Positions 1 to 64,000 of a stretch of DNA of 64,000 nucleotides are shown here, piece by piece. The DNA is taken from positions 1-64,000 of the forward strand of contig JAJTHN010000016.1 in assembly GCA_021297895.1 (NCBI GenBank). Direction: 5' to 3'. Both the position numbers and the translations under genes were made by a program. How positions within the stretch are numbered: position 1 is the first letter of the stretch; each line of letters begins with the position of its first letter. The DNA is from Phycisphaeraceae bacterium. Its GTDB lineage: Bacteria; Planctomycetota; Phycisphaerae; Phycisphaerales; UBA1924. Below the pieces are notes generated by a model. That model was not told the origin of the DNA. It did not search any database and saw only the letters and a list, made by a program, of their open reading frames with translations.

Positions 1-339
1 GCAACCTCAAGAGAAGCCTGAGCCTGACCAACGCGGCGTAAGCCGCGGGACATCCCCGTTGACCGCTCTCCCCCACCCAACGCGATCACACGCCAGGCAT
101 CAGTCTCAGACCGTGAAGTGGGCATAGATCAGAGGTTCCAATACTGAATGTCTAACAGGTAGACGCTGGGACCTAGGAGGCTTTTGAAGAACTCCCGCGG
201 AGCCCTCTGGCCGGACATCTTCTGGTCTTCGGACCCGGGTCTGAGGGTCAGAAGTTTGTCTGGAATGGCTCGGGAAAGGACCGCTGAAACGCATTTCAAC
301 AACCTGCTAGGCGCAAACTTGAGATACGCAACATGAGAT
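1..339. other. Left edge, no gene called
   Basis: This stretch lies downstream of the RHS fragment that reads leftward. It is visibly less GC-rich than the rest of the window and holds no reading frame with a recognisable motif or ribosome site. A short frame closing with TAA at 39-41 could be the tail of a gene beginning outside the window, but about a dozen codons are too few to call. Confidence 0.5.
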
Positions 340-1674
340 CTATATCCTTGGCAACCTCGGCTCTTCGTATCCGCGACGATGGAATGGCCAGCACATGAAA
401 CCGCACCATTCGTTATAGTAGAATTCCTCGCTAAACAGCCGATCGAGAAACTCCTTGAGAGGATCACTAAACGGCCCTCGGACAGGACCACACCCGCCCT
501 TATCGCTCCATGTATCATCAGGATTCTGACGATAGAAGTGATAGTCACACTGCGGAATTGGAATTGTCCTAACCATTAACGCAATCTTGTATGTGCCTTC
601 GGGACACTCTCCATTACTGAACGGAAAGAACGCACCATTGTCGTATACAGTCCTCACGAATTTTTCGCAGTCATCGCATTCTCGGTAGCCCAAAGGGTGC
701 TGCCATTGAAATGTCGGGGGTCGTATCGGACTACACGTAGCAAATAGCCAGCAGTTGCCGCGACAGTTCCCCGGGTATGTACCCCAAAATGATGGGTTAC
801 GTACCGGATTAATTCGAGGATCCCGCCCCCAGTACGTCTCGAAGCATCTGGCAGTGCATGATATTCCAAGCGGATCATCGATGTCGAAACGACCCGCGCA
901 GCACTCAATGCACTGCTGAAGGCTCCCTGATCGAGCCACGCACGGCTCAGTAACGCCACTCCAATTGCCTGTAGCAACGGTTGCAGTTGACAAACACACA
1001 GCTCCGCGCATTCCGAGACCGCCGATAAGGCGATAATCCCCCTCCCTCCCCAAAACCGCCTCCCTCAACACCATCGCACTGCCGAACATCCGGTTCCCCA
1101 CGCTCGCGGCCGAGGCGCGGGCGGTGGGCATGGTGCCGGGGGTTTGGCTGCCGACCAGGCCGATGTCGGTCGCGTTGACCGAGCCGTCGAGGTTCAGGTC
1201 CAGCCGCGCATCGTACGGGCCGAAGTTGTTCTCCCACCAGTACGCCTGCTGCCAGTCCTCATCGCTCGCCCCGACCTCCACCTTGCCGTCGCCGTTGACA
1301 TCGCCCAGCGGGATCCCGATCGGCACGCCGTTGGCCGTGTACCGGTACGACTCGGCCAGTTCCCCCGCCGCGGTCACCATCGACACCACGCGGCCTTGCC
1401 AGTCGGTGGCGTAGTACCGCCGCTCAAGACGGTCGGCCGAAGCGTCGTCGCTCCACGCCGCAGGGTCGCTGAGTTCCTCGTTGCGATCCCGCACGATCGG
1501 CCCGCCTGCAAAGCCGGGCCCGCGGATCCCCGGCGGATGGTGAAAGAACGTCTCTTTGGCCAGGAACGTCCCCTTGTCGATAAACGACGCCACGCGCCGG
1601 CGGCGGCGGACTTGTGCGTTCTTTCTTGAGCGTTCGATCACCACGGGGACGGGTCCTTGTTCGCGGGTTTGCAT
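340..1674 (-). CDS. RHS/YD-repeat protein fragment with dockerin-type segment and Cys-rich C terminus
   Basis: The 444-residue frame begins abruptly in an Arg-rich stretch. Residues 60-120 match the end of an RHS core: a GPIVRDRNEE segment, then RRYYATDWQGRVVSMV and a SYRYTANGVPIG turn. Residues 124-177 contain two calcium-loop motifs (GDVNGDGKV and DLNLDGSVNATDI), which is dockerin-type I spacing. From about residue 226 the protein is very cysteine-rich and the DNA is AT-richer, ending near a YHFYRQNPDDTW motif. RHS proteins are normally far longer, with many YD repeats before this point and an N-terminal signal. None are present here, so I read it as a 5'-truncated or orphan RHS tip. The start shown is only the first in-frame ATG. 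The tail may be a variable effector region or decayed sequence. Confidence 0.55.
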   Translation of the reverse strand: MQTREQGPVPVVIERSRKNAQVRRRRRVASFIDKGTFLAKETFFHHPPGIRGPGFAGGPIVRDRNEELSDPAAWSDDASADRLERRYYATDWQGRVVSMVTAAGELAESYRYTANGVPIGIPLGDVNGDGKVEVGASDEDWQQAYWWENNFGPYDARLDLNLDGSVNATDIGLVGSQTPGTMPTARASAASVGNRMFGSAMVLREAVLGREGDYRLIGGLGMRGAVCLSTATVATGNWSGVTEPCVARSGSLQQCIECCAGRFDIDDPLGISCTARCFETYWGRDPRINPVRNPSFWGTYPGNCRGNCWLFATCSPIRPPTFQWQHPLGYRECDDCEKFVRTVYDNGAFFPFSNGECPEGTYKIALMVRTIPIPQCDYHFYRQNPDDTWSDKGGCGPVRGPFSDPLKEFLDRLFSEEFYYNEWCGFMCWPFHRRGYEEPRLPRI

Positions 1675-1702
1675 TCGCCGTGGGGTTCAGCGCGTCCCCA
1701 AG

Positions 1703-1755
1703 ACCCCCTCCGCCTCGAGGACTCGGCACCTCCCCCGGTAGGAACCGGGGGAGGA
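1703..1755. repeat. 53-bp hairpin repeat, copy A
   Basis: Copy A aligns without gaps to 2582-2634, with 50 of 53 positions identical. Its last part is a perfect hairpin: CCTCCCCCGGT (1729-1739), loop AGGA, then ACCGGGGGAGG (1744-1754). The two copies are in the same orientation and bracket the G-rich and palindromic repeats. Whether they are mobile (MITE-like), REP-like, or just a recurring intergenic hairpin cannot be decided from one locus. Confidence 0.8.
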
Positions 1756-1829
1756 TCTATGAGGGGCTTCGCAGAGAGTCTACAGGATTCCCGGCGCTTG
1801 GCGGCGGTGGGGCGGGCGGATTGACAGAA

Positions 1830-2005
1830 TTTTGGCGGCGGGCGCTGGCCGGGGGGGTGCGGAGGCGTGCGAAGGCGTGCGGGGGGGGCCGCGGGGCTGC
1901 GGACGGGTGCGGGGGTGTGCGGGGGGTCGCGCGCGGGGTCCGTGCGGGCGCGTGGGGGTGGTTCACGGCGGCGCGCGGGGCTCGCGGGGCAGCGCGGGGG
2001 GAGCT
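1830..2005 (+). other. G-rich tract with G-quadruplex potential
   Basis: The plus strand here contains many runs of three to eight guanines separated by short spacers, including GTGCGGAGGCGTGCGAAGG-type and GTGCGGGGG-type steps. At least four G-runs fall within any 30-40 bases. Frames are open on both strands simply because the sequence is low in A/T, and none resembles a protein. Confidence 0.5.
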
Positions 2006-2126
2006 CCCGTCCGCGCGGGAGGTACTCACGACAGCGCGCGAGGACTCCAAGGCAGCGCGGGAGGTCCTCACGGCATCGCGCGAGGTCTCCAGAACAGCGC
2101 GCGAGGTTCCCACGGCAGCGCGCGGG
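2006..2126 (+). repeat. 21-bp GC-rich tandem repeat, about six units
   Basis: Units beginning at 2006, 2027, 2048, 2069, 2090 and 2111 follow the pattern CACGRCAGCGCGCGAGGNNTC with a few substitutions. Because 21 is a multiple of three, every frame shows a 7-residue periodicity on both strands. The frames across it are therefore not evidence of a protein. The same GC unit continues to 2402, where it alternates with AT-rich palindromes. Confidence 0.85.
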
Positions 2127-2402
2127 GACCATTTTTGATCAAAAATGGTCCTCAGCACAGCGCGCGAGGTTCTCACGAGAGCGCGCGAGGAGTTTTTTCG
2201 CGCGAAAATGCTCCTCACGACAGCGCGCGGAGAGCATTTTCGTACAAAAATGCTCCTCGCGCGCTCGCGCGGGAACAAAAAGCGCGCGAAAATGCTCCTC
2301 ACGGCAGCGCGCGGAGAGCATTTTTGATCAAAAATGCTCCTCACGAGAGCGCGCGGGAACCATTTTTGATCAAAAATGGTCCTCAAGACAGCGCGCGGAA
2401 AG
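2126..2402. repeat. Palindrome array with 42-bp period
   Basis: AT-rich inverted repeats alternate with the 21-bp GC unit. Palindromes lie at 2126-2151 (perfect, 26 bp, half-site GGACCATTTTTGA), 2187-2216 (two mismatches, CGCG centre), 2232-2255 (one mismatch), 2316-2339 (perfect, half-site GAGCATTTTTGA) and 2359-2380 (perfect). A decayed one is centred near 2286. Centres fall at about 2201, 2243, 2286, 2327 and 2369, a step of 42 bp; the first centre, 2138, is 63 bp away. The GC units begin at 2214, 2256, 2298, 2340 and 2382. Arms differ between copies (ACCA/TGGT versus AGCA/TGCT) yet remain self-complementary. Confidence 0.85.
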
Positions 2403-2581
2403 CTCAGATGGGTGAATCGGGCTTCGTTTGGGGCTTCGGAACGGCCCGTGCGGGGGCGGAAATGCGGCTGAACTGGCCGCGGATCTGGCGCGGCCGCGGC
2501 GGTTGAGGGGAAACGACGAAGAGAACGGCGCGCGGACGTGGGGTGGGGAGGGGGGGAAGGGGGCGGGACTGGGGCGGAAGA

Positions 2582-2634
2582 ACCCCCTCCGGCTCGAAGA
2601 CTCGCCACCTCCCCCGGTAGGAACCGGGGGAGGA
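2582..2634. repeat. 53-bp hairpin repeat, copy B
   Basis: This is the same-orientation partner of copy A. Its hairpin arms are at 2608-2618 and 2623-2633 with the same AGGA loop. A second CGGGGGAGGATCT segment follows at about 2646-2658, matching the sequence just after copy A's hairpin. This suggests a small duplication or boundary scar. Confidence 0.8.
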
Positions 2635-2664
2635 GCTTGAGGAAACGGGGGAGGATCTTTCTGG

Positions 2665-2720
2665 CTCTGCCACTCTGCCACTGCGCCACTCTGCCACTGC
2701 GCCACTCTGCCACTGCGCCA
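2665..2720 (-). repeat. 16-bp tandem repeat, 3.5 copies
   Basis: Three perfect units CTCTGCCACTGCGCCA (2673-2688, 2689-2704, 2705-2720) follow an 8-bp half unit. On the minus strand the unit reads TGGCGCAGTGGCAGAG, which resembles a tRNA D-arm. No acceptor, anticodon or T arm accompanies it, so it is not a tRNA. It lies about 80 bp before the DUF4870-like gene, so copy-number change could affect that upstream region. Confidence 0.85.
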
Positions 2721-2784
2721 CTCCCCCCGCCCCCGCCGCGTCCGGTGCCGATGGTGCACAATGGCACTCATCGCGGAAGTTCGG

Positions 2785-2790
2785 TAATCT
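2785..2790 (+). promoter_or_regulatory. -10 hexamer for a probable leaderless start
   Basis: TAATCT lies 7 nt before the ATG at 2798. TGGCAC at 2762-2767 is a possible -35 with a 17-nt spacer. No ribosome-binding purine run precedes the ATG. Confidence 0.4.
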
Positions 2791-2797
2791 CACAGGC

Positions 2798-3199
2798 ATG
2801 AGCGATCAGGTTCCGCCGACCATTGTCGATTCCGCACCCGGCCCGTCCATGTCGCCGGGCGATGTGAAGGACGGCAAGGTCTTTGCCATCCTCTGCTATG
2901 TGCTGAACTTCCTGTCGATCCCGTTCTGGCTGCTGCCGCTGATCATGCGCAACAACGACTTTGCGCTTTATCACGCCAAGCAGTGCCTGATGCTGTGGCT
3001 CTTCGCGGTGATCGGGTACGCCGTCGCGGGCGTGCTGCTCATCATCTGCATCGGGCCGTTCATCGCCCTGGGTGTCTTCATCGCGTCGCTGGCGTTCAAC
3101 ATCATCGGGCTGATCAACGCCATCAACGAGCGGGCGCTGCCGCTGCCGATCATCGGCACCTATGCCGAGCAGTGGTTCGCGGGGATCAAGAAGGTCTGA
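2798..3199 (+). CDS. DUF4870/Tic20-like small membrane protein
   Basis: This 133-residue protein has a short soluble N terminus and three predicted membrane segments (about residues 27-50, 63-87 and 90-113). The signature stretch FALYHAKQCLMLWLF matches the RFHAxQAL motif of DUF4870-type membrane proteins, and family length is similar. No enzymatic residues are apparent and the function is unknown. The ATG at 2798 is chosen because the hydrophilic lead follows it directly and a TAATCT hexamer sits 7 nt upstream. The gene stands alone after the repeat region, with a GC-rich gap (GGCCGGTGGTG-type repeats) before the next gene. Confidence 0.75.
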   Translation: MSDQVPPTIVDSAPGPSMSPGDVKDGKVFAILCYVLNFLSIPFWLLPLIMRNNDFALYHAKQCLMLWLFAVIGYAVAGVLLIICIGPFIALGVFIASLAFNIIGLINAINERALPLPIIGTYAEQWFAGIKKV

Positions 3200-3426
3200 G
3201 TTCAAGACCCGACCCTTGGCAAGCCGGCGGCCGCGTCCTAAGTCCTGAAATCGGGCGGGGTGGGCTCGTACACTTTGGGCCCGTGTCCGGCCGGCGATCG
3301 CCGGTGTGGGCCATGGTGCGGCCGGTGGTGCGGCCGGGGGCGCGGCCGGTGGTGTGGCCGGTCGTTCCGTGATTCCTCTGTTCCCGCGTTGTATCTCAAC
3401 CAAGGCGTTTTTCGCCGGAGACCCTC

Positions 3427-5775
3427 ATGATGCGTTCCTCGTGCCTGCCGATGGATATGTCCGCGATGGTGATTCTGGGTCTGGTGCTGGCCGCGGGGAG
3501 CGTGCTGGTCGCGCCGCAGTCGGCGCGCGGCGCCGCGGCGGCCCAGGTTGGCGGGGCCGGGGGGGTTGGCGGGGCCGGTGGGGTTGGCGGGGCCGGGGGC
3601 GCGGGCGAGGCCGTCGGGCAGCCCGGCCGCGGCGAGCTCATCGAGGGGCCGACCAAGCCGGTCGCTCGCTTCGTCTCGCAGACCTTCAAGGAGACCGACC
3701 GCGTCGCGACGTTCGCGCTGCAGCGCCAGTTCGCCCGCGCGGCGGATCTTCCGGCGGACTTCGCCGTGCGCCCGGTCTTCTCGACCATGGCCGATGGCAA
3801 GCAGCGGCTGCGGGTGGAGATCGGCAAGGGCACATCGCTCTACGGCACGGGCGAGCAGGCCGGGCCGCTGCTCCGCAACGGGCGCAGCGTCACGCTGTGG
3901 AACACCGACGCGTACGGCTATAACGAGAACACGGCGTCGCTCTACAAGAGCCACCCGTGGGTGCTGGCGGTCCGTGCCGATGGCACGGCCTTCGGCGTGC
4001 TGATCGACACGACCTGGCGCGCGGTGATCGACCTTGATGGCGCGATCACCGTCACGCACGAGGGCCCGCCCGCGCCGGTGTACATCATCGACCGCGCCAG
4101 CCCGCAGGAGGTCATGACCGCGCTGGGCGAGTTGACGGGCTTCATGCCGCTGCCGCCGATGTGGGCGATCGGCTACCACCAGTGCCGCTACAGCTACTTC
4201 CCCGAGGCCCGCGCCCGCGAGGTTGCGCAGGGCTTCCGCGATCGCGGCATCCCGGCCAGCGTGATCTGGTTCGACATCGACTACATGGACGGGTACCGCA
4301 CGTTCACGTTCGACAAGGCGCGATTCCCCGATCCCAAGAAGCTCAACGCCGACCTTGAGAACATCGGCTTCCGCGCGATCTGGATGATCAACCCGGGCAT
4401 CAAGGACGAGCCGGGCTTCTTCGTGCGCGATCAGCTTGTCAAGGCCGGCTTCGAGGTCAAGAAGGCCGACGGCACCAGCTATCGCGGGGCGGTCTGGCCG
4501 GGCATGTGTGTGTTCCCGGATTACACCAGCCACGACGTCCGCGCGTGGTGGACGACGCTGTACAAGGACTACATGGCCAACGGCATCGACGGCGTCTGGA
4601 ACGACATGAACGAGCCGGCGATCTTCGATGTCGCATCCAAGACCATGGATGAGACCAACCAGCACCGCGGCGGGCTGTACAAGGCCTATCCCGACAGCGC
4701 GCCGCAGACCGTCACTCCCGGCACGCACGCGCGGTTCCACAACGTCTACGGCATGCTCATGAGCCAGGCCAGCTACGAGGGCATCCTCGCGGCCAACCCC
4801 GACCGCCGCCCGTTCGTGCTCACGCGCGCGGGGCACCTGGGCTCGCACCGGTACGTCGCCTCGTGGACCGGCGACAACACCGCCAACTGGACCGACCTTG
4901 AGCAGAGCGTGCCCATGATCCTGAACCTCGGCCTCTCGGGCTGGGCGTTCACCGGGCCGGACATCGGCGGGTTCATCGGCGACGGCCCGCGCGGCGACTC
5001 GCCCGAAGAGACCGCACGCCTCCGCGGCGAGCACTTCGCCCGCTGGATGGGCATCGGTGCGCTCATGCCCTTCAGCCGCGGCCACACCGCCAAGGGCAAC
5101 ATCGACAAGGAGCCGTGGGCGTTCAACAAGGACACCGAGAACGCTTCGCGCATCGCGCTCCAGCGCCGATACGCGCTGATGCCGTACCTCTACACGCTCT
5201 TCTACGAGGCCAGCACCAACGGCATGCCCGTCGCGCGGCCCGTGTTCTTCGCCGACCCGAAGGACCCGGCGCTCCGCAGCGAAGATGACGCGTTCCTGCT
5301 CGGGGCCGATGTGCTCGTCGTGCCGCAGCTCATGCCCGATGGCACGCGCACGCCCGTGCTGCCCAAGGGCATCTGGCGTCCGTTTGATGTTGTCGCTGAT
5401 CGTCACCCCGCCAACCCCGATCTGCTCATCCGCGGCGGCGCGATTGTGCCCTCCGGCCCGGTGGTGCAGAGCGTCGCGCTGCCGACGGACAACTCCGAGC
5501 CGCGGACGCTGTACGTCAGCCTTGACGATTCCGGCCAGGCCCGCGGCGCGGTGTACGAGGATGCGCAGGATGGCTTTGCGTATCAGAAGGGGGACTACCT
5601 CCTGACGCTCTACACCGCGCGGATCAACGGTGATGAGGTGATCGTGAGCGTGAGCGGGACCAAGGGAGATCGCCCGCGGCCGGCTCGCGACCTGATCGTC
5701 CGCGTGGTCACCGATGAGGGCATCCGCGAGGCGCGCGGCAAGGACGGTGCCGACGTGCGCGTGCGGCTGCGCTGA
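3427..5775 (+). CDS. Glycoside hydrolase family 31 alpha-glucosidase, secreted
   Basis: This 782-residue enzyme should hydrolyse terminal alpha-linked glucose, or a related alpha-glycoside, outside the cytoplasm. An N-terminal hydrophobic stretch is followed by a Gly-rich slippery repeat (GGVGGAGG units, about residues 38-60). The GH31 N-terminal beta domain follows, then the barrel. The nucleophile is Asp393 in WNDMNEP and the acid/base is Asp483 in SWTGDN. The substrate-pocket motif WFDIDYMDGYRTFTFD is also present, and RGGAIVPSGP marks the C-terminal beta domain. Length is normal for the family. GGAG lies about 7 nt before the chosen ATG. The neighbours are unrelated, so the natural substrate is not indicated. 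Confidence 0.93.
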   Translation: MMRSSCLPMDMSAMVILGLVLAAGSVLVAPQSARGAAAAQVGGAGGVGGAGGVGGAGGAGEAVGQPGRGELIEGPTKPVARFVSQTFKETDRVATFALQRQFARAADLPADFAVRPVFSTMADGKQRLRVEIGKGTSLYGTGEQAGPLLRNGRSVTLWNTDAYGYNENTASLYKSHPWVLAVRADGTAFGVLIDTTWRAVIDLDGAITVTHEGPPAPVYIIDRASPQEVMTALGELTGFMPLPPMWAIGYHQCRYSYFPEARAREVAQGFRDRGIPASVIWFDIDYMDGYRTFTFDKARFPDPKKLNADLENIGFRAIWMINPGIKDEPGFFVRDQLVKAGFEVKKADGTSYRGAVWPGMCVFPDYTSHDVRAWWTTLYKDYMANGIDGVWNDMNEPAIFDVASKTMDETNQHRGGLYKAYPDSAPQTVTPGTHARFHNVYGMLMSQASYEGILAANPDRRPFVLTRAGHLGSHRYVASWTGDNTANWTDLEQSVPMILNLGLSGWAFTGPDIGGFIGDGPRGDSPEETARLRGEHFARWMGIGALMPFSRGHTAKGNIDKEPWAFNKDTENASRIALQRRYALMPYLYTLFYEASTNGMPVARPVFFADPKDPALRSEDDAFLLGADVLVVPQLMPDGTRTPVLPKGIWRPFDVVADRHPANPDLLIRGGAIVPSGPVVQSVALPTDNSEPRTLYVSLDDSGQARGAVYEDAQDGFAYQKGDYLLTLYTARINGDEVIVSVSGTKGDRPRPARDLIVRVVTDEGIREARGKDGADVRVRLR

Positions 5776-5801
5776 GCAAGGCGCTTTCTGGTCCGCCGCG
5801 G

Positions 5802-8255
5802 TCAGCCGCCGCCGAGGATCGTCGGCGAGCCTGCCCGCGCGAGGACCTTCATCGCGTTGCTCGTTGTCGGCCGGGCCTTCAATCGCGAGACGGGAGCCGC
5901 GGCGAGCGGGCCGTCGATGAGACTCGCCGAGAGGACCGCGGGCGCATCGGGAATGGGTGCCGGTGGCGCACCGCCCGGGAACAGCCGCGGGCCGGCGACG
6001 ATGCGGTCCACGGGCTTGATCGGCGCGGGCTTCGCGGGCGAGATGCTCGCGGCGAGGGCACTGACGAGCGAGCGCTTCTTGCGTGCGGGCTTGGGCTTGG
6101 TGGCGGGCTTGGCCTGTCGCCGCTTGGAGGCGGCCCTGTCGGCCTGATCGGGAAGATCCTGCGGTTCCTCGGCCGAATCGGTCGGTTCGCAGACTTCGCC
6201 GAGCGCATCGGCGGTGGGATCATCTTGATGCTGATTGGCCACTTGGCCGTGGTCGCCGGTCGATGACGCGTCTTCTGCCGCGGGCGGCGCCGGAAGTTCA
6301 ACGGTCGCCGGTGAAGGTTCCGCGTGCCGCGGCGTCGACTCCGCAAGGCATGTCCTGCGATCTTCGATCTCGCTGGTCGGGGCGGTGTTGATCGGCTGCG
6401 GCGTGCCTTCCGTGCGAGCCGAAGCGGCGAGCATCGCGGCACCGACAGAGGCCGCCGCGGCGTACTCGCACGCGGAGCCGGCATGCGCCTGCCGCGCGGG
6501 CGCGGCGAGTTGAAGGCGCTCGCTGGCCTGGTCGAGGATGCAGTGGGCCAGTTGCTCGGGGTTGTAGCCGGCGGTGATGTTGATGGCCGGGATGCCGGCA
6601 CGCTGGGCGAGCGTGCGAGCCTCGTCGACATGGAGATGTCCGGCGAGCTTGATGAAGATCAGGACGATCGCGGCATCCGGACGGCTGATGGGTGCCCGCA
6701 TCGGAGCGCCGCTCGCGTGCTCGCGAATCGCGACCCACTCGACCCAGCCGGCCTGGAACGCGGTCTGAATCCGGCGTCGCGCCTCCTCGCGACACTGGCC
6801 GCCGATGATGACGATTCCCCGACCCGCGAGCATCGAGCGGACCATGCCGACGCGTTCGCTGTAGGACTTGCCTTCCTGCTCCTCTGCCTCGCTGTCCTGC
6901 TCCTCGTCCTTCGGTCGCGTGTCTGCTTCGGTGCTGTCGGCGAGATCCGCCGTATCGCAGGCGGCGCCGATGCCGGCCCATCGGGCCAGCAGCGGGCGCG
7001 AGTCGGTAAGGGGTGTGGTCAGTGTGGCTTTGAGCGGCTTGAGGACGGCGTCGACGACCGGTTCGCGAGACGCGACTCCCAATTCGTCCAGATCTCCGAG
7101 CGTCCGTTCGATGATGTCCAGATCGCGATCGCACGAGGCCGGGTGTGTGGAGCGGGAGATGTTGCGCACGTGGTACCGGATCCGCTTGAGCGCTTCGTCG
7201 ATCGCGCGCTTGCGCGAGCGGGCTGAATCCAGGTCGCTCCCGATGAGCGCAATACGCTGACGCAGGCGTGGGGTGTCCTCGGGCGATGCGGGGTCACTGA
7301 GTCGGAGGTACCGGTCGATGCGAATTCCGTATCGAGCCGTCGCGGCGGTGAGCCAGCGGTACGCATCGTCCTGATCCTGATCGGCGTTGGTCAGCCATGT
7401 ATCCTGAAGCGCGACACGCAGCGCCGACTGCGCCTGTGCGAGCGCCTGAAACGCACCGGAACGGACGCCGGAGCCGACAACATCCGCGGCCTCGACGCGA
7501 GCGGCAAGCTCCGCGGCGTCGGCGAGCGCTTCATAGCACCACGCGCATCGTTCGATCACGCTCGCCGCGGCTGCGGCACGCTGCTTGTAGAACACCCAGA
7601 GGAAGCACGATTGCGACGCCTTCGCTTGCGCGATGAGCTCCCTCATCGGCTCAATGAGGGCTTCGCGCTCGCGGGAGCCCTCCTTCGTTGCGGCCATGGC
7701 GAGACTGTGAATACACGAACGGGCCTTGAGTCGCGAACGCCGAGCGATGAGGTCAAGATCGGGTTGGCTGCATCCAGCGTGCGAATCGTCCTCTCGTGCG
7801 GATGCGCCGCAGCGGGCATCGTCCATGGCGCTCGACTTCGCTGCGCATGATGCGGCCATCGTTGCCGCCCGCGCCTCATCGTCGGTCGCACAGACATCGA
7901 TGTGGAGCGTCGAGTTGCCGATCTTCAGCGGCAGCTTCTGCTCGCGGGCAACGGCGGAAGCCGCTCCGGGAACCGATGCGCACTGCGCGGCTTGCGGAGC
8001 GTGTCCTCGGGCCGGAGTTGGTGCGGGCCGTCCGGCTGCGTTCGGCGTCGCGGCACCGGCGGGCGGCGCATGGGCAATGACGCTCGCTGCGGAGCCCGCC
8101 GCGTCCGTGCCGGGCGGGCTTTCCGCGGATGCGATTTCGACCAGCCATTTTCCGATGAGCGCTACGGCGCGTCGCACCTCCGGCTGCCGATCCATCACCG
8201 GCCGAAGCAAAGTCGAGAGTGATTCCGAGAGCGTGCGTAGTTCCGCGTCGGTCAT
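5802..8255 (-). CDS. Large protein with DUF2325-like domain and Ala/Pro-rich tail
   Basis: This 817-residue protein has a short helical start, a low-complexity linker (about 45-105) and a long helical region (about 160-410). An acidic linker (about 438-465) and a compact domain at about 478-580 follow. That domain reads GIVIIGGQCREEARRRIQ, then a DAAIVLIFIKLAGHLHVDEA stretch and AGIPAINI. The GG-R start, central Asp and His-containing helix resemble DUF2325, a small alpha/beta domain of unknown function. The last 230 residues are Pro/Ala/Lys-rich and probably disordered. Ser/Cys content is unusual in the middle region. The gene converges with the glucosidase and follows a small hypothetical gene by 45 bp, probably as one transcript. 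Confidence 0.65.
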   Translation of the reverse strand: MTDAELRTLSESLSTLLRPVMDRQPEVRRAVALIGKWLVEIASAESPPGTDAAGSAASVIAHAPPAGAATPNAAGRPAPTPARGHAPQAAQCASVPGAASAVAREQKLPLKIGNSTLHIDVCATDDEARAATMAASCAAKSSAMDDARCGASAREDDSHAGCSQPDLDLIARRSRLKARSCIHSLAMAATKEGSREREALIEPMRELIAQAKASQSCFLWVFYKQRAAAAASVIERCAWCYEALADAAELAARVEAADVVGSGVRSGAFQALAQAQSALRVALQDTWLTNADQDQDDAYRWLTAATARYGIRIDRYLRLSDPASPEDTPRLRQRIALIGSDLDSARSRKRAIDEALKRIRYHVRNISRSTHPASCDRDLDIIERTLGDLDELGVASREPVVDAVLKPLKATLTTPLTDSRPLLARWAGIGAACDTADLADSTEADTRPKDEEQDSEAEEQEGKSYSERVGMVRSMLAGRGIVIIGGQCREEARRRIQTAFQAGWVEWVAIREHASGAPMRAPISRPDAAIVLIFIKLAGHLHVDEARTLAQRAGIPAINITAGYNPEQLAHCILDQASERLQLAAPARQAHAGSACEYAAAASVGAAMLAASARTEGTPQPINTAPTSEIEDRRTCLAESTPRHAEPSPATVELPAPPAAEDASSTGDHGQVANQHQDDPTADALGEVCEPTDSAEEPQDLPDQADRAASKRRQAKPATKPKPARKKRSLVSALAASISPAKPAPIKPVDRIVAGPRLFPGGAPPAPIPDAPAVLSASLIDGPLAAAPVSRLKARPTTSNAMKVLARAGSPTILGGG

Positions 8256-8300
8256 TGGATGGCCCTTGTCCGTGGCGTTTGCGAGAGTGTAACGGGAGCC

Positions 8301-8846
8301 TCACCGATGGTGGCAGCCTTCGGTGTCGTCCGTTGCCGCGAGTTGCTCGAGCAGGCGGATGTCCTGCTCGATGGCCGCGAGCAACCGCGCCGTGAGCCCG
8401 GCCTTGGGCGGCATCGGGTGGTCGTGGCGGAGCCGCCGCCGAGCACCGATGCCCCGACCCTGTCGGCCGCGCGTGGGGACATCACTCAGGCTCGAGACGT
8501 ATCGGGCCAGAGCCTGATCCCAGTCGCACGCCTGAGGCTCGCTGCGGTCGAAGCCGTCGACGCACGACTCTCGGATCAACGTGGCGAGCGGCCCGGTTCT
8601 GACTGATGTTGGCAGATGTTCCGTGTCGAAGCGCACGAGGTACCACCAGACCAGAATTCGGAGCCGAGTGAGGCGTGACCAGAACGCCCCGGGCGTCGAT
8701 CCGGACGCGGTCTCATCCTCGGTGTCGGCTTCGGCGTGACGGAGCAGAGAGGCCCGACCGGCGCAGATCCGCCCGCTCCGCAAGCGTCCCGGGACTGCTC
8801 GTGATTCCGGTGGCTTGCGACGGCTCGGTGATGTGTGATGAGGCAT
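8301..8846 (-). CDS. Hypothetical protein upstream of the DUF2325-like gene
   Basis: The ATG at 8846 is preferred because AAGGAG lies 7 nt before it (AAGGAGAATCGC ATG); an in-frame start 54 bp upstream lacks such a site. The 181-residue product is Arg-rich at its N terminus. It has an aromatic segment around LRILVWWYLVRFDTEH and a helical C terminus ending in a His pair. No known domain is recognised and there is no signal peptide. Its 45-bp spacing to the following gene suggests co-expression, so the two may work together. Codon usage is compatible with its neighbours. Confidence 0.5.
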   Translation of the reverse strand: MPHHTSPSRRKPPESRAVPGRLRSGRICAGRASLLRHAEADTEDETASGSTPGAFWSRLTRLRILVWWYLVRFDTEHLPTSVRTGPLATLIRESCVDGFDRSEPQACDWDQALARYVSSLSDVPTRGRQGRGIGARRRLRHDHPMPPKAGLTARLLAAIEQDIRLLEQLAATDDTEGCHHR

Positions 8847-9168
8847 GCGATTCTCCTTGGGAGTTCGAGGACCAATGCTGGACCGACGGAACGACACCAT
8901 CGGATTGTGACCCCTTGTTGAGAATGCGGCTCCGCCGATGACGCGAATTCCGATGAGCCACTGACGGCCCGTTGTCAGTGACGTTCGGGACGCAAAAGGG
9001 GTGAATTTGCAGTCGTTTGGCAGTCGTCCGGATCGGCGGCGCGCGCGGCGAGACCTCAGGCCCGCAGCGAGTCACGTCCGCGGCCTCCGCCTCGATGCGC
9101 GCGCCGGGCTCGGGGTGCCGCGCGTCGCACGACGGCGAGCGGATGATCGCTGCGGCTACGCTCATAGC
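8847..9168. other. Divergent intergenic region, no gene
   Basis: This gap of about 320 bp separates the leftward hypothetical gene from rightward hpnE. The hpnE frame stays open upstream to a GTG at 9001, but that extension is Arg-rich, lacks any fold signal and precedes the Rossmann start. I treat it as non-coding. Promoters for both directions must lie here; the only hexamer I would mark is at 9157. Confidence 0.5.
9157..9162 (+). promoter_or_regulatory. -10 hexamer for a probable leaderless start
   Basis: TACGCT ends 6 nt before the GTG at 9169, the spacing expected if transcription begins at the start codon. No Shine-Dalgarno sequence or clear -35 is visible. Confidence 0.35.
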
Positions 9169-10551
9169 GTGTCACAACGAACCGACATCGTGATCGCGGG
9201 CGGCGGTATCGCGGGAATCGCGGCGGGAATCCGGCTGGCGCAGGCCGGTGCCAAGGTTGTCGTCGTCGAGACCCGCAAGAAACTCGGTGGGCGTGCGACG
9301 AGCTTCGTCGATGTCCGCACCGGCCAAACGCTCGACAACTGCCAGCACGTCGCCCTGCGATGCTGCACGAATTACCTCGATCTGCTCGAGCGGCTCGGCG
9401 TCATCGATGAGATCGAGTGGCACGATCGCCAGTTCTGGATCGAGCGCGGCGGGCGCACGAGCGTCGTGAAGCGATCGTTCCTGCCGGCCCCGACGCACTT
9501 CTCGCCGAGCGTCGCGATGCTCTCGTTCCTGAGCCTGAACGAGAAGCGGCTGCTCGCGCAGTGCATGCTCGCGATCATGCGTGTCGACCGCTCGCAGTGG
9601 GTGACGCGGACGTTCGGCGAGTTCCTGAGCCAGCATGGGCAGACCGATCGGCTGATCCGGCGATTCTGGGAGCCGGTCATCGTCAGCGCGTGCAATCTCG
9701 GCGTCGCGCGTGCCGCGGCGTCGTCGGCGCTGCAGGTGTTTCAGGAGGGGTTCTGCGCAGCGCGGACCAGCGCGGATATCGGCATCGCGCGGGTGCCGCT
9801 GGTCATGCTGTACGACTCGGCCGAGGCCGTACTCGCTCGCGCGGGGGGCGAGTTGCGCCTGGGAACGAGTGTCCGGTCGATCGGCGAGCGCAAGGTGACG
9901 GTCTCCAGCGGCGTCGGTCCGGACGAATCGCTGCTGTGCGATCGCGTCATCTGCGCTCTTCCGCCCGAACGCGTCGGCGATGTGATGGACCCGCAGATCG
10001 TCGCGAGAGACCCGCGCATGGGCGCGATGGCCCGCATCACGCACAGCCCGATCCTGGGCGTGCATCTGAGGTTTGATCGCCCCGTGCTCCTGACGCCGCA
10101 TGCGGTGCTGGTTGAGGGTTCGGTGCAGTGGCTCTTCCGCAAGGACGATGAGGGCACGTCCATTCACGCGGTCATCAGCGGCGCGGATGAATGGATGCCG
10201 CTCAGCGAGGCGGAGATCACGCAGCGGGTTCTGGCGGATCTCCATGCGTATCTGCCCGGCTCGGCCGGCGCGACGCTGTTGTCGTCGCGTCCGGTCAAGG
10301 AGAAGCGGGCGACCTTCGCGTGCACGCCGGAGGTTGAGCAGATCCGTCCGCCCGTCGCCGCGCCGCGTGGCGAGAGCGAGATCCTGCTGGCGGGGGACGC
10401 GGTTCAGACGGGGTGGCCGGCAACGATGGAGGGTGCGACACGCAGCGGCTACATGGCCGCGGCGGTGGTGCTCGGGAAGGAACCGCGCGGGCTGCTCGTG
10501 CCGGACGTTGCCCCCGCACCCCTGGCCCGGGCATTCGGCCTGCGCGGATAG
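9169..10551 (+). CDS. hpnE: Hydroxysqualene dehydroxylase-like FAD oxidase (HpnE)
   Basis: This 460-residue flavoprotein belongs to the phytoene-desaturase-like amine oxidase group. HpnE completes squalene synthesis from presqualene/hydroxysqualene intermediates made by HpnC and HpnD, feeding hopanoid or sterol formation. An FAD-binding GGGIAGIAAGIRLAQAG motif begins about residue 9. KLGGRATSF follows, as does DNCQHVALRCCTNY, which matches the DNGQHV..GCCTNL pattern specific to HpnE. The C-terminal FAD motif is LLAGDAVQTGWPATMEGA. GTG at 9169 is chosen because the Rossmann strand starts eight residues later. HpnC and HpnD are not nearby; an HpnB-like glycosyltransferase lies about 7 kb downstream. 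A related carotenoid-type oxidase is the alternative. Confidence 0.82.
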   Translation: MSQRTDIVIAGGGIAGIAAGIRLAQAGAKVVVVETRKKLGGRATSFVDVRTGQTLDNCQHVALRCCTNYLDLLERLGVIDEIEWHDRQFWIERGGRTSVVKRSFLPAPTHFSPSVAMLSFLSLNEKRLLAQCMLAIMRVDRSQWVTRTFGEFLSQHGQTDRLIRRFWEPVIVSACNLGVARAAASSALQVFQEGFCAARTSADIGIARVPLVMLYDSAEAVLARAGGELRLGTSVRSIGERKVTVSSGVGPDESLLCDRVICALPPERVGDVMDPQIVARDPRMGAMARITHSPILGVHLRFDRPVLLTPHAVLVEGSVQWLFRKDDEGTSIHAVISGADEWMPLSEAEITQRVLADLHAYLPGSAGATLLSSRPVKEKRATFACTPEVEQIRPPVAAPRGESEILLAGDAVQTGWPATMEGATRSGYMAAAVVLGKEPRGLLVPDVAPAPLARAFGLRG

Positions 10552-10650
10552 ACCAAGGCAATCGCCTAGGCGTTGCCACCCATTCTGCATGGGGGATTCG
10601 CATGGACCAGGCGTCGCCAACGGGGCGGTTCGGTGGTGCTCATTGCGCCT

Positions 10651-10696
10651 TTGTGTGAAGATAGCGGGATGTTGGCGACTTTTTGTAAAGATCGCG
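10651..10696 (+). repeat. Operator-like direct repeat pair
   Basis: TTGTGTGAAGATAGCG (10651-10666) and TTTTGTAAAGATCGCG (10681-10696) match at 13 of 16 positions. They are exactly 30 bp apart, close to three helical turns. They lie 170-215 bp before the EEP gene and 55 bp before a TAAACT hexamer, which would suit a regulator site. No binding protein is identified. Confidence 0.35.
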
Positions 10697-10750
10697 CATA
10701 GATGCCCACTCGAACGATCGTGGAAAGGGGTCTTTGCGGGGCGTTTGGTC

Positions 10751-10756
10751 TAAACT
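10751..10756 (+). promoter_or_regulatory. Possible -10 hexamer
   Basis: TAAACT matches the hexamer seen before several other genes in this window. It would give a leader of about 105 nt to the EEP gene. No convincing -35 was found. Confidence 0.3.
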
Positions 10757-10866
10757 TGGGGGCTCATTCGGGAACGGGTGGAGCGCAAGGGTGCTTGCGT
10801 GTGGGGCGGTCTTGGCGGCTTTGACGGAGTCTGGCCTGGCAAGTCATTGATCAGAAGGAACTTCCG

Positions 10867-12255
10867 ATGAATCAATCGTCCAGCGGAAACTCGGCGGGCC
10901 GGGACGGCCTGTCGGGCGGCGATCAGCGGGCGGCACAGTCGCAGAGCATCACGGGGCGCAACGCGCGGCGGGCGCCGGGCTTTGCGTGGTGGGCGATCTG
11001 CGTTGCGGGCGCGGCGGGGCTCGCGGTTGCTGGCGGGGCGATCTTTTCGAATCCCGGCACTGTTGCGCAGTTGGTTAACGGCGGCGCATCGAGCGTTGCG
11101 ATCGCTCAGGCCAACACGCCAGCAAGGGCGCAGGCCGCGGCTCCCGCGGCTGCTCAGCCGGGCGGTAAGAAGACCGACGCACCGGCCGCCCCCGCGGTCG
11201 ACAAGCCCGCGGCGAGCACGGGCGAGAACAAGTTCGGCAGGCCGACACCGATCGCAAAGCCGGCCGGCAAGCTGCGCATCGCCTCGTACAACGTCGAGAA
11301 TCTCTTCGACGACAAGGATGACCCGGCTCTGTCGGGGCAGTTCGATGACGCGAAGATGCTCAAGCCTCTTGAGCATCGCAAGGCGGTTGCCAAGGCGATC
11401 CGCGCGGTGAACGCCGACGTTCTGGCGCTGCAGGAGATCGAGAGCAAAGAGGCACTCCTCGCGTTCCGCGATGAGTTCCTCAAGGGCATGGGGTATGAGC
11501 ATGTCGTCTCGATCGATTCGGGCGATGATCGCGGAATCGAGCAGGCGGTCCTTTCGCGTTACCCGTTGAAGGACGAGAAGATCTGGAAGGAGCTGCCGCT
11601 CGGCGGTGTCCAGCCGGAGCGCGTCGGTTCGGACCGCAACCCGAACGCGGGCGAGCCGCTCGTGCTCAAGCGCTCGCCGCTGCGGGTGACCGTGAGCGTG
11701 CCCGCGACCGCCACGGCGAAGATGGCCCTCGAAGCCGGCGTTGAGGCCCAGGAGGGCAAGGGCTACGAGGTGGTGATGTTCGTCGTTCACCACAAGAGCG
11801 GCGGACGGGCAACCGAGTACTGGCGTGACGCGGAGTCCAAGAAGGTTGTCGAGCTCGTCGGCGAGGAGATCAAGGCGAACTCGAACGCGAACATTGTGGT
11901 GCTGGGCGACTTCAACGCCGAGCCTCGCAGCAACGCGATGAAGACGTACTTCGACTCCGGCCTGCTCAGCGCGTTCGACGGCGCGGGGCCGGGCGACCTG
12001 TCGGCGGTGACGCACGCATCGGGTCGGATCATCGATCACGTGCTGATGAACGCGAACCTGAGGGCTGAGTTCAAGCCGGAGACGAAGTTCGTTCTGGGCA
12101 CGCCCAACCGCGTGAACAATCGGGACTGGCGGAACACGCCGCCGCCGGAGGGGTGGGCATCTGATCACTATGCGGTGGTTGTGGACATCGTTCCGGTGGA
12201 TCAGCCGGTGACGAGCGAGGAAGCCGCACGGAAACCCGCGGGTACGGGCAACTGA
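10867..12255 (+). CDS. Membrane-anchored endonuclease/exonuclease/phosphatase family protein
   Basis: The 462-residue product belongs to the DNase I-like EEP superfamily, metal-dependent phosphodiesterases acting on nucleic acids, lipids or phosphate esters. One membrane segment near residues 37-60 (FAWWAICVAGAAGLAVAGG) places the enzyme outside the membrane. An Ala/Pro linker follows to about residue 130. The catalytic domain then shows SYNVENLFDD, LQEIES with the metal-binding Glu, VHHKSG, LGDFNAEP and a terminal SDHYAVVVDI. All core EEP motifs are intact, so activity is likely, but the substrate cannot be inferred. AAGGAAC sits just upstream of the ATG. Confidence 0.85.
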   Translation: MNQSSSGNSAGRDGLSGGDQRAAQSQSITGRNARRAPGFAWWAICVAGAAGLAVAGGAIFSNPGTVAQLVNGGASSVAIAQANTPARAQAAAPAAAQPGGKKTDAPAAPAVDKPAASTGENKFGRPTPIAKPAGKLRIASYNVENLFDDKDDPALSGQFDDAKMLKPLEHRKAVAKAIRAVNADVLALQEIESKEALLAFRDEFLKGMGYEHVVSIDSGDDRGIEQAVLSRYPLKDEKIWKELPLGGVQPERVGSDRNPNAGEPLVLKRSPLRVTVSVPATATAKMALEAGVEAQEGKGYEVVMFVVHHKSGGRATEYWRDAESKKVVELVGEEIKANSNANIVVLGDFNAEPRSNAMKTYFDSGLLSAFDGAGPGDLSAVTHASGRIIDHVLMNANLRAEFKPETKFVLGTPNRVNNRDWRNTPPPEGWASDHYAVVVDIVPVDQPVTSEEAARKPAGTGN

Positions 12256-12473
12256 ATCTCCGTGTTGGGTGGGGGCTCTGTTCGGATGGCGATTGCTGTG
12301 GAAGACGCCTCGGCGTGAATTCGGCGAGGTAGGATGAGTCTCGCGGTCGACGTTCGGCCGCGGCATGACTGGGTGACGGCGGCGGGGTGCTGCGGGCTGC
12401 GTCGGGTCGAACCGGGTCCGCCGCGGCGAGAGTGGAAGATTTTGGCGGGGTGAACTTCATGCAAGGGTGCAGA

Positions 12474-13706
12474 ATGAACACGACGAGCTGTGCGATGAAG
12501 GCCGATCAGATCAGTCGGAACTCTGAGGCTCGGGGCGTTTCCCGCCGACGCGGAGCGGCGTTCACGCTCATTGAGCTGCTCGTTGTGATCGCCATCATCG
12601 CGTTGCTGGTAAGCCTGCTGCTGCCGGCCCTGGCCTCGGCCCGCGAAAGCGCCCGGACGCTGGTCTGTGCGAACAACCTGCGAAACGTCGGCCAGGCTCA
12701 CAACTCGTACCAGACGGACAACAAGGGCTGGATTGCCGGCAGCCCGGTGACGAGCGGGTTTGACATCATTCCCGTTGCCAGCATTCCGCCGAGATATGCG
12801 TCAAGAACAGCCGGCAGGCCATCGAGCATCTTTAACGGCATCACGGTCGCGCCATACGACTGGCAGGGACCGTTGGTGTACCACATGGGTATCGAAGGGC
12901 CGAACGACGCACAGCCAAAGACCGTTGCGGGCCGCGGACAGTCCAATACGCTTCGTATCGATCGCTACGACTGGCTTCGCGGCCACACTCGGGGCGGACA
13001 GATTCCCGGCGGGCCAGAGTTCCTCAAGTGTCCGAACAACAACGTGGTCGTTCGGGACTTCAATACGAGCGGTGGTGCGACGCCCGGGCCCATGAACAGC
13101 TACTTCATGAGCACGCAGTTCACGTCGACGATTGATGCTTCGCCCTTCGGAACAAATCCGCGAGCACAGAATCGCGGTGGATACGAGCCGAAGATCGATC
13201 TCGTGGGTTCGCCTTCGGTCAAGGCTCTCGCGTACGACGGGAGCCGGTTCACGACCGCAGCTGGAGATGTTCTTCAGATCTCTGGAGACTCGGGTATTGG
13301 CGCAACTGAGGCCGGTCGATTCGGCGGCAATTGGGCGGACACTGGGCCTTGGCTCCGCGACAATCGGTCACTTGACCGGAGCTGGTCGATCGGTGTCAAT
13401 CTCGGTGCGGTCACCGACCCACGGCGATTCGCGTTCCGTCACGGTGGAACCCGGGTAAGTGCGACCACGACAGGCGGTTCGGGCAACGAGGTCTCCGCGG
13501 GCAGCGCTCGGGGATCCCTGTTCATTGGAAACGTTGCCTTCTTTGATGGTGCGGTCAAGACCATGAATGACTTCGAGGCGACGAATCTGAACTTCTGGTT
13601 TCCGTCCGGAACGACCATGGAAGCGGGTTCGGGCGCGGCTCAGACTTGGCCCGACACGTTTGCCCAGTGGGGTGCGCTGTTCCAGCCCGGGACGAAGGTG
13701 CCGTAA
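12474..13706 (+). CDS. Prepilin-type N-methylation protein (planctomycete pseudopilin-like)
   Basis: The 410-residue product has a type IV pilin signature, [31 protein letters not shown], split here as [16 protein letters not shown] and the residues after it. Prepilin peptidase cleaves before the Phe. The preceding leader of about 30 residues is longer than in classic pilins but usual for this secreted planctomycete class. The extended C-terminal part contains [14 protein letters not shown], typical of the class. ATG at 12474 is chosen for the AAGGG 6 nt upstream; earlier in-frame starts have no ribosome site. No secretion machinery genes are adjacent, and such proteins occur in many copies per genome. 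Confidence 0.85.
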
Positions 13707-13772
13707 GCGGTCTTTGGCCGCTGATCGCGAGCGGCAAAGCCTGTTTCTTTGTTGAGCCTCACGGAGTAGCGG

Positions 13773-14309
13773 ATGCCTCCTCAGACCCGAACCAGCACGA
13801 TGCCATCCCTTGTAGACGATGCTTCGCACTCCGGGCAGAGTGGCTCTTCGCGGTCTGCATCGAAACCAAAGGGAAGCACCTCTGAGACCAATTCGGGCCA
13901 GATGTTGAAGCTCGCCGGCGCCCTTCTGGCTTTTCTGCTTGCAGGTGCCGTTGTCGCTTGGCAGGTGCTCTCGCGGGAGCCGGACATCGGTGCACTATCC
14001 GCATCGACGACGGTGATTGATGCCGAATCTGGCGAGGTTATTCGTCGATTCCCGTTGCCGCTGGACAAGGTTCATCCTTGGACCAATCCCAAGACGGGCC
14101 GGGACACGCTGTATCCGGCGGAGCCGTGCTTCTGGGATAAGGACGGCTCGGTGATGCCGGAGCCGACATGGGTGCTCGTGAACGACTACATGGGCAAGCC
14201 TGGCGAGACGAAGTGTCCGCATTGCGCTCGTCGCGTTGTGCCGCGGAACCCGATGCCGCCGGGCGAGAAGATCGATGAGGCTCGCCTAAAGGCCGGGCTG
14301 CTGAAGTAA
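13773..14309 (+). CDS. Membrane-anchored hypothetical protein with CxxC motif
   Basis: This 178-residue protein has a Ser-rich hydrophilic N terminus and one membrane helix (about residues 43-66, LKLAGALLAFLLAGAVVAWQV). A soluble C-terminal domain follows. Near the end KCPHCARRVVP is a single CxxC that may bind metal with other ligands or be redox-active. Trp, Pro and Tyr residues cluster in the middle. ACGGAG about 7 nt before ATG 13773 supports the start, and an in-frame ATG at 13800 is possible. It follows the pseudopilin-like gene by 66 bp in the same direction and may be co-transcribed. The function is unknown. Confidence 0.6.
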   Translation: MPPQTRTSTMPSLVDDASHSGQSGSSRSASKPKGSTSETNSGQMLKLAGALLAFLLAGAVVAWQVLSREPDIGALSASTTVIDAESGEVIRRFPLPLDKVHPWTNPKTGRDTLYPAEPCFWDKDGSVMPEPTWVLVNDYMGKPGETKCPHCARRVVPRNPMPPGEKIDEARLKAGLLK

Positions 14310-14416
14310 GCCCGATGTGGCCGCGGTTCGGATCGTGAACAACTCGGGACGTGGATGCGATCAGTTCCTGCGTTGCGGCGGCTTGTCCGACCGGGGTGCT
14401 TCTGGTTGGGCTGGTG

Positions 14417-14422
14417 TAGACT
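14417..14422 (+). promoter_or_regulatory. Possible -10 hexamer for the ABC ATPase gene
   Basis: TAGACT lies 60 nt before the predicted start. It matches the recurrent TARACT form in this window but has no convincing -35. Confidence 0.25.
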
Positions 14423-14482
14423 TGCTCCGCCTGGGCGTCGCCGCGGCGTGCGTGTGCGACCGTTCGGGTCGGGAGTCTGCCC

Positions 14483-15604
<1,122 letters not shown>

Positions 15605-15818
15605 TCGGCGAGCCGGGGCGGGCCGGGTGACCGGCCGCGCGGTCAGAATGAAGCCGAGCACGAGAGGCCCGCTGACGCGGACCCGCGTCCGGGGGCTTGA
15701 ACATCCGCGAGATCGCATGTGTCAAGGATGATCCGCATCCAGAACGATGCGCGTGGCCGCGGAGTGCTCCATCGCCAGGGCGTAGGTGCGTGCTGGGGCT
15801 CCGCGGCTCTGTGACGGG

Positions 15819-17513
15819 TCACCGCAGGTTGAATGTCAGGCGGACGACGAATCGTGCGTCAGGATCGTCCGAGAGGCCTGAGAGTTCCGGGCCGCTGGCG
15901 CGCCAGAAGAAGATGGCGTTGCGGATGGGTTCGTCGATTTCCGCCGGGTAACCGCTGGAACGGATGATCTTGACGTCGGCGATCTGGCCCGACTTGCGGA
16001 TGTGGATCTCGACGATGGGGGAGGCGGGCGAGGCGAGCGTGCGGGCAAGAAGGCTGAACTCGGGGCGCTGGAGCGGGCGGAGTTCCAAGCCGCGGCCGAC
16101 ATTGACGCGCCCGTTGCGGAACTCGCCGCGACGGATGGCGCTGGTCGGATCGACCTCTCGGTCCGACTGAGCGCCGGCGTTCCCTTGCGGGCCATTGGGG
16201 GTTGATGGTGTCGCGGCGGGCGAAGGCGAAGGCGGGGATGCGCTTGTGGGGGGCGCGGCGGCGGGTCGTCCGGCGGGCTGAGCCGGCCGCGGCGTGCCGG
16301 TGAGCGAGGGGGTGAGGATCAGGTCCGGGGTGGTGGTGGCGAGCCCGGGCGTCGGCTCCGTGCCGAGGGTCGCGGCAGGGCGAGACTCGGGCGAGGCCGG
16401 AGTTGAAGCGGGCGGAGGCGGGGGCGGGGCGATCGGGGCGCTCGGGGGTTCGACGGTCGTCGGCCGCGGCGATGGCTCCGCGGCCGTGGGGCCGGGGCCG
16501 GGAAGTGGTGGCGTCGGCTGTTGCTCACCTGCGGAGCGGATCGACTCCGGGCCGATCGTCGACGCATCGGGGTTCGGCGGCATGGAGGCCGGGACGGGGG
16601 CGGCTGTGGAACGGTCGCCAGTGCCCGGTTGAGGATTGCCTGCGGTGGGTTGATCAGGTCGCGAACTGGGCTCAGGGGGCGACGTGGGGGGGGGGGCGAG
16701 AGCGGGGAGGGGGGAGGAAGCAGCCGGGGCCTCCGGCGTGTCGGAACTCGCGGCGGGCGAGTGATCTGAAGGGAACTTGGAATCGGGCACGGATTGCGGC
16801 GAAGGCGGTGCGGCGGTCGGGTCGGTCGAGGCGCGGGTATCGACCTCCGGACCTGCCGATGCGCGCTCCGCCGGACGGGTCGCCGTGTCACTGGCAGGCG
16901 TCATCGACGCGGCGGGCGGGGTTGGGGCTGGTGCCGATTGATCGCGCGATGCAGCCGCGGCCTCGGCTGGCGCGGCATCGGGCTGTTCGCTCGCGGCGGT
17001 TTCCGGCGGTGCCGCGGGTGGGGCGGATGCGCTCGGAGGGCGAGAGGCGCCGGGCGTGCGGGTCAAGCCAGCCTGGTCGGTGGCAAGCATCGCGCTGTGC
17101 AGGCCAGAGGCATTGGACGCGATCCAGTCCGTGCTGCCGGGAGTGCCATCGGCCTGACCGAGTTCGACCGGGCGGAGCGGGTTTGGCGGCTCGACGGTGC
17201 GAGCGAGCGTGGGCTGTGGGACCGGGGGACGCAACGCGGCCGGCGGACGCTCCAGAGTCGCCTCGGGTGCGGGGGCCTCGGAGTCCGGCATGCGGGGAGC
17301 GGTCTGGGGCTGGGGCTGCGTCTGGGGCTCTGGCGGAGCGGTTGGGAGGAGTACGAACGGCGCATCCTCATCGCCTAGAATGCTCTGGGATCGGGCGTCG
17401 AGGGTCGTTGGCGGAGCCTGGCGCAGCGCAACGAACGCCCCAGCGTGCAGCAGCAGGCTGCACCCCAGCGCGACAGATGGCGAGATCTGGCCCAGCGGCC
17501 CGGAACCCTTCAT
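15819..17513 (-). CDS. TonB-like energy transducer with long Pro/Ala-rich linker
   Basis: The 564-residue protein has one N-terminal membrane helix (ALGCSLLLHAGAFVAL) and about 400 residues of Pro/Ala/Ser-rich linker. A C-terminal domain of about 90 residues includes IVEIHIRKSGQIADVKIIRSSGYPAEID and AIFFWRASG. The GxIxxVxIxxSSGxxxID pattern is the TonB C-terminal fold that couples inner-membrane proton energy to outer-membrane receptors. The linker is longer than in E. coli TonB. ATG at 17513 is preferred over an upstream in-frame TTG. No ExbB, ExbD or receptor gene is adjacent. A polar-organising or adaptor role using the same fold remains possible. Confidence 0.72.
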   Translation of the reverse strand: MKGSGPLGQISPSVALGCSLLLHAGAFVALRQAPPTTLDARSQSILGDEDAPFVLLPTAPPEPQTQPQPQTAPRMPDSEAPAPEATLERPPAALRPPVPQPTLARTVEPPNPLRPVELGQADGTPGSTDWIASNASGLHSAMLATDQAGLTRTPGASRPPSASAPPAAPPETAASEQPDAAPAEAAAASRDQSAPAPTPPAASMTPASDTATRPAERASAGPEVDTRASTDPTAAPPSPQSVPDSKFPSDHSPAASSDTPEAPAASSPLPALAPPPTSPPEPSSRPDQPTAGNPQPGTGDRSTAAPVPASMPPNPDASTIGPESIRSAGEQQPTPPLPGPGPTAAEPSPRPTTVEPPSAPIAPPPPPPASTPASPESRPAATLGTEPTPGLATTTPDLILTPSLTGTPRPAQPAGRPAAAPPTSASPPSPSPAATPSTPNGPQGNAGAQSDREVDPTSAIRRGEFRNGRVNVGRGLELRPLQRPEFSLLARTLASPASPIVEIHIRKSGQIADVKIIRSSGYPAEIDEPIRNAIFFWRASGPELSGLSDDPDARFVVRLTFNLR

Positions 17514-17518
17514 ACACA

Positions 17519-17524
17519 AGTTTA
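17519..17524 (-). promoter_or_regulatory. -10 hexamer for a probable leaderless start
   Basis: On the minus strand TAAACT is followed by TGTGT and the ATG of the TonB-like gene, a 5-nt gap. No Shine-Dalgarno sequence precedes the ATG. Confidence 0.4.
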
Positions 17525-17597
17525 GGGGGCTCAACGGCGAAGGTTTCGCGAGGCCGGGGTCCGGGGCGTGAGCCTTCAGGAGGAGCGGCGACGGGAA

Positions 17598-18908
17598 TCA
17601 GCCCCGTGGCCCCAGAATGAGGTCGCGGAGTGTGCGGTCGCCCTCATAGCGCGGCTCGCGGACATAGGCCTTGCCGGCCCAGCGGATCGGGACGCGCGCC
17701 TCGAGGTCTCTGGCGGCGGACCAGAGGATTCGAACGACGACGGGCGCACCGAGGGGCTGCAGGAGGCCGACCCAAATGGGCGTGCGGGCCCAGAGGCTGC
17801 CGCGGATCAGGGCGCTGAGCCACGCGATCACGCCGGCGATGCCCGTTATGCCGCAGACGGCGGCAAGGATCCCGTGCCAGAGTGGGGCTTCGGTGTTGGC
17901 GGAGAAGTGGGTGATGGCGTGCGTCGTGCCGAGGATGCCCGCGGCGATCGCTCCGGCGGGGAGGAGGGTCTCGGTCAGGAGAAGTTGCAGGGCGTACTTG
18001 CGGAGTCGGCGAGGTCGGCGATGGGCCATCTCCGCATAGATGCGTTTCCAGCCGTCGACGAAGCCTCGGAAGCTGTCGTACATGTGGCAGACGAGCATCC
18101 CGGAGGCAAGGAGGAAGCCGCCGCGATGGCCCGTTCGAGCGATGAGCTTTGCGAGCGCGATGTCCTCAAGGAGCTCGGTGTGCACGGCTTTGTGACCGCC
18201 GATCGCGCGGTAACTGCTGGCCCTGAAGAGCATGAACTGGCCGTTGGCGATGGGGCGGGGGCTCACGTCGCGATTGACGCGGCGAGGGGGGAACTGGCGG
18301 AGCAATTCGTAGCCCGCCGCGGGCTGGATGAGCCGTTCGAACCAGCGTTCGCAACTGAGCGTGCTCATGAGGCTGAGCAGGTCGAGGTTTCTGTGCTCGA
18401 GCAGCGCCACGCAGGCGCGGAGGCAGCGCGGATCGAGCTCAATATCCGCATCGGCGAAGGCGAGGAGGTCGGCTGTTCGCGCGGACTCGGTGCGATCGAC
18501 GGCGGAGTAGACGGCGTTGACCTTGCCAGCCCAGTCGGGTGGGCAGGAGTCGTTGAGGAGGATTGTGAATCGGGGGTCATCAGCAAGAAGGCCGCGGAGG
18601 ACGGATTCGGTGTCGTCTGTGCAGCGATCCAGCACGAAGACGACACGGAGATGCGGATAGTCCTGTGCGATCAGGGAGCGCGCGACCGTCGCGATCGAGC
18701 GTGCCTCGTTGTGAGCCGGGATGATCAGGCAGAGCGTCGGCCACGGCTTCGCGGGGTCTCGTGCGTCGGCAAGGGCCGTGCCGTCGCGAGCGGTGGGGAG
18801 TTTGCGGATGCACCACCAGAGCTCGACGTTGACCGCGATCCAGTAGGCGGACATCGCCGCGGCGACGAGGAGGAGCAGGGCGAGCGTTATGGGTGTTGCG
18901 GCGGACAT
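17598..18908 (-). CDS. Glycosyltransferase family 2, HpnB-like
   Basis: The 436-residue membrane protein transfers a sugar from a nucleotide donor. An N-terminal helix (about 5-27) precedes the GT-A domain. That domain shows LIIPAHNEARSI, DRCTDDTE, DWAGKVNAV, the FADADIELDP metal motif and LLEDIAL acceptor-base region. A RGFVDGWKR segment stands where QRxRW is usual. Three or four C-terminal helices (about 310-400) follow. The layout resembles hopene-associated HpnB, but those proteins vary and the acceptor is not certain. ATG at 18908 is chosen because the membrane helix follows directly; the open frame upstream is Arg/His-rich and has no homology pattern. HpnE lies in the same neighbourhood, a loose link to hopanoid metabolism. 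Confidence 0.75.
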   Translation of the reverse strand: MSAATPITLALLLLVAAAMSAYWIAVNVELWWCIRKLPTARDGTALADARDPAKPWPTLCLIIPAHNEARSIATVARSLIAQDYPHLRVVFVLDRCTDDTESVLRGLLADDPRFTILLNDSCPPDWAGKVNAVYSAVDRTESARTADLLAFADADIELDPRCLRACVALLEHRNLDLLSLMSTLSCERWFERLIQPAAGYELLRQFPPRRVNRDVSPRPIANGQFMLFRASSYRAIGGHKAVHTELLEDIALAKLIARTGHRGGFLLASGMLVCHMYDSFRGFVDGWKRIYAEMAHRRPRRLRKYALQLLLTETLLPAGAIAAGILGTTHAITHFSANTEAPLWHGILAAVCGITGIAGVIAWLSALIRGSLWARTPIWVGLLQPLGAPVVVRILWSAARDLEARVPIRWAGKAYVREPRYEGDRTLRDLILGPRG

Positions 18909-19022
18909 CTGGGGGCGGTCGGAATCGTCGCGAGAATAGTGAGCGGCGGGAGGTCCTCGGCTCGCTGATGTGATGGCACGCGAGCAGAACGAGCGGGGAT
19001 GGTACGCGACATCGCGGCGCGT

Positions 19023-19028
19023 TAGGCT
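19023..19028 (+). promoter_or_regulatory. -10 hexamer for a probable leaderless start
   Basis: TAGGCT ends 6 nt before the ATG at 19035. TGGTAC at 19000-19005 gives a 17-nt spacer and resembles the TGGCAC before the gene at 2798. Confidence 0.4.
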
Positions 19029-19034
19029 GGCGGG

Positions 19035-20513
19035 ATGAGCGGACCAATCAAGGTGTTGCTGGGCGTGCTGCTGGGGTTGGTCGTGGGTATGGCGTGTCAC
19101 CAGTTCTGGACGCCGTCGGCGTGGCAGAGCGTGGGCGTAGGCGATGCGCGCGCCTTCATGGCCGGAGCCGTGAACCCTGCAAACGCCGATGCGACGCTTG
19201 CGGCTCAGGGCGTTCGATTCGTGATCCGTGTCAACGCGCTGATCGGCGATGCGTTTGTGAGGGCGCTGCGGTTCATCGCGGTGCCGCTGGTGCTGTTCAG
19301 CCTGATCGCAGGTGTGGCTTCGCTTGGCGGAGTTGGGGGTGGCGCGGGTGGGGGGCGCGGCGGGGCGGGAGGGCTGCGCGCGCTGGGGCGTGTTGGTGGA
19401 CGCACGCTCGGGCTGTTCGCTGTGACGACGGTGATCGCGATCACGCTCGGGCTCGTGCTCGCAAATGTGATCGCGCCGGGAAGAGCCGTCAGCGAGGCGA
19501 CGCGGGCCGGTCTGGCGGAGGCGAACGCTTCGGCGGTGAGCGAGCGCGTAGCGCAGGCCGAGCGTGCCGCGGCGGACGTGTCGGTGTGGCGGCTGCTGCT
19601 CAACGTGGTGCCGACGAATCCGTTTGATTCACTGGCGCGCGGCGACATGCTGCAGGTAATCGTGCTGGCGGTGCTGGTCGGCGCGGCGTTGCTGCTGCTG
19701 ATTTCCCGCGAGCAGAACAAGGCCGACGCCGAGGGGGGATCGGGGGGTGACGATCACGCCGCGTTGCCGGGCTTGTCGGCGGTGACGATCGCGCGGGCAT
19801 GCGAGGCGTTGGGCGTTGTGTTCATCACCATCGGCGGCTGGATTCTGCGGCTCGCGCCCATCGGTGTGTTCTGTCTCATGGCTCGGACAAGCGCGGATGT
19901 CGGTCCGGAGGTTGTGCGCGGTTTGGCGGCACTCTGCGGCGTGGTGGTGCTGGGCTTGGCGATCCACATGCTGTTTGTCTATGGGCTGCTGGCGGTCGGT
20001 GTTGCTCGGCTGTCGGTCCGGCGAGCCGCGCTCGGCCTGCTGCCGGCGCAGGCGGTGGCCTTCAGCAGCAGTTCGTCCGCGGCAACGCTGCCGGTGACGA
20101 TCCGCTGCGTGCGTGACAACCTCGGTGTGCGTGAACGTGTCGCGAGCTTTGTCTGCCCGCTGGGGGCGACGGTGAATATGGATGGAACGGCGCTCTATCA
20201 GGCGGTGTGCGCGATCTTCATCGCGCAGGTCTACGGCATCGAGCTTTCGATCGGGCAGCAGATTCTCATCGTCCTGATGACCACACTGAGCTCCGTCGGT
20301 GCGCCCGGTATCCCCGGCGGCGGCATCGTGATGTTCATCACCGTGATGCAGGCGGTGGGGCTGCCGATGGAGGGGCTGGCGATGATCCTCGCGGTCGATC
20401 GTGTGCTGGACATGGTCCGGACGGTGGTCAACGTCACGGGCGATGCGGTGGTCGCGGCGGTGATCGATCGCTGGGAGCCCGGTGATGAATCGATGGCCAA
20501 CGCAGGTCGATGA
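19035..20513 (+). CDS. Dicarboxylate/amino acid:cation symporter (DAACS family)
   Basis: The 492-residue inner-membrane transporter imports glutamate, aspartate or C4-dicarboxylates with sodium or protons. Several membrane helices are apparent. Family motifs include the serine-rich re-entrant loop (AFSSSSSAATLPVTIRC), NMDGTALYQ and the second loop with SVGAPGIPGGGIVM. The last helix motif, ILAVDRVLDMVRTVVNVTGD, has the Asp and Asn used for substrate and cation binding. Length is slightly above the usual 420-450 because of Gly-rich and charged loops near residues 96-112 and 225-240. Divergent from the glycosyltransferase and convergent with the antiporter operon. The exact substrate is not predictable. 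Confidence 0.92.
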   Translation: MSGPIKVLLGVLLGLVVGMACHQFWTPSAWQSVGVGDARAFMAGAVNPANADATLAAQGVRFVIRVNALIGDAFVRALRFIAVPLVLFSLIAGVASLGGVGGGAGGGRGGAGGLRALGRVGGRTLGLFAVTTVIAITLGLVLANVIAPGRAVSEATRAGLAEANASAVSERVAQAERAAADVSVWRLLLNVVPTNPFDSLARGDMLQVIVLAVLVGAALLLLISREQNKADAEGGSGGDDHAALPGLSAVTIARACEALGVVFITIGGWILRLAPIGVFCLMARTSADVGPEVVRGLAALCGVVVLGLAIHMLFVYGLLAVGVARLSVRRAALGLLPAQAVAFSSSSSAATLPVTIRCVRDNLGVRERVASFVCPLGATVNMDGTALYQAVCAIFIAQVYGIELSIGQQILIVLMTTLSSVGAPGIPGGGIVMFITVMQAVGLPMEGLAMILAVDRVLDMVRTVVNVTGDAVVAAVIDRWEPGDESMANAGR

Positions 20514-20526
20514 GCAAGCCGCGGCC

Positions 20527-21504
20527 TCAGCGCGCGCCGGCAACGGCGACAACCGCGGAGTACGCGAGGAACGCGACATAGGAGCCGAGTAGCAGCGCAC
20601 CCTCGAGCCTTGAGACAGTCTTGCCGAAGGTTCTGCTGATCGGGATCAGCGCGATCGCGAGAAGTCCCATATAGACCAGCGGAGCGGTGAAGGTCGCATC
20701 GATCGTGACAGGGGCGATGATTCCCGTGAGTCCGAAGATCGCTCCGGCGTTGAACAGGCACGAGCCGATGGCGTTGCCCATCGCCAGATCTGTCTGGCCC
20801 TTGCGGATCGCCATGACTCCCGTGACCATCTCCGGGAGGGTGGTGCCGATGGACACGATCGTGACGCCGACGATCGCGGCGGGCACGCCGAGCGCGATCG
20901 CGATGCTCGACGCGCCATCGCTGGCCAATGAGCCACCGACACTCAGCAGCACAAGCCCGCCGATGAAGCACGCGGAGATCTGAATCCAACCCATCGGGGC
21001 CGGGTTCTGCGATGAGTCGGTCATGTCGGGCGATGCGCCGATGGATGTGACAGGGGTGCGCAGTGCCGAGATGATGGTCCAGGCGCTGTAGATCCCGAAG
21101 ACCAGAAGCAGCGCACCCGCCAGCGAACGCGGCAGGCCGAAAATCAGCGCCGCGGCGGACATGGCTCCCAGGATCGCGGCGTTGAGCCAGATCTCGACAT
21201 TGATCAGGCGTTGCTCGACCGTCAGCGGCTTGATGAGTGCGCACACGCCGAGCACCAACGCCATGTTGCAGATGTTCGCGCCGACCACATTCCCGAGGGC
21301 GAGGTCGCCGCGGGACTTGAAGGCGGAGATGAGGTTGAGCGCGAGTTCGGGTGCAGATGTTCCCCATGCGACGAGGGTGAGGCCGACGACCAGTGGGGAC
21401 ACGCCCAGGCGTCGTGCAGTGTCGACGGACGCAGAGACGAGGAGTCGTCCGCCGACCAGGAGAAGGACCAGACCGCCCGCGAAGAGAAGGGTGTTGGTGA
21501 GCAT
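20527..21504 (-). CDS. Calcium/sodium antiporter, CaCA family (YrbG-like)
   Basis: This 325-residue membrane protein has two homologous halves of about five helices each. The alpha-repeats are VAWGTSAPELALNLISA with GNVVGANICNMALVLG in the first half. The second half has SIGTTLPEMVTGVMAI with GNAIGSCLFNAGAIFG. The GTSxPE and GNxxGSxxxN residues form the cation site of sodium/calcium and related potassium or proton exchangers. The ion is not fixed by sequence alone. It starts 22 nt after the trehalose-6-phosphate synthase stop, so it is probably the third gene of that operon, linking ion export with compatible-solute turnover. Confidence 0.9.
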   Translation of the reverse strand: MLTNTLLFAGGLVLLLVGGRLLVSASVDTARRLGVSPLVVGLTLVAWGTSAPELALNLISAFKSRGDLALGNVVGANICNMALVLGVCALIKPLTVEQRLINVEIWLNAAILGAMSAAALIFGLPRSLAGALLLVFGIYSAWTIISALRTPVTSIGASPDMTDSSQNPAPMGWIQISACFIGGLVLLSVGGSLASDGASSIAIALGVPAAIVGVTIVSIGTTLPEMVTGVMAIRKGQTDLAMGNAIGSCLFNAGAIFGLTGIIAPVTIDATFTAPLVYMGLLAIALIPISRTFGKTVSRLEGALLLGSYVAFLAYSAVVAVAGAR

Positions 21505-21526
21505 GATGTGTTGGTTGCTCCGGTGT

Positions 21527-23884
21527 TCAGGGTCGCTTGGTGTCGCCGGTCGCCGCGCCGACGACTTCCGGGCTGGCCGATCGGGATTGTGCGAGTGTCG
21601 TGAGGAAGTCTGCTGCCCAGAGATAGATGTTGTTCTCGGCGACCTGGGTCCGCATCGCCGCGAGTCTTTGTTCGCGCTCGGCGGTGGGCATTTCGACTGC
21701 CGCGTGAATGAGCGACGCGAATTGCTCGGTGTCGTAAGGGTTGACGATCAGCGCATCGGTGAGATCGCGGGCGGCACCTGCGAACTCCGAGAGCACAAGA
21801 ACGCCCGGCGGGCGCTCGGCGGTGACGGGCAGGCCCGATTCGGCCTGCGCGGAGACGAACTCCTTCGCGACGAGATTCATGCCATCGTGAAGGGAGCTGA
21901 CGATGCAGACGCTGGCCATCGAAAGAAAGGCGTGAACCGTGTCGCCATCGTGGTGATCAACGAGGAATTCGATGGGCTTCCATCCCTGGTTGTCGGCCTT
22001 GAATCGCCAGTTGATGGCATCGGCGAGTGCTTCGAGATCCGTGACAAGGTCGCGATAGCGGGGGATGTGCGTTCGGCTCGGAGCGCCGAGTTGAACGAAC
22101 GTGAACCGGCCCCGATGCTGTGGGTGCTTCTCGAAGAATCGCTCGATCGCCCGGAAGCGCTCGGCGATGCCCTTGGTGTAGTCGATCCGATCGACGCCGA
22201 CGCCGATCTGGACGTTGCGAAGGTTGAGCCGGTCCCGGATGTCTTCGCAGCGGCGCTGCAGCGCGTCTCCGGTCGGGACATCCCGCTCCGACCAGGGCTG
22301 CACGCTGATCGGGAACGGGCGCACGAGTGTCGTGTGCCCGCGGAGCTCGGCGGCGAAGTGATCCCAATCCAGGCGAGCCTCGACCATGCGGTCGACCGTG
22401 TCGAGGAAGTTGTTGCAGTGCTGCTGAAGATGAAAGCCGAGCAGATCGGCGCCGAGCATGCCCTGAAGGATCTCAACGCGGAAGGGGCAGATACGAAAGG
22501 CCTCGGGGTTCGGCCAGGGGATGTGCCAGAAGAGGCCGACCTTCAGATCCGGTCGATGCTCCTTGATCATGGCCGGCACAAGCGCGAGCTGATAGTCCTG
22601 AACCATGACGATCGCCGACTCGCTGCCAACTTCCTCCAGCACGGCGTCGGCGAATCGACGATTGGCGCGAACGTACTGCTCCCAATCCGCGGCTCGGAAG
22701 CTGGGCCGTTCGTGTGTCAGGTGGCACAACGGCCAGAGGCCTTCGTTCGAGAAGCCGTAGTAGTAGCCCTCCTCCTCCTGCTTGGTGATCCACACGCGTC
22801 GGAGCGTGTAGCGAGGGTCCTCGGGCGGAACGGCGATGCACGAGGCGTTGTCTGCGGTCTGGCGATCGGCATCGCCGGCACCGTGGGCGACCCAGAGTCC
22901 GCCGCATGCGCGGAGGACAGGGTCCAGACCCGTCACCAGACCGCTCGCGGGCCGGACAAGCGTGGGCTTGCCGTCCCTGAACTGGTGCATGTAGGGCTCG
23001 CGATTGCTGACGACCACGAGCGGCTGGCCCCCGAGGGCAGAGAGTGCGTGGGCTCTGAGCCGCTCGCGAGACCACGTCTTGTCTGCGCGACTGAACTCGT
23101 CGGCGCTGGCACGCTCGTTTGTTCGGGCCGCACGGAATGATGCGGCAAGGTGCGCACTTTCATCCTCCAAGGTCCGAACGGGCAGCCCCTTGGGCGGGAG
23201 TTCGGGCTCACTGCCGAAGCGCAGCCGTCGCATCCAGACCGCGAGGTTGTGCATGGGACGTTCAAAGAGCAGCCACGCGACGAGGGAGGTGACGGCGAAG
23301 ATGACCAGACCGACGCCGAGGGCCAGCGCGGTGCCACGCAGCGCGGCGCTGGTGATGCGCTCGTCGAGATACAACGCGTCATGGGCGATGACGAGGTACC
23401 CAGCGCGCGCGGCCTCTGCGCCGGCCGACGAAGGCTCCGAGGGCCTGCCCAGCGGAAGGGCCATGACGTGAATCGTGCCCCCGGGGCCGCGCACGATGGA
23501 GCCTGGCGGATCGTTCGCGGCGGCGGTGCGCTCGATGAGCCGAGCGAACACGCCGTGAAGATCCTCGGTGCCGCGCCCGCCGGCGATGCGATCGCCGTTC
23601 TCGCGATAGAGCGCCAGTCCGAGCAGCCGCGAGTGACCTTCGAGCCGATCGCCAAGTACCTCGGGTGCCGTGTTGTCGGCGACGCTCAGTGCAAGACGTG
23701 CGGCCGGGGCGACGCGGTACAAGACCAGTCCGGCTCGACGATCCAGGTCATCAACGCTCGTGGCGTACTCCTGGCGAGCCTGGAGCCAGACAACACCGGC
23801 GGTGCTCAGGATGCCGATGACGGCCATGAGGAACCCGAATCGTACAGATCGTGGGAGGTTCTTGTGCCTCTGCTGCGTGCTCAT
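21527..23884 (-). CDS. otsA: Trehalose-6-phosphate synthase with N-terminal membrane sensor-like region
   Basis: The 785-residue protein joins a GT20 domain (about residues 285-760) to a membrane module. GT20 makes trehalose-6-phosphate from UDP- or GDP-glucose and glucose-6-phosphate. Motifs are VVVSNREPY, LFWHIPWPNPE, GVDRIDYTKGI and HDGMNLVAKEFV. The N terminus has two helices (about 16-34 and 184-206) around an extracytoplasmic region of about 150 residues. A charged linker like a HAMP segment then leads into the enzyme. OtsA alone is about 450-500 residues, so the extra 280 are notable. The ATG overlaps the stop of the upstream phosphatase/GH15 gene (ATGA). The lumenal region could sense osmolarity or simply tether the enzyme. 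Confidence 0.92.
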   Translation of the reverse strand: MSTQQRHKNLPRSVRFGFLMAVIGILSTAGVVWLQARQEYATSVDDLDRRAGLVLYRVAPAARLALSVADNTAPEVLGDRLEGHSRLLGLALYRENGDRIAGGRGTEDLHGVFARLIERTAAANDPPGSIVRGPGGTIHVMALPLGRPSEPSSAGAEAARAGYLVIAHDALYLDERITSAALRGTALALGVGLVIFAVTSLVAWLLFERPMHNLAVWMRRLRFGSEPELPPKGLPVRTLEDESAHLAASFRAARTNERASADEFSRADKTWSRERLRAHALSALGGQPLVVVSNREPYMHQFRDGKPTLVRPASGLVTGLDPVLRACGGLWVAHGAGDADRQTADNASCIAVPPEDPRYTLRRVWITKQEEEGYYYGFSNEGLWPLCHLTHERPSFRAADWEQYVRANRRFADAVLEEVGSESAIVMVQDYQLALVPAMIKEHRPDLKVGLFWHIPWPNPEAFRICPFRVEILQGMLGADLLGFHLQQHCNNFLDTVDRMVEARLDWDHFAAELRGHTTLVRPFPISVQPWSERDVPTGDALQRRCEDIRDRLNLRNVQIGVGVDRIDYTKGIAERFRAIERFFEKHPQHRGRFTFVQLGAPSRTHIPRYRDLVTDLEALADAINWRFKADNQGWKPIEFLVDHHDGDTVHAFLSMASVCIVSSLHDGMNLVAKEFVSAQAESGLPVTAERPPGVLVLSEFAGAARDLTDALIVNPYDTEQFASLIHAAVEMPTAEREQRLAAMRTQVAENNIYLWAADFLTTLAQSRSASPEVVGAATGDTKRP

Positions 23885-26505
23885 TGGTGTGGCTCCATGA
23901 GTTCAACCTCGGACATGTCCCCCTCACGATCGGGAATAGAGCGGGGATCGACGCCGGCAGCTTCGAGTGCGAAGGCGCCGTTGATGATGGCAAGGAGCGA
24001 GTATGCCTGAGGTACGTTGCCAAGGGGCGTGTTGGTCGCGTGGTCGTGTTCCTCGCAGATGGTGCCCGTAGGACCGCTGCAAGCGAGGATGCCACGGTAC
24101 AGCTCCGCGGCTTCCTCTACGCGTCCGCAAGCGGCAAGTCCCTCGACGAGCCAGCCGGTGCAGAGCGTGAACCCGCCCTCACGGCCGGGAAGGCCATCAT
24201 CGATCGCATAGCGCCTCACCGTGTTTCCTTCCCGCAGCGACCGATTGATCGCATCAACGGTCGAAGCGAACTTGGGATCACCTGTGGACACCAGGCCGGT
24301 GAGACCGATGCTGAGTGCCGCGGCGTCGAGGCTGTTGCTGCTGTAGGTGCCGCAAAAAGCCCCGAGCGCGGGCGAGTATGCGTTTGCGAGGATCTCGTCG
24401 CGGATTTTCTCAGCGAGCGTGGCCCAATCCGTGGAACGCTCGCCTGTGGCGTGCTCCTGAACGACCAGCGCGCGGGAGATGGTGTGGTGGCACATCACCT
24501 TGGTGTGCGTGTGGTGGGACTGCTCGGTGCGAACCTCCCAGATACCGTGGTCGGGCTCCTGCCATCGGTCGCTGACGGCCTGAACCATCGCGAGCGTGAT
24601 CCGCCAGTGGTCCGGCGAGAGAGGGAGGCCGCGCTCGGCAACACGGGCGATGAGATCTGTGATGGGGCCGAAGACATCGAGCTGGACCTGCATCGAGGCG
24701 GCGTTTCCGATCCGAACGGGCAGGCTGCCGGCGTACCCGCGAAGGCCGCCGATTTCGGCTTCGGGGCCGGTTTCGCTTCCGTCGATGGCGTACAGCGGTC
24801 GGAGGCGACCTTGAGAGTCGCAGCGGTCGATGACACGAACGAGAAAGTCCAGGAAGCGGATCGCGGTGCCGAAGTTCCCGAGCCGCGTGAGTGCGGCCGC
24901 GGCCATCGCGGCGTCTCGAGGCCAGCAGTACCGGTAATCCCAGTTCCTCTGGCCGCCGAGGTGCTCGGGCAAGCTGGTTGTCGCGGCGGCGGCCAGTGCG
25001 CCGGTGGGACCGTGTATGAGCGAGCGCAGGAGCAGAGCGGCCCTTCGGACGTGCCGCGGCGCGATGCGCGGCAGGCGGAGCGAATCGGTCCACTGTGACC
25101 AGAAGCGTGCGGTGGTGAGCCGACGCTCGGCTTCGGGTCTGACCGATGGGCGATCGCTGGAGGTTCCGATGCGCAGTTCAATCGGGACCGGATGATCGCG
25201 AAGATCAAGTTCGCACGTAGCGACGTGATGCGGACCATCAGTCGTGATGTTCCACATCAGGCCGGGGCAAACGAGCGTGATCGGCTCCGGTGCGCCGAGC
25301 ACGCGCAGGCCGTTCTCGCAAGGCGAGAGATGGGTCGGAACGCGGCCGAAGTCGAGCCTTGGGCAGAAGCGGATTCGCACTCTGCCGCGGCCGGAAAGAA
25401 CGCGGATGAAGTCGGTTCTTCCGGCACGCTGAAAGGCCCGGACGGGGTCGCAGTCGAGGTAGTCGAGAACGCGGACGTTTCCGAGATCCGTCGCGATGAT
25501 CAGGGCATCGGCGACCGCACGCTGATGCGGCAGAGAGTCGATGGGAGGGGCCGCGCCGATCGGTTCAATGCTGAACGTGCCGCCGACGTCCGGATCGAGA
25601 AGCGACGCGAAAATCGGCGGGGAGTCGACGCGTGGTGCGCAAAGCCAGACGAGCGAAGCGTCCGGCGCGATCAGTGCGGCGGTGCGGAGGTCGGAGAGCA
25701 CCGAGAGCTGGTTCAGCGGGATGGGGGCGTGTCTGCGGAGGTGCTCGCGACGCGCGGCGAGCAACGCGACGAGAAACTCGACGACGTTCGCAGGCTCCGC
25801 GACGCGTGCCATCGCAACCGTCTCGCCCGGACCGACCTTAAGACTCAGGTCCCCGGGGCCGAGTCGCAGGAAGGCGTGCTCGTCGGTCAGGTCATCACCC
25901 GCGAAGACCACGCTCGAGGCCCCGCAAATGCGACGAAGGCGAGCGATGGCCTCGCCCTTGTTCTCGTTGCCGACGGTGCCCTCTACGACGCGTGAGCCGT
26001 GGCGGAGCTGCAATCCGTGGTGCGACGTGATGATGGCCGCCGCTGCCGACAACGCGCGATCGCTCGTTGGGGCATCGGCCAGTCGTGTGTGGAAAGCGAC
26101 GCCGCGGGACTTGCGTTCGACGATCGCGCCGGGCGTCTTGGTTGCGAGAGATTGGAGCTCGCCCGCGACGCGATCGAGCAGACTGAGCCATGTACCAGCA
26201 AGCGGGACGGTGGGCGAATCGTCGTACTCCGCGCCGTGGCTGCCGACATGCCGGATTCGCGAGCGTGCGTCGGTGGAGTCGCTCTGAAGGCGCTCGCGAA
26301 GCTCGGCCAGCGGCCGACCGGAAATCACCGCGCTGTGGGTTGTCGGGAGCGAAGCGATTTCTTCAAGGACTTCGACCGCACTTGCGAGGGGGCGGGCTGC
26401 GCTGGGAGGGGACGTGAGCGCGGAGATCGTGCCATCAAAGTCGCAGCCGACGAGCAGCACCGATGCCGCGGCGAGCCTCTCGATGTGATGGGTGTACTCG
26501 TGCAT
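23881..26505 (-). CDS. Trehalose-6-phosphate phosphatase fused to GH15 glucoamylase/trehalase-like domain
   Basis: This 874-residue fusion starts with an HAD-type trehalose phosphatase (to about residue 245): CDFDGTIS with nucleophile and acid Asp, VISGRPLAEL, GSHGAEY and FAGDDLTDEHAF. The rest (about 260-860) is GH15: NWDYRYCWPRDAAM, then DHGIWEVR with the general-acid Glu near 657. The second carboxylate lies in CEEHDHATNTPLGN. Bacterial GH15 proteins include trehalases and glucoamylases, so the second half may split trehalose or an alpha-glucan. ATG at 26505 gives a compact HAD start; a frame 20 codons longer exists. OtsA follows with an ATGA overlap, so synthesis, dephosphorylation and hydrolysis are encoded together. 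No signal peptide is seen. Confidence 0.9.
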   Translation of the reverse strand: MHEYTHHIERLAAASVLLVGCDFDGTISALTSPPSAARPLASAVEVLEEIASLPTTHSAVISGRPLAELRERLQSDSTDARSRIRHVGSHGAEYDDSPTVPLAGTWLSLLDRVAGELQSLATKTPGAIVERKSRGVAFHTRLADAPTSDRALSAAAAIITSHHGLQLRHGSRVVEGTVGNENKGEAIARLRRICGASSVVFAGDDLTDEHAFLRLGPGDLSLKVGPGETVAMARVAEPANVVEFLVALLAARREHLRRHAPIPLNQLSVLSDLRTAALIAPDASLVWLCAPRVDSPPIFASLLDPDVGGTFSIEPIGAAPPIDSLPHQRAVADALIIATDLGNVRVLDYLDCDPVRAFQRAGRTDFIRVLSGRGRVRIRFCPRLDFGRVPTHLSPCENGLRVLGAPEPITLVCPGLMWNITTDGPHHVATCELDLRDHPVPIELRIGTSSDRPSVRPEAERRLTTARFWSQWTDSLRLPRIAPRHVRRAALLLRSLIHGPTGALAAAATTSLPEHLGGQRNWDYRYCWPRDAAMAAAALTRLGNFGTAIRFLDFLVRVIDRCDSQGRLRPLYAIDGSETGPEAEIGGLRGYAGSLPVRIGNAASMQVQLDVFGPITDLIARVAERGLPLSPDHWRITLAMVQAVSDRWQEPDHGIWEVRTEQSHHTHTKVMCHHTISRALVVQEHATGERSTDWATLAEKIRDEILANAYSPALGAFCGTYSSNSLDAAALSIGLTGLVSTGDPKFASTVDAINRSLREGNTVRRYAIDDGLPGREGGFTLCTGWLVEGLAACGRVEEAAELYRGILACSGPTGTICEEHDHATNTPLGNVPQAYSLLAIINGAFALEAAGVDPRSIPDREGDMSEVELMEPHQ

Positions 26506-26683
26506 GACGTTGTTGAACGACGGAACGAAACACGGGAGTCTCCAAAGAGCGCGACGGCGAGTCATGGGTGTCTACCCCGCTCGTGTCGGAGTGGTTGCAG
26601 GCAAGCGATCACGAGAGCGCAGCGGACAGCCAGCCCCTGACGCATGTCTCGGGGAGTCGAGTAAGGAGAACGATCAGCGTGCG

Positions 26684-28660
26684 CTACCGGTCCCGGGCCG
26701 CGGCTTGCGGTGTGACCATTCGGCGGATCGTCTGGGCCTGGCGACTGTCACCCGCGCGCTCGAGCGCCTGCGCGTACATCATCCCGAGGCGGAAGTAGTT
26801 GCTCTGCATCTGGAACTCGGGGGCGGCCTGCGATGGCTTCTGCACACGAGCGAAGGACTTCTTGTAGACCTCGATGACGGCGTTCTCGGAAGCGCCGGTG
26901 CGACGCAGGAGTTCCGCCAGCGCGCGGGTTGCGGCGACGATGCTCGTGCCGTCGTCGTTGAAGCGGTCGATGATCTCCTGATACGCCATGCGGGCGCGGC
27001 GGGTGTCGCCGGCGCTCTCGCGCAGAGCACCCTGACGAAGACGGATCTCCGCGGCCAGATCCGAGCGCTGATCGTCACGCTTGCGAACGCCCTTGTAGAA
27101 CCGCTCGTATGCCCAATCCCACAAGCGATCCTGCTCTGCGGCATCGCGCTCGGCGGCGATCAGCGGCGTGACCAGTTCCAGCGCATAGCCCGGCGAAGTT
27201 CCCGCAACGCGGTCGAGGATCAGTTCGGCCCATGCATCCCGAGACTCGCCGATGATCTGTCCCGCGGCGGCGAGTTGAAGGTATTGATCCCACACCGCGA
27301 GGGTGCCCGGGCTGCGGGCGATGGCATCGCGGAGCAGCAACTGACGCGCAGCGAGAGTGGGTGATCGCGGCGTCGGCGGCTTCTGCGTCCAAGTGGCGGC
27401 AGGCGGCCACGGCAGGCCGCGACGCTCGACTTCGCCGAGGCGGTTCGATGCCTCGAGCATCGCCAGGGCCGCGCGGCGATCGTCCGCCGAGACGTTGTAG
27501 AGCTCGGCGGTAAGCTCGAGTCGCGCGTCACTCATGAGGCGACCGGTCATCGGATCCCGAGTGTTCCCGCGAAGGAAGCGGTACTCGCCGAAGCGGCCAC
27601 CATCGAAGTTCCACTCGGCGGGCTTACGACGAGTGTCGAGGAACCCGACCCACGCGTGGCCCATTTCGCTGCCGCGTCCGGTGATGGTGGCGGTGGGAAC
27701 GCCGATCGCCTTGCCGACGTGCTCGGCGAAGTAGGCCTGGTCGATGCACACGCCCCCGACGGCTCGGATGTCCGGGAGCGTGTAGTTTCTTGAGGCGAGT
27801 TTGGGGAGGCTGTTTCCCTTCAGGGCGGCGTCGTCGTACGAAATCTCGTCGTACCGAGCGGCGATGTTCGTGTTGCCCTTGTATCGGTCGATGGCCCAGG
27901 CCAGTTCGGGTGCGGGCGCAGTCGAGTTCACGACCATGGTCAGCAATTCGGGAGAGCCGGTGCGAGGGTCGATGACCATTTTGCCGGCATTTCGCGAGTA
28001 GAAGTCGATCAGAGCGGTCGCGGTCATGCCGCGAGCCCGCTGGTGTGTCGGCGGGTTGGCGTGCGTCGCTGCGATCGCCGCGGCGAGCGCTGGATACTGC
28101 AGCACCGCCCCGCTGTTGTGGCGGATCATCTGCGCCAGGGTCCGCATCGCCTGGGCGGCCTCGTTCGGTGGTCTTGCCGGAGCGTCGGGCGTGCTGGCCG
28201 GGTTTGTGATGATGGGCGCATCGCGGAAGAGCAGGCCGGCGTCGATGGTCAGCATCATCGAACGCGCCAGGTGCGAGGCCACGATGCGGCAGTCCTCGTC
28301 GTTCAGAACGGCCATTGCGCGCAAGAGGCGCGATGCCGCCGCGGCGTGCACGAGCCCAGCCATGTTTCGGGTCGACTCGTACGCGACCAGCCGATCGAGA
28401 ACCGCGTCGACGGAGGTCTGGGCCGCGGCGAGTTTGCCGTCGAACGCAAGTGCGTTGAACGCGTTCTCGATTTCGACCCTGACCACCGAGGGGTTCAGCG
28501 GCGAGCCAGCCGGCACCTTCGCCGGCGTAAAGATCGGACTGACGCCCTTGCCCGGTGAGGCGGGAGGTTGCGCGTTCGCAGGAGTTGCTACCACCAGGCC
28601 GACGGCGAGCATCAGAGCGGTGATGGCCGTTTGGCTGTAACTGCGGCAGGTGAATGCCAT
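26684..28660 (-). CDS. Secreted transglutaminase-like protein with helical repeats
   Basis: This 658-residue protein has a Sec signal peptide (ITALMLAVGLVVATPANA, likely cut near residue 30). A papain-like transglutaminase core lies in the middle: Cys305 in GGVCIDQA, His335 in MGHAWV and Asp353 in WNFDGG, the normal catalytic order. Such domains can be peptidases, amidases or cross-linkers. Flanking regions (about 55-250 and 440-640) are helical and TPR-like, ending in an alpha-solenoid pattern. The substrate is unknown. It lies upstream of the trehalose operon on the same strand but 178 bp from its start, so co-transcription is uncertain. Confidence 0.72.
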   Translation of the reverse strand: MAFTCRSYSQTAITALMLAVGLVVATPANAQPPASPGKGVSPIFTPAKVPAGSPLNPSVVRVEIENAFNALAFDGKLAAAQTSVDAVLDRLVAYESTRNMAGLVHAAAASRLLRAMAVLNDEDCRIVASHLARSMMLTIDAGLLFRDAPIITNPASTPDAPARPPNEAAQAMRTLAQMIRHNSGAVLQYPALAAAIAATHANPPTHQRARGMTATALIDFYSRNAGKMVIDPRTGSPELLTMVVNSTAPAPELAWAIDRYKGNTNIAARYDEISYDDAALKGNSLPKLASRNYTLPDIRAVGGVCIDQAYFAEHVGKAIGVPTATITGRGSEMGHAWVGFLDTRRKPAEWNFDGGRFGEYRFLRGNTRDPMTGRLMSDARLELTAELYNVSADDRRAALAMLEASNRLGEVERRGLPWPPAATWTQKPPTPRSPTLAARQLLLRDAIARSPGTLAVWDQYLQLAAAGQIIGESRDAWAELILDRVAGTSPGYALELVTPLIAAERDAAEQDRLWDWAYERFYKGVRKRDDQRSDLAAEIRLRQGALRESAGDTRRARMAYQEIIDRFNDDGTSIVAATRALAELLRRTGASENAVIEVYKKSFARVQKPSQAAPEFQMQSNYFRLGMMYAQALERAGDSRQAQTIRRMVTPQAAARDR

Positions 28661-28831
28661 GGCGAAGCCTCAATCACGTCAGGAGGAGATCAGTTCGTGA
28701 ACCTTGCCCCGCCCAGACGCGTCGGTTGGGCGATCACAGCGAACTTGTTTCTTCTTTGCTGCTGCAGAAGGCGTGCTGCTGGCGAACGCGACGCGGAACT
28801 CGCCGTCTGCAGTGCCGTGTGCCGGGAACAA

Positions 28832-28903
28832 AGCGGGCGAAGGGATTCGAACCCTCGACGTTCAGCTTGGAAGGCTGACGCTCTACCACTGAGCTACGCC
28901 CGC
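28832..28903 (-). tRNA. tRNA-Gly (anticodon TCC)
   Basis: The minus strand folds as a tRNA: acceptor GCGGGCG with CGCCCGC, D arm GCTC-AGTGGTAG-AGC and T arm GAGGG-TTCGAAT-CCCTT. The anticodon arm TCAGC-CTTCCAA-GCTGA has TCC in the loop, giving Gly. The 3' CCA is not encoded. It stands alone between the aquaporin and the transglutaminase-like gene. Confidence 0.95.
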
Positions 28904-28986
28904 GTAGGGTCCATGGTACCCGCGGAGTTTACGCCACGACATCAGATAGCCGCTTGGAAATGGCTCGGCCGGCCTGCTGCTGGATC

Positions 28987-29679
28987 TCAGGCTTTTGCCC
29001 AGATCTGGCGGTACACGATGCCGGCAAGGCTCGCCCCCAGAAGCGGTCCGATGATGTAGGCGGGGAACATCGCCCAGTGGCGGCCGCAGATTGCCGGGCC
29101 AAAGGTGCGGGCAGGGTTCATGGATGCGCCGGTGAGGGGGCCGGCGGCCAGGATGCAACCTGCGACGGCCATGCCGATGGCGAGCGGCGCCATGGAGCCG
29201 CGCTTGTCGACGGCACTCGTGAGAACGACAAAGGCGAGGAAGAACGTGATGATGGCCTCGATGCCGACGACCCCGATGATGTTGCCGGCGTCGGTGAGCG
29301 ATCCGATCGTTGCGCCGAGTCGAACCGACGGCGCGTTAGCGACGGCAGGGGTCAGGAGCAACTGGACCATTCCCGCGGCACAGGCGGCCGAGAGCAACTG
29401 CACGCCGATGAACACGATGGTCCGCTGCAGGTCCTGCTTTCCAGCCACGAGCAGCGCGATGCTGACCGCGGGGTTGAACTGTGCCCCGCTGATGTAGCCG
29501 CAACCGGAGATCATGGCGAAAAGGATGAGCCCATGGGCCAGTGCGATGGTGACCAGGCCGACCGCCGGACTCCCAGCGCCCGTGGCGGGGTTCAGGAGCA
29601 CAATGCTCATGATTCCGACGAAGCACAGCGCGAAAGTGCCGATGAACTCGCTCACGCACGCGGGCAGTAGTTTGCTCAT
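28987..29679 (-). CDS. Aquaporin / MIP family channel
   Basis: The 230-residue channel has six membrane helices and both half-helix pore motifs, FNPAVS (about residue 68) and MNPARTFGP (about residue 187). The selectivity Arg follows the second NPA. The loop before the first motif reads GYISGAQFNPAV, where GlpF and AqpZ usually have His before FNPA, so pore preference is not certain. An AqpZ-like water channel is the best fit, with helix 5 reading TFFLAFVVLTSA. GGAG about 7 nt before the ATG supports the start. It lies near the trehalose operon, consistent with osmotic functions, though tRNA-Gly intervenes. Confidence 0.9.
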   Translation of the reverse strand: MSKLLPACVSEFIGTFALCFVGIMSIVLLNPATGAGSPAVGLVTIALAHGLILFAMISGCGYISGAQFNPAVSIALLVAGKQDLQRTIVFIGVQLLSAACAAGMVQLLLTPAVANAPSVRLGATIGSLTDAGNIIGVVGIEAIITFFLAFVVLTSAVDKRGSMAPLAIGMAVAGCILAAGPLTGASMNPARTFGPAICGRHWAMFPAYIIGPLLGASLAGIVYRQIWAKA

Positions 29680-29825
29680 GAGGCGCTCCGAGGGTTTGCC
29701 AAAGGGGATTCAGCGCAGGGGATACTCGCGGCATCACGCGATGCCGATCGCAAGGAGCCTAATCGCTCAGGCCCTTGGCCCGCAAGTGGGGGGTGTGTCC
29801 GGTCTGGTCATCGAGTCAATGCGGA

Positions 29826-31040
29826 TCAGGCCGGATCGAGCAGCGCGACGGTGGTGAACGGCTTTCCGGCGAGCATTTCGAGGCTTGCGCCGCCGCCGGT
29901 GGAGACGTGGCTGAACTGGCTGGCGAGCCCGAACGCCTCCGCGGCGGCCGCGGAGTCACCGCCGCCGACGATGGTCGTCGCGCCGGCCTTGGTGGCGTCG
30001 ACCATGGCGTTGGCGACCTGCTGCGTGCCGACCTTGAACGGGAGCCATTCGAAGACGCCCATGGGGCCGTTCCAGACGATCGTCTTGGCCTTGCGGAGGA
30101 CGCTGGTGTAGTCGGCCTGAGTCTTCGGGCCGATGTCCAGACCCATGTTGCCCTCGGGGATGGACTCGCCGAAGGTGTTGATCGTGCCGTCGAACTCGCT
30201 GAACGCGGTCGAGCAGACGTGGTCAACGGGCAGGTGCAGGTCGCACTTAAGGTTGGCGGCCTGATCCAGCATCTTCTTGGCGTGATCCAGGTGCGACTCC
30301 TCAACGCGGCTGGAGCCGACGTTGCGGCCCAAGGCCTTGAGGAACGTGTACGCCATCGCGCCGCCGATGAGGATGGAGTCGGCACGCGGGAGCAGGTTCT
30401 CGATCAGCGTGATCTTGTCGGAAACCTTCGCACCGCCCAGAACAACCACGAAGGGCTTAACGGGGGAGGAGAGGTGCTCGCCGAGGTACTTGAGTTCCTT
30501 CTGAAGGAGCAGGCCGGCGACGCGGGGCTTGCCTTCCATCGCCTTCGGCACGGCGAACATCGAGCCGTCCTCGCGGTGGGCGGTGCCGAAGGCATCGTTC
30601 ACGTAGAGGTCACCGAAGGACGCCATGCGAGCGGCATAGGCGGGCTCGCCCTTCTTCTCGCCCTTGGCAAAGCGGACATTCTCAAGCAGGATCACATCGC
30701 CGGGCTTGGCGTTCGCGGCGGCCTTGGCCGCGGCGTCGTCGGTGCAGTCGGTGCTCGGGAATTGCACGGCGCGGCCCAGCAGTTCGCCGAGGCGAGCGGC
30801 GACGGGCTTGAGGCTGTAGTCGGCCTCGTAGCCCTTGCCCTCCGGACGGCCAAGGTGCGACATGAGCACGCACGAGCCGCCGCGATCCAGAACGCTCCGC
30901 AGCGTGGGCAGTGCTTCGCGGATTCGCCGATCGTCGGAGATCTTTCCGTCGTCGATCGGCACGTTGAAGTCGACGCGGATCAGGGCTCGCTTGCCCTTGA
31001 CATCGACGGCGGTGATGGACTTGCGCGGTGTGACGGCCAT
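29826..31040 (-). CDS. pgk: Phosphoglycerate kinase
   Basis: This 404-residue glycolytic enzyme moves phosphate between 1,3-bisphosphoglycerate and ADP. N-terminal substrate motifs are RVDFNVPIDDG and SHLGRPEGKG. The hinge and nucleotide-binding region includes VVLGGAKVSDKI and NGPMGVFEW, and the C-terminal GGGDSAAAAEAFG loop binds the nucleotide. Length is typical and all motifs are intact. ATG 31040 has GGAG 6 nt upstream; a further in-frame ATG four codons before lacks one. It lies 222 bp after atpH on the same strand. No other glycolysis gene is adjacent. Confidence 0.97.
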   Translation of the reverse strand: MAVTPRKSITAVDVKGKRALIRVDFNVPIDDGKISDDRRIREALPTLRSVLDRGGSCVLMSHLGRPEGKGYEADYSLKPVAARLGELLGRAVQFPSTDCTDDAAAKAAANAKPGDVILLENVRFAKGEKKGEPAYAARMASFGDLYVNDAFGTAHREDGSMFAVPKAMEGKPRVAGLLLQKELKYLGEHLSSPVKPFVVVLGGAKVSDKITLIENLLPRADSILIGGAMAYTFLKALGRNVGSSRVEESHLDHAKKMLDQAANLKCDLHLPVDHVCSTAFSEFDGTINTFGESIPEGNMGLDIGPKTQADYTSVLRKAKTIVWNGPMGVFEWLPFKVGTQQVANAMVDATKAGATTIVGGGDSAAAAEAFGLASQFSHVSTGGGASLEMLAGKPFTTVALLDPA

Positions 31041-31262
31041 GGGAAACTCCATGTGGAGAGTGTGGGTGTTGAGTCGACGTGGGAGTTTAGGACGATGCGC
31101 GACGGTGCACGCGCGGTGTGGCGGCGTGCCGCGGTCGATTCGGGAGTTGCCCGAGGGAGAGCCCGCGGCGGTACCGCGTTCGTCGGTCGCGTTGGCGCAC
31201 GGCGAACCGCGAGCCGGTCACGAGGCGCGGCCCTGATCGTCTGCTCGGGGTTCGGTGTTGGA

Positions 31263-31886
31263 TCAGTTGAGATTCGCGTCGGCGCGGAAGATCTTGTCGA
31301 ACGCAGCGCGGACGGCGGGGAGGCCGTTTTCGCTGATGCGATCGCGGATCTTGCGCAGGCGGGTGGAGACCGAGGCGTCGAACAACTGGTCGCCAATCTG
31401 GAGACGGATTCCGCCGATCAGCGTCGGGTCGGTGTAGCAATGCAGGACCGGTTCGCGGCCGAGCTTGGCCTTGATGCTCGCGCTCAGGGCGGAGCGGGCC
31501 GCATCGTCCATCGGCGAAGCGGTGTAGACGTCCACCTCCACGCGGCCGAAGGATGCCTGAACGAGTTCATCAAACGCGGCGACGATCGCCGGCAGCAGTG
31601 CGAGACGACCGTTATCCGCGAGCACGCAAAGGAAGTTCGCGACCATGTCGCTGGTGCGGCCGACGAACACCTTGCGCAGGGTGGCGACCTTCTTGTCGCC
31701 GGAGATGATGCGGCTGGACATGAACTCGCCCACGCGCCGGTCCTGTCGCGCGATGCTCAGGATCGACTCGAGTTCCTCGAGTGCGGACTGCACCGCGGAC
31801 GGACCACCGCCGGCCATCGCCGACTGAAACAGGCACTTGGCGTACGTAACGCAGACGGCGTTGGGTGCGATTTCGAGCAGGGGCAT
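31263..31886 (-). CDS. atpH: F0F1 ATP synthase subunit delta
   Basis: The 207-residue protein is the peripheral-stalk delta subunit (OSCP type) linking the b subunits to the top of F1. An N-terminal helical bundle (to about residue 105) and a C-terminal domain are visible. The latter ends in the family motif DPTLIGGIRLQIGDQLFDASVSTRLRKI, of which IGGIRLQIG is most telling. Length is slightly above the usual 170-180. It closes the atp cluster: no alpha, gamma, beta or epsilon gene follows, and pgk comes next. The spacing of 100 bp from atpF suggests the same transcript. Confidence 0.93.
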   Translation of the reverse strand: MPLLEIAPNAVCVTYAKCLFQSAMAGGGPSAVQSALEELESILSIARQDRRVGEFMSSRIISGDKKVATLRKVFVGRTSDMVANFLCVLADNGRLALLPAIVAAFDELVQASFGRVEVDVYTASPMDDAARSALSASIKAKLGREPVLHCYTDPTLIGGIRLQIGDQLFDASVSTRLRKIRDRISENGLPAVRAAFDKIFRADANLN

Positions 31887-31986
31887 GGCGGGTTCCGTGG
31901 GTGCGTGTCGGCGAAGAGGTGCCTTGCGGAGCGAAGCGGCGGATGAATCGGTGCGGTCGAACGCGGGTGCCGTTTGCGGCCGCGGA

Positions 31987-32577
31987 TCAGTTGCGGGCGC
32001 TGGCCAGCTCGCCGATGGCTTCCTGCGTGAGGCGTTCGGCGTCGCCAGCGTTCACCTCGCGACGGAGGACCTTGCCGGCGATGGTCGTTGCCAGACCGGC
32101 GGACTGGGCGTAGATCTCCGAGAGGGCGATCTTCTTGGCCGCCTCGATCTCGCGCATGATCTTGTCCTTCTCCATCGCCATCTCGCGCTCGCTCTTGGCC
32201 TTCATCTCTGCGAGGATCTGGGTCTGCTGGGCCCGGGCGGCCTCGAGATCCTTCTGGGCCTGAGCGCGGGCCTCGGCGAGGTTCTTCTGATACTGCTCGA
32301 GTGCCGCCTTGGCCTGGGTGCGGGCCTGCTCGGCGTCCTGGATCGCGTCGCGGATCTTCTTCTCGCGCTCCGACAGGCCCTTGAGCACCTGCGGCCAAGC
32401 GCGGGTGGCCAGCACGCCGAAGACAACGATGAACACGATGAATGCCGCGATCATCGCGGGCAGGCCCTGCTTGAGCGGGCTGAGCAGGGCACCCTTGGGG
32501 CTGCCGCCTGCTTCTTCCGCGGCAAGAGCGAGGGCTGGCGAGAGGAGGACAAAGAGCGGGGCAAGGGACTTGTGCAC
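31987..32577 (-). CDS. atpF: F0F1 ATP synthase subunit b, with signal-like N terminus
   Basis: The 196-residue subunit b forms the peripheral stalk. It has a hydrophobic start that looks like a signal peptide (APLFVLLSPALALAAEE), then a membrane anchor (about 38-58, MIAAFIVFIVVFGVLATRAW). A long charged coiled coil runs from about 65 to 165. Normal b subunits have only the anchor, so the preceding segment is an extra helix or a cleaved leader. It sits between atpE and atpH in the normal order. Confidence 0.93.
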   Translation of the reverse strand: MHKSLAPLFVLLSPALALAAEEAGGSPKGALLSPLKQGLPAMIAAFIVFIVVFGVLATRAWPQVLKGLSEREKKIRDAIQDAEQARTQAKAALEQYQKNLAEARAQAQKDLEAARAQQTQILAEMKAKSEREMAMEKDKIMREIEAAKKIALSEIYAQSAGLATTIAGKVLRREVNAGDAERLTQEAIGELASARN

Positions 32578-32661
32578 GGTGGTGCTCCGGAAAGCTGAGG
32601 GAACGGTTGTGAAGATCGGACGGCCGCGGTGGCGACCGCCCGACGTGTCATGCGGAAAGGA

Positions 32662-32982
32662 TCAGACGAACATCATCAGCAGGGCGGTGAGGATCGCGAA
32701 CAGTGTCGCGCCTTCGATGAAGGCCGCCATGATGATCATGTTGGGGCCGATCTTGCCGGCAGCCTCGGGCTGACGGGCGATCGACTCGAGGCCGGCCTTG
32801 GCGGCCATGCCCAGACCCAGAGCGCCACCGATCATGGCCAGACCGGCACCGAGGCCGATGCCGAGGCCGCGAAGGCCCGAAGCCTGAGCGCGGGCGACGT
32901 CGACGGCATCCTGAGCCATTGCGGGGGTTGCGGCGGCCATGAGGCCGGCGACGGCGAGGGTCACAAGAACAGTCTTCTTCAT
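32662..32982 (-). CDS. atpE: F0F1 ATP synthase subunit c, with N-terminal signal-like extension
   Basis: The 106-residue product has two transmembrane helices with the Gly-rich GLGIGLGAGLAMIGGALG helix and the ion-binding Glu90 in AAFIEGATLFAI. The loop between them is ARQPEAAGK. Ordinary c subunits are about 75-85 residues. Here an added leader (MKKTVLVTLAVAGLMAAATP, then AMAQD) has the form of a Sec signal with an AxA site. The Glu-Gly-Ala context and lack of a Gln in helix 1 favour proton rather than sodium coupling. ATG at 32982 is chosen because the leader begins there. Confidence 0.95.
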   Translation of the reverse strand: MKKTVLVTLAVAGLMAAATPAMAQDAVDVARAQASGLRGLGIGLGAGLAMIGGALGLGMAAKAGLESIARQPEAAGKIGPNMIIMAAFIEGATLFAILTALLMMFV

Positions 32983-33065
32983 GCGATGCTCCGAAAGAAA
33001 GAGAGTGGTGAAACCGCACGGACAGTGCATCCCCGCCGCGGGGGCCGGATGCCGGGACCCGTCAT

Positions 33066-33992
33066 TCACGCGTGTGCGTGCTCGTGGTCGTGATGACCAT
33101 GGTGCTCGTGCTCTTCACCATGGTGGCTCATCAGTGAGATGAAGATCGTGATCAGGAACATGAACACGAATGCCTGCAGAAGGCCGACGAAGACCTTCAG
33201 GAAGGTCAGGGCGATGGCCGCGAGGATGCCCGCGAGGGAGATGGGGGCCGCGAAGGCGGCGGGCAGGGCCTCGAAAGCCATGTTCGAGAACAGCAGAAGT
33301 GTGCCGATGATCAGCGAGCCGGCGGTCATGTTCGCAAAGAGACGAACACAGAGCGCGACGGGCTTGATGACGAACTGGCCGAGGCCCTCGATGAGGAACA
33401 CGATGGCGTTGATGCCCATCGGTGCCCCGCCGGTGAGGTGCTGCAGGAAGCCCTTGACGCCCAGTTCACGAACCGCGGCGACGTTGAACACGATACCCGC
33501 GATGACGGCCAGAGCGCCGGTGACCCAGAGGTTGCCGGTCGCGGTGCCGCCAACGAAGAGCTCATGAGCCTTGTACATCCCAGGCTTGCCCTGGATGAGC
33601 CAATCGATCGTCCAGATCGCTTGAGCGATGGGGACCAGACCCAAAATGTTGTTCAGGAAGATGAAGAAGAAGATGGTCCAGAGGAAAGGCATGAAGCGGT
33701 CGGTCCGGCCGTGCAACTGAGGGCGCACGACCTCATCTCGCAGGTAGACGCAGATGACCTCGATCAGATGGGCGAAAGAGCCACGCGGGAGATAGCGGTT
33801 CGTGCCAAGCGACTCCGGGCCGGTATTGATCCGGCTCGCGGCGTAGGGAAGCGCGAGAATGAGGATCAGCCCGCTGAGCACCAGCGTGCCGATATGCGCC
33901 GACCAGACCCACCAACCGTCATAGGTGAGCCACGCGTAGTCGATCGCCTTGTCGACGGGGTTGTTCGCGGCCAGGAGTGCGGGGAGCGTCAT
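33066..33992 (-). CDS. atpB: F0F1 ATP synthase subunit a
   Basis: The 308-residue membrane subunit a forms the half-channels that pass ions to the c ring. The essential Arg lies in ALCVRLFANMTAGS, and the last helices read AFVFMFLITIFISLMSHH. A region of about 50 residues near 110-165 (between the first helices) is somewhat longer than usual. The C terminus is strikingly His-rich (HHGEEHEHHGHHDHEHAHA), which could bind metal. Gene order with the AtpI-like gene before it and atpE after it is normal for the F0 operon. Confidence 0.96.
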   Translation of the reverse strand: MTLPALLAANNPVDKAIDYAWLTYDGWWVWSAHIGTLVLSGLILILALPYAASRINTGPESLGTNRYLPRGSFAHLIEVICVYLRDEVVRPQLHGRTDRFMPFLWTIFFFIFLNNILGLVPIAQAIWTIDWLIQGKPGMYKAHELFVGGTATGNLWVTGALAVIAGIVFNVAAVRELGVKGFLQHLTGGAPMGINAIVFLIEGLGQFVIKPVALCVRLFANMTAGSLIIGTLLLFSNMAFEALPAAFAAPISLAGILAAIALTFLKVFVGLLQAFVFMFLITIFISLMSHHGEEHEHHGHHDHEHAHA

Positions 33993-34022
33993 AAGGGAGA
34001 TTTCCAGAGAGCAGGCTGAGAC

Positions 34023-34472
34023 TCAAGCCAAGGCGGAAGTGCTGGCCGAGGCGGGGTGCGCCCCGGCAGACAGTCGGATCAGTTTGCGAGCATCGAGCGC
34101 GGACATCGCGGCCCACGCCGCGAAGCACGTAAGCATCCAGATGACGGGCGGCGGGCTGGCGAGGAACTGGCCGCCAACGAAGCCGATGGCCGCGATGAAC
34201 ACGCGGAGCATCGACGAGACCAGGAAGCGGACTTGAAGTTCCAGAGGCCCGACGGTCGCGAAGAAGGGCAGGGAGCCGACGATCGCCATCGCGACGAGGG
34301 TACCCGAGCCCGCCTTCAGGAGAGCAGCGACCGAGCCGGGCTCGATGGCGGCAAGAATGGCCGCGACGACTGCCAGCAGAATGGCCGCCACCATCATCGC
34401 GCCCAAAAGCGACCGTGCTCCGTCAAGTCGGATGCTCGGTTCGGAAGGGGTTGGAGCCTGTGCGGCGGTCAT
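34023..34472 (-). CDS. AtpI/AtpR-like small membrane protein of the ATP synthase cluster
   Basis: This 149-residue protein has four likely membrane helices (about 22-45, 55-75, 83-103 and 107-127) and a short charged end. Sequence similarity to known AtpI is not evident from motifs. Its place between atpZ and atpB, 30 bp before atpB, is the usual site of uncB-associated AtpI or AtpR. These help assemble the c ring or handle magnesium. I assign the role by position, so it is less sure than the neighbours. Confidence 0.6.
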   Translation of the reverse strand: MTAAQAPTPSEPSIRLDGARSLLGAMMVAAILLAVVAAILAAIEPGSVAALLKAGSGTLVAMAIVGSLPFFATVGPLELQVRFLVSSMLRVFIAAIGFVGGQFLASPPPVIWMLTCFAAWAAMSALDARKLIRLSAGAHPASASTSALA

Positions 34473-34555
34473 GCGAAAGAGGGGGTCCTTGTGGGGGCCT
34501 GATCGTAGCGGGTACCCCCGCCAGAATCGAGCGCGCCGCAGCCCAGCGCTCGTGC

Positions 34556-34936
34556 TTACCGCATCCGCCGCAGTGCACCACGGACGAGTCGGTAGAACCC
34601 GACAACAACGCCGAGGACCAACCCGGAAACAACGCCAAAAGGCGTGATGCCCGTGAACGAGTCAAGCCCCCAGCCCAGCAGGGCAAAGACGACGATGGTT
34701 CCAAGGAAATCGAACCCCATCCCCATCACGGCGGTGGACTGCTGCATCGCCCGCGAATCGGTCGCGCTGGGTTTGGGTGCCCCGGGAAGAACGGGCGAGA
34801 CGACGGGCTTGAGCAGTTCTTCGGGGATTTGAGGAACATCACGCGCAGGCGGGATATTCGGCAGCGGTGACGGGGAAACCCCGGAGCCCGATCGGCTTTC
34901 GATTGGCCGCTCGGGTTTGCGGGGTTCGATGGCCAT
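34556..34936 (-). CDS. atpZ: AtpZ/AtpI family protein
   Basis: The 126-residue product has a Pro-rich soluble N terminus (about 55 residues) and two helices near 68-92 and 95-115. The motif FDFLGTIVVFALLGWGLDSF and following GLVLGVVVGFYRLVR match the AtpZ/AtpI pair of helices. AtpZ proteins are small partners of the F-type ATPase, thought to help assembly or cation supply. The ATG at 34936 comes only 10 nt after the alaS stop, so the gene is probably translated from the same message. The atpI-like gene follows 83 bp later. Confidence 0.78.
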   Translation of the reverse strand: MAIEPRKPERPIESRSGSGVSPSPLPNIPPARDVPQIPEELLKPVVSPVLPGAPKPSATDSRAMQQSTAVMGMGFDFLGTIVVFALLGWGLDSFTGITPFGVVSGLVLGVVVGFYRLVRGALRRMR

Positions 34937-34946
34937 CAAGCGTTGT

Positions 34947-38036
<3,090 letters not shown>

Positions 38037-38074
38037 GGGCAGTGGTGCTCAATGGGGCGATCGGTGAAGCAAGG

Positions 38075-38080
38075 AGTCTA
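38075..38080 (-). promoter_or_regulatory. Possible -10 of the alaS-atp operon
   Basis: The minus strand reads TAGACT 38 nt before the alaS ATG and beyond the terminator hairpin. It therefore suits an alaS-specific start. No strong -35 was seen. Confidence 0.35.
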
Positions 38081-38137
38081 GGAACCCGGGACCCGGGCGT
38101 ATCGACCCGGAGCGCAAAGAGCCAAAAATGCGACAAA

Positions 38138-38173
38138 GGCCCGAAGGCGATCAAGAAGCATCGCCATCGGGCC
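38138..38173 (-). terminator. Intrinsic terminator after the micropeptide gene
   Basis: On the minus strand GGCCCGATGGCGAT pairs with ATCGCCTTCGGGCC (one T-T mismatch) across the loop GCTTCTTG. TTTGTCGCATTTTT follows. The stop of the 26-codon gene is 22 bp upstream. It separates that gene from alaS. Confidence 0.7.
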
Positions 38174-38194
38174 AAAGTTGCGCGTGCCGGAGGA

Positions 38195-38275
38195 TTATGG
38201 CAGAGCCGAGTGTTCGACGGGGCCGAGGAACAGCGCCAAGATCGACAGGCACAGGAACGAGATTACGAGTCTCAT
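38195..38275 (-). CDS. 26-residue membrane/secreted micropeptide
   Basis: ATG at 38275 is preceded by CAAAGGAG and a 7-nt spacer (AGTGAGC), the best Shine-Dalgarno site I see in the window. It encodes 26 residues: a charged start (MRL), a Leu/Ile/Phe-rich core (VISFLCLSILALFLG) and a short tail with Glu and His, then TAA. The core is long enough for one membrane helix or a signal peptide. The frame is too short for routine gene callers. A terminator follows 22 bp later, making a self-contained unit on the alaS strand. An alternative is a leader peptide for alaS. Its composition is Leu-rich, so alanine-based attenuation is not favoured. No family is recognised. Confidence 0.55.
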   Translation of the reverse strand: MRLVISFLCLSILALFLGPVEHSALP

Positions 38276-38463
38276 GCTCACTCTCCTTTGGTGTGCCCCC
38301 GTCAGGGGGCATTGACTGGCCGACCCACGCGGGATGGCTCGGAGAAGCATGCCATCCATCGTGCTCCGGGTCGAACGTTTGAGACATTGGCGGTGTGGCC
38401 GGGTTCGGGCTGTTGGGGTTGTCCGGAATGTGCAGGTGAACTGTGCGCGATGAGCGTCCGATA

Positions 38464-38469
38464 TAGACT
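38464..38469 (+). promoter_or_regulatory. Possible -10 of sthA
   Basis: TAGACT within ATATAGACT lies 46 nt before the sthA ATG and matches the hexamer class used elsewhere in the window. Confidence 0.3.
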
Positions 38470-38515
38470 GCATCGGCGTTTCGAAACCTTGACTCGAGGC
38501 CCTTTGGGGACGTTC

Positions 38516-39931
38516 ATGCGACACTGCGACCTTTGCGTTATCGGCAGCGGCCCTGGCGGGCAGAAGGCGGCGATTCAGGCCGCCAAGTTGGGAAAGGACG
38601 TGGTGGTCATCGAGCGCATGGATGTCGTCGGCGGCGTGGCGATCAACACGGGGACGATCCCGAGCAAGGCGCTTCGCGAGGCGGTGGTGGCCGCGACCAG
38701 TGCGCACAACGTCGCGCCGGGCATGGGTGTGCCGGTCGTATCGCGGGAAACGCGCGTGCAGCAGTTGCTCGAGTCCTGCAATCGTGTGATCCGGTCGGAG
38801 GTCGAGCTCGTCCGCAAGCAGCTGGCGTCCAACGGCGTCGAGGTCATCCACGGGCATGGCTCGTTCATCGATGCGCACACGGTTCAGGCCGATGGGCCCC
38901 GCGGCGTGGAGCGAATCACCGCGGAGAACATCCTGATCGGCGTGGGCACATCGCCGGCGCGGCCAGAGACGGTGCCCTTTGACCGAAAGGTCATCATCAC
39001 CAGCGACGAATTGCTGCGAATGGAGACGCTGCCGCGGACGATGATCGTCGTCGGCGGTGGTGTCATCGGGACCGAGTACGCCTCGATGCTCGCGGCCCTG
39101 GGTGTCCGCGTGACGATCATCGAGGGCCGCCCGCGGCTGCTGGAGTTCATCGACCAGGAAGTCGGCGAGGCGCTGCAGTATCACCTTCGCCAGGCGGGGT
39201 GCACGCTTCGCCTCGGCGAAAAGGTCGCCGGCATGCGGGCCGTGCAGGCCCCGAGGGGATCCAGCGGCGGCGACTCGATCATGGCCGAGGCCACGCTCGA
39301 AAGCGGCAAGACGATCGTCGCGGATTGTCTGCTCTTTAGCATCGGCAGGCAGGGCGCGACATCGGCGCTCAATCTCGCCGCGGCGGGGTTGTCAGCGGAC
39401 AACAGGGGACGCATCAAGGTCAACAACCGTTTCCAGACCGCGGTGCCGCACATCTACGCGGTCGGCGACGTGATCGGGTTCCCCGCCCTGGCGAGCACGA
39501 GCATGGAGCAGGGACGGCAGGCGGCGCTGGATATGTTCGGTGAGCGAGTCGAGACGGTCGCGGAGCTGATTCCTTACGGCATCTACGCGATCCCCGAGAT
39601 CTCCATGGTCGGCTGGACCGAGGAGGCCCTGACCAAGGAAGGGATCCCTTACGAGGCGGGCATCGCCCACTACAAGGAAATCGCCCGCGGCCAGTTGCTG
39701 CACGACGACGTGGGCATGCTCAAGCTGCTCATCCATCAGGAGAGCCACGCGCTCCTGGGCGTCCACTGCATCGGGACCAACGCGACCGAGTTGGTGCACA
39801 TCGGTCAGGCGGTCATGGCGTTCAAGGGAACGGTGGAGTACCTGGTCAACGCGGTTTTCAATTATCCGACCTTGGCCGAGTGCTACAAGGTGGCGGCGCT
39901 CAACGGGCTGAATAAGCTTCGGCACACGTGA
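38516..39931 (+). CDS. sthA: Soluble pyridine nucleotide transhydrogenase
   Basis: The 471-residue flavoprotein balances NADPH and NADH by hydride transfer. It has the lipoamide-dehydrogenase fold: FAD Rossmann motif VIGSGPGGQKAA, NAD motif VVGGGVIGTEYASML, and YAVGDVIGFPALASTSMEQGR. The redox loop reads GGVAINTGTIPSKALREAV. The two cysteines of lipoamide dehydrogenase are absent, which distinguishes SthA. ATG 38516 puts the Rossmann strand at residue 7; the open frame further upstream (to 38042) is not coding-like. GGGGA lies just before it. A small coiled-coil gene overlaps its stop. Confidence 0.93.
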   Translation: MRHCDLCVIGSGPGGQKAAIQAAKLGKDVVVIERMDVVGGVAINTGTIPSKALREAVVAATSAHNVAPGMGVPVVSRETRVQQLLESCNRVIRSEVELVRKQLASNGVEVIHGHGSFIDAHTVQADGPRGVERITAENILIGVGTSPARPETVPFDRKVIITSDELLRMETLPRTMIVVGGGVIGTEYASMLAALGVRVTIIEGRPRLLEFIDQEVGEALQYHLRQAGCTLRLGEKVAGMRAVQAPRGSSGGDSIMAEATLESGKTIVADCLLFSIGRQGATSALNLAAAGLSADNRGRIKVNNRFQTAVPHIYAVGDVIGFPALASTSMEQGRQAALDMFGERVETVAELIPYGIYAIPEISMVGWTEEALTKEGIPYEAGIAHYKEIARGQLLHDDVGMLKLLIHQESHALLGVHCIGTNATELVHIGQAVMAFKGTVEYLVNAVFNYPTLAECYKVAALNGLNKLRHT

Positions 39932-40377
39932 TCCCTGCCGCAAGTCCATCTCTGCTCGCCGCAACGGCAACGGACTGGTACGACCTCCTGGTCGTCATCG
40001 CGGTTATTCTCGGGATCGTGTCCCTGATTGCGATACCGATGGCCATTCAGGCTGTCTTTCGGCAACGATCGAAGCTCATCGAGCAGAAGTTCGCTCTCGA
40101 TTCCCAGAATCGAGACGCGGTGCATCGCGAGCGTGAGGCCCGGGCGTATGCCCAGAACGAGGCCATCAACGACATGGCCGCGGACAAACTTCGTGCCGAG
40201 GCGCAGTTGCTCGAACTGCAGATCCAGCTTGCCAAGCGAGAGCTCAACAGCCGAGAGAAGGCTGATGCGTTCAATGAACTGGTCATGTCGAAGGTGAAGC
40301 TCGAAGTTGAGAGCCTCAGGCTCCAGGTCATCGAGCAGCGCAAGCGGCTGGACGGGTTCGTCGACGGCGATGAGTGA
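39928..40377 (+). CDS. Membrane-anchored coiled-coil protein
   Basis: The 149-residue protein starts with GTG overlapping the sthA TGA (GTGA), so it is probably translationally coupled. A single membrane helix (about residues 17-44, YDLLVVIAVILGIVSLIAIP) is followed by about 100 residues of Arg/Glu/Gln-rich coiled coil. No catalytic residues or known domain are recognised. It may anchor or organise partners on the cytoplasmic face. Its link to sthA is by position only. Confidence 0.65.
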   Translation: MIPAASPSLLAATATDWYDLLVVIAVILGIVSLIAIPMAIQAVFRQRSKLIEQKFALDSQNRDAVHREREARAYAQNEAINDMAADKLRAEAQLLELQIQLAKRELNSREKADAFNELVMSKVKLEVESLRLQVIEQRKRLDGFVDGDE

Positions 40378-40430
40378 ACGGCGCTCTGTGGCCGCAGGCA
40401 GCGGACCGACGCCGATTTTTCGGCCGGGCC

Positions 40431-40436
40431 TAAACT
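40431..40436 (+). promoter_or_regulatory. -10 hexamer for a probable leaderless start
   Basis: TAAACT ends 6 nt before the holB ATG at 40443. There is no Shine-Dalgarno sequence and no convincing -35. Confidence 0.4.
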
Positions 40437-40442
40437 GGACGC

Positions 40443-41684
40443 ATGCCTCCGCGAAGCAAGTCCGGGTCGAGTGATCCCAAGTCGGCGACAAAGCCGTCCG
40501 GCGGTCGCGCGAGCAAGGCCGCGCGAAGTGTCGGCGATGATGGCGGTCTGCTGATGGGCGGACGCGAGGAGCCTGCCGCGCCGAGCGCAAGCCCGAGTAC
40601 GCCCGCGGCGACTCGGCCGGTGAGCCTCGATGCCATTCACGGGCAGGCCAGGGCAAAGGAAACCCTGCGATCCGCCATGGCCTCGGGGCGGTTGCCCCAC
40701 GCTTGGATTTTCCACGGTCCGCCCGGTGTCGGGAAGTTCACGGCCGCGCTCGCGTTCGCGGCGGAACTGCTCGCGTTTGATGACGCCACGCGTCGGCTCC
40801 TGGCCCAGGGCGTGCACCCGGACCTCGGCGTGATCAACAAGGAACTCGCGGTCCTGAGCCGGGATACAAGGATCCAGCAGGCGAAGCAGGTAACGATTCC
40901 GAAGGAAGTCATCGCGGAGTTCTTGCTCGATCGCGCCAGCCTGAAGCGGGCACACGACGGGCCTTCGCACGCGGGCCGTGTGTTCATCGTCGACGAGGCG
41001 GAACTGCTGGATCGCTCCGCGTCGCACGCGCCGGTGCAGGCGGCGATGCTCAAGTTGCTCGAGGAGCCGCCGGAGGGAACGATCATCATCCTGGTGACGG
41101 CGGATGAGACGAAGCTGCTGACGACGGTGCGGAGCCGCTGCCAGCGCGTCGCGTTCGCACCGCTCAGCGATGAGGAGCTTCGGGGCTGGATGGCCACGAG
41201 GGGCGTTCAGGCGTCGCCCAGCGAGATGGCGTGGCTCATGTCATGGTCCCAGGGCTCACCGGGCAGGGCGCAGCTGGCGGTCGATCACGGGCTCTACAAC
41301 TGGCACAAGACACTCGACCCTCTGCTCAGCGAGGTTGAGTCGGGGCGAATGGCTGCGGGTCTTGTGCTCGGGACACAGATGTGTGCGCTCATTGACGAGA
41401 AAGCTACGGCGGCCGGCAAGGCCGACCCGCTGGCCAGCAAGGACGCGGCGAACCGATTCTGGGTCCGGCAGTTGGTCGTGTATCTGGCTTCGAGAGCCGA
41501 GCAGAACATGATGTCTGCGGTCGAGCGCCGAGATGCACCGGCGATGAACCGCGCGATCACGATGATCGAGAGCATCCGGCAGTTCGAGGGGTACATCGCC
41601 GCGAATGTGGCTTGGCCGACGGCGATCCAGTTTCTGGTTTCGCAGATGTGCAACACGCCGCGTCCGACCGGCGTGCTGACCTGA
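40443..41684 (+). CDS. holB: DNA polymerase III delta-prime-like clamp-loader subunit
   Basis: This 413-residue AAA+ protein is a component of the replicative clamp loader. After a Ser/Lys-rich leader, IHGQARAKETLRSAM and LPHAWIFHGPPGVGKFTAALAF give a Walker A with Phe after Lys. RVFIVDEAELL is a Walker B variant. A LLEEPPEGTIIILVT segment and the sensor stretch TVRSRCQRVAFAPL are the DnaX/HolB hallmark. The four-Cys zinc module of E. coli delta-prime is missing; an insertion near 130-180 replaces it. The degenerate Walker A fits a subunit that may not hydrolyse ATP. Length is longer than the usual 330-ish. Likely leaderless. Confidence 0.85.
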   Translation: MPPRSKSGSSDPKSATKPSGGRASKAARSVGDDGGLLMGGREEPAAPSASPSTPAATRPVSLDAIHGQARAKETLRSAMASGRLPHAWIFHGPPGVGKFTAALAFAAELLAFDDATRRLLAQGVHPDLGVINKELAVLSRDTRIQQAKQVTIPKEVIAEFLLDRASLKRAHDGPSHAGRVFIVDEAELLDRSASHAPVQAAMLKLLEEPPEGTIIILVTADETKLLTTVRSRCQRVAFAPLSDEELRGWMATRGVQASPSEMAWLMSWSQGSPGRAQLAVDHGLYNWHKTLDPLLSEVESGRMAAGLVLGTQMCALIDEKATAAGKADPLASKDAANRFWVRQLVVYLASRAEQNMMSAVERRDAPAMNRAITMIESIRQFEGYIAANVAWPTAIQFLVSQMCNTPRPTGVLT

Positions 41685-41704
41685 GGCGGCGTTTCCCGGA
41701 GTGC

Positions 41705-42169
41705 TCAGCCCGCAAGACTGAGTGATGAGGTGAGGCTCGGCGTCGCGTCGGTGCCGGGCTGCGCGGGCGGGGTCTGGCCGCGGCGTTCGCTGGCGAGTTT
41801 TTCCATGAGCATGACCCATGTCTCTCGCTCGAACTTGAGCAGGGTGATGACCTCGTCGGCCTTGGCGATGTCCTTCTCGTGGCTGCTCTCGAGGAGGCGG
41901 CGGAAGAGGAACATGTACAGTGAAGTGAGCCGTTCGTAGAGCTTGCGGTCGGGCTCGGGCCGCATCGTGTTCGTCAGTTCGACGAGGATCGCGCGGGCGC
42001 GGGTGTAGCCGTTGTAGCAGCCTTCGAAGTCCTTGCGGGCCAGAGCGTCGCGGCCCTGCTGGCTGAACTTGATCGCGCCGTCGATGAGCATGAGCCGAAG
42101 TTCCTCGGGCGATGCCGTGAGGACCTTGGTCGTCAGATACGCGTCGGCTTTGCTCTGGTCGGGTTTCAT
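41705..42169 (-). CDS. fliS: Flagellar export chaperone FliS
   Basis: The 154-residue helical chaperone binds flagellin before export. The start shows DAYLTTKVLTASPEELRLMLIDGAIKF, with the SPEELxLMLxDGAI helix that marks FliS. A five-helix pattern runs to about residue 125, and a short low-complexity tail follows. Length is slightly above the usual 125-135. It lies 98 bp downstream of fliD on the same strand, the normal arrangement, so motility is likely. Confidence 0.93.
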   Translation of the reverse strand: MKPDQSKADAYLTTKVLTASPEELRLMLIDGAIKFSQQGRDALARKDFEGCYNGYTRARAILVELTNTMRPEPDRKLYERLTSLYMFLFRRLLESSHEKDIAKADEVITLLKFERETWVMLMEKLASERRGQTPPAQPGTDATPSLTSSLSLAG

Positions 42170-42267
42170 AGGCCTTGGTAGTATCGGTCCAAAAACGGCG
42201 AGAATTCAGTGGCTTGGCTGAACGGGTCGCGATCGGCGGGATGCGAACTGGGTTGCCGCCACCTGGA

Positions 42268-45183
42268 TCAGGCCTGAATCGCGCGGATGTTGCCGATCGA
42301 GCTCTGCTGGCCCTGGAGCTTGCCGATGGCCTCTTCCATGGCCGTGAACTGACGTTGGAGAATCTGGCGGCGCGATTCCAGACGGGTGTCGATCGCGGCG
42401 ATGCGGGTGTTCTGTGCCTTGATCTGATCGTCGAGCGTTCGGGTGGCGCGGGTGAGCAGGCCGTCGACCGGACGGATAAAGCGATCGGTGAGCTGGGCGA
42501 CACGCTCGATGATGCCCAGCGACGTGAAGGCACCCGTGGCGGGCGTGTTGATAAACGCGCCTGGAATCTCGTTTCCGGCCGAGTCGCGGACCGGCGTGTT
42601 CTGGTTCGACGGGGCCTGCGTCTTTGCGGTGAAGAGGTCCACAACCGCCGTGGGGTCGGTCTGGATTGCGCTGTTGAGTTTGTCCTGATTGAGTTGAAGT
42701 TGGCCCTCGCGGCCGACCGTGATGCCGACCTGAGCCAGGGACTGGAATCGGCCGGAAACACCGAGTGGCCCGCCGGTGATGGTCGCAAAGAGCTGCGCGC
42801 GGAACTGCTGCGTCGTCGAATCGCCCAGCAGTGGGCCGCGGCGCTGCGTGTCGGCATCGAACTTGGACTGAGAGTCGATGCGGGTCACCAGGCTGTTGAA
42901 GGCCGTGATGAACGCCTCGACGCCCTTCTGGATCGCGGCGTTGTCGCGTGTGATGCCGAGGGTGACGGGCGTGTTCGACGGCGCCTTGAGGTCGAGCGTG
43001 ACGTTGTTCACGACGCCGGTGATCGAGTTGCTGGAACTGGAGATGAGCACGGCCCGTGCGGGGTCCGTGGATCCGAAGAAGACTCGGGCGTCCTGGGCCT
43101 CGGCGATGTTCTGCAGTCCAAGGTCCTGCCCCGCCGCGTCGATGTCGAAGGCCCCCGCGAGCCCGCTGTCGCGAGCCGTGAAGGACAGACGGAACGGGCG
43201 AGCGCCGGCGCCGTCGCTGATGATTGATGCGACCGCCGGGATGCGGGCCTGGTTGAGCTTGGAGACGACCTGGGTCAGCGTGTCAGTGGCGAGGAGGTCG
43301 ACCTTTCGCACAAACGTGCCGTCGATCACGTTCGACGCGCCGGTGCCGGAAGCGGTGCCCGCGATGTTGAGATTGCGGGCAACGGAACCGGAAGTGTCGG
43401 TGATGGAGATGCGCTGGCCGCCCGGGCCGCCGGCGCGGGCGACCTCTTCGATCAGGATGCCGTCGCCGGTGTTGTTGACGCGGGCGCGGATGTCGTTGGC
43501 CTGAGCGTTGATGTTTCGGATCAGGTCGCCGACGCTGACGTTGTCCTGGGAGATGTTCACCCGTCGGCGCTCGCCGTACGAGTTGACGATTTCGAACGCG
43601 CCGGTGCCCACGCCGCGTCCGCCGTTGAGAGACGAAAGGCTCGTGGCCTCGGAGATGAACTGCGGGCGGAGCGGACCCGTGACGACATCCCCGCTGGCGG
43701 TGATGTCTTCGATCCCGAACTCGATGCCGCCGGGGCCGGCGATGTTCAGCGTCCCGGTGCCGCCGGAGTTGTCCTTGAAGCGGAGCTTGTTGCCGGAGGA
43801 GTCCAGCGCGAGTTCGACCTTCGGCCGACCGTTGTTGCCCGGGGGGCTGAGCTCGTTGAAGCGGTCGATGAACTGCGAGAGGGTCTGGGTGCCGGTCACG
43901 TTGACCGTGAAGATGGACCCGTCGCGAGCGGTCACGTTGAAGTTCGTGGATCCGACGCCGCTGCCGCCCTTGAGCGAGCGAAGCAGGACGGTGTTCATTC
44001 CGGCGATCAGGCGGCCGGAGTTGATCGTGCCGGAAGTCGTGGATTGGAGCAGGCCCAGATCGCGAGCGGCCGTGCCGCCGGTACCGACTTCCTCAACCCT
44101 GAATTGAGGCGAGGTGCCACTCGGGGTGGTGTTGTCGGTGAGTTGGATGCTCACGCCGTCGGAGGCGATACTGGCTGTGACGCGGCTTTGCGCGCCGGGA
44201 GCGGCTTTGCTCTGCTCGTTGATGCGGGCGATGACCCCGGCCAGGTCCGTCACGGCCGCGGCGACCTTCACGACGGCCGGATCGCCGCCGCCCGGAGGGG
44301 TGCGAGATTCGTACATGTCGCCGAGATCGATGTTGATGACCTCGCCGCTGCGTGTCGTGATCTTCAGGTCCGGATTCGTGGTGCCGCCAGCGCGGTTGAA
44401 CTGGACGCCGCGACCATCGTTCAGTGTTGAAAGCGCGGACCCCCCGCCGAGAATATTGATCTGCGTGCCGGTGATGTTCTCGTTCGCCGAGCCGGCGATG
44501 CCGAGGCTCGTTGCGGTGTTCGTCGTTCCGACGTTGGCGATTGTCATCGCGCCGCCGCCACTGGCCCGATCGGTGACGACAAGGCGGTCACCATCAATGC
44601 GGGCCTGAACGCGCACGCCAGCGGCGGAGTTGATCGTGGAAATGACCTCGCCGATGGTCGCGACGCGGGAGAGATCGATCGTTGCGGTCGCGCCGCTGGT
44701 GTCTGTGACCTGAATCTGGCCGCGGGTGACACCCTGCCCGCCGTTGAGGTTCGTCAGCGGCGTGTCGCGGTCGAGTCGGGCCGATCGCGGGCTGAAGGTC
44801 AGCGACGTGAGGCCGACGCCGGTCACATCGCGGTCGGTGAAGCCCTTGGAGAGCGATTGCTGCGTGGTGACGAGCCGATCGACGATGAAGGTGTACGAGC
44901 CGACAGGGGCTCCGGCGGTTGCTCTTGCGGTGAGCGTGCTCTCGCTGCTGCTGGTGGCCGCGGCGGAGCCGAAGATGTTGTTCGTGTTGAAGGCGGATGC
45001 GCTGGTACGGAGCGCCGAGATGCGGCTGTTCAAGTCGAGGAACGCCGCCTGCAGCGTCTGGATTTGCGTGATCCGTCGCTGGGCGAGGGTCTTGGGCCGA
45101 GACTCGACCGAGAGCAACTGGTCGATCAACTGGCTCGTGTTGACGCCGCTGAAGAGCCCGACGCCCGATGTGATGCCGCTCAT
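42268..45183 (-). CDS. fliD: Flagellar filament cap protein FliD with four hook-IN motifs
   Basis: The 971-residue cap protein assembles flagellin at the filament tip. The N-terminal D0 region (GLFSGVNTSQLIDQLLSVES) and the C-terminal helical region (about 900-965) match FliD. Between them the flagellin hook-IN pattern, LNGGxGV followed by DxSG and a VIxxIN helix, recurs. The cores are at about residues 146, 254, 404 and 519. Known FliD proteins are about 450-700 residues and normally carry fewer such repeats, so internal duplication has enlarged the head domain. GGGAG upstream supports the start. fliS follows. Confidence 0.92.
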   Translation of the reverse strand: MSGITSGVGLFSGVNTSQLIDQLLSVESRPKTLAQRRITQIQTLQAAFLDLNSRISALRTSASAFNTNNIFGSAAATSSSESTLTARATAGAPVGSYTFIVDRLVTTQQSLSKGFTDRDVTGVGLTSLTFSPRSARLDRDTPLTNLNGGQGVTRGQIQVTDTSGATATIDLSRVATIGEVISTINSAAGVRVQARIDGDRLVVTDRASGGGAMTIANVGTTNTATSLGIAGSANENITGTQINILGGGSALSTLNDGRGVQFNRAGGTTNPDLKITTRSGEVINIDLGDMYESRTPPGGGDPAVVKVAAAVTDLAGVIARINEQSKAAPGAQSRVTASIASDGVSIQLTDNTTPSGTSPQFRVEEVGTGGTAARDLGLLQSTTSGTINSGRLIAGMNTVLLRSLKGGSGVGSTNFNVTARDGSIFTVNVTGTQTLSQFIDRFNELSPPGNNGRPKVELALDSSGNKLRFKDNSGGTGTLNIAGPGGIEFGIEDITASGDVVTGPLRPQFISEATSLSSLNGGRGVGTGAFEIVNSYGERRRVNISQDNVSVGDLIRNINAQANDIRARVNNTGDGILIEEVARAGGPGGQRISITDTSGSVARNLNIAGTASGTGASNVIDGTFVRKVDLLATDTLTQVVSKLNQARIPAVASIISDGAGARPFRLSFTARDSGLAGAFDIDAAGQDLGLQNIAEAQDARVFFGSTDPARAVLISSSSNSITGVVNNVTLDLKAPSNTPVTLGITRDNAAIQKGVEAFITAFNSLVTRIDSQSKFDADTQRRGPLLGDSTTQQFRAQLFATITGGPLGVSGRFQSLAQVGITVGREGQLQLNQDKLNSAIQTDPTAVVDLFTAKTQAPSNQNTPVRDSAGNEIPGAFINTPATGAFTSLGIIERVAQLTDRFIRPVDGLLTRATRTLDDQIKAQNTRIAAIDTRLESRRQILQRQFTAMEEAIGKLQGQQSSIGNIRAIQA

Positions 45184-45338
45184 GGAAGTGCTCCCGCAAG
45201 AACCTGTGGCCCGCGCGCAATGCCCCCGAAGGCTTCTCTAGTCATCGGCTCGATCTACTACCGATCTCAATCCGAACAGATGCCAAATGTTCGTAATGTG
45301 CGTGGGTGAAGGTGCCGGGACGACCGGAATTGGCCGAA

Positions 45339-45344
45339 TATCCT
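45339..45344 (+). promoter_or_regulatory. -10 hexamer for a probable leaderless start
   Basis: TATCCT ends 6 nt before ATG 45351. No ribosome-binding purine run is present. Confidence 0.35.
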
Positions 45345-45350
45345 CTCGGC

Positions 45351-46022
45351 ATGAGTACAGCGCAAGTTGGCGAGAATCAGGCAGGGGGTCTTCTGAGCAC
45401 GCGGCCGGCGGGGGTGCTGGTGGCGATCCTCGGTGGCATCGCGACGGGGGCGTCGCTGGTCATCGCGCTGGCGGCGGTTACGGATGCTCGCCCGAACTGG
45501 ATCTTGTTGGCCTTCGAGGTTGTCGCGATGATGGCCGGCGTTGTTTGCGTGCTCGCTGGCCTGCGTGTTCTGCGTGAGGGACCGGCGATCACGCTGTTCT
45601 GCGTCGCGGGAACGATCATGACCGCGGCGCTCCTGGGCGGGGTCGGATCCAATTGGACCGTTCGCGGATTCTCTCTCTGGCTCGGGTTGTTCCTTCGCGC
45701 GGGAATTGGCGGGATGCTCGTTGCACTCGCGGGCGCGGAACTTCTTTCGCGCCGCCCGGGAGTGAGCATGCCCCTGCTGCTGCGTTCGGTCCTTTGGGTT
45801 CTGCCGCTGGTGTCGATGATCGGCGCGGCGGTCCTGCTGCGTGGAGCTTGGCCCAACCTGCACCCGCTGGCGCAGATGCTTCTGGTGCTCTTTGGCGGCG
45901 CGCTCGCCTGCGTGTTCGCGGCGGGTTCAGCCCACTACGCCATCCGGGCATTTATCGTCGGCGCAGAAGCAGCCACCGCGGGCGTATTGCGCGGTGGGGT
46001 GGGGGACGGGCGCTTGGGCTGA
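45351..46022 (+). CDS. Hypothetical polytopic membrane protein
   Basis: This 223-residue protein has six likely membrane helices, short loops and a small cytoplasmic tail. No transport or enzymatic motif is recognised. ATG at 45351 is taken as the start because the hydrophobic helices begin about 20 residues later and a -10-like TATCCT sits 6 nt upstream; the frame opens 15 codons earlier without a site. It diverges from fliD and converges with the DUF3352-like gene, so no operon partner informs its function. Confidence 0.6.
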   Translation: MSTAQVGENQAGGLLSTRPAGVLVAILGGIATGASLVIALAAVTDARPNWILLAFEVVAMMAGVVCVLAGLRVLREGPAITLFCVAGTIMTAALLGGVGSNWTVRGFSLWLGLFLRAGIGGMLVALAGAELLSRRPGVSMPLLLRSVLWVLPLVSMIGAAVLLRGAWPNLHPLAQMLLVLFGGALACVFAAGSAHYAIRAFIVGAEAATAGVLRGGVGDGRLG

Positions 46023-46034
46023 ACAAACGCCCGA

Positions 46035-47924
46035 TCAGTCCTTGGCCTTGATCGGGCCGAGAATGAACGAGTCCGATCGCATCCCGCTTTCGGTCCAACG
46101 CAGATCACCCACGGACGGGCCGATGAACTTGAGAACATCCTCGATTGGCGGCAGCTTGCTGGCCCACTTGGGCGGCTCGATGTTCAGACCCTCGAGCATC
46201 TCTGGATCCAGACCGCCAAGTGCTCCGAGAGTCATTGCGCGATAGCCGGCGGGGTCCTGAAGTTGCCAGTACACGTACCGCAGGTTCTGGGCAGTGTCTT
46301 CGTAGAAGTACGTCGTCGCGCCGGGCTTGAGCTTGCTCATCGCCGCGGTGTAGCTCGCGTCTTTGGAGAGTGAGGTCGGCGAGGGGTTGGCCGCTTGACG
46401 CATCAGGTTCTCAACGTCGGATTTCGCACCGACATACGCCCATCCGCCGCCGACGCCGATGGCGATCGGTGCGGGGCCCATGTCCTCGTTGACGAAGATC
46501 TGGTTGCCTTCGAAGTCCGCGGGCTTGAAACCGGCCTGAGCACCGAAAGCGGTCAGAAGGTTCTTTACGGGCACATCATCCGTCACGCGGACGATCGTCA
46601 CGTTGCGGGAACTGGTCACCGAAAGAGGCGACTCGATGGTTTTGACGCCGTAAATCTCCGGCCCGAGTACGGCAAAGAGCGGACCAACGATCCCCTCAGC
46701 CTGATCGAGCACGGGCAGGATGCTGCCTCGCATTTCCTCGGGAAACTCGTTGATGCCGGCGCGGACGACTTCCATCAGTCGGCTGAGGCGAATGTTCGCG
46801 GCGCTCACACCCGTGGCGTCGCCGCTGATGAATGCCGGAACTTCGGGCATCCCGGCCATCGGCTCGATGAGCCCCATGATGCCCTTCTGCGGCGGCATAT
46901 CCAGGAAGACGCTGAACTCCGCGGCGACGTTGTCGGCCGCGCCCGAGCCGAAGCCGACCGCGACAGTCGCGGAGCGGGCGCCCTTGACGCCCAGAAGCTT
47001 GAGCACGGAATCGGTCATCGGGCTGGCCAGGATCTCGGTGAACTGCATGGCCGGAACAAACTCGGCCTCCGGGTCGTTCATCGCCGCGGCGAGTGCGGGA
47101 TCGCGGGCAAGCTTCGCGACCATGTCGATCATGCCGCCGAGGCGTAGGGATGACGAGGCCGGGTGGGCCTTAAGGGCGTCTTTGTACGTCGCGGTTCCGG
47201 CGAGCGTGCCCGCGCTGCCGCCCTTGCCCTCGGCGCGATCGATCGCGTCCTTGACTGCCGGGGCCGACGTTCCGACCAGGATCAGTCCGCCGACACGGGC
47301 GACGTTGAACTGGTCTTCGTGCTCGATCTCCGTGCCGTCCTCGTCCTTGCGGACCGGTCGGATGGTGTAGATCGTTGTGCCGGCGTAGGTCTCTTCTTCG
47401 GACTTGGCCGAGCCGTCGCGAACGACGCGCTCGACGCCCTTCTCGAAGATGTTGATCATCTGCTCGGCCTTGTCGCCGTACCACGCAGATGCGAGGCCCT
47501 CGAACTTCGGCAGAGCGCTGGACTTGTCGCCGGCTTTCTCACGGGTGACGAAGTAAATCGCCATGCCGATAGGGCCGGACGGCGGCGAGAGATCCTCACG
47601 CTTGACGTCCGCGGCTTCGAGCATCTCGTCGAGGAACTTGTTGTACTGTTCCAGGCCGTCCTTGAACTCCTCCTCGCGCAACGCCGTCCAGAACGTCTGA
47701 ACGCTGGGCGTGGCCCAGAGTTTGCCGAGATTCGAGGCGTCAAAGCTCTCGCGGAACTTGGTGTAGTCGTCGATGCTCAAGAAGCCGATGGTCTGCTCGG
47801 GCACGAGGTCGGCGATCGTGGGCTGCTCGGAGGCGAGCGCAGCGCAAGAAATCCAAAGCCCCGCCGCGGCGGCGACGGGGGCGAAAACTCGGCGTGCGGT
47901 GACGGCAGTAGCGACAGTGTTCAT
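46035..47924 (-). CDS. Secreted DUF3352-like protein
   Basis: The 629-residue protein begins with a signal-like segment (VFAPVAAAAGLWISCAALA) and then a large soluble domain. The pattern of a short start (IADLVPEQTIGFLSIDDY), alternating beta strands and a late GAGG-type ligand region (IAIGVGGGWAYVGAKSDVE) resembles DUF3352, whose function is unknown. No metal or catalytic motif is visible. The ATG 8 codons after the first in-frame one is chosen because the signal peptide follows it directly. The gene is single; the protease gene next on the strand is upstream and not coupled. Confidence 0.55.
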   Translation of the reverse strand: MNTVATAVTARRVFAPVAAAAGLWISCAALASEQPTIADLVPEQTIGFLSIDDYTKFRESFDASNLGKLWATPSVQTFWTALREEEFKDGLEQYNKFLDEMLEAADVKREDLSPPSGPIGMAIYFVTREKAGDKSSALPKFEGLASAWYGDKAEQMINIFEKGVERVVRDGSAKSEEETYAGTTIYTIRPVRKDEDGTEIEHEDQFNVARVGGLILVGTSAPAVKDAIDRAEGKGGSAGTLAGTATYKDALKAHPASSSLRLGGMIDMVAKLARDPALAAAMNDPEAEFVPAMQFTEILASPMTDSVLKLLGVKGARSATVAVGFGSGAADNVAAEFSVFLDMPPQKGIMGLIEPMAGMPEVPAFISGDATGVSAANIRLSRLMEVVRAGINEFPEEMRGSILPVLDQAEGIVGPLFAVLGPEIYGVKTIESPLSVTSSRNVTIVRVTDDVPVKNLLTAFGAQAGFKPADFEGNQIFVNEDMGPAPIAIGVGGGWAYVGAKSDVENLMRQAANPSPTSLSKDASYTAAMSKLKPGATTYFYEDTAQNLRYVYWQLQDPAGYRAMTLGALGGLDPEMLEGLNIEPPKWASKLPPIEDVLKFIGPSVGDLRWTESGMRSDSFILGPIKAKD

Positions 47925-48017
47925 GGCGTTCTCATTGGGCACGGTCATCGTGGCGGATAGGTAAATCAGAGCAGCCGAAGGCCGACGTGCCGGGGCGATG
48001 GGTGCTCGCGTTTGCGG

Positions 48018-48041
48018 GGCGCGGTAGCTCAGTGGTTGGGA
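48018..48041 (+). other. tRNA-like 5' fragment
   Basis: The stretch GCGGTAGCTCAGTGGTTGGG has the form of a tRNA 5' half: the universal U8 region and a D arm. The following bases do not form an anticodon or T arm, so this is a fragment, not a tRNA. It lies between the DUF3352-like gene and the protease gene. Confidence 0.4.
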
Positions 48042-48071
48042 AAAAAGGCTGGGACGCGGACGGCGGGGCGA

Positions 48072-49112
48072 TCAGTTATTCGTGTCCTTGAGCGCATCGG
48101 GTGTGCCAAAGTCCGACCTGCCGGGCGGGGCGAAGTACTTGTGCCCGCTGTTCGGCGTGTTCTTGTCGTAGGCGAACGCGTCACGGTTGCGGATGAAGTC
48201 GCGCACGTATCGGGCCGGAATGGCGAAGCCGATGCCCTCACCGAGCGGGATCTTCATGTTGGTGACCCCGATGACCTCGCCGCGGATGTTGAACAGGGGT
48301 CCGCCGGAGTTGCCGGGGTTGATCTGGGCCGTGGTCTGGATGTACGACATGCCTTCGAAGGAACGGGCCTTGGTGGCGACGACGCCGGTCGAGAGCGTGC
48401 GCTCAAGGCCGAGGGGAGCGCCGATGGCGAAGACCTCCTGCCCGGGGGCGAGGTCGTCCGTGTTTTCGATGTAGACGGTGGGGAAGGGCTTGCCGTCCTG
48501 AGGCTTGAGCTTGATCAGCGCAAGATCGACGTGGTCGTTCACCGCGATGATCTCGACATCTTCGATGACTTCGCGGCGCAGGTCGACCGCGCCACCGGCG
48601 GTCGACGACTGGCGGAACATCGTGGCCCGCAGCTTGGTTTCGCCCTGGATGACGTGGGCGTTGGTGATGGCAAAGCCATCGGGATGGATGATGAAGCCCG
48701 AACCCAGGCCGCCGGGCGTGCTGACCATGATCACGCCCTCGCCGAACTGCTTGCTGAGTTCCTTGGGCGTGCGCTCGGGCAGGGAGTTGTTGGAGCGGAA
48801 CAGATCGGTGCTCTTGGCCCCCTCGCTCTCCTCCTGCTGTACGGCGCGGGTGATGGCATCGATCCGCGTCCGGGGCAGTTCAAGGACGGTGTGGCCCAGG
48901 TCCAGCCAGATCGTCTCGCGATTTTCCTTGATGATCGGCGCAACGATCTTGGAGCCATCGGTCAGGGCGATGGTGTCGCCGCGGACGGCGTTCGAGGGTG
49001 CCGCGGCGGGTGCCGCGGGAGCCGCGGGAGCCGTGGGCGTCGCGGTCGGAGCGGGTTCGGACGCGACGGCTCCGGAAAGCACGAGTGCGACAGTGGCGAG
49101 CGCGATGTTCAT
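48072..49112 (-). CDS. Secreted trypsin-like serine protease (HtrA-type, no PDZ)
   Basis: The 346-residue protein has a signal peptide and an Ala/Pro linker. A small domain (about 42-90, with GDTIALTDGSKI) precedes the protease domain. The catalytic triad is intact: His153 in TNAHVI, Asp196 in HVDLALIKL and Ser269 in NPGNSGGPL. Spacing matches the trypsin-like HtrA/DegP class. PDZ domains, normal in HtrA, are missing, so this may be a simple envelope protease. ATG 49112 lies 6 nt after CGGAG; an ATG two codons upstream overlaps that site. It diverges from the FG-GAP gene. Confidence 0.88.
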   Translation of the reverse strand: MNIALATVALVLSGAVASEPAPTATPTAPAAPAAPAAAPSNAVRGDTIALTDGSKIVAPIIKENRETIWLDLGHTVLELPRTRIDAITRAVQQEESEGAKSTDLFRSNNSLPERTPKELSKQFGEGVIMVSTPGGLGSGFIIHPDGFAITNAHVIQGETKLRATMFRQSSTAGGAVDLRREVIEDVEIIAVNDHVDLALIKLKPQDGKPFPTVYIENTDDLAPGQEVFAIGAPLGLERTLSTGVVATKARSFEGMSYIQTTAQINPGNSGGPLFNIRGEVIGVTNMKIPLGEGIGFAIPARYVRDFIRNRDAFAYDKNTPNSGHKYFAPPGRSDFGTPDALKDTNN

Positions 49113-49262
49113 GAGCATCTCCGTGGCGAAAGCGTGACGAACGGGCGAGTGTGGATCGGGGAATGGATTGCCGGGGATTCCGGCGTTGATGCACCTGAGT
49201 TTGGCCGACGATCGACGGTAAAGGCCTAGGATTGTTTGGGGCGCGGGAATCGACGTTGCAAC

Positions 49263-49287
49263 AAAAAACAGCCGCAGCGGGTTTTTT
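49263..49287. terminator. Symmetrical A/T-flanked hairpin
   Basis: CCGC-A-GCGG is flanked by AAAAAAC on one side and GTTTTTT on the other, so each strand reads a short hairpin then a T-run. It resembles a bidirectional terminator, but it lies between two divergent genes where none is needed. Stem length is only about four GC pairs. Confidence 0.35.
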
Positions 49288-49407
49288 ACTCCCGCGGTAG
49301 ACTCCGTAGTATACCGCGACGGACTCGGACATCGTCGTCGCGATCCTTGGGTAGAGGGTCGCCGGATGCCGGTGCACCGTTCACCCCGCAATCTCTGAAA
49401 GGTCAAC

Positions 49408-51819
49408 ATGCCCACCCCGACCGTCCGCACGCTCCTTGCCCTCACAGTCGCTCTGGCCGGCGGCACCGTCGCGATCGCGCAGCAGAACGACGCCAAGGCG
49501 GCCGGACCGCTCGCCCCGTACTTCGGCTTCGAGCCGTCCCGCGTTCTGGTGGTCGATCGGGACGCGGGTCCGATGGTCTCCGGCGACTTCAATGGCGACG
49601 GCCGTCCGGACCTGCTGATCGTGAACAACTCCAAGAGCCGGATCGAGGTCAACCTCCTTCGCGAGAAGCCGATGACTCAGGAGGAAGTTGAACGCGGCAT
49701 GAAGGTCAACCAGCTCCGCCCCTCGCCGCATTATGACCGCAAGGACACATCCCTGCCTCAGCGTTTGACCGCAGTTCGCACCGCGGATGTCAACGGCGAC
49801 AAGAAGCTTGACCTCGTTTATGTGGGCGCGAATCCCGCGGAGGTCGTCGTTCTCGCGGGCGAGGGCGACGGCACGTTCAAGCCGCTCAACCGCCAGCGTG
49901 TCCGCGGCCTTGGCGCCCGCCAGGGCGGCCTCTTTGTCGCTGACGTGATGGGTGACAGCGGGCTGGAAGTCATCACGCTCGCTGAAGAGCGGATCGTGGC
50001 GTATCCGCTTTCCGCCCGTGGCGAACTGGGCGAACCCCGCCGACTCGGCTCGGGCGGCGCGGTTCTGGGCATGATGCTGGGCGACTACAACGGCGACAGC
50101 CTGCAGGACATTCTCGCGGTCGTCGGCGACGAGCAGATGCCGCTGCGTGTGTGGCTCCAGCGTCAGGACCCCGCCTCCACGGCCAAGCGTGGGTTGATCG
50201 GGGCCGAACTGCGGTTTGAATCGCCCGCGCTGCGTGCCGTGGATCGCGCAACCTTCTCCGGGCGCAAGAACTCGAGCCTGGGGATTGTCGAGCGGGTTTC
50301 CCGGCGGGTGGTCTTCTACGACCTTGTTTCCTCCGCTATTGAGCCCGCGGGCGGACAGGGTGAGCGAGAGACGCAAGCCGAGGTTTTCGGCTTCAGCGAC
50401 GGCGCGAACAAGGACCGTTCCGCGGTCACGTTCGACATCGACGGCGACGGCATGCTCGATCTGCTGGCCACGAACGCGAAAAACAACACCATCGACCTCT
50501 ACCGCCAGGCCGCGGGCGCCGGGCTCGGCGATCCGGAGGCCTTCAGCGCGTTCAAGCAGCCCAAGCAGATTGCCGTCGCGGGTCCCGGCGCGTGGGACAG
50601 CGGCCAGACCGCAACGGTCTTCGTGCTCAGCGAAGAGGAGAAGGCGGTTGGGGCGGCGCGTTACGACTCGGCGTCGCGTTCGCTCTCGTTCCCCACGCCG
50701 CTGCCGGTGAAGACCTCCGGGGCCAGCCCGGTGGCGATCGGCTATGTCTCGCTCGATGGTGTGGGCACGCTGGCGGTCGTCGCGCGGAACAAGCGTGACC
50801 ACACGCTCGAGTTGCACCAGCCGTCGCTCAAGGGCGAGGGCGACAAGGCCGACGGCATCACGACGATCCCGCTGACTGGCGTCAACCGTCCGCCGCAGAG
50901 CATGCTCGCGGCCGATGTTGATCAGGATGGCTTCAGCGATCTGCTGCTCTTCACCCCGGGCGAGCCGATGGTTATGGTCCGCGGTGCCAGCGAGAAGGGC
51001 CGTCTGGACAAGGTGCTCACCAGCGAGACCATGCCCAACTTCGGTCTGGTGCAGGCGGCCGGTCCGACGAACACGGCGATGGTCGACTGGGACAACAACG
51101 GCAAGCCGGAACTGCTCATCGCCGACAAGAACTTCGTCCGAGCCTGCCGCTACGACCAGGCCGCGGGCTGGAAGGTCGTCGCGCAGGTCACGGTTCCCGA
51201 CTCGGGCACCGAACTTGTCGGTCTGACGCAGCTCCCGGGCAAGCCTGGCGATGCGCCGACGCTGGTCGTGAGCGATCGCGGCAACAACCGCATGCTCTTT
51301 GTCAGCCCCGCGGGCATCGATCAGCGAGTGCGGCTGATGGGCTTCACGCCCGGCGCGATCTTCGCGGGTGAGTTTGCGGGCGACAAGCAGCCCGGCATCC
51401 TCGCGCTGGCCGACGACGCCTTCGGCCTGGTGCGTCTGGCCGGACAGCGCGTCAAGCTCGAGCAGTTCGCCGCGTTCCGCTCCGAAGCCAAGGACCGCAG
51501 CGAGTACAACCTCGAGTTCGGCGATGTCAACGGCGACGGGTTCATGGATGCGGTGGTCCTGGATGCCGGCGAGCAGATGCTGAGCATCCTCACGTTCAGC
51601 GCATCGCGCAACGTTCAGCTCGGGACCGAGTTCAAGGTCTTCGAGTCGCGTCTGTTCACCGGTGGCGAGGCCCGCGAGTTCGAGCCGCGCGACCTGCTCA
51701 TCGCCGACTTCACCGGTGACGGCCGCGATGACGTTGCACTGCTGATCCACGACCGCGTGATCATCTATCCGCAGATGACCAAGGCCCCGCGCAGCGAGCG
51801 TGCCGACGCCAATCGCTGA
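49408..51819 (+). CDS. Secreted FG-GAP/VCBS repeat protein
   Basis: The 803-residue protein has a signal peptide (LLALTVALAGGTVAIAQ) and eight FG-GAP-type calcium loops spread along its length. Examples are DFNGDGRPDLLI, DVNGDKKLDLVY, DYNGDSLQDILA, DIDGDGMLDLLA, DVDQDGFSDLLL, DVNGDGFMDAVV and DFTGDGRDDVAL. These fold into beta-propeller blades used in adhesion or ligand binding outside the cell. No catalytic domain is attached. AAAGGT about 6 nt before the ATG supports the start. A strong terminator follows 35 bp after the stop. Such proteins are numerous in planctomycetes. Confidence 0.85.
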   Translation: MPTPTVRTLLALTVALAGGTVAIAQQNDAKAAGPLAPYFGFEPSRVLVVDRDAGPMVSGDFNGDGRPDLLIVNNSKSRIEVNLLREKPMTQEEVERGMKVNQLRPSPHYDRKDTSLPQRLTAVRTADVNGDKKLDLVYVGANPAEVVVLAGEGDGTFKPLNRQRVRGLGARQGGLFVADVMGDSGLEVITLAEERIVAYPLSARGELGEPRRLGSGGAVLGMMLGDYNGDSLQDILAVVGDEQMPLRVWLQRQDPASTAKRGLIGAELRFESPALRAVDRATFSGRKNSSLGIVERVSRRVVFYDLVSSAIEPAGGQGERETQAEVFGFSDGANKDRSAVTFDIDGDGMLDLLATNAKNNTIDLYRQAAGAGLGDPEAFSAFKQPKQIAVAGPGAWDSGQTATVFVLSEEEKAVGAARYDSASRSLSFPTPLPVKTSGASPVAIGYVSLDGVGTLAVVARNKRDHTLELHQPSLKGEGDKADGITTIPLTGVNRPPQSMLAADVDQDGFSDLLLFTPGEPMVMVRGASEKGRLDKVLTSETMPNFGLVQAAGPTNTAMVDWDNNGKPELLIADKNFVRACRYDQAAGWKVVAQVTVPDSGTELVGLTQLPGKPGDAPTLVVSDRGNNRMLFVSPAGIDQRVRLMGFTPGAIFAGEFAGDKQPGILALADDAFGLVRLAGQRVKLEQFAAFRSEAKDRSEYNLEFGDVNGDGFMDAVVLDAGEQMLSILTFSASRNVQLGTEFKVFESRLFTGGEAREFEPRDLLIADFTGDGRDDVALLIHDRVIIYPQMTKAPRSERADANR

Positions 51820-51853
51820 GTCCGTTCCGGGCACATCGCTCAGTTCAACATTC

Positions 51854-51900
51854 GCCCCGCCGCGACCCGCTCTCGGGTTTCAGGCGGGGCGTTTTGCTTT
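51854..51900 (+). terminator. Intrinsic terminator of the FG-GAP gene
   Basis: GCCCCGCC (51854-51861) and GGCGGGGC (51883-51890) pair across a loop of about 21 nt that itself contains ACCCG/CGGGT. GTTTTGCTTT follows. The convergent hydrolase gene ends inside it, so the right arm is shared. Confidence 0.75.
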
Positions 51901-52812
51901 ACATAGCGCGGCGTTGATCGCCCCCGATGCGATCGCCGCGGTCGCGGGCACCATCCACACGTCCGTGTGCCGCGCACCGGGGATCATGGTGAATTCCCCC
52001 GCTGCGGCCTTTGCGATGCTGCTGCCATCCGCGGGCGGGCACACTTCATCCGCCTCGGGATGCAGCACCAGCAGCGGGCACGAAAGCCGACGGGCGATCG
52101 TCACGCGATCGAAGGTGCCTTCGGCGTCGAGCCAACCGCGCGGGCAGCCCATACACCATCCGACAAGCCGAAGCGCCGGCAGCAAGACGTACTTCACCGG
52201 AAGCCCCGCCGCGGAAAGCACGCCCTGAGCGGGTGTAGCGGGCAGGCGGTAGGGGGCTTCGGCGATCACCATCGCGGCGTTGCACGAGACCGCCGCGGCG
52301 ATGCTCACGCCCGCACCGTACGAGAAGCCCGCGAGCACAACGGGCGTGCTCGAGTCCTTGCCGCGTACGACACCGACGAGTTCGGCGAGGTTGATCGGTT
52401 CGTGCACGCCCAGACTGCACGCCCCGGGCGCATCGCCGAGGCCCGGCGGATCCCACATGATCACACGCGACGCGGTCGTCAGCAGCGTCGGCAGGCGGTT
52501 GAGGCTCGTAACCCGCGACTCAGCCCAGCCCGGCGTGAACACAACGATCGGACCGTCGGCTGCGCGGCCGACGATGTCCCATACAGGCAGATCTCGTCCG
52601 CGCGATCGCAGCGTCCATGAGGTGAACCGGACCGGGATCGCATCGGGCATGACCACTTCCGCCGGGACGCTGGGAAGCGACCGCGCGATCGCCCATCCGC
52701 CGGTTCGCCTTGGCGGATGTGTGAGCCTCCATGCCGTGAGCCCGACCATGAGCAGCCACGCGAAAAGAAGCCCGATCGTCAGCAGCAGAATGAGACCAAG
52801 AGGGCTGGGCAT
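51880..52812 (-). CDS. Alpha/beta hydrolase with N-terminal membrane helix
   Basis: The 310-residue protein has one N-terminal helix (about 4-28, LGLILLLTIGLLFAWLLMVG). A hydrolase core follows: VVFTPGWAES near the oxyanion region, the nucleophile Ser in LAGFSYGAG, a candidate Asp in LHPEADEVCPP and a His in PGARHTDVW. Residue order fits a lipase/esterase-type fold. The substrate is unknown. It is convergent with the FG-GAP gene and lies 36 bp downstream of the RseP-like gene on the same strand, so it may be co-expressed with that protease. Confidence 0.8.
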   Translation of the reverse strand: MPSPLGLILLLTIGLLFAWLLMVGLTAWRLTHPPRRTGGWAIARSLPSVPAEVVMPDAIPVRFTSWTLRSRGRDLPVWDIVGRAADGPIVVFTPGWAESRVTSLNRLPTLLTTASRVIMWDPPGLGDAPGACSLGVHEPINLAELVGVVRGKDSSTPVVLAGFSYGAGVSIAAAVSCNAAMVIAEAPYRLPATPAQGVLSAAGLPVKYVLLPALRLVGWCMGCPRGWLDAEGTFDRVTIARRLSCPLLVLHPEADEVCPPADGSSIAKAAAGEFTMIPGARHTDVWMVPATAAIASGAINAALCKAKRPA

Positions 52813-52848
52813 GGCTCGGGCGGTCGTGAAGGGCGTGCGCGATGATGA

Positions 52849-54957
52849 TCAGCGGAAGAGCAGATTCATCAGATCGTTGTACGTGACCACCAGGAAGACC
52901 GAGCCGATGAGCACGAGCCCGGCGAGCGTCGCGATGTTCTGCACCACGATGCTGACTGGCCTGCCGGTGAATTGTTCGTAGAGCAGGAACACAAAGTGCC
53001 CACCGTCGACAATCGGCAGCGGGAGGAAGTTGATCACCGCGAGGTTCACGCTGATGACCGCCATGAAGAACAGAACCCAGATGATCCCGCGGTCGGCGAT
53101 CAGGGTCCCCACGTGCGCGATGCCGACGGGGCCCTTGAGGTGCTCGACCTTGACCGTGCCCTGGAACAGACGAGCGAACGTCAAATATGTCTGCACCATC
53201 ACGCGGTGCGTTTCACGGATGCCCATGGCCAGCGCCCCGGCCAGCGAGTCGGACTTGAGCAAGAACTGCTCGGGTGCAAACAGGCTCATCGGCACGGGGC
53301 TCTCCCAGGCCAGCGAGCGAAGACCCTGGGCGAGTTCGCTGGTGAGTTCGACCTCGAGCGTCTCTGGCGTATCGATCGGTCCGATTGGCCGCGAGAACGA
53401 CAGCGTCACGCGTCGCGATGCTCCGGGGTCCAACACCAGTGCCTTGTCGCGCAGCAGGCTCCAAGCCTCGCTCAGCGTCTGGACGCGAGTTCCGGCGACG
53501 CTGAGGAGCGTGGCGCCCGCGGGCAGCCGATCGAGCCCGATGAGTTTCGTGACGGTCGTGCCGCCCGCGGCGGTCATCGTGGGCCAGCGAGCGACATGTG
53601 CCGAGGTCTTCATCGTTGTGCCCGGCGCAAAGCCGATGGTTCCCTCGCGGCTCACAGGCACCTTCATCCGCTCGCTCAGGACGAGCTTCCCGGTCGTGTC
53701 CGTCCGGGCGACAACGACATCGATCGTCTTCCCTTTGCTCGCCCGGATCTCGGCGATGCCGGCCGCGAGACTGGGCCACTCCACCGTGCCGAGCATCGCG
53801 AAGACATCGCCGTCCTTGAGCCCGGCCGCGAGGGCCGGGGTGTGGGCCTTCTCGATGGCCATCACGGGCAGGAGCCCCGCGACGTGCTCGAGACCCGCCT
53901 CGGTGGAGTCGGGCAGAAGCACGCGTGCGAGCATGGTCTGGTGGGGGGGATTGAGCGCAACGGTCGTCTCAGTGCCGGACGGCGAGCGGAAGGCGATCTC
54001 GATCGGAGCACCATTGCTCGTGCGGGCAGCTTCGAGAAGGGCCGCGGGGCTCGACGGGTTGGTGATCGTGCCCGCACGCGTGAGCACCGAGCCGGGCTCG
54101 ACGCCCTGCAGCCCGGCGCGCGCGTAGATGTCCCGGAGCGCCGCGTTGACCGCCGCATCTCCGCCATCACCCTCGAGTTCGAGCGATTGCCCGGGGCCGA
54201 CGCCGATGGAGAGCAGTCGGGTCTGAGGATCTTCCTTGGGCACGATCTCGAATCGCAGGTTCTTCGGCAGGCCGCTGCGGAGCACGTCGAGCACAACGGC
54301 CTCATCCCGAGCGCCCATGGCGACGGTGATGCTCAGGTCCTTGAACGAGTCCGGCGGACGGCCGTTCATCATCACGATGCGATCGCCCGGCCTGAGCCCG
54401 GGTTCGGTCACACCCAGTTCGCTGGCGTTGCTGGCGAGCGTTGTCGCCGCGGGGCTGCCGGGGAGAACCTGCCCGATCGTCGCGGGCTCGGTCTTGAGGC
54501 CGACGCTGAAGACCACCACAAAGAGAACTGCCGCGGCGAGAACGTTCATCACCACGCCCGCGGAGATCACGATCATCCGCTTCCACGGCTTGCAGTTCTG
54601 GTAACTGTCGGGCTCACTGCTGCGGGCACCGGGGTTGTCGTCCTCCTGCCCGAGCATCTTGACGTATCCGCCCAGCGGGAGAATGTTCCAGCGGTACTCG
54701 GTCGGGCTCATGGTGCCGGCGTTCCCCGCCCTGACGGCCGCGGCGTACTCCTCGCCGCTCGATCCGGCGCGTACGCCCAGCCCCTTACGGTATGACACGA
54801 TCGCCGGGCCGAACCCCAGCGCGAACGCGAGCACGCGGATTCCCGCCCAGCGTGCGGCGAGAAAGTGCCCCAGTTCATGAATCAGGATGATGAGGCTGAA
54901 CCCCGCGATCACCGTGGCCAGGTCCAGAACCGTCGAAATCGCACTTGACAGAATCAT
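52849..54957 (-). CDS. rseP: Site-2 protease, RseP/M50 family, with multiple PDZ domains
   Basis: The 702-residue membrane metalloprotease has the zinc motif HELGH at residues 27-31 in helix 1 and a late LPIVDGGHFVF motif with the third ligand Asp. Between them are about two or three PDZ domains (one around 190-300, one around 370-450). RseP cleaves anti-sigma factors and clears signal peptides in the membrane. E. coli RseP is about 450 residues; the longer PDZ region here explains the difference. The alpha/beta hydrolase gene follows by 36 bp. No anti-sigma or sigma gene is nearby. Confidence 0.92.
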   Translation of the reverse strand: MILSSAISTVLDLATVIAGFSLIILIHELGHFLAARWAGIRVLAFALGFGPAIVSYRKGLGVRAGSSGEEYAAAVRAGNAGTMSPTEYRWNILPLGGYVKMLGQEDDNPGARSSEPDSYQNCKPWKRMIVISAGVVMNVLAAAVLFVVVFSVGLKTEPATIGQVLPGSPAATTLASNASELGVTEPGLRPGDRIVMMNGRPPDSFKDLSITVAMGARDEAVVLDVLRSGLPKNLRFEIVPKEDPQTRLLSIGVGPGQSLELEGDGGDAAVNAALRDIYARAGLQGVEPGSVLTRAGTITNPSSPAALLEAARTSNGAPIEIAFRSPSGTETTVALNPPHQTMLARVLLPDSTEAGLEHVAGLLPVMAIEKAHTPALAAGLKDGDVFAMLGTVEWPSLAAGIAEIRASKGKTIDVVVARTDTTGKLVLSERMKVPVSREGTIGFAPGTTMKTSAHVARWPTMTAAGGTTVTKLIGLDRLPAGATLLSVAGTRVQTLSEAWSLLRDKALVLDPGASRRVTLSFSRPIGPIDTPETLEVELTSELAQGLRSLAWESPVPMSLFAPEQFLLKSDSLAGALAMGIRETHRVMVQTYLTFARLFQGTVKVEHLKGPVGIAHVGTLIADRGIIWVLFFMAVISVNLAVINFLPLPIVDGGHFVFLLYEQFTGRPVSIVVQNIATLAGLVLIGSVFLVVTYNDLMNLLFR

Positions 54958-55014
54958 GCCGGATCCTATCGGAACCTATGCCTTCGAGTTGCCGAGAATC
55001 GCCCCGGAAAGAAA

Positions 55015-55041
55015 ATGGGCCCGGCTTGCGGCCGGGCCCAT
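55015..55041 (-). terminator. Intrinsic terminator after the peroxiredoxin-like gene
   Basis: ATGGGCCCGGC pairs perfectly with GCCGGGCCCAT across a 5-nt loop. On the minus strand it is followed by TTTCTTTCC, so it ends the leftward transcript. Confidence 0.8.
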
Positions 55042-55092
55042 CGGAGACTTGATCGCCCGAGATCCGGGCGCGTTTGGCGGGTTGCGCCGGGA

Positions 55093-55788
55093 TCACTTGC
55101 CGTACTTGACGGAGCAACCGTACGGATTCGTGGAGGCCTCGGAAACGGTCTGGCCGGCGAGGACCTCGTTGAGGGCCTTGCTGACGTAGTTGACATCGCC
55201 GGCCTTGTCGGCGCTGCGGTTGTTGTCGATCGCACCGGCATAGGCAACCTTGCCATCCGGGGTCACGATGAACATGTGGGGCGTCGTGCGGGCGCCGTAC
55301 GCGCGGCCGACCTTGCCGTCCTCATCGATGAGCACGGGATACTGGATCTTCCACTCGGTGCGCATCTTCTGGTTGAGTTCCTTGCCGTGGCCCTGCTTGC
55401 CGGGGGCGCCCGAGTTGATCGCCATGAACGTCACGCCCTTGCCGCTGAACTCCTTGTGGAGGTTCGCGAATGTCGGGTTCTTGCTGTGGTGCTTGACGAC
55501 GAACGGGCACTCGGGGTTGAACCACTCGATCACGACCGCCTTGGTGCCGTCGGCCTTGAGCACATCGGCCAGGCGGTAGGTCTTGCCCTCCGTGTCCGTC
55601 AGCGAGAAGTCGGGCGCCATGTCGCCCGGCTTGATGCCGCCGGCCTTGGGTTTCTCCTTCGGCGCTTCCTGCTTGACGCCGTCGCTCATGTTCTGAGCGA
55701 TCGCAGGCGAGCCCAGGTTCATCACGCCGACGCTGATGCCCGCGACCGCGATCAGACCGACAACCGACATCCAGATTCCGTTCTTCAT
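55093..55788 (-). CDS. Secreted peroxiredoxin-like / thioredoxin-fold protein
   Basis: The 231-residue protein has a membrane leader (ISVGVMNLGSPAIAQ region) and a thioredoxin-like domain. It carries a single conserved Cys in WFNPECPFVVKHH, the form seen in AhpC/TSA-like periplasmic redox proteins common in planctomycetes. No second Cys is near it. ATG 55788 has AGGAG 7 nt upstream; an ATG two codons before is too close. A strong terminator follows. The DsbD-alpha-like gene lies 78 bp upstream on the same strand, so both probably share a transcript and act in envelope thiol chemistry. The exact reaction is not known. Confidence 0.8.
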   Translation of the reverse strand: MKNGIWMSVVGLIAVAGISVGVMNLGSPAIAQNMSDGVKQEAPKEKPKAGGIKPGDMAPDFSLTDTEGKTYRLADVLKADGTKAVVIEWFNPECPFVVKHHSKNPTFANLHKEFSGKGVTFMAINSGAPGKQGHGKELNQKMRTEWKIQYPVLIDEDGKVGRAYGARTTPHMFIVTPDGKVAYAGAIDNNRSADKAGDVNYVSKALNEVLAGQTVSEASTNPYGCSVKYGK

Positions 55789-55866
55789 GTGCATTCTCCT
55801 GTGTGAGCACAAACTGCTACGCAAAACTCCGGGTCGCGCCGGCGACATGCCGACGGCCCGACTACT

Positions 55867-56721
55867 TCATCGGTTCATCCCGTCGGTCGGGGCGAGTACG
55901 CCGCCGACCGGTGAGCGGTACCAATACGTTGACTCACCCTTGTCTGTCCAGATCCGAAGCATGCCGAGGGCGTCTTTGTTCGCCTGACTCGCCTCAAATT
56001 CCAAGGTAAGTGTGCCGCCTTTGGTCACGCCCTGCCGGATCGCCTCGGGGAGTTTCGCCCCCTGCTCGTGAGGGTAGAACTCGATTCGCGTCGCCCCTGT
56101 CGCGACGATGGAAAGCCGACGATCCTGCCACGTGGCGCTCAGGCCCTTGGCCGACGCGAAGTCCGATGGAAGCCGCTTGCGCGCCGCGAGAATCGATGCG
56201 GTCTCTTCCGCGTTCGATGCGACCGGGCTCTCCGCCACGCGGATGCTCCTGGCGATCGACGCGGACCCGGGCAGGCAGGCCTCCTTGCACACGAGATAAT
56301 CTGTCTTCAAGTCCAGCTTCACGTCCCCGGGGTTGGCATCCTTGGGAACCGTCACGCGCACAAGGGCGGTGACCTCTCGTTCAAAGACATAGTCCAGAAT
56401 GTCGCCGCCGCCGACATACCGGACGGGGCAGGGCCATCGGACCTCGCCCGCGGACCACCCGGCAGGGAGCGCCCACTGAAACGAAACGGGCATTCCGCTT
56501 TCGTTCTGGCCGTCCCAGTAGATGTGCCACTCGGGCTCGATCTCGAAGCGCACGCCGATGTCAAACGACTGGCCGGGCGTGACGATTGCGTGGTCGGCAA
56601 CCAGAGAAACCTTCACCAGTTTCGAGCCATCCAGATCGGGTTGGCTTCCGCGAGCAGTGGCAGTGCCGAAAAGGGCACACGCCGCGGCCACCATCACGCC
56701 CGCTGAAACGCTCAACCTCAT
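55867..56721 (-). CDS. DsbD alpha-like periplasmic protein
   Basis: The 284-residue protein starts with a signal peptide (VMVAAACALFGTATARG). Its core matches the DsbD N-terminal (alpha) domain: EPEWHIYWDGQNESGMPV, WALPAGWSAGEVRWPCP and YLVCKEACLPGSA, where the CKEAC pair is typical of DsbD/ScsB alpha regions. The membrane and gamma domains of full DsbD are absent. It may accept electrons from a membrane partner elsewhere and pass them to the peroxiredoxin-like protein encoded next. A rhodanese-like lipoprotein is divergent upstream. Confidence 0.8.
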   Translation of the reverse strand: MRLSVSAGVMVAAACALFGTATARGSQPDLDGSKLVKVSLVADHAIVTPGQSFDIGVRFEIEPEWHIYWDGQNESGMPVSFQWALPAGWSAGEVRWPCPVRYVGGGDILDYVFEREVTALVRVTVPKDANPGDVKLDLKTDYLVCKEACLPGSASIARSIRVAESPVASNAEETASILAARKRLPSDFASAKGLSATWQDRRLSIVATGATRIEFYPHEQGAKLPEAIRQGVTKGGTLTLEFEASQANKDALGMLRIWTDKGESTYWYRSPVGGVLAPTDGMNR

Positions 56722-56845
56722 GTCGGTCTCCGAAGGGGCGACGGGGTGCGGAACGATCCTCGAGGCGGACGATCCCGACTCCACTCCGCGATGTTGGTAC
56801 GCTTACTCTTGAATGCTAGTGACCGTTCGCCCTGGAGTTGCACAG

Positions 56846-57328
56846 ATGCCGACCATGCCCGCCGTCTTCACCCGCCTGCTCCTGATTCCGCTCGTGGTGT
56901 TCGCAGTTTGTGCGGGCGCTTGCTCGACGAACATCACCGATGACGACGTGGACGACGCGGTGATCTCGCTCACCAAGTTCAAGGCGGAGATGGAGCAAGC
57001 CAAGGGCAACCGGCTCGTGATTCTCGATGCCAGGTCTGTCGAGGCGTACGCCGCGGGGCATATCCCCGGCGCGGCACATCTGCCGATGACCGCGATCCGC
57101 TCCAACGAGAAGGAGAAGGACCCGCGCATCGATCGCTACAAGTTGAAGGTGGTTTACGGCGAGAACCGCGCCAGCAGCATGGCTCGCGGGCTGGTCAAGC
57201 GGCTCATGGCCGCAGGCTACGGCGACGTGAAGTTCTTCGCCGGGGGTGTGGAGGAGTGGACCCGCACTGGCGGTGAACTCAAGCCCGCAACCGGACCTGT
57301 AACGCCGATTACGCGTTCGGTGCCGTGA
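56846..57328 (+). CDS. Rhodanese-like lipoprotein lacking the active-site Cys
   Basis: The 160-residue product has a lipoprotein signal (VVFAVCAGACSTN, two possible lipobox Cys) and a rhodanese domain. The domain has ILDARSVEAYAAGHIPGAAHLP and, at the active-site loop, VVYGENRASSMA. Rhodanese catalysis needs Cys where the Gly after VVY stands, so it is probably not a sulfurtransferase. Inactive rhodanese domains often bind or sense partners. ATG 56846 is preferred because the signal peptide follows directly and GGAG lies 9 nt before. It diverges from the DsbD-alpha-like gene, within the same redox group. Confidence 0.75.
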   Translation: MPTMPAVFTRLLLIPLVVFAVCAGACSTNITDDDVDDAVISLTKFKAEMEQAKGNRLVILDARSVEAYAAGHIPGAAHLPMTAIRSNEKEKDPRIDRYKLKVVYGENRASSMARGLVKRLMAAGYGDVKFFAGGVEEWTRTGGELKPATGPVTPITRSVP

Positions 57329-57362
57329 CGCTCAGGCTCAAAGGCGCTCGACCGCGTTCCAA

Positions 57363-58127
57363 TCAGCCCGCACGGGCGACGTTTGCCGACGGCTCGGCCA
57401 TGCCGAGCGAGTGACGCACCGCGCCCTCGGCGAGCAGCGTCACAGCGTCATACACCGGGATCGGTGAGTTCTCCGCCGTCACGAGCAGTGGTGCTTCAGA
57501 ACACCCAAGGATCACGCCCTCGGCACCGCGATCGGCGAGGCGGGCGATCGCGTCGAGCATGACCTGCCGACTCTGGGCCCGAACTGTGCCGTGAACCAGC
57601 TCGCGGAAGATGATGCCGTCGATCTCGCTCGCGTCGCTGGCAGTGGGGGAGACGACCTTGATCCCGCGCAGACCAAGGAGCGTCTGGTACGTGGCGCCGA
57701 ACATCACCTTGACCGTGCCGATGAGCCCGACGCAGCGGCGCTGATCGTTCACCACCGCGGACGTGACCAGGTCCGTCATGTTCAGCCACGGGATGGGCGA
57801 TCCGACCTCGGCGTTGTGCACGGCAAACTGCATCACGTTGTCGGGAGTGATGACGAACTCCGCGCCCGCCGCGGCCAGTGCCCGCGCCGATCGCCGGAGC
57901 ATGTCCGCGACCGTCTGCCAGTCGTCACGCATCGCCGCGGCGACATACTGCTCGAACGGCTCGTTGTGCAGCGTCACGCGCGGGTGGCCCGTGTCGCCGA
58001 TGAGGGTGTGGCAGTACCGGTGCAGCTCGCGATAGCAGAACACCGAACCTTCCGGGCTGACGGCCGCGATGCCGATGTGCTTGGCCACGTTCACACTCCG
58101 CGTCACGCGCAGGCCGCAGGCCCGCAC
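57363..58127 (-). CDS. Aspartate/glutamate racemase family protein
   Basis: The 254-residue protein has the two-domain racemase fold. The second-site motif GVILGCSEAPLL retains its Cys and matches GC[TS]E. At the first site, where Cys-Asn-Thr is usual, the sequence reads FVITPDNVMQFA. The family includes aspartate, glutamate and hydantoin racemases and some enzymes with Thr or Ser in the first position. The missing first Cys means a two-Cys mechanism is unlikely, so substrate and activity are open. It is convergent with the rhodanese gene and divergent from the HscB gene. GTG at 58088 is an alternative start. Confidence 0.75.
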   Translation of the reverse strand: MRACGLRVTRSVNVAKHIGIAAVSPEGSVFCYRELHRYCHTLIGDTGHPRVTLHNEPFEQYVAAAMRDDWQTVADMLRRSARALAAAGAEFVITPDNVMQFAVHNAEVGSPIPWLNMTDLVTSAVVNDQRRCVGLIGTVKVMFGATYQTLLGLRGIKVVSPTASDASEIDGIIFRELVHGTVRAQSRQVMLDAIARLADRGAEGVILGCSEAPLLVTAENSPIPVYDAVTLLAEGAVRHSLGMAEPSANVARAG

Positions 58128-58223
58128 ATCGTGGTTCTCCGTTCGCGACGCACCAATCCCCGGCGGACTTTCGCCGACGATGACCGTCGCATTCTCGGCT
58201 ATGGTAACAGTTCCGAAGGTCCT

Positions 58224-58808
58224 GTGTCGGCCTATTCGTCCCTTTCGGAGATCGCGTTCTTGTCGATCGGCGACTCATTTTCAGTTCTCGGGCTTCCGCG
58301 TCGTTATGACCTGGACCGGACTCGGATCGAACGGGCCTATCTCGCCCGGGCCGCGCTCGTGCATCCGGACCATGCCGACGGGAACGACACGGATCCGGAC
58401 GCCTTTCTTGCCGCGGCAGAGTTGAACCGAGCCCGCGAAACGCTGCTGAACCCCGAAACCCGTGCCGAGGAGCTCCTTGCGCTCCTCGGTGGCCCGGCAA
58501 AGAACCAGGACCGCTCCCTGCCCGATGGCTTCCTCATGGACCTCATGCAGGTTCGTGAGGAGATCGACGCCGGCGTGGCGGCAGGGGATCGGGCTTCGGT
58601 CGAGGCTCACCTACGTGCCGCGGCTGCTCGACGCGATCGGCACATCGCCGAGGTTGCTCGGCTGTTCGCCGCGAGTACGGGCGAACGAGGGTCTCTCGCA
58701 CTGATCCGTCAGGAACTCAACGCCTGGCGGTACATCGAACGCCTCATCGAACAGGTTCGCGAGGCTTTCGATGCTCGCGTTGCCGTACAGAAGAACGCAC
58801 CGCCCTGA
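58224..58808 (+). CDS. hscB: HscB-like J-domain co-chaperone
   Basis: The 194-residue protein opens with a J-like domain: FSVLGLPRRYDLD, then RAYLARAALVHPDHAD carrying the HPD motif. A helical C-terminal domain follows with LLALLGGP, PDGFLMDLMQVREEI and more. This arrangement is HscB, which delivers IscU to HscA for iron-sulfur assembly. The GTG at 58224 is chosen because the domain starts about 15 residues later; a TTG at 58260 is an alternative. The stop overlaps the next start (TGATG). No isc genes are adjacent. Confidence 0.78.
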   Translation: MSAYSSLSEIAFLSIGDSFSVLGLPRRYDLDRTRIERAYLARAALVHPDHADGNDTDPDAFLAAAELNRARETLLNPETRAEELLALLGGPAKNQDRSLPDGFLMDLMQVREEIDAGVAAGDRASVEAHLRAAAARRDRHIAEVARLFAASTGERGSLALIRQELNAWRYIERLIEQVREAFDARVAVQKNAPP

Positions 58809-60100
58809 TGCTCACCGTCCTGCTCATCCTGTCCTTCCCCGCGCTGCTGATCGTTTCGGCGTACTGCTCCGCCATGGAGACGGCGCTGTTTTCGCTGTCG
58901 TTCCACGATCGCCTGCGCGTTCGCAAGCTCTCGCCATCAGCCGCCGCGGCGGTCACTCGCCTGCTCGCTCAGCCGCGGGCGCTGCTGGTCACGCTGATCT
59001 TCCTGAACACCCTGGTCAACACGCTGTACTTCTCGCTCTCCTCGCTCGTCCTGCTCGGAGCGGAGAACCCAGTTGTCGGCATCGTGATCAACATCATCAA
59101 CCTCGTCGCGCTCACGGTGGTCGCGGAGGTTGTCAGCAAGATGCTCGCCGGTCGGCTGCGCGTCGAACTTGCCGTGATGCTGGCCTCGAGCGTGGCCCGT
59201 CTCTTCGACCTGCTCGGGCCTGTGCGGGTGTTCCTTGATCGCGGCATTCTCGCCCCGTTGGTACGTGTCGTCGTTCCCCAGAAAGCCGAGGGCACGCAGC
59301 TTACGGAAGATGAACTCAGCCAGCTCCTTAGCCTCGGCCGCGAGCAAGGTGCGATCGATGCCGATGAGGTGCGTGCGCTGCGACAGGTCATCGCCTTCGG
59401 TCAGCGTCGCGTGCGCGACGTGATGACGCCGCGCGTCGAGATGACCTGGATCAACGACCGAGCAACGGCTGATCAAGTCCGGGAGGTGGTCGCACGAACG
59501 CGCCTGACACGTATCCCCGTCATGCCCGCCGGCAGCGAAGAACTCAACGAGCGGGTTCTGGGGCTGCTCAACACCAAGCGGCATCTCGCACGGCTCGCGC
59601 GCAACGCCGCGGCGTTGATGAGCGAATCGATCGACCCTGTTCGCTTCGTTCCCGAGCATGCGACACTCGACAAACTGCTCGAGAACTTCCGTAAAGACCC
59701 GACCAAGGTCGCGCTGGTCGTCAACGAGCTCGGTGATGTCGTCGGTGTTGTCAGCGTGCAGGACATCGCCGCCCGCCTGGTCGCGGAAATCGCGGCGGTC
59801 GATGGCTCGGCCGAGCAGGATGCGCGGATCGAGATGGTCGGTCTCGGTGTCTGGGAGGTCTCCGGCAGGCTGTCCGCACGAGACTGGGCCGACATGTTCC
59901 GCCTGCGCTTTGACTCCCGTGCTTCGACGGTCGCCGGCCTGGTCACGATGCGGCTCGGTCGGATCGCGCGCGTGGGCGACACGGTGCGCATCGGAAATGT
60001 GCTTCTGGAGGTCCGCACACTCGACGGTCGTGTACCCGAGCGCATCGCGGTCAGCATCGTGCATGATCCCGATCAGGGTCCCTCGGAGCGCCGAACATGA
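58808..60100 (+). CDS. CNNM/CorC-type (HlyC) CBS membrane protein, first copy
   Basis: The 430-residue protein belongs to the DUF21-CBS-CorC_HlyC group linked to magnesium and cobalt transport or regulation. An N-terminal DUF21 domain with three or four helices starts at FPALLIVSAYCSAMETALFSLS. Two CBS domains follow: RRVRDVMTPRVEMTWI and the PTKVALVVNELGDVVGVVSVQDI segment. A C-terminal CorC_HlyC domain ends with LVTMRLGRI. Its ATG overlaps the hscB stop, and its stop overlaps the next gene's ATG (ATGA). The three genes are a coupled operon. Confidence 0.9.
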   Translation: MLTVLLILSFPALLIVSAYCSAMETALFSLSFHDRLRVRKLSPSAAAAVTRLLAQPRALLVTLIFLNTLVNTLYFSLSSLVLLGAENPVVGIVINIINLVALTVVAEVVSKMLAGRLRVELAVMLASSVARLFDLLGPVRVFLDRGILAPLVRVVVPQKAEGTQLTEDELSQLLSLGREQGAIDADEVRALRQVIAFGQRRVRDVMTPRVEMTWINDRATADQVREVVARTRLTRIPVMPAGSEELNERVLGLLNTKRHLARLARNAAALMSESIDPVRFVPEHATLDKLLENFRKDPTKVALVVNELGDVVGVVSVQDIAARLVAEIAAVDGSAEQDARIEMVGLGVWEVSGRLSARDWADMFRLRFDSRASTVAGLVTMRLGRIARVGDTVRIGNVLLEVRTLDGRVPERIAVSIVHDPDQGPSERRT

Positions 60101-61095
60101 GTTCAACGCTCGAGTACATCGGCTGGGCGCTCGTCGCAACCTCCGGGATCGTGGGCAGCTTCCTTTGCTCCGGTTCGGAGATGGGCTTGTACAGCGTCAA
60201 TCGTGTGCGGCTCAAGCTCGCCGCGGAGCGGGGAACGGCTCTCTCTCGGGCGACGGGCTCGATCCTTCAGAAGGAGATCGACAACCCGTCCCGCGTGCTT
60301 GCGACGTGCCTGGTCTTCAACAACGTCTCCAACAACTTCATCAACCTCGGGCTGACGGCGATTCTCCAACTTGCCGGGTTCACGGAGCTGGCGATTCTGG
60401 TGCTGGGGGCCGCAATTATCGGACCGGTTCTCTTCGTCCTCTGCGACACCCTGCCCAAGGAGGTTTTCCGAGCCGAGGCTGATCGCATCATGTACGCCGT
60501 GGCGCCCGTACTGCGTACGGGCCGCGTTCTCCTGACCTGGACCCTTGCTCTGCCGGTCATTGAGGCCGCCGCACGCCTCTGCGAGCGACTCGTTCCGGTC
60601 GGCAGCACACCGGTGAATCAGTCCTCGCGCCAGCGCATCGCCGAACTGCTCAAAGAAGGCGCCCGCCACGGCGTGATCAGCGAGTCACAAGTCTCGCTCC
60701 TTGATCGTGCCCTGGCACTCCGCGAAACCACCGTCGGCGACGAGGCGGTCCCCTGGCATCGAGTACGCACCCTCGGCGCGGACTGGCCCGTTCAACGCAT
60801 CAACGACGTCCTCGCGGCGTTCCCGTACTCGCGATTCCCCGTCACCGACGCACGCGGCAACCTCGTGGGCATCGTGGCCCACTTGGACCTCGTGCTCAAC
60901 CCCGGCCGAACGCCGCGGGAACTCGCCAGCCCCGCGGTCACCATCTCGATCTCCACGAGTGTCCGCGAGGCCCTCGCGGCGATGCGGGCCAGTTCCGCCC
61001 GCCTGGCCGTCGTGATCGATCGCTCAAAGCCCGTCGGCATCGTCACGTTTAAGGACTTGGTCGAGCCGTTGACCGGCGAGCTGGGGGAGTGGTAG
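60097..61095 (+). CDS. CNNM/CorC-type CBS membrane protein, second copy
   Basis: The 332-residue protein is a paralogue of the previous one: DUF21 (about 10-150, GSEMGLYSVNRVRLK) and CBS motifs (FPVTDARGNLVGIVAHLDL and RLAVVIDRSKPVGIVTFKDL). A shorter C terminus lacks the CorC_HlyC domain. The ATGA overlap with the first copy suggests the two are made in fixed ratio and may form a complex. It is followed by 129 bp before nuoD. Confidence 0.88.
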   Translation: MSSTLEYIGWALVATSGIVGSFLCSGSEMGLYSVNRVRLKLAAERGTALSRATGSILQKEIDNPSRVLATCLVFNNVSNNFINLGLTAILQLAGFTELAILVLGAAIIGPVLFVLCDTLPKEVFRAEADRIMYAVAPVLRTGRVLLTWTLALPVIEAAARLCERLVPVGSTPVNQSSRQRIAELLKEGARHGVISESQVSLLDRALALRETTVGDEAVPWHRVRTLGADWPVQRINDVLAAFPYSRFPVTDARGNLVGIVAHLDLVLNPGRTPRELASPAVTISISTSVREALAAMRASSARLAVVIDRSKPVGIVTFKDLVEPLTGELGEW

Positions 61096-61224
61096 TTCGG
61101 AGCCGCCCCGGCCTACCGCCCATGACGGTAGCGAGACCCGACGGGCCGTGCGTACGCTGTTCGTTCATGAGCCGGTCGAGCGAGACCACCTTCGCCGATC
61201 CCGGCCCGTAACTGGGAGCACAGG

Positions 61225-62511
61225 ATGCCGTTTACGCTCAAGCCGGATGAGGGGTACGACGTCGATGTCGAGAAGATCGACTACATCAAGAAGCACGTTG
61301 ACACCGGTGAACGCTGGGTACTGAACTTCGGCCCGCAGCACCCCGCCACGCATACGACGCTCCGTCTGGTCCTTGAGATCGACGGCGAGCGAATCGTGCG
61401 TTGTACGCCGCACATCGGGTATCTGCACTCGGGCTTCGAGAAGCTCGCCGAGCACTTGGACTACAACCAGTACGTCACCATCGTTTCGCGGATGGACTAC
61501 CTCTCGCCCATCTGCAACGACATCGCCTGGCACCACGCCGTCGAGCATCTGTTCGACATCGACATCACGCCCCGGTGCAAGGTGCTGCGGACGATCATGT
61601 TCGAGTTTGGCCGCGTGCAGAATCACCTGCTGTGCGTTGGCGCGGCGGGGCTGGACCTCGGCGCGTTCACCGCGTTCATCTACGGCTTCAACGCCCGCGA
61701 GAGCATCTACGACCTCTGCGATTATGTCTCGGGCCAGCGGTATCACCCCGACTGGACACGCGTTGGCGGTCTGATGCAGGACCTGCCCGATACCCAGAAG
61801 TTCGTCGGCTTGTGCAAGCGATCGCTCCAGGACTGCTGGCAGACGGTCAAGGAGATGGACGGCCTGCTGAGCCGGAACCGCATCTTCATGGACCGCACGC
61901 AGGACATCGGCGTCATCACCAAGGCCGAGGCCATCGACTGGTCGCTGACCGGCCCGTGCGCCCGAGCCAGCGGCGTGCGGCGCGACCTGCGAAAGGACGC
62001 CCCGTACCTCTGCTACAAGGACAACTGGGACAACCAGGGTGCCGAGGCCGTCAAGTTCCAGGTTCCCATCGCCGAGGCCGGCGACTGCTACTCACGATTC
62101 CTCGTCAGGGTTGAGGAGATCAAGCAGTCGCTCCGGATCATCGAGCAGCTCGTGGACAAAATCCCCGAAGGCCCCATCGACACGTTCAGCGATGCCAAGA
62201 TGGTCAAGCCGCCCAAGAGCGAGGTCTACGGCTCCATCGAGGGCCTGATTCAGCACTTCGAGTTGATCATGTCCAACCGCGGCTGGAAGGCTCCGGTCGC
62301 CGAGGCCTATGCGGCCGTCGAGAGCCCCAATGGTGAGCTCGGCTACCTCATCGTCGCCGATGGCTCGCCACGCGCGTTCCGCGTGAAGGTCCGGCCGCCC
62401 GTGTTCATCAACTACTCGGCCATGGCCAAGATGACCGAGGGCTACATGGTCAGCGATGTCGTCGCGATCCTCGGCTCGATCAACGTCGTCGCCGCGGAGC
62501 TCGACCGGTAG
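61225..62511 (+). CDS. nuoD: NADH-quinone oxidoreductase subunit D (solitary)
   Basis: The 428-residue subunit is the 49-kDa quinone-site protein of complex I. Motifs are NFGPQHPATHTTLRLVLE, HIGYLHSGFEKLAE, YSRFLVRVEEIKQSL and GELGYLIVADGSPRAFRVK. The residues that line the quinone pocket (His in QHPATH and Tyr in YLxxG-type segments) are present. ATG 61225 has GGGAG 10 nt upstream. nuoABC and nuoE-N are not nearby, which is unusual for nuoD. A strong terminator follows 36 bp after the stop. A 14-codon frame at 61166 is a possible upstream leader but is unsupported. Confidence 0.96.
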   Translation: MPFTLKPDEGYDVDVEKIDYIKKHVDTGERWVLNFGPQHPATHTTLRLVLEIDGERIVRCTPHIGYLHSGFEKLAEHLDYNQYVTIVSRMDYLSPICNDIAWHHAVEHLFDIDITPRCKVLRTIMFEFGRVQNHLLCVGAAGLDLGAFTAFIYGFNARESIYDLCDYVSGQRYHPDWTRVGGLMQDLPDTQKFVGLCKRSLQDCWQTVKEMDGLLSRNRIFMDRTQDIGVITKAEAIDWSLTGPCARASGVRRDLRKDAPYLCYKDNWDNQGAEAVKFQVPIAEAGDCYSRFLVRVEEIKQSLRIIEQLVDKIPEGPIDTFSDAKMVKPPKSEVYGSIEGLIQHFELIMSNRGWKAPVAEAYAAVESPNGELGYLIVADGSPRAFRVKVRPPVFINYSAMAKMTEGYMVSDVVAILGSINVVAAELDR

Positions 62512-62547
62512 TTCGTTGGACGCAGGCAGAGTCCCCCACAAAGGCAG

Positions 62548-62580
62548 AAACGCCCGAGGAGTCTCCTCGGGCGTTTTTCT
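62548..62580 (+). terminator. Intrinsic terminator of nuoD
   Basis: AAACGCCCGAGGA pairs with TCCTCGGGCGTTT across the loop GTC (62561-62563). The stem runs straight into TTTTTCTTT. The stem is 13 bp with no mismatch, the clearest terminator in the window. Confidence 0.9.
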
Positions 62581-62627
62581 TTCCGCGTCATTCGCCGACG
62601 CCGATCGACCGTCCGAACGGCTCGATT

Positions 62628-63194
62628 CTAGCTGATCAGACCCTTGATCTTTCCCATCCGCCGGGCTGTGCTGTAGCGGTTGAGCGAGTCCTCGATGATC
62701 GCGTGCGCGGCCTCCGGCGGCATGATCTCATCGACGCTCACACTCTTGCCCTCGAGGCTCTTGTAGTCATTGAAGAACCGCCGCAGAAGCTTGAAGATGT
62801 GTGACGGGAAGTTGCTCGCGGTCTTGAACTCGTTGTAGATCGGATCCTGCACCAGCACGGCGATCACCTTGTGGTCGGCCTCACCCTGATCCACCATGCT
62901 CATCAGCCCGACCGCCCGCGCATCGACAAGCGTCAGCGGCGGGATCTCCTCCGTGCAGTACACCAGCACATCCATCGGGTCGTCGTCCTCGGCAAGTGTC
63001 TGCGGAATGAACCCATAGTTCGCCGGATAGAAGACCGCCGAGGAAAGAACCCGGTCGAGCTTGAGCAGGCCGGAGCCCTTGTCGAGTTCGAACTTGAGAT
63101 TGCCGCCCTTGGGAATCTCGATCACCGCCTTGAAGTACTCGGGAAGCGGGCGATTTTCAACAGTCGGCGTGATGTCGTGCCAGGGATGAACCAT
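62628..63194 (-). CDS. ppa: Inorganic pyrophosphatase, family I
   Basis: The 188-residue enzyme hydrolyses pyrophosphate. Family I motifs are FYPANYGFIPQTLAEDDDPMDVLVY, of which DDDPMDVLVY holds the metal-binding aspartates, and DHKVIAVLVQD. The N terminus has KFELDKGSGLLKLDR. ATG 63194 is taken because TATGTT lies 5 nt upstream and the fold begins there; a frame extending 44 codons upstream is not coding-like. It is convergent with nuoD. Length is slightly over the 175 usual for bacteria. Confidence 0.94.
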   Translation of the reverse strand: MVHPWHDITPTVENRPLPEYFKAVIEIPKGGNLKFELDKGSGLLKLDRVLSSAVFYPANYGFIPQTLAEDDDPMDVLVYCTEEIPPLTLVDARAVGLMSMVDQGEADHKVIAVLVQDPIYNEFKTASNFPSHIFKLLRRFFNDYKSLEGKSVSVDEIMPPEAAHAIIEDSLNRYSTARRMGKIKGLIS

Positions 63195-63551
63195 GCGGGA
63201 ACATAGCCCGCCCAAGCCCGCTTGCGCACAACTCCGGAATCCACCGTCGCCCGCGGCAAGCTTCGCCCTCCGCCATGCCGCGCAGGACTTGCCGCATGAA
63301 CCAAAAAATCCCCGCAATTGCGTCAAGTCGTCTTTCGGCGGGCCTGTACACCGGAATCCACTCCTTTATCGGCCCCTTTGCTTTTGATCGACTCCCCTCG
63401 GTGGGCGGCATTGAGCGCCGGTTGTTCTCCTGACTCAACTCCCGCCCTTTCCGTGCCGATCACCTTTCCATCGGGTTGGCACTTCGCACTCGCGGCGGAG
63501 GCCGTGCCTGCCCGCAGGCCCACCGTGCGGCCAAGATTGCAGGGAGCATTC
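63195..63551. other. Divergent intergenic region between ppa and the HDOD gene
   Basis: This gap of about 355 bp has no gene. It holds the ppa start signals at its left end and AGGGAG before the HDOD ATG at its right end. A few short inverted repeats (CCTGCCCGCAGG) are present, but none makes a recognised riboswitch or operator. Confidence 0.5.
63200..63205 (-). promoter_or_regulatory. -10 hexamer for a probable leaderless start
   Basis: TATGTT on the minus strand ends 5 nt before the ppa ATG. No Shine-Dalgarno sequence is present. Confidence 0.35.
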
Positions 63552-64000
63552 ATGAGCGTCGATATCGCCCAACGTGACCAGGCCGTGAACAACGCGATCC
63601 GTGAGATTTCGCACATCGCGACCCTTCCCGAGATCACGCTCAAGATCATCCAGCTCGTCGAAGATCCCACCAGCACCGCGCAGGATCTGCACAATGTCAT
63701 CGCGAAAGATCCGGCGCTCTGCACCCGCATCCTCAAGGTGGTCAACTCCGCGTTCTACGGCCTGCCCGGCCAGATCGGCTCGATCAATCGCGCCATCGTG
63801 CTTCTGGGCCTCAACGCCGTCAAGAACATCGCCATCGCCGCCTCGCTGAGCAAGCTCTTCAAGGGCGGTCAGCTTACCACCAGCTTCAGCGCCAAGGACC
63901 TGTGGACGCACTCGATCGGCGCTGGTGCCGCGAGCAAACTCATCGCCGAAAAGATGAAGCTCGGCCTGACGGATGAGGCCTTCCTCGCCGGGCTGATCCA
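63552..64000 (+). CDS. HDOD domain regulator, cut by window end
   Basis: The 149 visible codons form the start of an HDOD domain, a relative of HD phosphohydrolases that usually lacks catalytic metals and acts in signalling. Motifs are LPEITLKIIQLVEDP, DPALCTRILKVVNSAFYGLPG and IGSINRAIVLLGLNAVKNIA. The ATG at 63552 has AGGGAG 6 nt before it. No HD residue pair is seen in the visible part, as expected for HDOD. The C terminus and any attached domain (for example a response-regulator or GGDEF part) lie outside the window. Confidence 0.9.
   Translation, partial: MSVDIAQRDQAVNNAIREISHIATLPEITLKIIQLVEDPTSTAQDLHNVIAKDPALCTRILKVVNSAFYGLPGQIGSINRAIVLLGLNAVKNIAIAASLSKLFKGGQLTTSFSAKDLWTHSIGAGAASKLIAEKMKLGLTDEAFLAGLI

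Follow-up and report, generated by a model that had tools for sequence, protein, structure and literature searches.

Does the DNA between alaS and the divergent sthA-like gene encode a protein of its own? The question is raised by a 26-codon frame in the window, which here means the whole 64,000-nucleotide stretch of the Phycisphaeraceae bacterium contig that was analyzed. The hydrophobic 26-residue open reading frame (ORF), its Shine-Dalgarno (SD) sequence, and the hairpin behind it were all found at the positions given in the earlier note. The features of the locus are as follows.

38,195 to 38,275, minus strand: 26-aa ORF, ATG start and TAA stop, translation MRLVISFLCLSILALFLGPVEHSALP, hydropathy 2.74
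38,283 to 38,289, minus strand: SD sequence AAAGGAG, 7-nt spacer to the ATG, duplex energy -9.3 kcal/mol
38,294 to 38,311, minus strand: 7-bp hairpin TGCCCCC-TGAC-GGGGGCA, directly 5' of the SD
38,124 to 38,173, minus strand: intrinsic terminator-like hairpin (7 bp, a T-T mismatch, 6 bp, 8-nt loop) with an interrupted T tract
38,075 to 38,080, minus strand: TAGACT, the likely -10 element of alaS, between the terminator and the alaS start codon
38,464 to 38,469, plus strand: TAGACT, the likely -10 element of the divergent sthA, the same hexamer as that of alaS
34,947 to 38,036, minus strand: alaS (alanine--tRNA ligase), 1029 aa (TIGR00344, 830 bits), a neighbor outside the unit
38,516 to 39,931, plus strand: sthA-like gene for a Si-specific NAD(P)(+) transhydrogenase (NF003585, 609 bits), the divergent neighbor

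Inspection of the predicted polypeptide reveals a single basic residue followed by a hydrophobic core of ∼16 residues, with a 16-residue mean Kyte-Doolittle value of 2.74. Small membrane proteins are characterized by a frame of fewer than 50 aa and a single hydrophobic stretch long enough for one helix, and both are present here. The best explanation of the locus, to which we assign a probability of a little under one-half, is a gene confined to this lineage that encodes a single-helix membrane peptide, possibly similar to a type I toxin, and has its own terminator; that the frame is a genuine translated gene is put at about one in two. A short RNA would carry the strong SD and the 26-codon frame and be ended by the intrinsic terminator. 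The product may be a single-helix peptide lying in the cytoplasmic membrane, with its N-terminal Arg2 inside and a core from Leu3 to Gly18; its target there would probably be a membrane partner or the permeability of the membrane itself. That the frame is transcribed and translated, and that the product enters the membrane and has a function, is what we infer from the features of the DNA. The membrane micropeptide proposed in the earlier note thus stands as the best reading of the hydrophobic core, SD, and terminator, but as an unproven one.

Longer versions of the frame were considered and set aside. Starts in the same frame at 38,359 and 38,350, yielding 54 and 51 aa, have weaker SDs (-5.8 kcal/mol) and lower codon scores. 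A 329-aa GTG frame that encloses the 26-aa ORF is antisense to sthA and was rejected as a gene.

The SD of the ORF was calculated to form a duplex of -9.3 kcal/mol, against -7.2 kcal/mol for the best of the 46 genes called in the window, using what we take to be the anti-SD sequence. The description of this ribosome site as the best in the window therefore holds among the crudely called starts. Genome-wide, its strength is unexceptional, being equaled or bettered by 7.5% of 1014 sampled genes.

The likelihood of a chance frame was assessed in a sample of 81 stretches, which cover 1.33 of the 3.48 Mb of the genome and in which genes were called by a crude codon-score method rather than by a standard caller. 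The intergenic DNA of this sample contains 1922 distinct frames with lengths of 15-60 aa. A hydropathy of 2.3 is reached by six of these, and only one of the six has an equally strong SD, namely the 26-aa ORF, which a reader had singled out from 64 kb of sequence. By comparison, 20 dinucleotide shuffles of the same DNA yielded a mean of 0.8 hydrophobic frames and 0.05 that also had a strong SD. A fortuitous frame with such an SD and such hydrophobicity is rare.

The codon score is 6.2 bits in the frame of the ORF, compared with -21.6 and -5.2 bits for the strand's other two frames; among 1553 start candidates with lengths of 20-32 aa, 60 match or exceed 6.2. The synonymous choice beats 98.9% of draws made from base composition (1.1% reach it), and 6.4% of draws made from gene codon usage fall to its level or below. 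It lies between genes and background and leans toward genes. The GC content at third positions (20 of 25) did not differ significantly from intergenic GC (P = 0.08).

A strict scan for terminators between 36,000 and 40,500 gave no sites and missed the hairpin at 38,173-38,124 because its T tract is interrupted. Application of a looser rule to the 1.33-Mb sample resulted in 50 raw sites, of which 3 fall in coding DNA, and 41 distinct ones. Twenty-seven of the distinct sites, mostly with interrupted T tracts, end at a distance of 45-85 nt from the called stop before them. Terminators of this type (TTTCGTTTTT, TTGTCTTTTT, and similar) are found 50-80 nt behind many genes, and the standard scan rule misses them.

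At the 26-aa ORF, ∼20 nt separate the stop codon from a 36-nt hairpin (38,173-38,138) that runs into TTTGTCGCATTTTT. Together with the T tract, it ends at 38,124, 57 nt past the stop, which fits the 45-85-nt spacing between gene and terminator in this genome. The terminator lies 3567 nt from any called same-strand gene, in that no such gene ends within 3.5 kb upstream. Twelve sites in the sample are >130 nt from a called stop; a hydrophobic SD-led frame was found upstream of the present site but of none of the other 11. Given this spacing, the lack of a called same-strand gene nearby, and the uniqueness of the frame among these sites, a transcript very probably ends at this terminator, with the micro-ORF as its natural content.

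The locus had also been described as a complete transcription unit. The ORF, SD, and terminator-like hairpin bear this out, but a promoter-like element was not found upstream: the minus strand contains no TANNNT, the σ70-like -10 pattern, from the ORF back to 38,600. Within 120 nt, this pattern precedes 222 of the 522 genes with free upstream DNA, compared with 96 on the opposite strand. The hexamer TAGACT occurs upstream of genes 14 times in the sense and 2 times in the antisense orientation among the 522 upstream regions, and CTANNMT-like hexamers recur near the start of alaS, on its 5' side, in many relatives.

For sthA, the score-based choice of start was 38,504, whereas the alignment with relatives places it at 38,516. 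A 158-codon open extension of sthA on the plus strand, reaching across the locus, was not kept, as relatives align from the ATG at 38,516. Between 32,662 and 38,036, alaS lies directly upstream of same-strand genes for ATP synthase subunits a and c, and the order alaS, atpB, atpE was also observed at a distant relative locus, L046, from a Planctomycetota metagenome-assembled genome.

Searches for relatives of the peptide gave no credible match in its own genome besides itself, and no credible homologue among 163 genomes of the family at E = 1 (six weak others), among 397 genomes of the class at E = 0.1 (three weak others), or among plasmids. The doubtful cases among the weak matches (E = 0.08-1) were opened and lay inside or opposite the long frames of other proteins or beside a stop. 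The peptide matched no Pfam family and no toxin family; its best NCBIfam match, the PhrK pheromone (E = 0.076), scored 13.3 bits where the cut-off is 35 and was rejected. At the DNA level, comparison of 38,040-38,520 with 61 genomes and of 38,120-38,330 with 163 revealed nothing beyond stretches of 22-36 nt in other genomes. The best of these, 22 of 22 nt in genome G010 (per-genome E = 4e-4), falls within a long frame of the opposite strand that is unrelated, and was read as chance.

The gap itself was compared at the loci of relatives. A match to alaS was present in 57, and 29 of these loci were inspected; the divergent sthA is kept in 10 of the 29, and the 26-aa frame is absent from the gap in all 10. 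The gap measures 479 nt here, compared with 88-257 nt in nine of the ten and 777 nt in the tenth. Up to 600 nt upstream of alaS, short hydrophobic frames were found in 4 of the 29 (L014, L028, L030, and L035), none with a strong SD or any likeness to the peptide. From a more distant set, 16 of 80 loci were examined, of which 15 show alaS and 14 reach its start. No short hydrophobic frame was found upstream of alaS at these 14, 3 of which, on short contigs, offer less than or close to 600 nt (L055 and L057 being clearly truncated).

In the sets searched, the genus is represented by the genome of the window alone, so that the comparison is one at family distance. The absence holds at that distance only, and a peptide of 26 aa can easily be younger or diverge past detection. 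Because the peptide was found in no other genome searched, it is most likely a lineage-specific representative of a familiar general kind, the small membrane peptide.

It is somewhat unlikely that the transcript ending at the terminator is a non-coding small RNA or a remnant, in which the frame is fortuitous. The strongest signal at the locus is indeed structural: the fold of the 211-nt RNA is predicted at -88.5 kcal/mol, compared with -68.7 kcal/mol for shuffles (z = -4.65). In this predicted fold the SD and AUG are buried, GGAG being unpaired at a probability of only 1-9% and the AUG at ∼10%. However, z is -3.65 for the terminator stretch and -1.13 for the ORF, and the excess stability stems mainly from the terminator. 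No Rfam family reached its gathering score at the locus, and none matched up to E = 5 over 37,900-38,560. The rarity of such a frame in shuffled DNA (a mean of 0.05, compared with the 1 observed) also speaks against a fortuitous frame. The 14-base core of the hairpin 5' of the SD has no second copy in the genome, even with one mismatch allowed.

The frame is quite unlikely to be the relic of a gene for a secreted or membrane protein of which only the start of the signal peptide and the old terminator survive. The peptide does resemble the n- and h-regions of a signal peptide, and the gap between alaS and sthA is longer than in 9 of 10 relatives. Against this, the ∼20 nt between stop and hairpin leave little space for a lost protein body, and the searches turned up no protein whose start is convincingly homologous.

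A small probability is given to a more elaborate form of the membrane peptide gene, in which a genus-specific type I-like or regulatory micropeptide would be made from a unit of its own in the gap separating sthA from alaS once some signal opens the buried ribosome site. A folded-away SD is a feature associated with type I toxin mRNAs, and the combination of a hydrophobic peptide with a hidden SD is present here, the burial of the SD being predicted.

To a leader peptide for alaS and the atp genes that follow, as the earlier note had also suggested, here with an attenuator as the means of control, a still smaller probability is given. The frame, terminator, and alaS do follow one another on one strand, with the atp genes after alaS both here and at L046. 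In this order, the locus is like that of attenuator leader peptides such as peTrpL (PMC7298713), a short SD-led frame preceding a terminator upstream of a same-strand gene. Unlike such leaders, it has no run of the cognate residue, no antiterminator, and a promoter-like -10 element belonging to alaS itself. That element (38,080-38,075) sits behind the terminator, the two Ala residues among the 26 are separated, and the best alternative pairing of the 5' arm of the terminator reaches -17.9 kcal/mol against -25.3 kcal/mol for the terminator, and attenuation of alaS by the frame is therefore unlikely. No similar frame precedes alaS in the 10 syntenic relatives or at the other relative loci inspected, and the leader is disfavored.

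Least probable is a type I toxin-like, membrane-depolarizing peptide restrained by RNA structure at its hidden SD and by an antisense RNA, for which the size, single hydrophobic core, and predicted burial of the SD would speak, but which has no homologue or toxin family match and no antisense promoter of the TANNNT type inside the unit, the sole plus-strand TANNNT in 38,050-38,516 being that at 38,464 before sthA.

Membrane peptides as small as the one preferred here exist, and some act on membrane potential, as YohP and DinQ show (PMC7549839 and PMC3567139). YohP of E. coli has 27 aa, and its insertion into the membrane has been demonstrated experimentally (PMC7549839); DinQ, a tiny single-helix peptide, belongs to the type I toxin-antitoxin locus dinQ-agr (PMC3567139). 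The putative 26-aa peptide has in common with YohP its length and single hydrophobic segment and with DinQ its tiny single-helix form, with no homology claimed in either case.

By itself, the 26-aa gene candidate touches no long-standing question. If translated, it would be another orphan small membrane protein missed by routine gene calling, in this case from planctomycete-like bacteria, for which a limited literature search retrieved no paper combining small proteins and ribosome profiling. It also supplies a recipe for finding more: terminators that follow no called gene can be screened for SD-led hydrophobic frames ∼55 nt upstream.

Six short paralogous-looking hydrophobic frames were noticed elsewhere. 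Short frames that combine strong hydrophobicity with a good codon score were seen at L134 (5039-5113, plus strand), L126 (731-913, plus strand), and L188 (minus strand, with a start around base 3515 of the reverse complement). These three lie in DNA left free by the crude calls and are candidates for missed small membrane proteins or for parts of miscalled genes.
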